From NCBI GenBank assembly GCA_963575655.1, contig CAUYTY010000186.1, positions 1 to 38,869 of the forward strand: a stretch of 38,869 bases of DNA. Reading direction: 5' to 3'. This document shows, piece by piece, positions 1 through 38,869 of this stretch. This stretch comes from Gammaproteobacteria bacterium. GTDB lineage: Bacteria > Pseudomonadota > Gammaproteobacteria > CAIRSR01. The translations under genes and the position numbers were made by a program. How positions within the stretch are numbered: position 1 is the first letter of the stretch; each line of letters opens with the position of its first letter. Below the pieces are notes generated by a model. The model was not told the origin of the DNA. It ran no database searches and saw nothing but the letters and a program-made list of their open reading frames with translations.

Positions 1-3
1 AAG

Positions 4-774
4 ATGGGCGGTGATTTATTTATTGCAGATTATGTAGGACCTAAATATTTACCTTTTAAATTGCATGAAATTGCATTTAGTGGTGTGCAGGCTGCGGTAT
101 TAGATGCTGTATCAAAATTTGTATTTAGGGGTTGGAAAGAAAACTTTAAAAAAAAAAACCCGTCAAAAATGCTATTAAGCGGGAGCCCCAAACCCACCGC
201 GAGGGTAAGAAAACGGGCGACAAACGTACGGGAGGATTCCCAGGCGTTGAAAACCGCCGCAACCAATTCCATCGGGGAATTTGCGGCCACCCTCCATCCG
301 CCACTACTCGACTTCTTCGGTCTGGATGCGGCCTTGAACAATCTTGCTTACCAGTTTAGCCAATATATCGGTATTCCTGTACGGGTACGTTCGAGTGCTA
401 CCTCACGCCGCCATGAGGCGATCGAGAGCACGATTTACCGTATTGCGCAAGAGGCTCTGACGAACTGCACCAAACATGCCAATGCTAGGGCTATCGATAT
501 CAACCTTGCCGACGCTGGTGACTGGATCGTGCTCACTATTGCCGACGATGGTGTCGGTTTTGATCTCGATTCTTTGGGGGGTGCGAAGAGCACCACAAGC
601 TTGGGTCTGCTCACCATGCGCGAGAGAACGGAATTCGCCGGCGGCAACTTCCACCTCGAATCAGCGCCGGGCCAGGGCACGACAGTACGAGTAGAAATTC
701 CAAGCACTTGCATTCCGGTCGCCAGCGTGAAGTTGCGCAGGGCTGATATGCCGCACTCCAAGGGAGGGGAGTAG
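4..774 (+). pseudogene. 5'-truncated NarL-type sensor histidine kinase joined to unrelated N-terminus
   Basis: The C-terminal two thirds is the end of a dimerisation domain followed by a HATPase_c domain of the NarX/DegS (HisKA_3) class. The tail of the dimerisation helix reads LHPPLLDFFGLDAALNNLA near residues 97-115. The N box EALTN is at residues 150-154, G1 DDGVGFD at 181-187, the G2-like SLGLLTMRER from 199, and the closing GQGT around 223. The helix that should carry the phospho-accepting His (a REIHDE-type motif) is missing, so the protein cannot autophosphorylate as written. The first ~55 codons are AT-rich, run through an A11 tract at about 148-158, and match no kinase domain I know, so the reading frame looks like a fusion across a breakpoint near 160-180. 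No response-regulator gene follows. The HATPase assignment is secure; the status as a remnant is inferred. Confidence 0.6.
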
Positions 775-810
775 ACGGAGGAAGAAGCGGTAGGGTTCCG
801 CATTTGAGAA

Positions 811-976
811 TTGAAAGAGGTGCTGAGCGAAAGTAATCTGCCCGTCCTGGCCAATCTGTATGACTGGGCGATGCTGCCTCGGGCTTTTTTTGGAGAATAT
901 TCTGGAACAATATGTGGTCCTCCCTGAGCCACACGCCCAGTGCGTTGAGTCCATTCCGTCAAAACAAATTGGTTAA
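811..976 (+). pseudogene. decayed minimal nucleotidyltransferase (MNT-type) C-terminal remnant
   Basis: Two adjacent reading frames together give the C-terminal end of an MNT-type nucleotidyltransferase, the antitoxin partner in HEPN/MNT pairs. The first frame from 811 reads LKEVLSESNLPVLANLYDWA. A one-base shift near 890-900 then gives ILEQYVVLPEP and a stop at 974-976. MNT proteins end with a similar (E)SDLPxxVDVVDW...ILxxxVVL pattern. No start codon or N-terminal GSRARG catalytic motif is present and the pieces are out of frame, so this is a relic. The HEPN partner is not visible. The assignment rests on a short pattern match by eye. Confidence 0.35.
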
Positions 977-993
977 ATCGTCACGAACGTCGG

Positions 994-1761
994 TCAGAGT
1001 CGTACCTCAATCCCGCGTGCAACCATTGCCTGTTTGGCCTGGGTGATGGTGTATTCCCCGAAGTGAAAGATACTGGCGGCTAATACTGCATCCGCCCGTC
1101 CCTCGATGACCCCATCGGCTAAATGCTCCAACCGACCCACGCCACCCGAGGCAATTACCGGTACCTCCACCGCATCGGAAATGGCCCGAGTGAGCGCCAG
1201 ATCAAAACCATCGCGAGTACCATCACGATCCATGCTCGTGAGTAGAATCTCTCCCGCACCCAATGCCACCATGCGCCGAGCCCATTCCACTGCATCCAAG
1301 CCTGTGGGGCGACGCCCGCCATGGGTATAGATCTCCCAACGCTGCGTTTCACCCACCACGCGCTTGGCGTCGATCGCAACCACAATACATTGCGAACCGA
1401 ATCGCTCCGCCGCCATGCGTACAAAGTCGGGCGTAAAGACGGCGGCAGTATTGATGCCTACTTTATCTGCCCCCGCATGAAGCAGACGCCGAATATCCTC
1501 CAAGGTGCGAATACCGCCCCCTACGGTCAAAGGAATGAAGACCTGACTGGCCACTTCTTCGACCACCTGGATCATCGTATTACGATCATCGCTACTGGCA
1601 GTAATGTCGAGAAAGGTGAGTTCATCTGCCCCCTGTTCATCGTAACGACGCGCGGCCTCAACAGGGTCGCCGGCATCGCGAATCTCCACGAAACGAACAC
1701 CTTTCACGACGCGGCCCTTGTCAACATCGAGACAGGGAATAATACGCTTGGCAAGGCCCAT
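994..1761 (-). CDS. hisF: imidazole glycerol phosphate synthase cyclase subunit HisF
   Basis: HisF converts PRFAR plus the ammonia delivered by HisH into imidazole glycerol phosphate and AICAR, linking histidine and purine synthesis in the cytoplasm. The 255-residue length is normal. The N-terminus [11 protein letters not shown] is diagnostic; the catalytic aspartates are D12 and D131 (in VVAIDAKR), matching D11/D130 of characterised enzymes. Phosphate-binding TVGGGIR and ASGGVG loops of the beta/alpha barrel are present. The start at 1761 gives the standard N-terminus. The gene stands alone here: the neighbouring hisA/hisH/hisI genes usually found beside it are not in this stretch. It looks intact. 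Confidence 0.97.
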
Positions 1762-1788
1762 AGTTTCCTCAATGCGATGTAATTGCTC

Positions 1789-1944
1789 ACGTCTTTCCCC
1801 TCAACGGCAGGGGTGCGCAAACAACCGACCCAAGTGGCCAGCTACTGGAATGACGAGCAGCTCACCACTTGGGTTAGTTACGATCCGCCCGTTGCCTTGT
1901 AGTGGGCATCCAGGGGAATAGGAAGGAGCGGGGGAGGGGACTCG
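1789..1944. other. intergenic region with a 9-bp inverted repeat
   Basis: The interval between hisF and the small exported-protein gene contains a perfect 9-bp inverted repeat, CCCAAGTGG ... CCACTTGGG, around 1829-1876, separated by about 27 bases. It has no T-tract on either strand, so it is not a classical terminator. It lies downstream of the 1945-2235 gene and upstream of hisF on the minus strand, so it could be a leader structure. Function unknown. Confidence 0.3.
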
Positions 1945-2235
1945 TTAGAAAACTGAGTCGTAGAGCCAGGTAAACACCGAGGCGGCCGTTGCCGCCGCAG
2001 CGGTAACACCGCAACCCACGACCGCATTAGAGGCGGTTGTCGATTGGAGCGCAACTGGCAAAGTAAATGGGCCAGTGCTCAATAACGCTGGGGTCAGTCC
2101 AAGATAGGTGGTGGTGGCAATCAGGGCCGCACCAAATACGCAGGAACGCCCCGCCTCACGAATGACTCCCGCATCTGCGGTCATCGGTAGAGTGGTGCTG
2201 GAGATTAGCACCAGGGCTAATAGTAGACGCTTCAT
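1945..2235 (-). CDS. small exported hypothetical protein
   Basis: A 96-residue protein with a clear Sec signal peptide: MKRLLL, a hydrophobic core (ALVLISSTTL), and a likely signal peptidase I site after ADA (residues 20-22). The mature part has two Ala/Gly/Thr-rich hydrophobic stretches, each with one cysteine (CVFGAALIA and VVGCGVTAAAA), ending in WLYDSVF. This could be a small envelope protein that inserts into a membrane. I do not recognise a family. A GGGAG ribosome-binding site lies about 11 bases before the ATG. It is co-oriented with hemA (upstream) and hisF (downstream) but separated by gaps, so it is probably its own transcription unit. Confidence 0.6.
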   Translation of the reverse strand: MKRLLLALVLISSTTLPMTADAGVIREAGRSCVFGAALIATTTYLGLTPALLSTGPFTLPVALQSTTASNAVVGCGVTAAAATAASVFTWLYDSVF

Positions 2236-2325
2236 TAAATAGATACTCCCAAGTTGTGAAAGTGTACCGGCAATGGTGACTTACACCGATTATAACCGTT
2301 CAACCCTTAATTCCTAACCCTGTTT

Positions 2326-3579
2326 TTATTCGCCGAGATCGAATAATTCCTGTGCTATGGAGAGGATCTCGGTACGGCCTTCATAGGCGGCTTGACGTAA
2401 CTGCGTACAAGGCCGGTGGAGGAATTTGTTGGTTAAACCTCGTGCCAGCAGTCGTAGTACTTCGGCTGGGTCCCTGCCAGCGGCGAGCATCCGTTGAGCC
2501 CTCTCTAGCTCCAAGTCGCGCAGGCTCTCCGCATGGGCGCGGTAGGCACAGATAGTGGACACCGCATCCAGGGATTGTATCCAGCCCATGAAGGCCGCAA
2601 CCTGGACATCGATAATCTCCTCGGCCTGTTTCGCTGCCTCCTGGCGTGAGCGTAGATTCTCCTGGATTACCTCCGTTAAGTCATCCACCGTGTAAAGGTA
2701 GACATCCGCCAGTTTTCCTACCTCGGATTCGATATCCCTGGGCACCGCGATATCTACCATAAATATGGGTCGGTGGCGACGGATCTTGATAGCAGCTTCT
2801 ACGGTGCTTTTGGTTAGGATGGGTTGAGGGCTCGCCGTGGAAGAGATGACGATATCGGCCTCGGCCAAGTGATTCTCTATCTCGTGCAAGGCGATGGCGT
2901 AACCGCCTAATTCTGTTGCTAAGAGGTGGGCGCGTTCCAGAGTACGATTGGCGACAATGATGCGCCCAATGCCGTTTTGACGCAGATGACGAGCCGCCAA
3001 TTCGATGGTCTCACCCGCACCAATGAGCAGGGCGGTGCGTGCGGTCAGGGTACTGAAGATCTGACGTGCCAGACCTACCGCTGCAAAGGCTACCGATACT
3101 GGCGAGCTGCCAATGGCGGTGTCGGTGCGTACCTGTTTGGCAACGGCGAAGGTATGCTGGAACAACCGATCCAACCGAGTACTGATGGTGCCTGCGTCGC
3201 GTGCTACGGTGTAGGCCGCCTTCATCTGCCCCAGGATCTGGGGCTCACCCAAGATGAGTGAATCCAAACCGCTTGCGACCCGCAAAATGTGCCGCACCGC
3301 CACTTGGTCTGGGTGCGCATAGGTGTAAGGGAGCAGATCACGGTTGGGTAGTTGGTGAAAATCGGCGAGCCATCCCAAGACCTCATCAGTTTCTGGACGA
3401 TCCATGCCCAGGTAGATTTCCGTTCGGTTACAGGTAGAAAGGATCGCGGCCTCTTGGATGGCCGAGTGCGAGGCAAGCTGATGTAGGGCGTAGTCGACCC
3501 GATCCGGTGTAAAGGCTACCCTCTCTCGGATTGCCACCGGTGCAGTCTTGTGGTTGATTCCAAAGGCCAGAAGGGACAT
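2326..3579 (-). CDS. hemA: glutamyl-tRNA reductase
   Basis: HemA reduces glutamyl-tRNA(Glu) to glutamate-1-semialdehyde with NADPH, the first committed step of C5-pathway tetrapyrrole synthesis. I place the start at 3579, giving [21 protein letters not shown] and 417 residues, the family's usual length. The open frame extends 36 codons upstream to 3687, but that extension (MMGLGYHH...) is not conserved. The active-site cysteine is C50 in [10 protein letters not shown]. The NADPH-binding segment is [15 protein letters not shown], and the C-terminal dimerisation helices are complete. The usual downstream neighbour prfA is not present. No strong Shine-Dalgarno precedes the ATG. Confidence 0.96.
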
Positions 3580-3892
3580 TGTCGAGGGTTCGAAGAGGGC
3601 AACAGGCGATTGTGCGGGATGAGCGTAGCGATGACAAGCCACCGAAAACGGGGCATCAGATGTGTGATGGTATCCGAGACCCATCAACTCGGATACTCGT
3701 TTCGACGGCGGTAGATGTGGTATACACTCCCCCGTTGCGTTAACCCGAGGGGAGATTTCGATTCTTACCGAACAAGCGGTCTAATGAATTTGGCCGTAGA
3801 TTCTCACCCATAGGCGAATTGATGGGTTTCATCGTCGCTAACGCGACAGAATAATCAGCGCCGGCTTTCCGTGGATTGAATCCACATTTTTA

Positions 3893-3930
3893 TCGCCCTC
3901 CCCCCAACCACCTCCCGTTGGGAGGGGGAG
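3893..3930. repeat. C-rich/G-rich palindromic interspersed repeat, copy 1
   Basis: A C-rich arm and G-rich arm pair as CCTCCC-gtt-GGGAGG with flanking runs, preceded by the motif CGCCCTCCCCCCAACC. Related copies lie at 9936-9976, 14794-14825, inside the element at 22594-22756, and in frame inside a gene at 7013-7052. It sits between hemA and the carbonic anhydrase gene, which diverge, so a terminator role is unlikely. Confidence 0.6.
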
Positions 3931-3972
3931 AAAAAGACTAACTCGCCTTTAGTATTCTGCAACGGGAAAATT

Positions 3973-4581
3973 ATGAATTCTCATCATTCATCTAGTCATA
4001 CCTATTCCTATGCCTTTACTACATCGGGCGCAGCCCCCGAGGCTGGGTCTGGGGTAATTCATAGCATTTCCCCGATGATCCTACCCTATCGCGGGGTTCT
4101 GCCGAGAATCGACCCCACGGCCTTTATTGCGCCGGGTGCGGTGGTGATTGGAGATGTGGTCATCGGGCCGGAGAGTTCGATCTGGTTTGGTTGCGTGGTG
4201 CGGGGTGATGTGAATGTGATCCGGATCGGAGCACGTACCAATATCCAGGATGGTAGCGTGATCCACGTCGCATCTTTTGGGAAAGGGACCCATATCGGTA
4301 ACGATGTAACGGTGGGACACTGCGCATTGTTACATGATTGCCAGTTGGATGATTACGCCTTTGTTGGTATGAAATCCGCTGTAATGGATGGGGCACGCAT
4401 CGAGAGTTATGCGATGTTGGCGGCAGGCGCCTTGTTGTCGCCACGAAAAACGTTGCCGGCGGGACAACTTTGGGCCGGAACACCCGCCAAATTCCTACGT
4501 GATCTAACGCCAAATGACCGTTCCGAATTTGAACTGCGCTCGCGGCAATATGTTGCCTTGGGACAGGAGTATCGCTCATGA
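3973..4581 (+). CDS. gamma-class carbonic anhydrase family protein (YrdA/PaaY-like)
   Basis: Left-handed beta-helix (hexapeptide repeat) protein related to E. coli YrdA. Characteristic stretches are VVIGDVVIGPESSIWFG, VVRGDV, IGARTNIQDGSVIHV, and TVGHCALLHDC. The metal-binding histidines of the family are in VIHV and in VGHxxxLH. The frame gives 202 residues; an internal ATG at 4075 (MILPYRGVLPRIDP) would give 168 residues, closer to the family's length, whereas 3973 has a modest GGGA ribosome-binding site. The first 34 residues are low-complexity and probably dispensable. The stop overlaps the ATG of the following nnrS by four bases (ATGA), indicating translational coupling. Whether it has real carbonic anhydrase activity cannot be judged, as many YrdA-type proteins are uncharacterised. 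Confidence 0.88.
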   Translation: MNSHHSSSHTYSYAFTTSGAAPEAGSGVIHSISPMILPYRGVLPRIDPTAFIAPGAVVIGDVVIGPESSIWFGCVVRGDVNVIRIGARTNIQDGSVIHVASFGKGTHIGNDVTVGHCALLHDCQLDDYAFVGMKSAVMDGARIESYAMLAAGALLSPRKTLPAGQLWAGTPAKFLRDLTPNDRSEFELRSRQYVALGQEYRS

Positions 4582-5775
4582 ATAAACTCGGCATTCCTAC
4601 GAAGAAATCAGTTCTACCCAAAGCGACGGGGCCAGTATTTTTCGCTGCTGGGTTCCGCCCCTTCTTTCTATTTGCAGGATTGCAGGCTGCATTGATGTTG
4701 CCATTATGGTTGGCAATGTGGTGGGGTTGGTTAGACCTGAACCTGCGCTGGCCGGCGATGATATGGCACGGCCATGAGATGGTGTTCGGCTTTGCGGGTG
4801 CGGCCATCGGGGGGTTTCTACTGACTGCGGTGCCCAATTGGACCAATACCGCCCCGGTCGAAGGACGACCATTGATGGTGTTATCTGCCGTGTGGTTGCT
4901 GGGACGAGCGGCCTTTGTCTTCTCTGGATGGCTACCATTGCCATTGGTGGTGGTGATTGAACTGGCCTATCTGCCGTTATTGGCAGTCTTGGTGGCCGGG
5001 CCATTGCTTCGTACGCGGGCTTGGCACAATGTTGCCTTTCTGCCAATTCTCATGGCGTTGTGGCTATGCGATCTGGTGATGCTCATCGGTGACATGATGC
5101 GTGGCTTGTACGCTGCGATTGGTCTGGTGCTGGTGCTCATCGCGGTAATTGCTGGTCGTATCGTTCCCTCTTTTACTCGTAACTGGTTATTTCTACAGCA
5201 TAAACAGATTGAGCCACGGCGCTACGCCTGGATCGAGCAGGGGGGGGGCCGCAGGTTCGGTGGTGTTGGCCTTTGTGGCTTGGATAGTGGCGCCGGGGTC
5301 TCCGGTTGCGGGTGGGCTGTTGCTTGCGGCGGCTGTTCTCCACTTGGTGCGACTGGCCGGTTGGCGTGGCCTATCCGCATTGGCTGAGCCTCTGCTGTGG
5401 GTGCTCCACCTCGGCTACCTCTGGTTAGTGGTTGGATTGGCATTGTTGGGATTGTCTGCCTTCATGACGACACTACCGACCTCAGCAGCGTTACACGCAC
5501 TCACCGCTGGTTGTATAGCCACGATGATCATTGGGGTGATGAGTCGGGCGACGCTGGGCCATTCGGGCCGTCCGTTGACGGTGACATGGCCGACCGTGGC
5601 GGCCTACCTGTTGGTTACGGTCGGGGCAGTGGTACGGTTGGTGGCCCCACTGACGCCGCTATCCATGGTGTTGATTGAGGTGGGAGGATTGCTCTGGGCT
5701 TTGGCCTGGGTGCTATTTACAGTGGTCTACTGGCCGATTCTCACCCGTCCCCGCATCGATGGGCAGCCGGGGTAG
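4578..5775 (+). pseudogene. nnrS: NnrS family heme/copper membrane protein, frameshifted at a G9 run
   Basis: NnrS proteins are polytopic membrane proteins with heme and copper that protect against nitrosative stress in denitrifiers and pathogens. The N-terminal part has the family pattern FFAAGFRPFFLFAG, then IWHGHEMVFGFAGAAIGGFLLTAVPNWT, with several transmembrane helices. The first frame runs to about 5240. A run of nine Gs (5240-5248) then shifts the frame; the rest of the protein continues one base out of phase and includes MSRATLGHSGRP, another hallmark. Removing one G restores a ~398-residue protein, the normal length. As written, frame 1 ends at 5387 with a garbled tail. This is either a sequencing error, a phase-variable tract, or a real pseudogene. 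It is coupled to the preceding gene by a 4-base overlap. Confidence 0.85.
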
Positions 5776-5814
5776 GAATTTACGCAACCGCTTTCCAGCA
5801 GAAAGTTAAATTGC

Positions 5815-6564
5815 ATGGATACCGAGACACTGATCTATGGGGTACACGCCGTGCGTGCTGCCCTCGCACAGGGACGGGTGCGTAATTTGTGGCTGGATGC
5901 CAGTCGCCAGGATGCTCGACTACAGGCCGTGCGTACGATGGCCGCAACTCTTCCGTGCCAAAACATCGAGCGTAAAGTATTGGATGCGATGGTCCCTGGC
6001 GTTCGCCACCAGGGGGTGGTAGCGCGTTGCCTGGGGCAGGCCTTACTCACCGAAGATGACCTACCAGCACTGTTGGGGACTTTGCAAGAACCAGCCTTTT
6101 TGCTGGTGTTGGACGGGGTCCAAGACCCGCACAACCTGGGGGCGTGTCTGCGTAACGCGGATGCGGCGGGGGTCCATGCCGTGATCGCGCCGCGTGATCG
6201 GGCCGCAGGACTTACCCCAGCCGTTCGTAAGGTGGCAAGTGGTGCGGCGGAGGTCGTGCCCTTTGTCCAGGTTACCAACCTTGCCCGCGCCTTGCGTACG
6301 CTCAAGGAAAATGGGATGTGGCTGGTTGGAGCGGATGGTAATGCCTCCCAATCCCTCTATGAGGTAAGCCTTACCGGTCCATTGGTATTGGTGATGGGAA
6401 CTGAGGGACGGGGGTTGCGCCGACTCAGTGCCGAACTCTGTGATTTTCTCGTACATATTCCGATGCTCGGCACGGTGGAAAGTTTGAATGTGTCGGTGGC
6501 CAGCGGTATCTGCCTATTCGAGGCACTACGCCAACGTCAGCTCGTTCCGAAAAAACATCCTTAG
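5815..6564 (+). CDS. rlmB: 23S rRNA (guanosine-2251-2'-O)-methyltransferase RlmB
   Basis: SPOUT-class (TrmH family) methyltransferase that methylates the 2'-O of G2251 in the 23S rRNA P loop using SAM. It has 249 residues versus 243 in E. coli. The N-terminal substrate-binding domain (IYGVHAVRAAL) is followed by the trefoil-knot catalytic domain: motif 1 DPHNLGACLRNADAAG at residues 104-119 (catalytic Asn107 and Arg113), motif 2 VMGTEGRGLRR at 193-203, and motif 3 IPMLGTVESLNVSVA at 215-229. All are intact. The usual upstream partner rnr is absent; nnrS precedes it with a 39-base gap. The ribosome-binding site is weak. Confidence 0.95.
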   Translation: MDTETLIYGVHAVRAALAQGRVRNLWLDASRQDARLQAVRTMAATLPCQNIERKVLDAMVPGVRHQGVVARCLGQALLTEDDLPALLGTLQEPAFLLVLDGVQDPHNLGACLRNADAAGVHAVIAPRDRAAGLTPAVRKVASGAAEVVPFVQVTNLARALRTLKENGMWLVGADGNASQSLYEVSLTGPLVLVMGTEGRGLRRLSAELCDFLVHIPMLGTVESLNVSVASGICLFEALRQRQLVPKKHP

Positions 6565-6626
6565 GGTGAGCCGTCTTGTGGTAATGAACTTCTGGATCTC
6601 TCGGAAGTGTCTTAATTATTAAGGTC

Positions 6627-9347
6627 ATGTCTACCTGTAACCTACGTGATCATCGTCGGCTGTTGGCGACTCCTATCGGTACCTCGCTGCTCAGGATAGA
6701 TCTGGCGCTCGATCTGTACGCTAGAAATCCGTTTCGAATGCTCGTCACGCCCGCCTGGTTGGAAGATGATCGGCGTGATGCCCTTGTTCAGCGTTTTCGG
6801 AATCTATACAAGCTGCGCCCCGAAGCTGCCATGGGCGGCGTTCTACGTATTGGCTACGAAGAACTCGCGGATATCCGTGACCCGGTCGGGCTTCTGAACG
6901 ACCTGCGCGAACCCCAGCGACGCCTAGTGTGGGAATTGTTTTGGCCGCATGTCGGACAAAAGGATTTCAATCGTATCTCCGCTGGGGGTGTGCTCAATAT
7001 CCCAAAAAATGCTCCACTCCCTTCCTCTCTTCGGCCGACAGGAGAGGGGGAATCTGCCGCGACGCCTACCACTGCAACCTCTGCGGCAACAACAGCGGTA
7101 TCCCCGACTGCTCAGGCTGCTACGGACGTAGTGGAAGGGGCAGAGGTCGGTGGTGGAAAAGAGTCAGCGTCGCGAGTGAACCAGGATCTTTTTTTCGCGT
7201 CTACTCGCGACCTTGGGCGTATGGCCGCGCTCTGTGAACGTGATCAAAACGAGAGCGAGCCAAAAGTTTCGCAAGAGGACGGGGGTGTTTCTTTTCAGAC
7301 ATTACCCAAGGAAAGGCTTACTGATACGGCACTGTGGACTCACACCCTGGCCATTCTTCATCACAATCGTGCGTTGGCCATTGAGGTATCGATTACTGCC
7401 TCGATCGAACCGCTAAAAATGCGTATGTACCGCGCTGGGGCGGATGAACACTGGCGCAAATCTTTTGGGTATTGGGCCGCGACAATTGCGAACCCGATAT
7501 TCTGGGAATATCTGAAGAGCCGGGTCGCGATCTTTGATGACCCGCAATTACAGCCATCGCACCTGGAACCGTTGCGTGACGAATTACCGGCCGCGCTTCT
7601 GGCTTTTAATGCCACTCTGTTGCGGGCCTATGTGGGGGCGGGTTGCATGGAGGATGCGGCTCGACACATGCGTCTACTCGGTATCAATCCCTTTCGTCTG
7701 CCCCTTCAGCAGAGCATTATGGTGGGGTTGGTGCGCGAGGTGGCGAATGCCTGGTTGAATCCCTTAATACAGCAGCTAGAAAGCCAACGTCCGCGTGAGA
7801 AGTGTTCTTGGCGGGTGCTGCGTGATTGGTTGACGCCGATTATTGAGTCTGCCGAAAAATTGCCGGTTGAAATCAAGGAAAAGTTCGGGGTAGATGAGAT
7901 TACCTTGGCCGAGATGCAATTCGATAACCTCGCGGAAAAGATCTTCGACAGTCTTGGGCCGGACATGGTGGATTATCAACCATCCAGTGAGCGAACCTTA
8001 CTGTTCTTGCTCCTGGTTCTACGAAAGATCTTGGGATTACCTCTCTCTGCTTCACTACAAAGGAAAGTGGAGGAACGCCGTGGTGAATATACCGAAAACC
8101 TCTACGGTCGTTTCTATGCCAATCCGCACCAAGCACGACAACTGGATCCTACCGAATGTTGGTTTCTGCCAGGAGAATTAGCCGATCCAGAGGCATCTCT
8201 CTTGTTACCTGTCCACAAACCCACCTCCGAGAAGGGCAAGGCTGCACTCTGGAGTTCGCAGGAGGTATTGGTTCCACGTTCGCAATTGGCCGATACCCTC
8301 CATCTTGGTAAAGCGGAAGAGGTTGGTGAACAACGGCAGGCTGAGGCCGATCGATTTATCAAATTGATCGAGGAGTTTACCCTAGAGGCCGAGCGTGACA
8401 AGCACCGCATCGAAACCGCCTGCGCTGCTGCGATTGCCGAAGAGGATGCGTATCGAAAGGTGCGAATGCGCATCTTTGATGAAGAACTCTTCCCTGAGGA
8501 AACTCCGCTCAAGACCGAGGTACAAAAAGTCGAGGATAGTTTTCGACCGCGTATTTCCGAGGTAGAGATGCGCTTGGCGGCCGCACGCGCGACTACTGCG
8601 GAACGCTGGACACCAGCATTGGTCGCTGCCCGTAAAACTCTCACACGACTTGAACCGTTGAACAGATTGGTGCGCGTCAATCTTCCCCTGGTTGTCGTCA
8701 TCGGTGGTGCTATGGCGCTGTCGATCTCTACTTTTTCTGCTGCCCGGATGTGGGCTATTCAATATTTGACGCCGCTGGAATTGGTCTTACGTACCCGCTG
8801 GTACGCCTCGGATTACTTCGTAGAGCAGATTCCCGTGGTGGTTGCGATCCTTCTGACCGTAATACTAACGATAGTTTTCACCGAGATCATTCTGGCGGGT
8901 AAGGCGCGTGCGGCCCAGCACAAGTTGCAGAAAACAGAAGAACGCCATCAAGAGGCCCTTGCCTGGATTGACCAAGTGGTCCAAGAGCAACGCGATGTAA
9001 TCCTTCGTGAGCAGGAAGGACAACTTTTAGAGCAACGCACCAAATTGCAGGACATTGCGCAACGTCGTGAGGTGTTTACCCAGGAGATGAATCAGATCGT
9101 AGCGAGTGTCCAAAGTCGTCACCAACAAGAGATTGAGCGTCGTCAGGCCACTTTCACCAATCACTTGGTGCAATTGCAGCTACGCCTCGACGCCTATAAG
9201 AGTCCTCCCAAGACCGTTGATGAGAAAGGCGATTTTACCGCCTATGTTGAGGCACTACGGATCGGCTATCTACCCGGCGAGCAGCCCCAGCGAAAGGATC
9301 TCAAGGCCCTCAGTAAACGCCATGTGGCGAAGTTATGGCCATTCTGA
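6627..9347 (+). CDS. large unrecognised protein: N-terminal NPFR...LRDP...ELFW domain, two TM segments, C-terminal coiled coil
   Basis: A 906-residue protein I cannot name. Residues ~33-108 contain NPFRML, RIGYEELADIRDP and RRLVWELFWPH, resembling a recurrent bacterial domain of the form NxFRVLGL...LRDPxxRLxDELFWFWP that often starts TPR- or DnaJ-like proteins. Residues ~128-175 are a low-complexity Ala/Thr/Ser linker; its beginning (PLPSSLRPTGEGE) is the translation of a genomic palindromic repeat. The middle is helical. A charged coiled coil (about 570-670) precedes two hydrophobic segments near residues 686-706 and 735-756. A long second coiled coil follows (about 760-870, rich in E/Q/R). 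The topology suggests a membrane-anchored protein with large cytoplasmic helical regions. The start at 6627 has a TAAGGT-like site. Confidence 0.65.
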   Translation: MSTCNLRDHRRLLATPIGTSLLRIDLALDLYARNPFRMLVTPAWLEDDRRDALVQRFRNLYKLRPEAAMGGVLRIGYEELADIRDPVGLLNDLREPQRRLVWELFWPHVGQKDFNRISAGGVLNIPKNAPLPSSLRPTGEGESAATPTTATSAATTAVSPTAQAATDVVEGAEVGGGKESASRVNQDLFFASTRDLGRMAALCERDQNESEPKVSQEDGGVSFQTLPKERLTDTALWTHTLAILHHNRALAIEVSITASIEPLKMRMYRAGADEHWRKSFGYWAATIANPIFWEYLKSRVAIFDDPQLQPSHLEPLRDELPAALLAFNATLLRAYVGAGCMEDAARHMRLLGINPFRLPLQQSIMVGLVREVANAWLNPLIQQLESQRPREKCSWRVLRDWLTPIIESAEKLPVEIKEKFGVDEITLAEMQFDNLAEKIFDSLGPDMVDYQPSSERTLLFLLLVLRKILGLPLSASLQRKVEERRGEYTENLYGRFYANPHQARQLDPTECWFLPGELADPEASLLLPVHKPTSEKGKAALWSSQEVLVPRSQLADTLHLGKAEEVGEQRQAEADRFIKLIEEFTLEAERDKHRIETACAAAIAEEDAYRKVRMRIFDEELFPEETPLKTEVQKVEDSFRPRISEVEMRLAAARATTAERWTPALVAARKTLTRLEPLNRLVRVNLPLVVVIGGAMALSISTFSAARMWAIQYLTPLELVLRTRWYASDYFVEQIPVVVAILLTVILTIVFTEIILAGKARAAQHKLQKTEERHQEALAWIDQVVQEQRDVILREQEGQLLEQRTKLQDIAQRREVFTQEMNQIVASVQSRHQQEIERRQATFTNHLVQLQLRLDAYKSPPKTVDEKGDFTAYVEALRIGYLPGEQPQRKDLKALSKRHVAKLWPF
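7013..7052 (+). repeat. C/G-rich palindromic repeat embedded in frame in a coding region
   Basis: The stretch has a C-rich arm (CCACTCCCTTCCTCTC) and a G-rich arm (GGAGAGGGGGAAT) spaced by about 11 bases, matching the dispersed repeat family of this window. It is read through in frame as PLPSSLRPTGEGE at the start of the low-complexity linker of the 906-residue protein. Confidence 0.45.
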
Positions 9348-9442
9348 TAAGGTGCAATTTTGTGGCCAACCTATTCATCTCCATGAATAATTGTCAACGC
9401 TTAAACCAATTTGTTGAGTAGCAACACAGATAGGGGGAACTA

Positions 9443-9874
9443 ATGTATACGACCCACTATGACCATGATTTTTATGCCTGGGCCAATGAACAAGCTGCAT
9501 TGTTGCGATCCGGGAATCTGTCTCAGGTAGATATCGAGAACATCGCCGAAGAGATCGCAAGCATGGGTAGAAGTGAAAAACGTGAACTTATCCATCGCCT
9601 TGCTGTGCTGCTTACGCATCTATTAAAATGGCAGTTTCAGCCAACACTACGTAGTAAATCTTGGCGGTCTACCATTAAGGTTCAACGTCGTGATTTGGCA
9701 CGTCACCTTGCTGATAATCCAAGCCTCAAATCAATAATCACGGACGCTATCTATGAAGCTTATGGTAACGCCGTAATCACTGCCGCTGGCGAAACAGACC
9801 TTGATGAAGATAGCTTCCCAGAAATGTGCCCATATACTTTCTCACAGATGATGAATGCCGGTTTCTGGCCTTAA
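9443..9874 (+). CDS. DUF29 family protein
   Basis: A 143-residue soluble protein with the DUF29 pattern: a start of YDxDFYAWANEQAALLRSGNL, then DIENIAEEIASMGRSEKRELIHRLAVLLTHLLKW and WRSTIKVQRRDLARHL. The full family length is covered. DUF29 proteins are small helical proteins, common in cyanobacteria and Chromatiales and often multicopy; their function is unknown, and some are found near toxin-antitoxin or mobile loci. A GGGGGAAC site precedes the ATG at good spacing. It is a monocistronic unit: 95 bases from the preceding gene and facing the convergent ABC transporter gene. Confidence 0.9.
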   Translation: MYTTHYDHDFYAWANEQAALLRSGNLSQVDIENIAEEIASMGRSEKRELIHRLAVLLTHLLKWQFQPTLRSKSWRSTIKVQRRDLARHLADNPSLKSIITDAIYEAYGNAVITAAGETDLDEDSFPEMCPYTFSQMMNAGFWP

Positions 9875-9935
9875 TTAATCCAAGTTGCCACCTACAGTCT
9901 CAATCTGTAATTCTTTCCAAATAGGTGATTTTCTG

Positions 9936-9976
9936 ATCGCCCTCCCCCCAACCCCCAGAGGGAGAGGGGAGAAAAG
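9936..9976. repeat. C-rich/G-rich palindromic interspersed repeat, copy 2
   Basis: The motif TCGCCCTCCCCCCAACCCCC followed by AGAGGGAGAGGGGAG is the same family as at 3893-3930. It lies between two convergent genes (the DUF29 gene and the ABC transporter), where a strong stem-loop could act as a terminator, although no T-run is evident. Confidence 0.6.
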
Positions 9977-10022
9977 CGCGCTAGGTAGCAACTCGGGTTA
10001 ACTAAATGGTAAATCCGTTTAC

Positions 10023-11849
10023 CTATCCCGCTTGGTTGATCCCAATCTCTTTCATTTGTGCCTGCCAGGATTCCGCGTAATGTCCACCAGCCGCAAGTAA
10101 CTGCCCGTGGGTACCTGATTCAATGATGCGACCCTCGATCATGACATAGATCATATCGGCATGCATGGCGGTGGTAAAACGATGAGTAATCATTAATGCC
10201 GTATGTCCTTCGGTCAATTCACGGAAACGACTCAACCAATCGGACTCTGCCCAGGAATCCATCGCACTGGTCGGTTCGTCCAAGATAATAATTGGGGCAT
10301 TGCGCAGAAAGGCACGTGCTAATGCCACCCGTTGCCATTCGCCAACACTTAGTTCCGTACCACCAAACCATCGACCCAATGCGGTATCGTAGCCTTTTGG
10401 CAATCGCTCAATTGGGGCCGCAGCACCTGCGGCCCGAGCGGCCCTTTGGATACGTTCGCCATCAGGATCCGCCCCCCGGTCACCCATGGCAATATTTTCC
10501 CCTGCGGTGGTGTGATAACGTACCGGTTCTTGGAACAGAATGGTAATCTGGCGGCGTAATTCAGTGATATCCAATTCCCTCAGATCCACGCCATCCACCC
10601 GAATCACTCCTTGTTGTGGATCATAAAAACGACAAAGCAATTTGATTAACGTACTCTTCCCGGCACCGTTGTGTCCCACAATGGCGGTTACCCGCGCCGC
10701 TGGTAAGGTCAGAGAGAAGTTATCCAATGCAGTAAGTTCACTACCGGGATAGCGAAATGTAACCCCTTCGAAACGAATTCCCTTCTGTAGTGGCCACGTT
10801 AGCGATTGAGGATGCTCAGCCACGCGGAGTTGCGATTGGATCGATAGAAATTGAAACAAATTTTCCAGAAACAACACGCTCCGATAGATACGGCCGGTAC
10901 TTTCCATCAGGGACCTGAGCAGATTCTGTCCCTGTTGAAAGGCTTGGTAGCAGAGCACGAGATCACCCAAACTGGCCATACCCTGGGTCGCACGCACCAA
11001 CATCCAGGCCATGCTGCCCAATCCGCCTAACCAGGCGACCGAGCCAGCGATTAGTTCTGCCTTCATTTCCTCTCGCGCCAAGGAAAGTCGACCACTACGT
11101 AACTGTTGTCGTAAGTTTCTAAATAATCTCTGGTGATAGTCGCCGAGATCGAATAGGCGAATCTCGGGGGCGCTGCTGCGTTCCGTTAATAACCAACTGT
11201 AGTAATTGGCTAGACGCTCGTTCGCGGTATTGTGCATCCGCCATTGATGTTGGCGGAATACATAGTGGCCAATCGTCCATAGTCCCGGTAGGGCGCTACC
11301 AATAAGCAGCACGGGGAGCCATGACGTATATGCAGCCAGCATGACCGCTAAAACAACTAAGGTCAGACCGTTTTAAATTAGGATGCCGAGACTTTCCAAT
11401 AGAGAAATTGGTTGTGAGATGGCATCCACTCGTGCCCGATGCAGTAGATTGTAGGATTCAGGATTTTCATAGAAGGCAATATCCAACGCTAATGCCTGAT
11501 TGTGAATTAGGGTATGAATGCTGTCTTGTACCAATTCTGCCTGCGCGATGCGTACCCAGATAATTAGGCTGGAAAGTAGTTGACTGATGATCCAAAATAG
11601 ACCAAGGAAGGTTATCGGTAACCACGTCCGCGTTAAATCGGCAAGGCCACCATGGTTTGCCAGCGTCACTGATAATAGGTCTACCGTCTGCCGAATCAGA
11701 TAGATTTGTGCGGCTGGGATTGTACCCTGCAATAACAACAAGACACCCCAAGCGATACTCCAGAATCGGGCGGCGTTCCAGACCAAACGTAGCCCCTGCC
11801 CCATTAGCGGGAGACTTTTATATAGCTCTTGTCGTACTTTATGTATCAT
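10023..11849 (-). pseudogene. ABC exporter (fused membrane and ATPase domains) interrupted by an in-frame stop
   Basis: A full-length type IV ABC half-transporter of about 608 codons read from 11849 to 10023. The membrane domain begins LPLMGQGLRLVWNAARFWS. The C-terminal nucleotide-binding domain has Walker A GHNGAGKSTL, the signature LSVGEWQRVALARA, Walker B IIILDEPTSAMD and the H-loop MITHRF. A TAA at about 11370-11372 (in LGILI-stop-NGLTLVV) interrupts the membrane domain; both sides are in the same frame, so one C-to-T change from CAA would explain it. Internal ATG codons after the stop (11342) could start a 439-residue C-terminal piece. The substrate is unknown. It starts 35 bases downstream of the Nudix-ThiE gene and could be co-transcribed with it. 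Confidence 0.85.
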
Positions 11850-11884
11850 GAGTGGTGATAATTAATTAGGTTCAATTCCACTAT

Positions 11885-12904
11885 CTAGTGATCACTTTTT
11901 ACGAGATGACAGGCACGGATTGCGGCGGCGATATCGGGCGCTTTCCAAATTGCCCCGAGAACGGCAAGACCTTGAGCGCCGTGGGCATAAGACAGGGGCA
12001 GGTGGGCGGGGGTCATTCCCCCCAAGGCGTAGATGGGTATCCCGGCGTTGGTGGCCAAGCTCTCGAAGGTCTCCCACCCCAAGGGATGTGCCTCGGGATG
12101 GGTAGTGGTGGGCAATACCGGCGAGAGGACCGCGAAGTCTGCCCCGATGCGGTGAGCTGCGTTTAATTCCTCGGCATTGTGACAGGAGGCCGCCACCCAA
12201 TGTTGCCGAGACAGGGGGCGTGAAGTCAGGGTGGTCAGCTGAGAAGCTGCGAGATGGATGCCATCCGCCCCCAGGCGACTCGCCAGGGCGGGGGAGCAGT
12301 TGAGCAGCAGTTGGGCGCCAGCACGACGGCAGGTTGCCATGGCCGGTTCAGCCAACGCGACATACTGAGCCTCGGTCAAACCCGGTAGGCGCAGTTGGAT
12401 GAGTCGTGCCTCGGCCTCCAGTGCCTGTTCGAGACGGAAGAGAAAATCCTGTGGCGGAGCGGGGGCGGTGACCAGGTACAAAGATGGGAGACGTAGCGCC
12501 GTCACGATCGGTAGGTTGGCCTCTGGAAAGGTCAGCGTGGATAAAGCCTCCGGGGCTACCCAACGCCAGACCTGACCTTCGCGCCCGAAGGGCGTCCCAA
12601 TGTAGCGAGTAACACGCCATACCTCCAACAGTACCGCACGGTCCGGATAGCGATAGGGAATACGCAATAGGGGGCGGGCTTGTTGGACGCGGATCCCCAA
12701 TTCTTCCCACAATTCACGGGTGAGGGCCGTTAGGATCGATTCTCCCGATTCAATTTTCCCCCCAGGAAACTCCCACAATCCTCCCTGATGGCGATGAGCA
12801 GCACGCAAAGCCACCAATACTTCCCCGGCAGCATTGATTACCACCCCAGCAGCTACTCGTAGAAAAGCAGGGTCAAAACCAGGGGCAGGTCTTACATTTT
12901 GCAT
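11885..12904 (-). CDS. Nudix hydrolase (MutT-type) fused to a ThiE/TenI-like domain
   Basis: A 339-residue two-domain protein typical of gammaproteobacteria. The N-terminal domain has a perfect Nudix box: G49, E55, R63-E64, E67-E68 and G70 in GGKIESGESILTALTRELWE followed by ELGI. MutT-type enzymes remove 8-oxo-dGTP from the nucleotide pool. The C-terminal domain from about residue 150 (SLYLVTAPAP, LIQLRLPGLTE, LLLNCSPALASRLGADGIHL, SPVLPTTTHPE, IYALGGM) is a TIM barrel of the thiamine-phosphate synthase/TenI superfamily. These fused ThiE-like domains usually lack proven thiamine synthase activity. The start at 12904 gives the expected N-terminus. It is followed closely by the ABC exporter. 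Confidence 0.92.
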   Translation of the reverse strand: MQNVRPAPGFDPAFLRVAAGVVINAAGEVLVALRAAHRHQGGLWEFPGGKIESGESILTALTRELWEELGIRVQQARPLLRIPYRYPDRAVLLEVWRVTRYIGTPFGREGQVWRWVAPEALSTLTFPEANLPIVTALRLPSLYLVTAPAPPQDFLFRLEQALEAEARLIQLRLPGLTEAQYVALAEPAMATCRRAGAQLLLNCSPALASRLGADGIHLAASQLTTLTSRPLSRQHWVAASCHNAEELNAAHRIGADFAVLSPVLPTTTHPEAHPLGWETFESLATNAGIPIYALGGMTPAHLPLSYAHGAQGLAVLGAIWKAPDIAAAIRACHLVKSDH

Positions 12905-13053
12905 CTATGTTTTGTCGCTTTAATCCGAGTGGGTGAATATTTTGGCGTGAGTTATACCATCATGAGCCAACTTGAACATCGAGTATTATCGATTATGGGA
13001 TCCTCGTGATGAGCCTTGGGAAAGCTAATCCAGGTGAAGGTTTTCTTTATTCA

Positions 13054-13578
13054 TCATCCATCCGTCAGGATCAGTCCACGCTTTCGCGCCTGATCATCAT
13101 TGATGACGAATACTGCGGACGGCCCCAAGGCCCAAGTCTTTACTGTTGAACGCAGGGATTCCGACAGTTTTTCTTGTAAAGGCGGTAACCAATCCTTGTG
13201 GTGACCATTAATGACCAATACAAAGCAAAATTTCAAGGTTGTCAAGTCCATTTTCTTGAAGAGTGGAGGTAGTTCCTCCGATGTGTTCTTGTGCCTACCC
13301 AGACGCAAAGCCACGGCCAGTGAGAATGCATTGATTAACTTTTCGCGTATTTCTTCGATAAATTCTGCGAAGTTGGCTCTTCCTGGACACGGCGTGCTTG
13401 ATTTTGCCTCGATGATCCACACGGTGGGAGACTCTCCATTTCTCCACAACAGAAATTCAGCCATCGGTACATTCTTTTGAACCGTTTGATAGGTTGTGCT
13501 TTTCTCGATATAAAAGCATTCGCCATTCTGGTAGGGGCCAAAGGTCATTCCAGATTCGATAATGGGTGGGGTAGTCAT
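13054..13578 (-). CDS. small PD-(D/E)XK nuclease-like protein, partner of the AAA ATPase
   Basis: A 174-residue protein. The open frame extends upstream to 13674, but the start at 13578 overlaps the stop of the upstream ATPase by four bases (ATGA), the arrangement of a coupled pair. Residues 39-59 hold MAEFLLWR ... TVWIIEAKSS: a hydrophobic strand ending in E57-A58-K59, the ExK half of a restriction-endonuclease-like active site, with E41 as a possible upstream acid. A second predicted strand is KFCFVLVINGH. No DNA-binding domain is obvious. I infer a nuclease effector whose activity is gated by the ATPase. The family is unknown to me, and the fold call rests on one motif. Confidence 0.6.
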   Translation of the reverse strand: MTTPPIIESGMTFGPYQNGECFYIEKSTTYQTVQKNVPMAEFLLWRNGESPTVWIIEAKSSTPCPGRANFAEFIEEIREKLINAFSLAVALRLGRHKNTSEELPPLFKKMDLTTLKFCFVLVINGHHKDWLPPLQEKLSESLRSTVKTWALGPSAVFVINDDQARKRGLILTDG

Positions 13579-14588
13579 GGTAGTGCGAACTCCATTTCCT
13601 CTTCGTAAAGACGAATGGACTCGTTGATAATTGGATTTTCTGGCATACCGTCCTTTAGATTGTCCATGTGCCAACCTTCATTATCGACTGAGATCACCGG
13701 GATAGACCAATGATGTATCTGGGATATCAAAAATAATTTCTTTACTACAAAATAGGAGTGGCTAGCGAGAAAAAACTGGATGCCACGTTCGGCCAGTATT
13801 GCCACAATATCTAGCAGGCTAGCGATGGCGCTGGGATGGAGTGCCGATTCGGGTTCATCGATAAACACGATAGAACTGGTGTCCAGATAGCGGTTGCCGA
13901 GTAAGGCATCAAGTATCGCAATCTTTTTGATACCCTCGGCGGTTACTCCTATCGGAAATTTGTGGCGTCCCTTCAGAAATTGCCAGCGACTCGACGCATC
14001 ATCGTATTCTACTGTCCCACTAAGCATTTTCTCAAGCGTTTGTCTTGCTGTGACAAATTCCTTATAATTCCTTCCCTTTGTTGTTGGGATGCGTAGCGCG
14101 CGTGCTAAATCAACATAGGTATCGTCAAAACCGAATATTTTGTCTTGGTCACGGGATTTTAGGATTATCTGATGTAGTGAAAGGACTTCCTTTGCTGGTA
14201 AAAAAACTGAATTACTACTGCGTGGTGGGACATGATTTTCTAGGGAAGAAATTTGTTTACTGGTATCTTTGCCGAACCCATAACTAAATTCACGACCATC
14301 GAGCATAATGCGGCAAAAGAGCGGCGCGTCAGCGCCCTTGGCGACCAGATCGCCAATTTTATCCGCCTGGAATGTCCAATAGAGCTTATCCGCCAAGATT
14401 TCCGATGCGGAGCGTTGCTCATTGCCGCGCTTGTACTCTTCCAGAGTGCGTAGGGCGCTGTACATAGCCTTGAGTAAAAAGGTTTTGCCACTACCGTTAC
14501 CGCCGATCACAAGATTTATCTTTCCAATGGCGTGCCAGTCAATCTTTGATAAGGGGCCAAAGTTTCTCAACTCAACCTTGTCTAGCAT
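13575..14588 (-). CDS. AAA ATPase of the OLD/AAA_15 type, putative defence component
   Basis: A 337-residue ABC/SMC-like ATPase. The start at 14588 (MLDKVELRNFGPLSKIDW) is chosen because ACGAGG lies eight bases upstream and the sequence begins exactly at the domain; a longer frame to 14627 is less likely. Walker A is GGNGSGKT at residues 29-36. Walker B and the following helix are SIVFIDEPESALHP (DE at 244-245), and a switch His is present in FFLASHSYF. This is the layout of single-chain AAA_15/AAA_21 ATPases that pair with effectors in PARIS, Septu and similar anti-phage systems. It lacks the C-terminal Toprim domain of OLD nucleases. The stop overlaps the downstream nuclease-like gene. Confidence 0.85.
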   Translation of the reverse strand: MLDKVELRNFGPLSKIDWHAIGKINLVIGGNGSGKTFLLKAMYSALRTLEEYKRGNEQRSASEILADKLYWTFQADKIGDLVAKGADAPLFCRIMLDGREFSYGFGKDTSKQISSLENHVPPRSSNSVFLPAKEVLSLHQIILKSRDQDKIFGFDDTYVDLARALRIPTTKGRNYKEFVTARQTLEKMLSGTVEYDDASSRWQFLKGRHKFPIGVTAEGIKKIAILDALLGNRYLDTSSIVFIDEPESALHPSAIASLLDIVAILAERGIQFFLASHSYFVVKKLFLISQIHHWSIPVISVDNEGWHMDNLKDGMPENPIINESIRLYEEEMEFALP

Positions 14589-14667
14589 TGCGGTGCCTCG
14601 TGGAATCGTAAAAATACCAAACTTCACGACAACTCAAGCCGTTACCCATGGTTTGATTCAACTTCAA

Positions 14668-14825
14668 CCGTCATTCCCGTAGAGATTGCCGAGATCTCGA
14701 TGCCATGGATAATCCGCTTGGTGATTTACGTCCTGGTGTCTCGGATTCTGGTAATCCCTGCCGGAATGACGAATAGATGGCAATTTGTAACCGTTCACTC
14801 CCCCTCCCGTTGGGAGGGGGTGAAT
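14668..14825. repeat. palindromic repeats: GTCATTCCCG/CCGGAATGAC pair and C/G-rich hairpin
   Basis: GTCATTCCCG (14670-14679) and CCGGAATGAC (14761-14770) bracket a ~100-bp imperfect palindrome of a kind dispersed in many proteobacterial genomes. It is followed at 14794-14825 by TTCACTCCCCCTCCC-gtt-GGGAGGGGGTGAA, the same C/G-rich family as at 3893 and 9936. The latter hairpin lies just downstream of the FAD oxidoreductase stop and could end its transcript, though there is no T-tract. Confidence 0.6.
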
Positions 14826-14843
14826 GATTATGGCGATTTGGGT

Positions 14844-17800
14844 TCACAATAATACCCGCTCAATTCCTCCTTCCTGTCGTACTCGCTCGACAAAACGCTT
14901 CTGCCAATCTTTCCCTAAGGTACGATTGCACATTTCGACCACGATGTAATCGGTTTCTATTCCGGCATCTTCTCGATAACGGGAGAGTCCCTGTTGGCAA
15001 GAAGGGCAGGAGGTGAGCATTTTCACATTTCCTTTGGCATTCGCGCTGCCCTTGGTTAGCCGTTCTATTCCTAGCAGGATTTCTTCTTGTTTGCGACTAC
15101 GCACCTGAGTGGCAATCGCGGGATGCGCGGCGGCAAAGGTGCCCGATTCTCCGCAGCAACGACCCGACAACATTACCGGTTGTCCCATCAAGGTTGTTGG
15201 CACCGTGGTACCACGGTGAACCTTGAGCGGGGTGTGGCAGGGGTCGTGGTAGAGGTAACGCGCGCCACCTGCCTTCTCGGGTGTTAGCTTGACTCCCTTC
15301 TCCATCAGGTATTCGTGGATATCTAACACTCGGCAGCCGGGGAAGATCTGGTCCAGGCCGTATTCCAAAAACTGGTCCAGACACGTCCCGCACGACCCGA
15401 TCACCGTGCGAATGTCCAGATAATTCAGCGTATTGGCCACACGATGGAGGAGCACCCGATTGCCCATGGTGATCGCTCGACCACGGGCGGTGTCCCCCGA
15501 GGAAGTCTGGGGGTAGCCACAGCACAAATATCCCGGCGGTAGGACCGTCTGAACCCCCAGTTCGTAGAGCATTGCCAGAGTCGCCAGCCCTACCTGGCCG
15601 AATAAACGCTCGGAACCACAACCTGGAAAGTAAAACACCGCCTCACTATCGACGGAGGTTCGCGCCGGATTGCGCAGGATTGGGATCATCTTCGCGTCTT
15701 CCAATCCCAGCAGTGCGCGGGGGATACTCTTCGGCAGGTTCGACGGTAGCGGCTGGCGTAGGAAGTGGATTACCTGAGCGGGGATTGGGGTATGGCCGGT
15801 CGTAGCTGGTGGCGGCGATTTGGTATCCAGGAATTTCCGCACCAGTGCATGGGCCTGGCGCTGGAAGAAATAGCCCCCCTCGATTAGGCCAACCCGCATC
15901 GCCTTGATCGTCCGAGGGCCAGTAGCGTTAAGAAAGGCCAACGCAAGCGCGGATCCTGCGTTGAAATGGCGTTGTTTCTGGTCCTTGAGCAGGGCACGCA
16001 TGTGGACACTGATGGTGCCGAAATCAATCTTGACCGGGCAGGGATGGAGGCAACGATGGCAGACGGTACAGTGATCGGCCACGTCGTTCAATTCGTCAAA
16101 GTGGCGCAGAGAGATGCCGCGCCGGGTCTGTTCCTCGTAGAGGACGGCCTCGATCACCAGCCCGGTCGCAAGGATCTTGTTGCGCGGCGAATAGAGCAGA
16201 TTGGCCCGTGGGACGTGGGTGGTACACACCGGTTTGCATTTGCCGCAACGTAGGCAGTCCTTAATCTGTTCGTTGAGGGCGCCGAGGGCGCTGGCCTCCA
16301 GGATCAGGGCCTCTTGCTGGACCAGACGCAGGCTCGGGGTGTAGGCGTTCTCCAGGCCCGAACCGGGCAACAACTTGCCACGATTGAAGTGGCCTTCTGG
16401 GTCAACGCGGGCCTTGTAGGCCGCGAAGTCATTCACCCGTGCGGGGTCCATGAACTGGATCTTGGTTAGACCAATGCCGTGCTCCCCAGAGATTACCCCG
16501 CCCAGGCCACGAGCGAGGTCCATGATCCGCACCACGATCCGCTCTGCCTCGTGGAGCATGGCGTAATCATTGGAGTTGACCGGGATATTGGTGTGGACAT
16601 TGCCATCACCGGCGTGCATGTGCAGCGCCACGAACAATCGTCCCGAACGTACCTCGCGGTGGAGGGCATCAAGCTGCCGACGCACCTCTTCGAATCCCTC
16701 GCCGCCGAAGACCTCGCCCAGGGGACGCTTAACCTCGGCCCGATAGGAGATACGCACAACCCGCCGTTGCAGGAGGGAAAACAGGGTGTCATCGGGACGC
16801 AGGGTCAATGGCGGGGCATCCGATCGCGTGCCCCCCAATAGGTACGAGAAGTCTGCGGCCGGGGCATCCAGATTGGCCAACCAGGTCGCCCAACGCCCCT
16901 GGACCGCGAGTACCAGCGTCCGCGCGGCGGTGCGTTTGCCTTCCAAGATGGCGCGGTTTTCCTCGGTATTTTCGGTAGTGTCGAGGTCCTCGCCGGTGCG
17001 TAGCTCAAGTGGACCCTCCAGGGTCGCCAGCACGGCCGCGAGGATGTTGAGCTTGTTGTGCAGGGAGTATTCGATGTTGATCCGCTCGATCCCCAGGCTG
17101 TAGTCGCCGAGACGTTCCAGTGGGATGACCACGTCCTCGTTGACCTTGAAGGCGTTGGTATGGGCGGCGATGGCAGCGGTGCGGGAGCGGTCGAGCCAGA
17201 ACCGGGTACGCGCTTCGGCCGCGATGGCCACGAAACCCTCCGCGCCACGGGCGTTGGCCAGACCTACCACCTCGGCGGCGGCCTGTGCCACGGCGGTTTC
17301 GTCGTCTCCGGCGATATCTCCCAATAGGACCATCTTGGGCAAGATTGGACGTGGGGCCTTGGTGGTGTAGCGGACAGCCCGTAGATAGCGCTCGTCGAGG
17401 TGTTCAAGACCGGCGAGTACGACACCGGGCCGCGTCTCCAGGGTAGCAATGGTCTCGACAATGGCCGGGGTGGCGCGGTTGAGGTCGGGGTCGAAAAATT
17501 CCAGGCAGACTGTGCGGGTGTAGTGTGGCATCCGGTGAAGCACGAACACGGCGGAGGTGATGATGCCGTCGCAACCCTCCTTCTGGATCCCTGGCAATCC
17601 TCCCAGGGTTTTGTTGGTCACGTCCTTGCCGAGTCCCGAACGGCGTATCTCATGCGCTGGGATGCGCAATAGCTCCGGTTCGCCGATTGGGGTACAACCG
17701 TCTGAGGTCAGGTGGGTAACACGAAAAATAGCCTCTGGGACCTCATGGATCTTGCCGAGGTTGTGATCGAGACGCTCGACTTCGATCCACTCGGCGTTTG

Positions 17801-18749
17801 GCGTCACCATCCGCCACGAAGCCAGATTGTCGAGGGCGGTGCCCCACAACACTGCCTTTTTACCACCCGCATTCATGGCGACGTTGCCGCCGATGCACGA
17901 GGCGCTTTGCGAGGTCGGATCAATTGCGAAGACCTGACCCGCTGCCTCGGCTCGTTCTGCCACACGCCGGGTTACGACCCCCGCACCGCAGCGGATGGTG
18001 GCCACGGGTTTATCTACTCCGGGCAGAGTTTTTGATTCAACCGCCCCCAGAGAGTCGAGTTTTTCAGTATTGATGATCGCAGTATCGCGATGGAGGGGGA
18101 TGCCCCCGCCGGTGTAGCCAGTACCACCACCGCGTGGGATGAGGGTGAGCCCTAGCTCAATGCACGCCGCTACGATTGCGCGGACCTCTTCTTCGGTGTC
18201 GGGGATAATCACCACGAAGGGATATTCCACGCGCCAGTCGGTAGCGTCGGTGACGTGGGAGACCCGGGCAAAGCCATCGAAGCGGATGTTGTCCTTACGG
18301 GTCACACGGGCGAGACGCTGGAGGGCGCGGCGACGTTGCTGGTCTTGACCGGTGATCCAGTCCTCGAACGAATGCACCGCCTGTCGGGCGCGGTCGGCCA
18401 GTTTCAGGGCCAAGGTGTTGTCGGCGGCCCGTGCCACGATCTGATCGAGACGATGATGCAAGGCGTGTGAGAGCGACGCCCAGCGTTTGGGATTGGCAAT
18501 CAGGTCGTCTTGGATGTAGGGGTTGCGGGTAATCACCCATAGGTCGCCAAGGACCTCGAAGAGCATCCGTGCCGAACGCCCGGTCACGCGCTGAGAGCGG
18601 AGACGTTCCAACAGTTGCCAGCCTTCCTCCCCCAAAAAGCGGATGACGATTTCGCGATCGGAGAATGATGTGTAGTTATAGGGTATCTCGCGGATGCGGC
18701 CGGAGGGTGGGGTGGAAGCGGGAGCGGAGGCGGAAAGGGACGTGGTCAT
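14844..18749 (-). CDS. large FAD-binding oxidase with 4Fe-4S and CCG domains (D-lactate/glycolate dehydrogenase-like, DUF3683 type)
   Basis: A 1301-residue protein combining the three functional parts of glycolate/D-lactate dehydrogenases in one chain. The N-terminal DUF3683-type region (~20-170) precedes a FAD_binding_4 domain ([15 protein letters not shown], then [12 protein letters not shown] near 206-216) and a FAD-oxidase C-terminal domain with [10 protein letters not shown] and [10 protein letters not shown]. Two ferredoxin-like 4Fe-4S sites follow: [11 protein letters not shown] near 831 and [12 protein letters not shown] near 893. Two cysteine-rich CCG domains end the protein ([10 protein letters not shown] ... 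CCGYPQ, and HDPCHTP ... CCGESG). It probably oxidises a 2-hydroxyacid and passes electrons to a membrane acceptor. Length and order match the family. It diverges from the RiPP locus, with 279 bases between the starts. Confidence 0.9.
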
Positions 18750-19028
18750 GGGCGCTAGGGGGTGAGGTGCTGGAGAAGTCCTTACGGAAGCGGGAACGTC
18801 GCTTACGCTTAACAGACATTACACCATACCTTGCGCGGTCCTTGGGTGATCCGAGGTGGAGTTCGGTCATGCGGTAGGTGGGCCGGAGGATCTCGTTGCA
18901 CGAGCCGACAAACGTCAGACAAAATACCTCAGAGGTATCGCCACAGCTCGTGCACTGTAGCGAGCGCAAGGCAGCCAAAAATAACATATTTAAAAAGGTA
19001 TAAGATTATCATTCGAAACGACGGCGAT
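18750..19028. promoter_or_regulatory. divergent intergenic region before the RiPP locus
   Basis: This 279-bp gap separates two divergently transcribed genes, so it must hold both promoters. The final 50 bases before the radical SAM gene turn AT-rich, with TATTTAAAAAGGTATAAGATTA-like sequence; TATAAG at about 19000 could be a -10 element, but no convincing -35 is seen. A minus-strand open frame (18676-18987) contains a CTSCG motif and a basic patch. It overlaps the oxidoreductase start in another frame, and I do not consider it a supported gene. Confidence 0.25.
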
Positions 19029-20180
19029 ATGTCCGAATCCACCCCTCCCCTAATTGACCGCGCCGCCACTATCCTACGACCGCCACAGTCGGTGGTGATG
19101 AATACTCCGCGTAGCGTGGACCTCAGCCTCACCGGCAAGTGCAACCTACGTTGCAAGACCTGTTTCTACGCGGACGAAATGCAGAGCCTGCGCGACATGT
19201 CCACCGAACGCTGGCTAGTGCTGATGGATGAGTTGGGGACGCTGGGAGTGATGCATGCCAACCTGAGCGGCGGCGAGCCGCTGGCACGGCGTGATTTTCC
19301 CACCATCCTCGCGCGCCTGGTGGCCAACCGCTTGCGCTTTTCCATGAACTCGAACGGTATCCTGTTTGACGCCGAGAGCGCCCGCTTGCTTGCCGACACG
19401 CATCGTTGCGATACCGTCCAAGTCTCCATGGACGGCTCCTGCCCTGAAATCCACAACCTCATTCGCGGGCCAGGGGCGTTCGAGGGAGCGATGCGCGGGA
19501 TCCACCATTTGCTGGGGGCTGGGTTAAAGATTTCTGTGCGGGTGACCATCAACCGGATCAATGTCCACGATCTACCAGCCCTTTTCCACTTGTTGTTCGA
19601 GGAGATGGGGTTTAGCCAAGTGAGCACCAATGAGGTGTTCGCGCGTGGCGCTGGTCGTTGCTACGTGGATGAATTGGAACTGAATGCCGAGGAGCGGGTC
19701 GTGGCCCGGCACCATTGCCTGGACGCCGCCGCCCGCTACCCAAGCCTCGGCGCTATGGCTGGTCCCCTGGTCGAGGCACGTCAACTTGCCGACATCCGCG
19801 CCGCCATGGCCGGGCGGAGCGATTGGCAACGCAACGGTGGTGGCTATCTGAGCGCCTGCGGCTCGGTCTTCAACAAACTCGCTATCCTCCACAACGGCGC
19901 GGTGGTGCCCTGTACCCAGTTGCCGCACCTGGTGCTCGGTTATGTGGGCCAGGAACCGCTAGGTACCCTCTGGCGGCAGGCCGAGGCGCTACGCTACCTG
20001 CGCGAGCGCCGTCACATCCCGCTAGAGCGACTGGAAGGCTGTCGCGGTTGTCGCTATCAGTGCTTTTGCACCGGTGGTTGCCCGGCCATGGCCTACGCAG
20101 CCACCGGCGAGCTGACGGCCGTTGATCCACGTGGTTGCTATCAGCGCCTACTCGCCGAAGAGGTCGCCGATGTCGTTTGA
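19029..20180 (+). CDS. radical SAM/SPASM peptide-modifying enzyme (ScmE-like)
   Basis: A 383-residue radical SAM enzyme. The frame is open from 18831, but the ATG at 19029 is chosen because the family N-terminus (NTPRSVDLSLTGKCNLRC) starts just after it. The SAM-cluster cysteines are C38, C42 and C45 in CNLRCKTC, with GGEP in NLSGGEPLARRDF. The C-terminal SPASM domain carries C277 (ACGSVFNK), VPC, and CRGCRYQCFCTGGCP from residue 338, ligands for auxiliary Fe-S clusters. PqqE- and SynChlorMet-type enzymes with this layout modify side chains of ribosomal peptides. It overlaps the next radical SAM gene by 11 bases. It is the only intact radical SAM enzyme of the locus in this window. Confidence 0.88.
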   Translation: MSESTPPLIDRAATILRPPQSVVMNTPRSVDLSLTGKCNLRCKTCFYADEMQSLRDMSTERWLVLMDELGTLGVMHANLSGGEPLARRDFPTILARLVANRLRFSMNSNGILFDAESARLLADTHRCDTVQVSMDGSCPEIHNLIRGPGAFEGAMRGIHHLLGAGLKISVRVTINRINVHDLPALFHLLFEEMGFSQVSTNEVFARGAGRCYVDELELNAEERVVARHHCLDAAARYPSLGAMAGPLVEARQLADIRAAMAGRSDWQRNGGGYLSACGSVFNKLAILHNGAVVPCTQLPHLVLGYVGQEPLGTLWRQAEALRYLRERRHIPLERLEGCRGCRYQCFCTGGCPAMAYAATGELTAVDPRGCYQRLLAEEVADVV

Positions 20181-20630
20181 AGGCCACACGGTTCCCCTGG
20201 AACCGCTGGCGCGTCCAGCCTCTCACACGCTTGCCATCGACGTCGCGGCCATCGCTGCGGCCCTACGTGGGTGGTCACCGCGTGCCGGCGTCAAGGAGGT
20301 TACGGAGGACGCGCCGGTGCTGGCCCGCACTGCCCTGGCCGAAGGCGTCCCGCCGCTCCGTCACTTTTATTTCTACCTGACCGAGGGCTGCAATCAGGCC
20401 TGCCGGCACTGTTGGGTGGCGCCCTCCTACATGATGGGGAAGGGGACCGGCGGACATGTACCGGTCGCTGACCTGCTGGCCCTGTGTGATCGCGCCCGGC
20501 CGCTGGGTCTGAACAGGGTCAAGCTCACCGGTGGCGAGCCGTTGCTGCATCCACAGTTCGTGGCGCTGGTGAGCGGCCTGCGCGAGCGCGGACTACACGT
20601 ACAGATGGAGAGCAACCTCACCCTGCTCAC
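20170..20630 (+). pseudogene. radical SAM/SPASM enzyme (ScmF-like), N-terminal fragment cut by the IscB element
   Basis: Start at 20170 (ATGTCGTTTGA), overlapping the stop of the preceding gene by 11 bases. The fragment has PPLRHFYFYLTEGCNQACRHC with C74, C78 and C81 as SAM-cluster ligands, and LTGGEPLLHP. It runs to MESNLTLLT and is then interrupted: the frame continues into the mobile element (VESPPNFST) and stops at 20661. The middle and C-terminal parts of the same enzyme lie at 22337-22593 and 22757-23082, in the correct order and strand. The pattern PPLxxxYFYLTEGCN is that of SynChlorMet ScmF-type enzymes. The radical SAM identification is firm; the Scm subclass is by resemblance. Confidence 0.85.
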
Positions 20631-20904
20631 TGTTGAGTCGCCGCCTAACTTTTCAACCTAGCGGAATCCATTCCGCTGGCTGAAAAGTTTGAGATTCAAC
20701 CAGCCCGCCGAAAGGCAGCCGACAAGAAGTGAAGCGAAAGCGAGTCACCCAGGGATGCTTCTCCAGTCCCAGGCCCTGACGACGAAAGGAATGGCGGTCG
20801 AGAGACGGTATAAGACCCAATCCTTAGTCTGACCGACCTTCTTGTTCTGGGCGAGGAGACCTTTACGCGAAAGCAGACTTCCGGGTAACCGGAAAGAGAA
20901 AGTA
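20631..20904 (+). ncRNA. omega-RNA (HEARO RNA) of the IscB element
   Basis: IscB uses a structured RNA encoded directly upstream of its gene, first described as the HEARO motif. A 5' stem pairs GTTGAGTC (20632-20639) with GATTCAAC (20693-20700). Inside it AACTTTTCA (20647-20655) pairs with TGAAAAGTT (20681-20689), and AGCGGAAT (20660-20667) pairs with ATTCCGCT (20670-20677). Further on are a GTCA...TGAC-bounded domain at 20744-20780 and a perfect hairpin TTCCGG-GTAA-CCGGAA at 20879-20894 with a GNRA loop, ending ten bases before the iscB start. The guide should be the bases just 5' of the first stem, at about 20611-20630, which belong to the host radical SAM gene. Processing ends are not visible. 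Confidence 0.75.
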
Positions 20905-22242
20905 ATGAACCGAATCTTTGTGTTAAGCAGTACCAAGCAACCGCTGATGCCCTGTCACCCAGCACGGGCACGGGAACTGTTGCGGAAGGGTAAGGCCGCC
21001 GTCTACCGAATGCAGCCTTTTACCATCATCCTGAAGTCTCGCACCGATGGCGTAGTTCAAGACATCGCGTTCAAGACCGACCCCGGCAGCAAGACCACGG
21101 GGATTGTCTTGGTCGCGGGATTTGAGAAACACGGGTCAACGGTGATCTGGGCTGCCAATTTGTCTCATCGAGGTGCGGCCATCCATACCAACCTCGATAG
21201 CCGTCGTTCCTTGCGCCGTGGGCGTAGGGGCAGAAAGACCCGCTATCGTGAAGCACGATTCAACAACCGAACCCGTCAGGCCAATTGTGGTGGGAAATGG
21301 TTGGCACCCAGCATTAAAAGCCGTGTTGACAACGTAGCCATCTGGTACGGACGACTTAACCGGCTGGCACCGATTAGCGAAGCACATATCGAGACGGTAC
21401 GCTTTGACATGCAAAAGATGGCCAACCCGGAGATTTCCGGTGTCGAGTACCAGCAAGGAACGTTGGCCGGGTACGAACTACGGGAATACTTGTTGGAGAA
21501 GTTTGAGCGGACTTGTGCCTATTGCGGGAAGAAGGATGTGCCTCTTCAGATTGAGCACATCCAACCCAAAGCCCTTGGTGGTAGTGATCGGGCGTCTAAT
21601 CTAACCGTTGCTTGCCGACCCTGCAACGAAAAGAAAGCGGCGCAGCCTGTTGAGAAGTTCCTTGTGGGTAAACCTGACCTACTGAAAAAGATTAAAGCAC
21701 AAGCCAAAGCACCATTACGCGACGCGGCAGCGGTAAATTCTGCACGTTACGCATTGGGCAACGAGATCAAAACCTGGGGATTGCCTACCTCGTTCTGGTC
21801 AGGTGGACGGACAAAATTAAACCGCGTCACGCAGGGTTACGTAAATGACCACTGGATTGACGCGACCTGTGTTGGTGAAACCGGCGCGGATGTCGTCATC
21901 CCACCTGGACTTGTACCGCTACAAATTAAAGCCACGGGACGTGGCACACACCAGACGGTAAGGACAGACAAGTTTGGATTTCCGCGTGGCGGTGCAGGTC
22001 GATGCAAACGGGTATTCGGGTTTCAGACTGGGGACCTGGTTCGTCTATCTCAACCGTCTGGAAAATATGCAGGAGACCATATCGGGCGGTTGGCCGGAAT
22101 CCGGGCAACGGGTTACTTCGATATTCGCTCTGGCGATGCAAAAATTACTGCACGACACCAAAACTTTACTTTGCTACAGAGAAGCGATGGCTATGAATAC
22201 AGTAACGTCAGCGGAAACGTCAAAGGCCGGCGGGCAGGCTGA
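20905..22242 (+). CDS. iscB: RNA-guided endonuclease IscB
   Basis: A 445-residue IscB, the Cas9-ancestor nuclease of IS200/IS605-type elements. Domains in order: PLMP (KQPLMPCHPARARELLRKG, 11-29); RuvC-I with D59 in TDPGSKTTGI; arginine-rich bridge helix (RRSLRRGRRGRKTRYR, 100-115); RuvC-II with E163 in IETVRFD; HNH domain 203-245 with zinc ligands C204, C207, C237 and C240 and catalytic H218 in IEHIQP; RuvC-III with H316 and D319 in NDHWIDA; then the C-terminal region. All catalytic residues are intact, so it is likely active. The ATG at 20905 follows AAAGAGAAAGTA; an upstream in-frame extension to 20842 belongs to the RNA. Confidence 0.93.
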   Translation: MNRIFVLSSTKQPLMPCHPARARELLRKGKAAVYRMQPFTIILKSRTDGVVQDIAFKTDPGSKTTGIVLVAGFEKHGSTVIWAANLSHRGAAIHTNLDSRRSLRRGRRGRKTRYREARFNNRTRQANCGGKWLAPSIKSRVDNVAIWYGRLNRLAPISEAHIETVRFDMQKMANPEISGVEYQQGTLAGYELREYLLEKFERTCAYCGKKDVPLQIEHIQPKALGGSDRASNLTVACRPCNEKKAAQPVEKFLVGKPDLLKKIKAQAKAPLRDAAAVNSARYALGNEIKTWGLPTSFWSGGRTKLNRVTQGYVNDHWIDATCVGETGADVVIPPGLVPLQIKATGRGTHQTVRTDKFGFPRGGAGRCKRVFGFQTGDLVRLSQPSGKYAGDHIGRLAGIRATGYFDIRSGDAKITARHQNFTLLQRSDGYEYSNVSGNVKGRRAG

Positions 22243-22336
22243 ACCTCAACGGCAGCGGCTTCAGAATTGCCCTCGCGTCCTCTGCTCCATTGCATTACGC
22301 AACCGGACTGGGGGGGCGTCGCACTCCCGGTGCTCC

Positions 22337-22593
22337 TTCGCGGAAAAGGCCCTCGCCATTATCGAAGGGATGAACTTTATCTCCACTAGCTTGGATGGGG
22401 TTGATGCCACAACCCATGACACCTTCCGTGGCGTGCCCGGCAGCTTCGACACCACCTGTGAGGCGGTACGTTTGCTCGCCCCCCACGTGCGGCTGCAGGT
22501 CATCATGTCCCTGCACGCGGACAACGCCGGGCAGGGCGAGGCACTGGTGGGACTGGCCAAGGCACTTGGGGCCGCGAGCGTCAAGTTCAATAG
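22337..22593 (+). pseudogene. middle fragment of the ScmF-like radical SAM enzyme
   Basis: Reads FAEKALAIIEGMNFISTSLDG, then VDATTHDTFRGVPGSFDTT and VIMSLHADNAGQGEAL, ending LGAASVKFN. These are the central strands and helices of a radical SAM barrel (STSLDG and the VIMSLH strand are typical). It directly continues the N-terminal fragment that ends at 20630. After SVKFN the sequence runs into the 163-bp palindromic element, and about 60-70 residues expected in this family before the SPASM cysteines are missing. Confidence 0.75.
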
Positions 22594-22756
22594 ACATTAT
22601 CGGAAACCTCACCCCCCGCCCCCCTCTCCTTAACAGGAGAGGGGGAGAATTATTCCGTTGTTATGCTTAACTCCTGAACGGAACAGGCAAAAAATCTCCC
22701 CCTCTCCTGTTAAGGAGAGGGGGGCGGGGGGTGAGGTTTTGGGTTTCCGATAATGT
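22594..22756. mobile_element. 163-bp MITE-like element with long near-perfect inverted repeats
   Basis: The ends are ACATTATCGGAAACC (22594-22608) and GGTTTCCGATAATGT (22742-22756), exact reverse complements. Inside, about 41 bases of C-rich then G-rich sequence (beginning CCTCACCCCCCGCCCCCC) are repeated inverted at the other side. A central TTCCGTT ... AACGGAA pair completes what would be one long hairpin. The inner arms match the dispersed C/G-rich palindromic repeat of this genome. The outer 12 bases TTATCGGAAACC recur at both ends of the 99-bp element at 36231-36329. It has no coding capacity. It separates the middle and C-terminal fragments of the radical SAM gene and coincides with a deletion of coding sequence. 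Confidence 0.75.
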
Positions 22757-23082
22757 GCGGTATCGACCATGTGCTGGGAGTCCTAGGTAACGGCCACCTG
22801 GCCATGTGTGGCATCGGAACCACGGTGGAGGACCTGGTCTACGGCAACCTGACGAGCGACCTCCCTGCCCTATGGAACCACCATCCCCTGCTGGTGCGTC
22901 TGCGCGAGAGCGTGCCTGCCGCCCTTGAGGGGGTGTGCGGCCGCTGCTTGTTCCGGCGCGAGTGCAAGGCCCAGTGCGTGGCCAACAACTATCACGACCA
23001 CGGGCGATTGACCGCCCCTCACTGGTTTTGCCAGGCGGCGTATGACGCGGGTCTGTTCCCGCTCTCGCGCCTGGAATCCTGA
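22757..23082 (+). pseudogene. C-terminal SPASM fragment of the ScmF-like radical SAM enzyme
   Basis: Reads CGIDHVLGVLGNGHLAMCGIG and later GVCGRCLFRRECKAQCVANNY, the cysteine pattern of a SPASM auxiliary-cluster domain, ending at 23082 just upstream of the PqqD gene. An ATG at 22753 overlaps the palindromic element and could give a 109-residue stand-alone product with no radical SAM core. It is best read as the end of the gene that begins at 20170. Confidence 0.75.
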
Positions 23083-23104
23083 AATCAACCGACGAGACCC
23101 TACC

Positions 23105-23377
23105 ATGTCCACGCCACTCATCCCCAACCCCCATATCGTGCTGCGCGAGGAGTTCGACGATTGGGCCATCCTGTTCGACCCGGATACGGGCAACGCCTTC
23201 GGCCTCAACCCCGTGGGCGTGCATTGTTGGAAGCGAATGGACGGTCGACGCACCCTGGAGGCAATCCTGGATGAGCTGCCGAGTCACTTTGATGCCGTCC
23301 CGGACAACACCCGTGAAGGGATGGAGGCGTTCGTGACGATGCTCAAGGAGCAGGGGCTACTGATGCGGCCGAACTGA
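23105..23377 (+). CDS. PqqD-like peptide carrier (ScmD-like)
   Basis: A 90-residue protein of the PqqD/RRE family: PHIVLREEFDDWAILFDPDTGNAF forms the strands that bind the precursor leader, followed by GLNPVGVHCWKRMDGRRTLEAILDEL and a C-terminal helix (FVTMLKEQGLLMRP). PqqD-type RiPP recognition elements hold the leader peptide and present it to the radical SAM enzyme. The start at 23105 fits the family N-terminus; a frame open from 23042 is inside the previous gene. It lies between the radical SAM genes and the first precursor, as in SynChlorMet cassettes. Confidence 0.88.
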   Translation: MSTPLIPNPHIVLREEFDDWAILFDPDTGNAFGLNPVGVHCWKRMDGRRTLEAILDELPSHFDAVPDNTREGMEAFVTMLKEQGLLMRPN

Positions 23378-23436
23378 CGATGGCCGCAGTCGTTTATTGT
23401 TTTCACCATCAACCTAGCAAGAGGCAATAATAAACT

Positions 23437-23622
23437 ATGAAGAACGAGACACCCGAGGTCCAGGTTTGCGCTAAACCACGGTATGAATCCCCTGTCCTAC
23501 TTCCGCTCAATACACAGAGCGCCGATGCCTTCGCGTGTGGGAATGGAAGTAGCACTGGCGGGGGTTGCGGCACTGGTTATGGTGACGCTATCACATGCGG
23601 CTCTGGCTCCGGCGCCGTCTAG
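23437..23622 (+). CDS. RiPP precursor peptide 1 (Gly/Cys-rich core)
   Basis: A 61-residue peptide. The leader-like N-terminus ends with YESPVLLPLN (16-25) and SADA (28-31). The C-terminal core is Gly/Ser/Thr-rich with cysteines at 34, 44 and 54, exactly ten residues apart and each followed by Gly. The second precursor at 24550 shares the motif YExPxLxPLNxxSAxA and part of the ten-residue Cys spacing. A small Gly/Cys-rich peptide beside radical SAM and PqqD genes is the normal layout for a modified peptide. An AGAGG site lies 12-14 bases before the ATG. The HPr-kinase-like gene starts inside or at its stop codon. The mature product and cleavage site are unknown. Confidence 0.8.
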   Translation: MKNETPEVQVCAKPRYESPVLLPLNTQSADAFACGNGSSTGGGCGTGYGDAITCGSGSGAV

Positions 23623-24503
23623 TGACAAAATCCGTTTCCGACGTGGGGCGGAAGAGCGTGTTGGTCATGCCCGTTTGCCGTCTGATGACCGGTACCACCG
23701 TCTGGCATTTGACAGCGGACCCGGCCGTAGCCGGATGGCTGGCGCTCTACGCGCAGCGGTTGGAACTATCAGCGGCCACCCCGGAAGAACAGCCCGCACG
23801 CCGTCTACACCTATCCGGTCCGATTGCGCGATTACCCGCTGAGGCGGTGCCTCTGTTGCACTTTTCCGACCTAGAGATCGCTGTGCTCCCGTCAGGCGGT
23901 GACCTCTATGCCCGTATTACCCCCAGCGATGACCCCGACATCGTGACTGGACAGATGTGCCGGGTCACCGGCGTGATCCATCACGCCATGGTGGGCACGG
24001 GTGGCCTACCATTGCATGCGGCCTTGGTGACCCTGAAAGGGCGGGCGTACCTTATCGCCGCTTCGGGGGGAACCGGCAAGTCCACCTGCCACGGCCGCAT
24101 CCCACCGCCCTGGGAGGGGCTGTGTGACGACGAGGCGCAGGTCAATCCCCGCGCCGAGGGTTTTACGGTGCAGCCCTTTCCCACCTGGAGCGTATTCTGG
24201 AACCGCCTGCCCGAACGCTCTTGGCCGGTGGAGCGCGCCCTACCGCTGGCGGCGGTGTTCTTTCTGGAGCAGGCGGAGCGGGACTTCACGGAAATGCTTA
24301 CCCCGGCCCACGCCTGTGCCCGCTTGATGCGCGCGGCGAACGAGGCTGCCTTCCGTGGGATCGGTCGGCATCTTGCCGATGCCGCAACATTGCGCCTGCG
24401 GCTGCTGGACAATGCCGCCGCCATGATTCGGACCGTTCCAACCTATCGCCTGGGCGCTACCCTGGATGGCCGTTTCTGGGAAGCCATGGAGGGGGTATTG
24501 TGA
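23595..24503 (+). CDS. HPr kinase/PEPCK-like NTP-binding protein (ScmC-like)
   Basis: A protein of up to 302 residues with a P-loop AASGGTGKST followed by CHGRIPPPWEGLCDDEAQV. This arrangement is known from HPr kinase-like proteins in peptide-modification cassettes (SynChlorMet ScmC type), where the role is unclear; they may phosphorylate the peptide or a sugar. The start is uncertain: ATG 23595 overlaps the precursor by 28 bases, GTG 23622 overlaps its TAG by one base, and ATG 23667 gives a shorter protein that still keeps all conserved parts. No HPr or PTS genes are nearby, which argues against a carbon-catabolite role. Confidence 0.78.
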   Translation: MRLWLRRRLVTKSVSDVGRKSVLVMPVCRLMTGTTVWHLTADPAVAGWLALYAQRLELSAATPEEQPARRLHLSGPIARLPAEAVPLLHFSDLEIAVLPSGGDLYARITPSDDPDIVTGQMCRVTGVIHHAMVGTGGLPLHAALVTLKGRAYLIAASGGTGKSTCHGRIPPPWEGLCDDEAQVNPRAEGFTVQPFPTWSVFWNRLPERSWPVERALPLAAVFFLEQAERDFTEMLTPAHACARLMRAANEAAFRGIGRHLADAATLRLRLLDNAAAMIRTVPTYRLGATLDGRFWEAMEGVL

Positions 24504-24549
24504 GGCGGGGCAAATAAAATGAGCGATTTGAGGAATGAGGAATAAAACC

Positions 24550-24741
24550 ATGACAAAACCACAAAACACACAGAATGAAATAAAAGAAAATACAAAAAAT
24601 CCTTTCTATGAACCTCCTTTGCTGATTCCCTTAAATTTGAAAAGCGCCAATGCCTGTTGTGCAACTGGAAGTGGTGATCTTTTCAGTTGTTCCCTAGGTA
24701 ATTTAGCGGGGGCAGGGGCAGGGGAAGGGGCATGTGATTAA
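24550..24741 (+). CDS. RiPP precursor peptide 2 (Gly/Cys-rich core)
   Basis: A 63-residue peptide from the ATG at 24550, which has TGAGGAA nine bases upstream; an in-frame ATG at 24535 is weaker. The leader is rich in Asn/Lys/Thr, then FYEPPLLIPLNLKSANA matches the leader motif of precursor 1. The core has cysteines at 36, 37, 47 and 62 among Gly and Ala (GAGAGEGACD), with C37-C47 ten apart. It is clearly more AT-rich than precursor 1 and its upstream neighbours, so the pair probably did not arise by a recent tandem duplication. It sits immediately upstream of the PqqD-ATP-grasp gene, which suggests that gene serves this peptide. Confidence 0.78.
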   Translation: MTKPQNTQNEIKENTKNPFYEPPLLIPLNLKSANACCATGSGDLFSCSLGNLAGAGAGEGACD

Positions 24742-24770
24742 TTGTATAAGCAAAGATAAAGGAATTAAGG

Positions 24771-26393
24771 TTGGTTTCTGTGAATAATTCGTTATTTCTT
24801 TCTTGTGAGTACTACGCAACGCAAAGCGACGAACAGGTATGCGGTGATTTAGGTAGTCAAGTGGTTTTGATTGGAACCATCGACGGGCAGTATCACTTAC
24901 TGAACAGTACTGGCGAATGGATCTGGGAGAAATTAGTGGAACCCTGCCGGATCGGGGATCTTCGCGATCAAATGATCGCTAAATTCGGCGCCAATGATGG
25001 GCGGACGGAGCAGGAATTATTTGATTTTCTGGTCAATCTCCGACGTGCCGAATTAATCGATGTCCTCGGTCAATCCATCACCGAAAACCATCCGCTTGCT
25101 GTCCAGCCCCGTGTTGAAGAAAGTTTCCTGAATCGGGTTGAAACCTTTTTTGGAGAATGGCCGATCTACCTACCATGGATGCGATTTCTCACCTCAACAC
25201 CCATGTCTCGAATTCGGCGTTGGGCAGGCCGGGTCTATCGTCATCCAACCCTACCAGTATGGTTACAATGGCTTCTAAAGGCGACGGTATGGGCCTGGTG
25301 GCCATATCAATCCTGGTTCCAAGCGCGCGACGCCACTCGTGAACATGGCCCGGCGGTATTGGCACGGCTCGGGAAGGGGCTGGCTCGTCAAAGGGTCGAA
25401 CAATGGTGGCTGGCTTTATGCCACGGTGTGCCCCCAGCGAAGTATTATTCCCTAGGAATTTTTTTGCCTACTCGCTATCGCCAGGCACGTCACTACCTGT
25501 TCGACAATGACCGGGTACCATTATTCCGAGGATTGACCACGAATCAAGAGATCGGAAGCCTCGATAAATGGTCCTTTTATGTTCGTTGCCGCGATCATGG
25601 TGTCGCGGCCGTACCTCCGTTAGGGGTTTTCAGTGGAGGACGCTATTGGCCATTAGGACCAGATGGGGCATGGCCGCCACGCGTGGATCTATTCATAAAG
25701 CCGATCCAGGGTTCCCGAGGGCGTAATGCCATGCTTTGGTATCGGCAGCCTAATGGCGAATATCGAGATAGACAAGGCGTACGTCTTTCCGCGCTTGCGT
25801 TATTGGATTACTTGAGCCGCTTGACCCGAACAAGAGGTTCCACGAAACGATTTGGTTTTGAGCGTGGACTCCTTGTTCAGCAACGGTTGTGCAATCATCC
25901 GGATATTGTGGATTTGAGCAATGGCGAGATAGCGACCATTCGGGTGGTAACGGGATGGCCTGCGGAAAATATTGAGAACGCTGAAGCCGAACCCCTGGCG
26001 GCATTATTCAAGATGTCCTTTGGGGCAGGAATCATCAACAACACGGGAATCAAAGCAATAATTGACTGGCGTACCGGAATATTAAAGGAATGTTTTCATT
26101 CTCAATCTGTCTTTACCCCCATTGATTGCCATCCAGATAGCGGTGCGCTCATTGCTGGTCGTGTTGTTCCTTATTGGCGAGAAGTAATTGAATTAGCGAA
26201 GCGTGCTCATCACCTTTATTCAGGATATCCCTTTGTCGGCTGGGATATTGTCATTACCGCCACTGGTCCTCTCCTCTTGGAAGGAAATCCGCTGTTGTTC
26301 GTTGAATTTGTGCAAAATGGAGAGGATCTGGCGTTTGGATTGGGTCGCTTCGCGGAACTGGTTGAGCAACATATCGGATTATTAAGTGGTTAG
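24771..26393 (+). CDS. PqqD-like domain fused to an ATP-grasp domain (sugar-transfer-associated type)
   Basis: A 540-residue two-domain protein. Residues ~20-100 (DLGSQVVLIGTIDGQYHLLN, TGEWIWEKLVE, ELFDFLVNLRRAELIDV) look like a PqqD/RRE domain. Residues ~230-535 look like the ATP-grasp domain associated with sugar-transfer loci: FIKPIQGSRGRNAMLW, LLVQQRLCNHPDI, IATIRVVTG, and a C-terminal YPFVGWDIVITATGPLLLEGNP with Asp/Glu/Asn metal ligands. An RRE on an ATP-grasp implies ATP-dependent ligation on a ribosomal peptide, as in graspetides, though the class differs. The start is probably TTG at 24771 (AAAGGA seven bases upstream) or GTG at 24780. The following gene begins two bases after its stop. 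Confidence 0.8.
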   Translation: MVSVNNSLFLSCEYYATQSDEQVCGDLGSQVVLIGTIDGQYHLLNSTGEWIWEKLVEPCRIGDLRDQMIAKFGANDGRTEQELFDFLVNLRRAELIDVLGQSITENHPLAVQPRVEESFLNRVETFFGEWPIYLPWMRFLTSTPMSRIRRWAGRVYRHPTLPVWLQWLLKATVWAWWPYQSWFQARDATREHGPAVLARLGKGLARQRVEQWWLALCHGVPPAKYYSLGIFLPTRYRQARHYLFDNDRVPLFRGLTTNQEIGSLDKWSFYVRCRDHGVAAVPPLGVFSGGRYWPLGPDGAWPPRVDLFIKPIQGSRGRNAMLWYRQPNGEYRDRQGVRLSALALLDYLSRLTRTRGSTKRFGFERGLLVQQRLCNHPDIVDLSNGEIATIRVVTGWPAENIENAEAEPLAALFKMSFGAGIINNTGIKAIIDWRTGILKECFHSQSVFTPIDCHPDSGALIAGRVVPYWREVIELAKRAHHLYSGYPFVGWDIVITATGPLLLEGNPLLFVEFVQNGEDLAFGLGRFAELVEQHIGLLSG

Positions 26394-26395
26394 TT

Positions 26396-28147
26396 ATGAA
26401 ACAACAGCGGATAGTGGCGCTGGATGGTCTACGCGGTTTGGCTGCGCTGACGGTTGTCCTATTTCATGTCCTGACGCTGGACCCCAGCTTCTTGCCCGTC
26501 CTGCGAAAGCCGCTTGCTCTCGTTCCCGAGGCCGGTGCCCTGGCCCCTCTCGGGCTCCCCATCCTGCACCTGTCATGGGCGGGCCGCGAGGCGGTCATTT
26601 TGTTCTTCGCGCTCTCTGGCTTCGCGTTGGCGCAGCCGTTTTGTCATCCCCGCACGGCACCCACGTATAGCGACTTCCTGGTCCGCCGCCTGTACCGTAT
26701 CTATCTTCCCTTTCTGATGGTCGTGGCGCTGGGGGTGGGACTATGGTCGCTGATCGGCAACCTGCCGGTAGTGCGCTCCGGAGTGATTTACGTGGATCAG
26801 TGGTCCCACGCGCCAACCATGACGGTAGTATTTAAGGCGCTACTGATGGAGAACAGCTCGGTCATGCGGGTCGAACCGCCCTTGTGGTCGATTGCGCACG
26901 AAATGCGGCTTTCACTGGTGTTTCCCTTGCTGTTCTTCTCACTGGCTCGCTGGCCGGTGGCGACCTTCGCGGCGGCGCTGGCGTTTTCCGTGGCAATGGA
27001 GCAGGTGAGACACTCGCTGACTGGACTGCTTGAAGCCGCTAGCCAGACCGGACTTTACCTCTATCTCTTCGCGTTGGGAGCGCTTTTGGCGATTTACCGA
27101 CCTTGGGTGGAACGGTGGGTCGCGGCGTTGCTGCTGGTCGCCATACTGCTCCTGGCTTTAGTGACCTTGGCCCTTCTGGAGTCCGGTCTCTTCCTACCTT
27201 TTACGAACAGCCGCTGGGCGGTCGGCGTCGGTAGTGTCCTGTTGCTGGGCCTGGTGATTGGACGCGCGAGCTGGCGGCAAGCGTTCGAGGGTCCACTGCT
27301 GGCCTGGCTGGGGCGGATCTCTTTCAGCCTATATCTTACGCACTATCTGGTGATTCACTTGGTGGTGAAACTGCTCGGCAATCGTGTTCCGGTCGGTGGG
27401 GTCATGCTGGTCTCCCTCGCCGCCGCCCTGCCCATGGCGGTAGTGTTCCATCGGCTGGTGGAGGAGCCGACACACCGGCTTGGTCGGAGGTGGATCGCCG
27501 GCGAGGCGGATCCACCCCCCGGTCGTTTGTTCTGCAACGGCCATAGTATGTATCCGACTTTGCGAGCAGGTGACTTGCTTGAATACACAACGGTGTCACC
27601 AGAGCGGTTGCGCCGGGGGGACGTGATCATCTTTCCCAACCCCTCTCTCCCCGACCGGCTGGTGGTGCATCGTCTGCGGGCACGCCGTGGCGACCGTCTC
27701 ATTACCCAGGGGGACCACAATCACCTACCCGATTCATGGGAGGTGGCGTCCGACCAGGTGGTCGGCCGGGTGCTGTATTACCATAGAGGCAAGCACCGTC
27801 GAGTGCTGGCGGGCGGGTTGGCGGCCCAACTGCAAGGGCGAGTAACTGTGTTGAGCAATCGCCTATGGTCGTTTTTACTGAGGAAAGCGGCTTGGCTGCT
27901 CGCACCTTTGTACCATCAGTTGGCGCGGCGCGGCGTCGTCCTAAACCTGCTGGGCGCGGTGGGCTACCGGCCAGCACCACGCGTGGTACGCCTGTCTCGG
28001 GATGGCCAAGAGTACGATTGGTTGATGCTCGGAAATCGTCGGATCGGCTGGCGGGTCGGCGACCAGGCACGCTGGCGCGTGCGTCGGCCTTATCGCTTGC
28101 TGGTCGAACCTTCCCAAGTGGTTGAACATGAACGTCGGGACTTATAG
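26396..28147 (+). CDS. acyltransferase-3 membrane domain fused to an S26 signal-peptidase-like domain
   Basis: A 583-residue fusion. Residues 5-360 are an OafA-type acyltransferase 3 domain (VALDGLRGLAALTVVLFH, WAGREAVILFFALSGF, YRIYLPF, about ten transmembrane helices). Residues 375-480 are a signal peptidase I-like domain: S384 in GHSMYPTL, H425 in RLVVHRL, D440 and D446 in QGDHNHLPD. The His in place of the bacterial general-base Lys is the ER/archaeal (SipW/Sec11) type. A further ~100 residues follow with no recognised domain. Placed last in the operon, it could acylate and cleave or export the peptide. It starts two bases after the previous stop. Confidence 0.85.
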   Translation: MKQQRIVALDGLRGLAALTVVLFHVLTLDPSFLPVLRKPLALVPEAGALAPLGLPILHLSWAGREAVILFFALSGFALAQPFCHPRTAPTYSDFLVRRLYRIYLPFLMVVALGVGLWSLIGNLPVVRSGVIYVDQWSHAPTMTVVFKALLMENSSVMRVEPPLWSIAHEMRLSLVFPLLFFSLARWPVATFAAALAFSVAMEQVRHSLTGLLEAASQTGLYLYLFALGALLAIYRPWVERWVAALLLVAILLLALVTLALLESGLFLPFTNSRWAVGVGSVLLLGLVIGRASWRQAFEGPLLAWLGRISFSLYLTHYLVIHLVVKLLGNRVPVGGVMLVSLAAALPMAVVFHRLVEEPTHRLGRRWIAGEADPPPGRLFCNGHSMYPTLRAGDLLEYTTVSPERLRRGDVIIFPNPSLPDRLVVHRLRARRGDRLITQGDHNHLPDSWEVASDQVVGRVLYYHRGKHRRVLAGGLAAQLQGRVTVLSNRLWSFLLRKAAWLLAPLYHQLARRGVVLNLLGAVGYRPAPRVVRLSRDGQEYDWLMLGNRRIGWRVGDQARWRVRRPYRLLVEPSQVVEHERRDL

Positions 28148-28210
28148 TTGTATTTATCACTATGCCCGCGACTGGTTGCTGAAGTTTACTCCGGTGTTGC
28201 CCGGGAATTG

Positions 28211-28247
28211 GGTGGACTCGACCTTGAAATGCAACGCGTGAATTAGC
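28211..28247 (+). repeat. solo copy of an IS30-type element end
   Basis: Resembles 35831-35868, the end of the IS30-family fragment, over about 37 bases (GACTCGACCTTGAAATGCAACGCGTG versus GATTCAACCTTGAAGTGCAACGGGTG in short segments). Shared blocks include ACCTTGAA and TGCAACG. No transposase is nearby, so it looks like a footprint. It lies in the 393-bp gap between the RiPP locus and the hydrogenase operon. Confidence 0.45.
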
Positions 28248-28364
28248 GTCCACCCTTCCAGCAGAAACAACTAAGTGGCGGCTACGGTGGCTTGGACTTG
28301 GGGGGGCGGGGAAGTAAGCGGTTGAGGTATTACCATACATGATAATGGTATCTTTTAGACAATA

Positions 28365-28414
28365 GGAACTAAAAAGCCACACACGATTTTATCCGTGTGT
28401 GGCTTTTTAGTTCC
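28365..28414. terminator. strong bidirectional stem-loop
   Basis: A perfect 21-bp stem, GGAACTAAAAAGCCACACACG paired with its complement, with an eight-base loop. The G/C-rich centre is flanked by A5 on the left and T5 on the right, the structure of an intrinsic terminator that works in both directions. It insulates the end of the RiPP operon from the hydrogenase operon. A smaller hairpin, TACCAT...ATGGTA, lies just upstream at about 28331-28350. Confidence 0.75.
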
Positions 28415-28540
28415 CAACTGGGTAATGCTACACAGGTAATGCTGTTTAAATTTGGGTGGAGAATACCGCAAATGATGCGGTTTGTCCCTAATTATGCTAT
28501 GCGATAACAATGGTTGTTGGCGCAATAGACTCCTGATAAA
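28415..28540 (+). promoter_or_regulatory. leader region of the hydrogenase operon
   Basis: The bases between the terminator and the protease gene must carry the operon promoter. There is a perfect 6-bp inverted repeat ACCGCA-aatga-TGCGGT (28465-28481) that could be a regulator site. AT-rich sequence with TATGCTATGCGATAAC follows; no clear sigma-70, sigma-54 or FNR consensus is seen. Confidence 0.3.
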
Positions 28541-29047
28541 GTGAATTTCGTGAAAACCCTTATACTAGCCATCGGTAATACTCTACTATCTGACGAAGGT
28601 ATTGGGGTTCACGTCCTCCACGCCCTGCAAGATCGATTTGTGGAAAAAGATTCGGTGGTGTTGGTGGATGGTGGCACCTTAAGTTTTACCTTGGCCGGAT
28701 CCATTGCCGAGGCAGAGGCATTGATTGTGGTCGACGCCGCCCAGCTCCAAGCCGAACCCGGTACCTTGAAAGTTTTTGAGGGGGAAGACATGGATCGTTT
28801 TCTTGCTGGTAACCGCAAATCCAGCGTGCATGAGGTGGGCCTGACGGATTTGATGACAATCGCGCAACTCTCAGGTCATTGGCCGACACGACGGGCGCTG
28901 GTGGCTATCCAACCTGCAAAAATGGATTGGGGCGAATTTCCTACGGATCGGGTAGCTGCCGCCATACCTATTGCTTGCCAACACATTCAAGCCATTATCG
29001 AGGGCTGGCGCCATGGCCTTCAGATCACCATTCCTAAAATCCCGTAG
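28541..29047 (+). CDS. [NiFe]-hydrogenase maturation protease (HyaD/HynD family)
   Basis: An endopeptidase of the HyaD/HupD family that removes the C-terminal tail of the large subunit after nickel insertion. LILAIGNTLLSDEGIGVHVL has the conserved GN and the nickel-probing acidic residue (Glu in DEGIGV), followed by DGGTLSF and VVDAAQ, with a His in SSVHEVGLTDL. Length 168 is normal. GTG starts are at 28541 and 28550; the latter gives MKTLILAIGN, closer to relatives, but neither has a strong ribosome-binding site. It is first in the hydrogenase operon and its substrate, the large subunit at 32742, is last. Confidence 0.92.
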   Translation: MNFVKTLILAIGNTLLSDEGIGVHVLHALQDRFVEKDSVVLVDGGTLSFTLAGSIAEAEALIVVDAAQLQAEPGTLKVFEGEDMDRFLAGNRKSSVHEVGLTDLMTIAQLSGHWPTRRALVAIQPAKMDWGEFPTDRVAAAIPIACQHIQAIIEGWRHGLQITIPKIP

Positions 29048-29102
29048 TTTCTAAAATCCCCATGGCGTCTTAACGATTCCAAACCTAAGGAGGAAAATCA
29101 TC

Positions 29103-30191
29103 ATGAGCGAACCAACCGAGGTTTTGCCGGATCGATTGGCGTGGCAAGGAGTTTCCCGCCGCACCTTCCTAAAATATTGCACCACCTTGGCGTCGCTGAT
29201 GGCCCTGCCGCCGAGCGCAGGGCTGGCCTTTGCCGAGGCATTCACCAAGGCGCCCCGACCATCGGTCATCTGGCTCTCCTTCCAGGAATGTACCGGCTGT
29301 ACCGAGTCCATTACTCGCTCCCATTCGCCCAGCTTGGAAGGGCTGATCTTCGACAGTATCTCACTGGACTATCACCACACCCTTCAGGCCGCTTCCGGTA
29401 CTGCCGCCGAGGCTGCTCGCGAAGAGGCCATGAAAAGGAATTGGGGTAAATATCTGGTGGTGGTCGATGGCTCGGTACCAATCAAGGATGGTGGCGTCTA
29501 TTCCACTATTGCCGGAGTCTCGAATTACGATTTGCTGATGGCGACGGTGAAAGGCGCTGCGGCAGTAGTGGCCGTCGGTACCTGTGCTGCCTTCGGCGGG
29601 TTACCTAAGGCCGATCCGAATCCTACCGGTGCGGTAGCAATTTCCGCTTTGGTAAAGGACAAGCCGGTGATTAACATCCCCGGCTGTCCACCCATCCCGG
29701 TGGTAATGACTGGGGTACTGGCCCACTATCTTACCTTCAGCACTCTTCCTGAACTGGATAAATTAGGTCGACCCATGGCCTTCTATGGGGAGACCATCCA
29801 CGACCGATGCTATCGTCGGTCTTTCTACGATCAAGGAAAATTTGCGAAGAGCTTCGACGACGAAGGGGCACGTCAGGGCTGGTGCTTGTTTGAATTAGGT
29901 TGTAAGGGACCGGTTACCCATAATGCTTGTGCCACGACCAAATGGAATGGTTCCACTTCTTTCCCCATTGAGTCGGGACACGGTTGTCTCGGGTGTTCGG
30001 AACCGAGATTCTGGGACGCTGGTGGTTTCTATCGCGCTTTGTCCCTGCCGGCGAACCCGTTACAAAACACGACGGCAGCGGTGCTCGTAGGAGCTGCAGT
30101 GGGGATGGCGGTGACCATTTCTAACCGCACCGTTAAAAAAGCGGCTAGGTCCGACCATACGCCGGCTAGCCTGGCGGATCTGGAAAAGTAA
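29103..30191 (+). CDS. hynS: [NiFe]-hydrogenase small subunit, Tat-exported
   Basis: A 362-residue small subunit that carries three Fe-S clusters and feeds electrons to or from the NiFe site. A Tat signal (SRRTFLKYC, R19-R20) and hydrophobic core end near AFAEA, so the enzyme works in the periplasm. Proximal cluster ligands are C63 and C66 (ECTGC), then GTCAAFGG and IPGCPP. The medial/distal region has DRCYRR, WCLFELGCKGP, ACATTKWN and HGCLGCSEP. A C-terminal hydrophobic segment near 325-345 (AAVLVGAAVGMAVTI) could anchor it to the membrane. AGGAGG lies just before the ATG. The gene order matches HynS of Thiocapsa-type Isp hydrogenases. Confidence 0.95.
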   Translation: MSEPTEVLPDRLAWQGVSRRTFLKYCTTLASLMALPPSAGLAFAEAFTKAPRPSVIWLSFQECTGCTESITRSHSPSLEGLIFDSISLDYHHTLQAASGTAAEAAREEAMKRNWGKYLVVVDGSVPIKDGGVYSTIAGVSNYDLLMATVKGAAAVVAVGTCAAFGGLPKADPNPTGAVAISALVKDKPVINIPGCPPIPVVMTGVLAHYLTFSTLPELDKLGRPMAFYGETIHDRCYRRSFYDQGKFAKSFDDEGARQGWCLFELGCKGPVTHNACATTKWNGSTSFPIESGHGCLGCSEPRFWDAGGFYRALSLPANPLQNTTAAVLVGAAVGMAVTISNRTVKKAARSDHTPASLADLEK

Positions 30192-30203
30192 GCGGAGGTT
30201 GAC

Positions 30204-30863
30204 ATGAACGAACTTCTATTCCTCTCCTGGGCGCGTGGTCCCGGTCTGCAAATCGCGGTAACGTTCTTCCTGATGGGTACCGTCTGGCGTCTGATTGAGA
30301 TCTACACGTTGGGCCGAAAACCAAACCTCGCCGAACCGCGCCAGGTTACCGGCGCTTCCGGTTGGCATACGCTTTATCGCCGTTTCATCGTACCGGAGGG
30401 TATGTTTCAAACATCGCCCATCACCTATATTGGCGGCTATGTTTTCCACATTGGTTTGGCCGTAGTATTTTTCCTATTTGGGCCACACATAAAGTTAATT
30501 CAGGAAATTACCGGCCTTTCCTGGATGCCATTCCCTTCGTCGGTAATAGACCTGGTAACCGTGATCACCTTAGCAGCGATGATGATCGTATTGGTGGATC
30601 GGTTCAGGCACCCCGTGAAACGGTTCCTCTCCGGATTTGAAGACTATTTTACCTGGACGGTTACTTTCCTGCCGGTATTGACTGGCTATTTTGCAGTAAA
30701 GCACCTGCTGTTTCCCTATCCTACGCTATTGGCTCTGCACATTTTCAGCGTTGAGCTGCTGTTGGTGATGATTCCTTTCACTAAACTGTTCCACAGCGTT
30801 ACGCTATGGCCGTCGCGTTGGTTCAATGGGGATATTAACGGTCGGAGAGGCGTTCCGGTATAG
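30204..30863 (+). CDS. isp1: Isp1: cytochrome b-like membrane subunit (HdrE/NarI type)
   Basis: A 219-residue integral membrane protein with about five hydrophobic helices: IAVTFFLMGTVWRLIEIY, YVFHIGLAVVFFLFGP, VIDLVTVITLAAMMIVLV, VTFLPVLTGYFAV, and LALHIFSVELLLVMIPFTKLFH. The histidines in FHIGL, LHIFS and KLFHS are candidate haem b ligands, as in NarI and HdrE. It probably passes electrons between the periplasmic hydrogenase dimer and the quinone pool or Isp2. It starts 12 bases after the small subunit with a GGAGG site. Confidence 0.88.
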   Translation: MNELLFLSWARGPGLQIAVTFFLMGTVWRLIEIYTLGRKPNLAEPRQVTGASGWHTLYRRFIVPEGMFQTSPITYIGGYVFHIGLAVVFFLFGPHIKLIQEITGLSWMPFPSSVIDLVTVITLAAMMIVLVDRFRHPVKRFLSGFEDYFTWTVTFLPVLTGYFAVKHLLFPYPTLLALHIFSVELLLVMIPFTKLFHSVTLWPSRWFNGDINGRRGVPV

Positions 30864-30928
30864 AGAGCCCACGCTCAATCCCTTCCCCTACCGGGAAAAG
30901 CGGAAAACAATCAAGAGGAGGCAATGGT

Positions 30929-32200
30929 ATGAGCGCTTCATTGACCAGGGCTGTCAATGTACTCAAGGAGGTCATCGACGCCCCGACTGCCAGCTACTTC
31001 AACAGCTGCGTCCATTGCGGCCTGTGCGCCGAGGCCTGTCTGTTCTACACTGAAACGAGAGATCCCAAATATACCCCGATTCATAAACTGGAGCCGCTAC
31101 GCCGCGTCTATGAGCAGGAATATACCCTACTGGGCAGGCTTGCCAAATCATTTGGTCTATCCAAACCCATTACTGGTGAAGAATTGGGAGCATGGCAGGA
31201 GCTGGTCTATGACAGTTGTACCATGTGTGGTCGTTGTTCTCTGGTCTGTCCGGTAGGAAACGACCTGGTCTATATGTTGAGACGGCTGAGAGAAGGTATG
31301 GCTATTGCCGGACACGCGCCGCAGGGACTGATTGATGGCACCAAACGTGCCGTCGAGATCGGTAGTCCGATGGGAGTAAAGTTGCCAGCGCTAAAGTTTC
31401 AGATCTCCCACATTCGAGCGGAAACTGGTTTGGAGGTACCTTTAGATCGAGAAGGCGCAGAGTATATGGTAGTGCTCTCTTCCATGGAGATTATTAATTT
31501 TCCTGAGTCCATGGCCGCCATTGCTAAAATTATGCACCAGGCTGGTAAAACTTGGACCCTCTGTTCGGATGCCTTTGAAGCGACCAATAGTGGGATTCAG
31601 ATCGGTGTTTCCGATATTGCCAGGGTAATCGTTTCTCGCATCGTTGCCGGTGCCGAAAAGTTGAAGGTAAAAACGGTGATCAGCCCCGAATGCGGTCATG
31701 CCTTTACCGCTCTGCGTTGGGAAGGACCAAATTTGATCGGTCGGCCCTATGGGTTCAAGGTCCAGCATATCCTGGAGGTGTTGGATGAATTCCGCCGCCA
31801 GGGACTTTTGAAGACTGTCGGTCGCGAGGGGGGACGGCTTACATTTCATGACCCTTGCCAAATCGCCCGGATGGGTGGCGTTATCGAACCCCAGCGTAAC
31901 CTAATAAAGATGGTGGCAGAGAACTTCGTCGAGATGCCGGATTCCGGAAAATATAACTGGTGTTGCGGTGGCGGTGGTGGGGTATCGGCCAACGAGAATG
32001 CGAAAGAATTGCGGCTCATTGTCTTCAAACGCAAAAAGGCGCAATTGGATGCGATCAAGGCGGATCGGTTAGTTACTGCCTGTGCCAATTGTCGCATCAC
32101 GCTAGAGGAAGGCATGGAATATTACCGGATAGATCCACCCATGATGGGACTCACTGAACTGATCGCCGACCATTTAGTAAAGACAGAGTTGGAGGAATAA
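30929..32200 (+). CDS. isp2: Isp2: HdrD-like iron-sulfur subunit
   Basis: A 423-residue cytoplasmic protein with two 4Fe-4S ferredoxin sites: CVHCGLCAEAC at residues 27-37 and CTMCGRCSLVCP near 99-110. It also has two CCG-type cysteine domains. The first lies around ISPECGHAF; the second contains HDPCQIARMG and CCGGGGGVS, with CANCRITLEEG near the end. This is the architecture of HdrD, the heterodisulfide reductase catalytic subunit. In Isp hydrogenases it is thought to link H2 oxidation to a thiol/sulfur electron carrier. A strong AAGAGGAGG site precedes ATG 30929. Confidence 0.92.
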   Translation: MSASLTRAVNVLKEVIDAPTASYFNSCVHCGLCAEACLFYTETRDPKYTPIHKLEPLRRVYEQEYTLLGRLAKSFGLSKPITGEELGAWQELVYDSCTMCGRCSLVCPVGNDLVYMLRRLREGMAIAGHAPQGLIDGTKRAVEIGSPMGVKLPALKFQISHIRAETGLEVPLDREGAEYMVVLSSMEIINFPESMAAIAKIMHQAGKTWTLCSDAFEATNSGIQIGVSDIARVIVSRIVAGAEKLKVKTVISPECGHAFTALRWEGPNLIGRPYGFKVQHILEVLDEFRRQGLLKTVGREGGRLTFHDPCQIARMGGVIEPQRNLIKMVAENFVEMPDSGKYNWCCGGGGGVSANENAKELRLIVFKRKKAQLDAIKADRLVTACANCRITLEEGMEYYRIDPPMMGLTELIADHLVKTELEE

Positions 32201-32274
32201 AACAATATTATTGTTGCGCCACCTCTTTCCAATGTTTGAATAATACAGCATAAGGATAATTCTGAGAGGCGAAT

Positions 32275-32733
32275 ATGAACATTACGAATGATAATGAATT
32301 CAAGGCTATTCTAGCTGGCCTGGATATTTCCCGGCAGCGCAAAGTAGCTGCGGCCTTTGTGGAAGGTGTATTGTCTTTGTGTAGTGATCCCCGGGTTAAT
32401 GCCGCTATCGATATCGTCAAACGTGACGGAGTAACTGAGTTGGAACTGGCTGCCGCTTACCAGATGGCCAATACTGCGCGGGTGGAAAGTTTCTGTCCGT
32501 GTGGAAAAGAGATAGACTGGCGAATCCAGACTGGCCATTTTGTGGCCAAGGCAGCGCTAGATTGTGCAAAACCTGCCAAGGAAGATGTCAGCCTGGCTTG
32601 GGATGCGGCCATGGATGCGCGCATTGCACGAACCTGTGAGGGCATCGCCAGCGGTGAAACTATCGAGCGGCGTGAAGTAGAGCGTGAAGTGGGGAACCAA
32701 TACCGCATTCTTTCCGATTTCATAGGTCAATAG
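32275..32733 (+). CDS. small conserved-looking protein in the hydrogenase operon
   Basis: A 152-residue soluble, mostly helical protein of unknown function between isp2 and the large-subunit gene. It has a CPCG motif near residue 81 (ESFCPCGKEIDWRIQ) and further cysteines in ALDCAKPA and RTCEGI. It starts 74 bases after isp2 with GAGAGGCG upstream, and ends nine bases before the large subunit, so it is clearly in the operon. The cysteines could bind a metal or disulfide, and a role as assembly chaperone or accessory is possible, but I recognise no family. Confidence 0.75.
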   Translation: MNITNDNEFKAILAGLDISRQRKVAAAFVEGVLSLCSDPRVNAAIDIVKRDGVTELELAAAYQMANTARVESFCPCGKEIDWRIQTGHFVAKAALDCAKPAKEDVSLAWDAAMDARIARTCEGIASGETIERREVEREVGNQYRILSDFIGQ

Positions 32734-32741
32734 GGGGAGCG

Positions 32742-34511
32742 ATGGCTACCACACAACGAATCGTTGTCGATCCTATTACCCGTATCGAAGGTCATTTACG
32801 CATCGAGGCGGAAACGGACGATGCGGGTAGGATCGTCCATGCCTCCAGCGCTGGCACCATGGTGCGCGGTATTGAGATTATTCTGCGCGGTCGCGATCCC
32901 CGCGACGCTTGTGCCTATACCCAGCGGATTTGCGGTGTCTGCACCCTGGTCCATGCTATGGCCTCGATTCGGGCTGTAGAAAATGCTCTCCACTATCCCA
33001 TTCCTCACAATGCCCAATTGATCCGTAATCTCATGATTGGGGCACAATATATCCATGATCATGTCATGCACTTTTATCACCTGCATGCCTTGGATTGGGT
33101 TGATGTGATTTCGGCCCTCAAGGCTAGTCCCAAAGCCACCTCGCAGCTGGCCCAGAGTATCAGCAAGTGGCCAAAATCTTCGCCTGGTTATTTTGAGGAC
33201 ATGCAAAAGAAGGTAAAGAAATTTGTAGAGCTCGGACAGTTGGGGATTTTTACCAACGGTTATTGGGGTCACCCTGCCTATAAGCTGCCACCGGAGGCGA
33301 ATCTGTTGGCGGTAGTTCACTACCTAGAGGCACTCGCCTGGCAGCGCGAAGTGGTAAAACTGCACGCTATTTTCGGTGGCAAGAACCCTCATCCTAATTT
33401 CGTGGTGGGCGGCGTACCTTGCGCCATCAGCGTCGATCCCCATCTTCCCGGAGGACCGCCACCACACGGTGGTCAAGATGCCACAGCGGTTAATATGGTA
33501 GGTCTGCAAACCGTCCAGAATGTCATTTACCAGATGCAGGAATTCGTAGATCAGGTCTATGTTCCCGATACTTTGGCGATTGCGGAATTCTATAAGGATT
33601 GGGCGGTACGGGGCGAAGGATTGGGTAATTTCTTATGCTATGGAGATCTTCCGGCCAAAGATATAGATACTCCGGATTCTTTTTTCTTCCCGCGCGGCGT
33701 TATTCTGAATCGTGACCTTAACACGATCCACCCGGTCGATCTCAATAATGCGACGGAGATTCAGGAGTTTGTGACCCATTCTTGGTACAAGTACAGTGTG
33801 GGTGACAAGCAGGGTCTGCACCCCTATCAGGGGGAAACTGAGTTAAATTATACGGGGCCAAAACCGCCCTACGAATATTTGGACGTAGACGCCAAATACT
33901 CCTGGCTCAAGAGCCCGCGTTGGAAGGGAAAGTCTGTGGAGGTGGGGCCGTTGGCCCGTGTGCTGATGCTTTACGCCAAGGGTCACGAGCCGACCAAGGA
34001 ATTGGTAGGCATGACGTTGGCGAAGTTAGAGGTGGGTCCCGAGGCACTGTTTTCCACCTTAGGCCGTACCGCCGCGCGTACTCTTGAAACCAAACTCCTC
34101 GCTGACGAGATGCAGGGCTGGTTCAATGCTCTGATGGCCAATATTAAGAGGGGTAACCTAAAAACCTTTAACGAGACTCAGTGGGATCCGTCCACTTGGC
34201 CCAAGAATGCGCAGGGAGTTGGTTTTACCGAGGCACCACGCGGTGGCTTAGCTCATTGGATCGTTATCCAAGACGGTCGTATCGATAACTACCAGGCAGT
34301 GGTGCCCAGCACCTGGAATGCAGGTCCTCGCGACGCAACGGGACAGCCGGGAGCTTATGAAGCGGCCTTACAGGATCGCCACACTCTTCTAGATCCCAAG
34401 CAGCCCATTGAAATTCTGCGTACTATCCATAGTTTTGACCCATGTATCGCCTGTGCCGTGCACGTGACGGACCCGGCTGGTGAGGAACTGGTCCAGGTGA
34501 AAATCAGGTAA
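32742..34511 (+). CDS. hynL: [NiFe]-hydrogenase large subunit
   Basis: A 589-residue catalytic subunit holding the NiFe(CN)2CO centre. The N-terminal motif is RICGVC (C64, C67) after RIVVDPITRIEGH. The C-terminal motif is DPCIACAVH (C568, C571); cleavage after H574 by the maturation protease would release 15 residues (VTDPAGEELVQVKIR). It has no signal peptide, as expected, because it is co-exported with the Tat-bearing small subunit. GGGGGAG lies before the ATG. The order small-isp1-isp2-(unknown)-large places it among group 1 Isp-type enzymes, reversible hydrogenases of purple and other sulfur bacteria. Confidence 0.96.
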   Translation: MATTQRIVVDPITRIEGHLRIEAETDDAGRIVHASSAGTMVRGIEIILRGRDPRDACAYTQRICGVCTLVHAMASIRAVENALHYPIPHNAQLIRNLMIGAQYIHDHVMHFYHLHALDWVDVISALKASPKATSQLAQSISKWPKSSPGYFEDMQKKVKKFVELGQLGIFTNGYWGHPAYKLPPEANLLAVVHYLEALAWQREVVKLHAIFGGKNPHPNFVVGGVPCAISVDPHLPGGPPPHGGQDATAVNMVGLQTVQNVIYQMQEFVDQVYVPDTLAIAEFYKDWAVRGEGLGNFLCYGDLPAKDIDTPDSFFFPRGVILNRDLNTIHPVDLNNATEIQEFVTHSWYKYSVGDKQGLHPYQGETELNYTGPKPPYEYLDVDAKYSWLKSPRWKGKSVEVGPLARVLMLYAKGHEPTKELVGMTLAKLEVGPEALFSTLGRTAARTLETKLLADEMQGWFNALMANIKRGNLKTFNETQWDPSTWPKNAQGVGFTEAPRGGLAHWIVIQDGRIDNYQAVVPSTWNAGPRDATGQPGAYEAALQDRHTLLDPKQPIEILRTIHSFDPCIACAVHVTDPAGEELVQVKIR

Positions 34512-34733
34512 CGAGTTTCTCGAAGGATCTCCGGTATACGTCGTGCCAGAGGTCTTTGGAACTGGGGGAGCGAACCGAAAACTGAAGATGCGGGCAGGAT
34601 GTGCCAACCTAATCAGGAAATGCTCTAGAACTCAACCATCTCGCCTGTGTTTTAGTTTTTTGATAATCCTGTCTCGGATATGGTGAGGAGCGAAGCGTAT
34701 CATTCGCGTCATTTCTCAACGTCGCTAGTTATT
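34512..34733. other. intergenic region between convergent hydrogenase and lipA genes
   Basis: A 222-bp gap between the ends of two convergent transcription units. It contains short T-runs (TTTTAGTTTTTTG at about 34654) that could end the hydrogenase transcript, but no strong hairpin before them. Nothing else is recognised. Confidence 0.3.
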
Positions 34734-35678
34734 TTAATGACCAAGGCCCACCTGACCTGCCGCTTGCAACTCGGCGTGATAGGACGATCGCACCATTGGA
34801 CCACTGGCGACGTGGGTAAAACCCAGTCCCTCGGCGTAGCATTGTAGAGAGGCAAACTCGTCAGGGGTCGCGAAACGAATGACCGGGAGGTGGTGGCGGC
34901 TGGGTTGTAGATACTGGCCCAGCGTGATCCTGTTGCACCCATGGGTATGTAGGTCGCGGAGGACCTGTTCGACCTCCTCCTGGGTCTCTCCGAGGCCCAG
35001 CATCAGACCGGATTTGGTGGGCACGCTGGGATGGTGGTTCGCAAAGGCCTGCAACAAGGTGAGGGAATGTGCGTAGTCAGCCCCTGGTCGGACCTGCCGA
35101 TAGAGGCGTGGTACCGTTTCCAGATTGTGATTAAAGACATCCGGCGGGGTCGAGGAAAGGAGGTCGAGTGCTTGCTCCATCCGACCGCGAAAGTCTGGTA
35201 CCAGGATTTCGATACTGACCTCGGGGGTGCAGTCACGGATAGCGTGGACACAAGCGGCAAAGTGAGCAGCCCCACCATCACGAAGGTCATCACGGTCCAC
35301 GGAGGTGATTACGACGTAACGTAACCCAAGCGACATAATCGTCTCCGCCAAATGAACAGGCTCGTTGGGGTCCAAGGGACGGGGTTGGCCATGACCCACA
35401 TCGCAAAAGGGACAGCGTCGGGTGCAGAGGTCACCCATGATTAGAAAGGTAGCCGTACCGTTGGAAAAACACTCGCCCAGGTTTGGACAAGCCGCCTCCT
35501 CGCAGACCGTATGCAACGCCGCCGCACGCAAAAGCCCCTTGATGCGCATCACTCCCTCGCCGCTGGGGGCGCGGGCACGAATCCATGCGGGTTTACGAAG
35601 CAGTGGGACGGTTGGTGTCCCAGGGGAGAGGGTGCGTTCGAGCTTGGACTTACCCTTGTGGGGATTGGTGTGGGACAT
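34734..35678 (-). CDS. lipA: lipoyl synthase
   Basis: LipA is a radical SAM enzyme that inserts two sulfurs into protein-bound octanoate to make lipoate. It has 314 residues. The auxiliary cluster ligands C59, C64 and C70 ([13 protein letters not shown]) are sacrificed as the sulfur source. The SAM cluster ligands are C85, C89 and C92 (CTRRCPFC). The C-terminal RSSYHAE supplies the conserved serine. It also has GLGET and the HNLETV motif. The usual neighbour lipB is absent. It stands as a single gene on the minus strand, facing the hydrogenase operon. Confidence 0.96.
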
Positions 35679-35830
35679 GGAAAAACGGCCTCGGGGCTAC
35701 GCAAAGGAAATAGGGGAGGGGAGAGAGGTAATCGGTGACTTATTTTGCTGTCGTTGCTACTGGTTGGGCACTGGTCTATTTTGATTCTTGCTATAATCGA
35801 TTGAAAATTATACACTATTCTATCTTAAGC

Positions 35831-36257
35831 GGCGGATTCAACCTTGAAGTGCAACGGGTGGGTTAATCGATTGTAACTCATTATTGAACACTTCAAAAGG
35901 AGTTTTGAACCCGAGGCATTTCCGTGGCCGGTGATTTAGGAAATCCTTTGCCCTCTGGATAAGTTTTTCAGGGATGAATTTAAGACTCATCTTCTTTGGA
36001 AAGAACTGGCGGATTAGTCCATTCATATTCTCATTGGCGCCACGTTCCCAAGAGGAATATGGGTGTGCGAAATAGAACCCCGCATTCAGTTCCTTGGCGA
36101 TTCGTTGATGTTGAGAAAACTCCTTGCCGTTGTCGGTCGTGATAGTGTGAACATGATCAGCGAAAGGCTTGAGTAAGGAAATCATCGTGTCCGCCACAAC
36201 AGCGGCCTCTTTGCTAGCCACATGGGCAATAGACCTTATCGGAAACCTCCTCATCAC
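35831..36257 (-). pseudogene. IS30-family transposase, C-terminal fragment
   Basis: The frame 35838-36257 encodes about 125 recognisable residues of an IS30-type DDE transposase: SKEAAVVADTMISLLKPF, then ITTDNGKEF (second D), and AHPYSSWERGANENMNGLIRQFFPK (catalytic E), ending FLNHRPRKCLGFKTPFEVFNN. The first DDE aspartate, the helix-turn-helix N-terminus and the left end are missing: homology stops where the 99-bp inverted-repeat element begins. Its apparent start (MMRRFPIR) is read from that element. The terminal bases GATTCAACCTTGAAGTGCAA overlap the end of the gene and resemble an IS30 terminal repeat. The fragment is inactive. Confidence 0.88.
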
Positions 36258-36329
36258 CCACCACAGTCAATATAAATCATGAGGTTGCGTTGTCCGGCAG
36301 AGCTAGGTAGGGGGTTTCCGATAAGGTCT
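36231..36329. mobile_element. 99-bp MITE-like element with 17-bp perfect terminal inverted repeats
   Basis: AGACCTTATCGGAAACC (36231-36247) and GGTTTCCGATAAGGTCT (36313-36329) are exact reverse complements. The inner 12 bases TTATCGGAAACC are identical to the ends of the 163-bp element at 22594-22756, but the interior differs; it holds CCTCAT ... ATGAGG. It has no coding capacity. It lies at the broken edge of the IS30 transposase, so it marks an insertion or deletion junction. Confidence 0.7.
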
Positions 36330-36339
36330 AATGTTTGTC

Positions 36340-36645
36340 TAATACAAAAACGGCCATTTTGCTTCTCAAAAAATGCGCTTACGCGCCTAGTGACGGAGCC
36401 TTTCGGCTCGCTCCCCTCGCCAATGTTGCAACGCAGCTTCGATTCTTGCGAACCTTGCAGCAGACCGTTTCGTGCGTACCCGTCGCGTGTCTGCTTCTGC
36501 TGCTTTCAGAGCTTGGAGTTGAGGAAGCGCCCCAAGGTGAGTCTTGTACTTCGTTGCAACGTAGTCCGATTTCTCGGACTAAGGCTGGTCAATCTCGGGC
36601 TTGCTTTCACAAGCCCCGGGCTTTAGCCCGGGGTGATTGACAACA
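36340..36645 (+). other. orphan IS200/IS605-like right end with possible guide-RNA scaffold
   Basis: This stretch has several hairpins in one direction: GAGCC-tttc-GGCTC (about 36393-36407), AGTCCG-atttct-CGGACT (about 36567-36584), and GCCCCGGG-cttta-GCCCGGGG (36613-36633) followed by TGATTGAC. The last is typical of the subterminal hairpin at the right end of tnpB-bearing IS200/IS605 elements, where the omega-RNA scaffold ends. No TnpB coding sequence with catalytic motifs is found. Open frames here (36279-36626 and 36335-36640) have no recognisable protein features and are not annotated. Confidence 0.4.
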
Positions 36646-36648
36646 TTA

Positions 36649-36750
36649 TCCGAACACATTTCACTACCAAACAAGTTCCTGCGGTTTCTTTAGGTGTTAT
36701 AGAAAAAGGACTTTCCTGGGAGCAAATTTTAATGCTCCAGAAAACCGCCT
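36649..36750 (+). pseudogene. short coding remnant of unknown family
   Basis: An open stretch reads THFTTKQVPAVSLGVIEKGL followed by SWEQILMLQKTA and a stop at about 36750. It is protein-like in composition but only about 35 residues long with no start, so it appears to be the C-terminal end of a lost gene. I recognise no family. Confidence 0.25.
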
Positions 36751-36756
36751 GATTAG

Positions 36757-36814
36757 TCGATTCCTACATTAATAATCAATCAGTTAGTTAGGATGGAATC
36801 AGACTGAACCAGTC
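36757..36814 (-). repeat. inverted, diverged duplicate of the 3' end of the TPR gene
   Basis: The minus strand here reads GACTGGTTCAGTCTGATTCC then ATCCTAACTAACTGATTGATTATTAATGTAGGAATCG in consecutive parts, closely matching 38817-38869 on the plus strand (the last codons GLVQSDSILT, stop, and downstream bases), with a 4-base insertion and a few substitutions. The match begins abruptly within the coding sequence and continues to the window end. Confidence 0.7.
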
Positions 36815-36990
36815 TCGGGCTATCCTCGGGCTTGGTATTGCGGATAACGGTATCTGACTCCTGAGACAGAGGAGATACCGTCAGGTATTGGCGGGATGTC
36901 AATGGATTTTGGTGGACGTTACTGGACAGTAAGGAAGACCTAACACATTGATTTGTTTCGGTCTTCTTCGGACTACCTTAAACTAGTGTT
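36815..36990. other. gene-free region with hairpins downstream of tRNA-Ala
   Basis: No coding signal. Two imperfect hairpins are present: CGGTAT-(CTGA)-CTCCT ... AGGAG-ATACCG at about 36848-36881, and GGAAGACC ... GGTCTTC at about 36932-36965. The second lies just past the 3' end of the minus-strand tRNA and could serve as its terminator or processing structure. Confidence 0.3.
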
Positions 36991-37066
36991 TGGTGGAGTC
37001 GAGGGGGATCGAACCCCTGGCCTTCGCATTGCGAACGCGACGCTCTCCCAGCTGAGCTACGACCCC
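36991..37066 (-). tRNA. tRNA-Ala (anticodon CGC)
   Basis: A 76-nt cloverleaf on the minus strand with encoded CCA. The acceptor stem GGGGTCG pairs with CGACTCC, including the G3-U70 wobble that is the alanine identity element. The D arm is GCTC-AGCTGGGA-GAGC, the anticodon stem TCGCG/TGCGA, the loop TTCGCAA with anticodon CGC (reads GCG), and the T arm CAGGGGTTCGATCCCCCT region is complete. No other tRNA genes are adjacent. Confidence 0.95.
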
Positions 37067-37149
37067 GTTTAAGAACGGTCGATATTATACGATCATCACG
37101 GCGAGGAAGCAGCAAGTCCCGGACTCATTTCAGCGAGGAAATTTTAGTC

Positions 37150-38851
37150 ATGCCGCCCCCCCCCCTTCCAGACTCGAACTATCGCCCGCATCGGCCTTCT
37201 GATAGGAGGTATTGGTGTAGCAGCCTTGGGGAACACGGGGGAGGAACACATGGCTGAAGCCCATCAAGCTCAGGCAGAAAGCACAACGCAAACTGCGGAA
37301 AACTATTTGAAGTACTTGATTCAGCGTAATCCCACGCAGGCAAAAACCAGGATCTTGCTTGGCCGCCTCTATCTGGAGCAAGGAAACCCTGAGGCAGAAC
37401 AAGAACTTGAACTGGCACGACGGTTGGGAGCCGACCCCAAGGAGGTTCTACCACTCCTGGGGCACTCACTACTAGCTCAGGGAAAGGCTCGTGCCGTATT
37501 GGAACGGATTAAGCCTTCAAATCCTACTTCTTCCTCCCTGAGGGCACAGATTGCGGTGCTCTATGGTCAGGCCCAACTGATGTTAGGGCAATTCGATGCG
37601 GCAACCGCAAGTTTTATCGAGGCCCTAGCGTCGGAAAGTACTTCGGGTATGGCGCGAGTCGGTCTGGCATGGGCGGCGCTGGCCCGCAGTAACCTCGATC
37701 AGGCCGAGGCCGAAGCGACTCGTGCCCTTTCCTTAGATGCCAGGTTGACCGAGGCCTGGCTGGCCAAGGCCGAGGTATCGCGTCTACGCGGTAGGTCGGC
37801 CGAGGCAGAAAGGGCCTTCGCAAGGGTCCTCGTACTGGCACCATTCAACCTCTCTGCACGCTTGGGTCGAGCCGCGATGGCGTTGGCTCAACATCAGCCC
37901 GAAACAGCAGCCGAAGATCTGCGCGTCGCCTCACAAATAGCTCCCCAGAATCCCTTGCTCAATCGCTTGCACGGGCTACTCGCCTATGAACGCGGTGACC
38001 TCGCGGGTGCGATTGAGGCACTCCATCAGATGCTAACCACGGACCAAGAGGGACGTTCTACTACACATCTCCTAGGCACCCTGATAGACCGTGAGTTGAT
38101 GGCCGAACATTACCAAGCGGTCCTACTCACGGCTCGGCGCCTTCAGGGTCAAGCCCCACAAGCCGCTCTGGGCTACACCGCCGAGGGCACAGTACGCATG
38201 GCGCAACAAGATTGGGGCGGCGCCGCGCGTGTCCTGACCGCTGCCTATCAACGTGAACCCAACGCCCGACTTGCGCTGAATCTCTACATCGCACGCAGCA
38301 ACAGCAAAGAATCAGGGGCAGAGGCGATATTAGAAAGCTGGTTCAGCGCACATCCCGAGAATATCGAGACACGCATTACCGCCGCCATTGCCCTACAACA
38401 AAATGGTCAGCGTCAAATGGCACAGGCCTACTATGAAAAGGCATTGGAAACACAATCTGACCACCCCGTGGCACTAAATAATCTGGCTTGGCTCTATCTG
38501 GAGGATCGCGACCCACGAGCGCTGTCCATAGCGGAATTGGCCTATCGACAATCACCCAACAATCCCCAGGTGCTGGATACCTATGGTTGGGTCCTAGTGA
38601 ACGAAGGCGATCCGCAACGTGGCCTATTCCCATTGCAACAAGCAGTTTCCGGGGCACCCCAGGATGGTAGTATTCGCTACCACTGGGCCGTGGCCCTCGT
38701 TCAAATCGGTCGCTCAGAAGATGCACGTCAGGAACTAGAGAAATTGCTGCACGATCTAGCGACATTTCCTCAGCGTTCCGCAGCGCAGGCACTACTCGCC
38801 AGGCTTCAACCAGTGGGACTGGTTCAGTCTGATTCCATCCTAACTGACTGA
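37150..38851 (+). CDS. TPR-repeat protein (PrsT-like), N-terminus apparently frameshifted at a C10 run
   Basis: As written, the long frame runs from ATG 37226 (541 residues) and lacks a signal peptide. Upstream, the ATG at 37150 has GAGGA about 12 bases before it and leads into MPPPP. A run of ten Cs (37156-37165) breaks the frame; with nine Cs the sequence would continue FQTRTIARIGLLIGGIGVAA, a hydrophobic export or anchor segment, straight into the 37226 frame. The rest is a series of about 12 TPR units (for example AAENYLKYL-like, LYLEQGNPEAEQELELARRLG, WAALARSNLDQAEAEATRAL), ending ALNNLAWLYLEDRDPRALSI and LDTYGWVLVNEGDPQRGL. That ending is typical of PEP-CTERM/exopolysaccharide-associated TPR proteins (PrsT). 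Probably periplasmic. Confidence 0.8.
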
Positions 38852-38869
38852 TTATTATTGTGGGAGTCG

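Follow-up and report, generated by a model that had tools for sequence, protein, structure and literature searches.

The window analyzed here, a stretch of 38,869 nucleotides of gammaproteobacterial DNA, contains two small open reading frames (ORFs) on either side of an HprK-like kinase gene, and raises the question of what these ORFs encode. A preliminary description had taken them for precursor peptides with a common leader and with regularly spaced cysteines marking repeated modification units. Comparison with NCBIfam showed that they are surrounded by genes for ScmE, ScmF, ScmD and ScmC, which make up a SynChlorMet (SCM) cassette. The identification of both ORFs as the precursors of this cassette (ScmA) is well supported. 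The following features were located:

18831-20180, + strand: ScmE, radical SAM/SPASM protein (TIGR04250, E=4e-102, 341.6 bits against a cut-off of 400)
20158-20631, + strand: ScmF pseudogene, piece 1 (model positions 1-96), radical SAM/SPASM according to NCBIfam
20632-22340, + strand: IscB element inside scmF, right end approximate
20632-20866, + strand: HEARO/omega RNA of the IscB element (RF02033, E=2.7e-9, below the gathering score)
20905-22242, + strand: IscB ORF (NF040563, E=2.5e-127)
22341-22593, + strand: ScmF pseudogene, piece 2 (model positions 106-181), start approximate
22594-22756, no strand: palindromic MITE-like element in scmF, 163 bp, with ends ACATTATCGGAAA and TTTCCGATAATGT
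22757-23082, + strand: ScmF pseudogene, piece 3, the SPASM part (model positions 246-353)
23105-23377, + strand: ScmD, PqqD-type RiPP recognition element, RRE (TIGR04248, E=6.8e-33, above cut-off)
23437-23622, + strand: ScmA1 precursor peptide, 61 aa, with the leader YESPVLLPLN, then SADA, and three CxxG units
23667-24503, + strand: ScmC, P-loop kinase of the HprK/PEPCK fold (TIGR04249, E=6.7e-52, above cut-off)
24550-24741, + strand: ScmA2 precursor peptide (63 aa when started at ATG 24550), with the leader YEPPLLIPLN, then SANA
24771-26393, + strand: PqqD domain fused to an ATP-grasp domain (ATPgrasp_ST; PF05402 and PF14397)
26396-28147, + strand: Acyltransferase_3 fused to an archaeal-type signal peptidase I (PF01757; TIGR02228, 60.9 bits, above cut-off)

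The likely start of ScmE is an ATG near 19029. Both ScmE and ScmF of the window matched their own SCM families best, and not PapB, AlbA or SkfB. The PqqD-ATP-grasp fusion, whose ATP-grasp part is of a sugar-transfer-associated type, directly follows ScmA2 and was absent from every other SCM locus found here and from 55 related genomes. In the acyltransferase-peptidase fusion the peptidase residues are Ser384 and His425. Other SCM loci encode the peptidase as a small protein of its own. No exporter gene was recognized adjoining the cassette, and the genes beyond it had a hydrogenase-related appearance upon inspection of the ORF translations.

The motif YE(S/P)P(V/L)L(L/I)PLN followed by SA(D/N)A was present in both ORFs, and the cysteines were at the positions that had been described. 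The last three cysteines of ScmA1 (34, 44 and 54) are ten residues apart with Gly at +1 of each; a further one, Cys11, lies in the leader and was absent from the preliminary description. ScmA2, for which the longest ORF starts at 24535 and gives 68 aa, has cysteines at 36, 37, 47 and 62 with CxxG units at Cys37 and Cys47, and the reported 37-47 interval was correct. When aligned with homologues, C34, G37, C44, G47, C54 and G57 of ScmA1 fell in invariant or near-invariant columns. ScmA1 matched the ScmA model TIGR04252 with E=3.7e-5 and 23.9 bits, for which the curated cut-off is 35 bits; ScmA2 had no NCBIfam match, and no Pfam model covered the precursors. As a direct query ScmA2 retrieved ScmA1 (43% identity, E=0.013). 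A leave-own-out profile, built from ScmA peptides of other genomes only, recognized ScmA1 with E=6.6e-11 and ScmA2 with E=5.1e-7, while the next ORF of the window had E=17. That the two are chance ORFs with a chance motif is already refuted by these E-values, by the conservation in 76 peptides and by the synteny described below; no supporting point was found for such a reading and it can practically be dismissed.

As ScmA1 found no matches when used as a query against a collection of genome contigs, the ScmD pair was used instead. The scan with the two ScmD proteins resulted in 78 loci, mostly in Deltaproteobacteria/Syntrophales, but also in Aminicenantes, Nitrospirae, Chlorobi, Verrucomicrobia and methanogenic archaea. 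An iterated profile search of their small ORFs, with seeds chosen partly by CxxG/CxG counts, yielded 76 ScmA peptides, three of which come from the genome of the window. With a limit of E<=0.001, TIGR04252 recognized just 11 of 69 precursors. Among the 45 loci with ScmD, ScmE, ScmF and an S26 signal peptidase gene, 34 had ScmC and 41 had ScmA. In 26 loci the gene immediately after ScmA was ScmC, and in 17 it was ScmD. The statement that the peptide genes flank the kinase gene was borne out, with ScmC lying between them, and ScmA also occurs on both sides of ScmC in L034, L058 (A-C-A-C-A-C) and L100. The preliminary description had named a lack of homologous small ORFs at equivalent positions, or of a conserved motif, as the outcome that would speak against it; both the ORFs and the motif were found.

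Some loci were more elaborate. L036 contains six ScmA and three ScmC genes, and in L083, L098 and L105 the ScmA genes have 7 to 9 consecutive CxxG units and lie on the strand opposite to ScmD. L105 also carries a chain-length-determinant-like gene, of a family present in 11 loci, which suggests a polysaccharide locus. A literature search with the SCM names and accession numbers returned nothing relevant, related terms yielded no SCM paper either, and the open papers searched contained nothing on substrate or product.

The cores of the 76 peptides are built from a ten-residue unit, C-x-x-G-x-x-A-x-x-x. Of 415 gaps between cysteines, 37% were exactly ten residues long, compared to 4% (maximum 7%) when each core was shuffled, and 67% were 8-11 residues long, compared to 17%. 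The ten-residue spacing is thus beyond chance and recurs in the homologues. The observation that each Cys is followed by Gly was true of the last three cysteines of ScmA1 but does not describe the family, in which Gly occupies Cys+3 in 80% and Cys+1 in 9%. Ala was found at +6 in 41%, and in 71% of the 146 exact ten-residue CxxG units. Because the seeds had been chosen partly by CxxG/CxG, the counts were repeated without any Cys criterion, on peptides selected solely for their leader motif and the location of their gene. The picture was unchanged: 31% of the gaps were ten residues long (shuffled 4%, maximum 9%) and Gly was at +3 in 75% (shuffled 20%, maximum 26%). This periodicity in sequence points to a natural-product peptide that is modified unit by unit. 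With the conserved leader, it supports the proposal of precursor peptides with repeated modification units.

What the modification may be is less certain. Two SPASM radical SAM families are encoded beside the peptides, which makes crosslinking of the cysteines plausible. One possible sub-case of the SCM pathway is that ScmE and/or ScmF form a Cys thioether in each repeat, as in sactipeptides and ranthipeptides; the regular cysteines and the Gly/Ser/Ala-rich units fit with this, but it is a guess to be held tentatively. The maturases score best to the SCM families, a conserved Asp/Glu near Cys as in PapB-type substrates was not seen in the ScmA cores, and a fixed partner Gly at +3 would need alpha-carbon chemistry. 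Two distinct radical SAM enzymes would also allow C-C links, epimerization or decarboxylation. Alternatively, the cysteines could stay free thiols for metal or disulfides, with the radical SAM chemistry directed at other positions of the unit, such as the +6 Ala or the +3 Gly. Many ScmA peptides are indeed CxxG-rich, with up to 17 Cys, and the share of Ala at +6 in exact units agrees with it. However, disulfides or metal sites alone demand neither a decapeptide period nor a Gly at +3, and we consider this quite unlikely.

The reading that we prefer, and regard as probable, is that the two ORFs are ScmA substrates of a SynChlorMet-type radical-SAM RiPP pathway in which ScmD, ScmE, ScmF, ScmC, a signal peptidase and an exporter act in turn. 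We infer both the order of the steps and their chemistry. ScmD would bind the leader and present the core to ScmE and ScmF, and these SPASM enzymes would act repeatedly on the C-x-x-G-x-x-A-x-x-x units. ScmC may then phosphorylate the peptide, as its fold and catalytic residues suggest. The archaeal-type signal peptidase would cut off the leader at a small-x-small site before the first CxxG, and an MsbA-like exporter, to which the conserved gene neighborhood points, would secrete the product.

The leader consensus of the 76 peptides is [YW]ExPxLxxL. When 74 peptides were aligned on the Pro, position -3 was Tyr in 69% or Trp in 12%, +2 was Leu in 70% and +5 was Leu in 64%. A [Y/W]xxPxL motif has been reported for lasso peptide leaders (PMC10368454, PMC13381572). 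In L054, ScmD and ScmA are joined in a single ORF (8140-8778) beside two further ScmD genes. When ScmD and ScmA were aligned jointly, ScmA was misplaced onto ScmD, and this alignment was discarded; the AlphaFold monomer model of the fusion was based on alignment rows of ScmD only. In this model the RRE was confident, and the leader segment 111-120 had a mean pLDDT of 80 with disordered stretches on either side. Its closest solved folds were lasso B1 (RRE)-leader complexes. From homology and this model together, we infer that ScmD binds the ScmA leader as an edge strand.

In ScmC and its homologues His117, the P-loop Lys138 (GGTGKS) and Asp154 are invariant, and Asp155 is present in at least 90%; a His-Lys-Asp-Asp motif characterizes the lasso kinases (PMC9266682). 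The AlphaFold model of ScmC had a pLDDT of 95.5 and matched PEPCK (E=2.8e-8) and HprK (E=1.5e-4). A role of the first-unit Ser at +4 as the ScmC site was not supported, as this Ser showed no tie to the presence of ScmC (30/52 with, 7/9 without). The S26 proteins of the SCM loci have an invariant Ser and His and are mostly without a strong hydrophobic segment. In 42 of 63 distinct segments the first CxxG was closely preceded by A-x-G, compared to a mean of 16 and a maximum of 28 after shuffling; a literal A-x-A signal, unlike A-x-G, was not enriched in the family. At this position the window peptides have A-D-A (ScmA1) and A-N-A (ScmA2). A small-x-small cleavage site before the first CxxG would explain the SA(D/N)A common to both, which is a local form of what is A-x-G in other genomes. 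The exporter family was present in 38 loci, at a median of 4.3 kb past ScmD, and was of the MsbA type in L118.

The pairing of peptides and enzymes within the window allows a further reading, in which the PqqD-ATP-grasp fusion, and not ScmC, ScmE and ScmF, acts on ScmA2, so that two pathways overlap. The gene order, A-C-A followed by the fusion, is in line with this, since elsewhere ScmA often precedes its own ScmC, as in L058. Yet the arrangement is a single example and ScmA2 keeps the common leader and CxxG unit, which makes such a split unlikely. In the preferred reading ScmA2, like ScmA1, is a substrate of the SCM pathway.

Whether this pathway still operates from the window depends on ScmF. 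The scmF gene is broken by the IscB and MITE-like elements, and ∼55-60 codons are missing at the palindromic element. The latter has ∼40 genomic copies with 97-100% identity, and the IscB protein has a second full copy, 99% identical, on contig C195 and partial copies on C201 and C228. As both inserts have near-identical genomic copies, both insertions look recent, and so does the loss of scmF. On contig C185 of the same genome a second cassette is arranged as ScmA-D-E-F-S26, with ScmE and ScmF intact and above cut-off. The cysteines of its ScmA are at 30, 40, 50, 61 and 71. A genome of a sister genus (L118) encodes the orthologous ScmA with the same spacing, together with ScmD, ScmE, ScmF, a divergent S26 gene and the exporter. 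In the other genome of the same genus that was searched, ScmD had no match. HprK/PqqD genes on contig C34 were not accompanied by a ScmA-like peptide, and a match on contig C77 (E=2.1) was rejected as a further peptide and regarded as noise. The window cassette may thus be decaying and its two peptides no longer matured, in keeping with the broken ScmF and with the lack of a recognized exporter beside it. The balance leans somewhat away from this, as both peptides, ScmD, ScmC and ScmE are still open, the loss is recent, and the second cassette has an intact ScmF. Under the SCM pathway, maturation here would either need that ScmF or be abolished.

The SCM cassette was already named in databases; the present analysis widens ScmA beyond one curated model to a family of 76 peptides with a clear repeat unit, a leader motif and a probable cleavage site, in many bacterial phyla and in archaea, which eases direct tests. 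A broader proposal, for which we see a real but not quite even prospect, is that SCM products form a distinct RiPP class, widespread among bacteria and methanogenic archaea. In this class a pair of radical SAM enzymes would make an identical change in each C-x-x-G-x-x-A decapeptide, on a kinase/signal-peptidase/exporter chassis like that of the linear polyphosphorylated peptides (LPP). If so, SCM peptides would be long, repetitive, modified and phosphorylated, and their loci would often contain several precursor-kinase pairs in alternation.

All five SCM families (TIGR04252, TIGR04249, TIGR04248, TIGR04250, TIGR04251) were recognized in the window, and the precursor has a PqqD-like gene, an HprK-like gene and a pair of SPASM radical SAM genes as neighbors. 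The window cassette is a variant of the annotated SCM kind: ScmA1 is below the cut-off, ScmA2 outside the ScmA model and ScmF broken, and the PqqD-ATP-grasp and acyltransferase-signal peptidase fusions are added. Other peptide families share parts of this set. Ranthipeptides and sactipeptides (PapB, AlbA) likewise have SPASM radical SAM maturases and Cys-containing cores, but the SCM maturases best match ScmE/ScmF and their unit is a CxxG with a ten-residue period. In TvgA/TvgB a radical SAM/SPASM enzyme also acts on a repeated short motif, which differs in being TVGG, with cyclopropylglycine and no Cys (PMC9062424). Lasso peptides of the paeninodin type share the [Y/W]xxPxL leader, the PqqD-like RRE and the His-Lys-Asp-Asp kinase (PMC5067487, PMC10368454, PMC9266682); they differ from SCM, where no macrolactam synthetase or B2 leader protease was recognized among the identified cassette genes and the core consists of Cys repeats. 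In experiments on LPP, the YxxP leader was removed by an archaeal-type signal peptidase and a Ser of the core was phosphorylated by an HprK-like kinase (PMC13381572). The SCM family at large resembles LPP in its YxxPx(V/L) leader, discrete RRE, HprK-like kinase, archaeal-type signal peptidase and MsbA-like exporter. The window cassette departs from this in its missing exporter and in the fusion of the peptidase to an acyltransferase. LPP clusters as described contain an NTP transferase and no radical SAM enzyme, and their cores are variable (PMC13381572), whereas SCM loci have radical SAM enzymes and cores of CxxG decapeptide repeats; the LPP leader consensus is YxxPxVLxHQxIxFETxxS, and ScmA leaders are without HQxIxFET. 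A common set of leader, RRE, kinase and peptidase thus links SCM to both the LPP and the lasso pathways.
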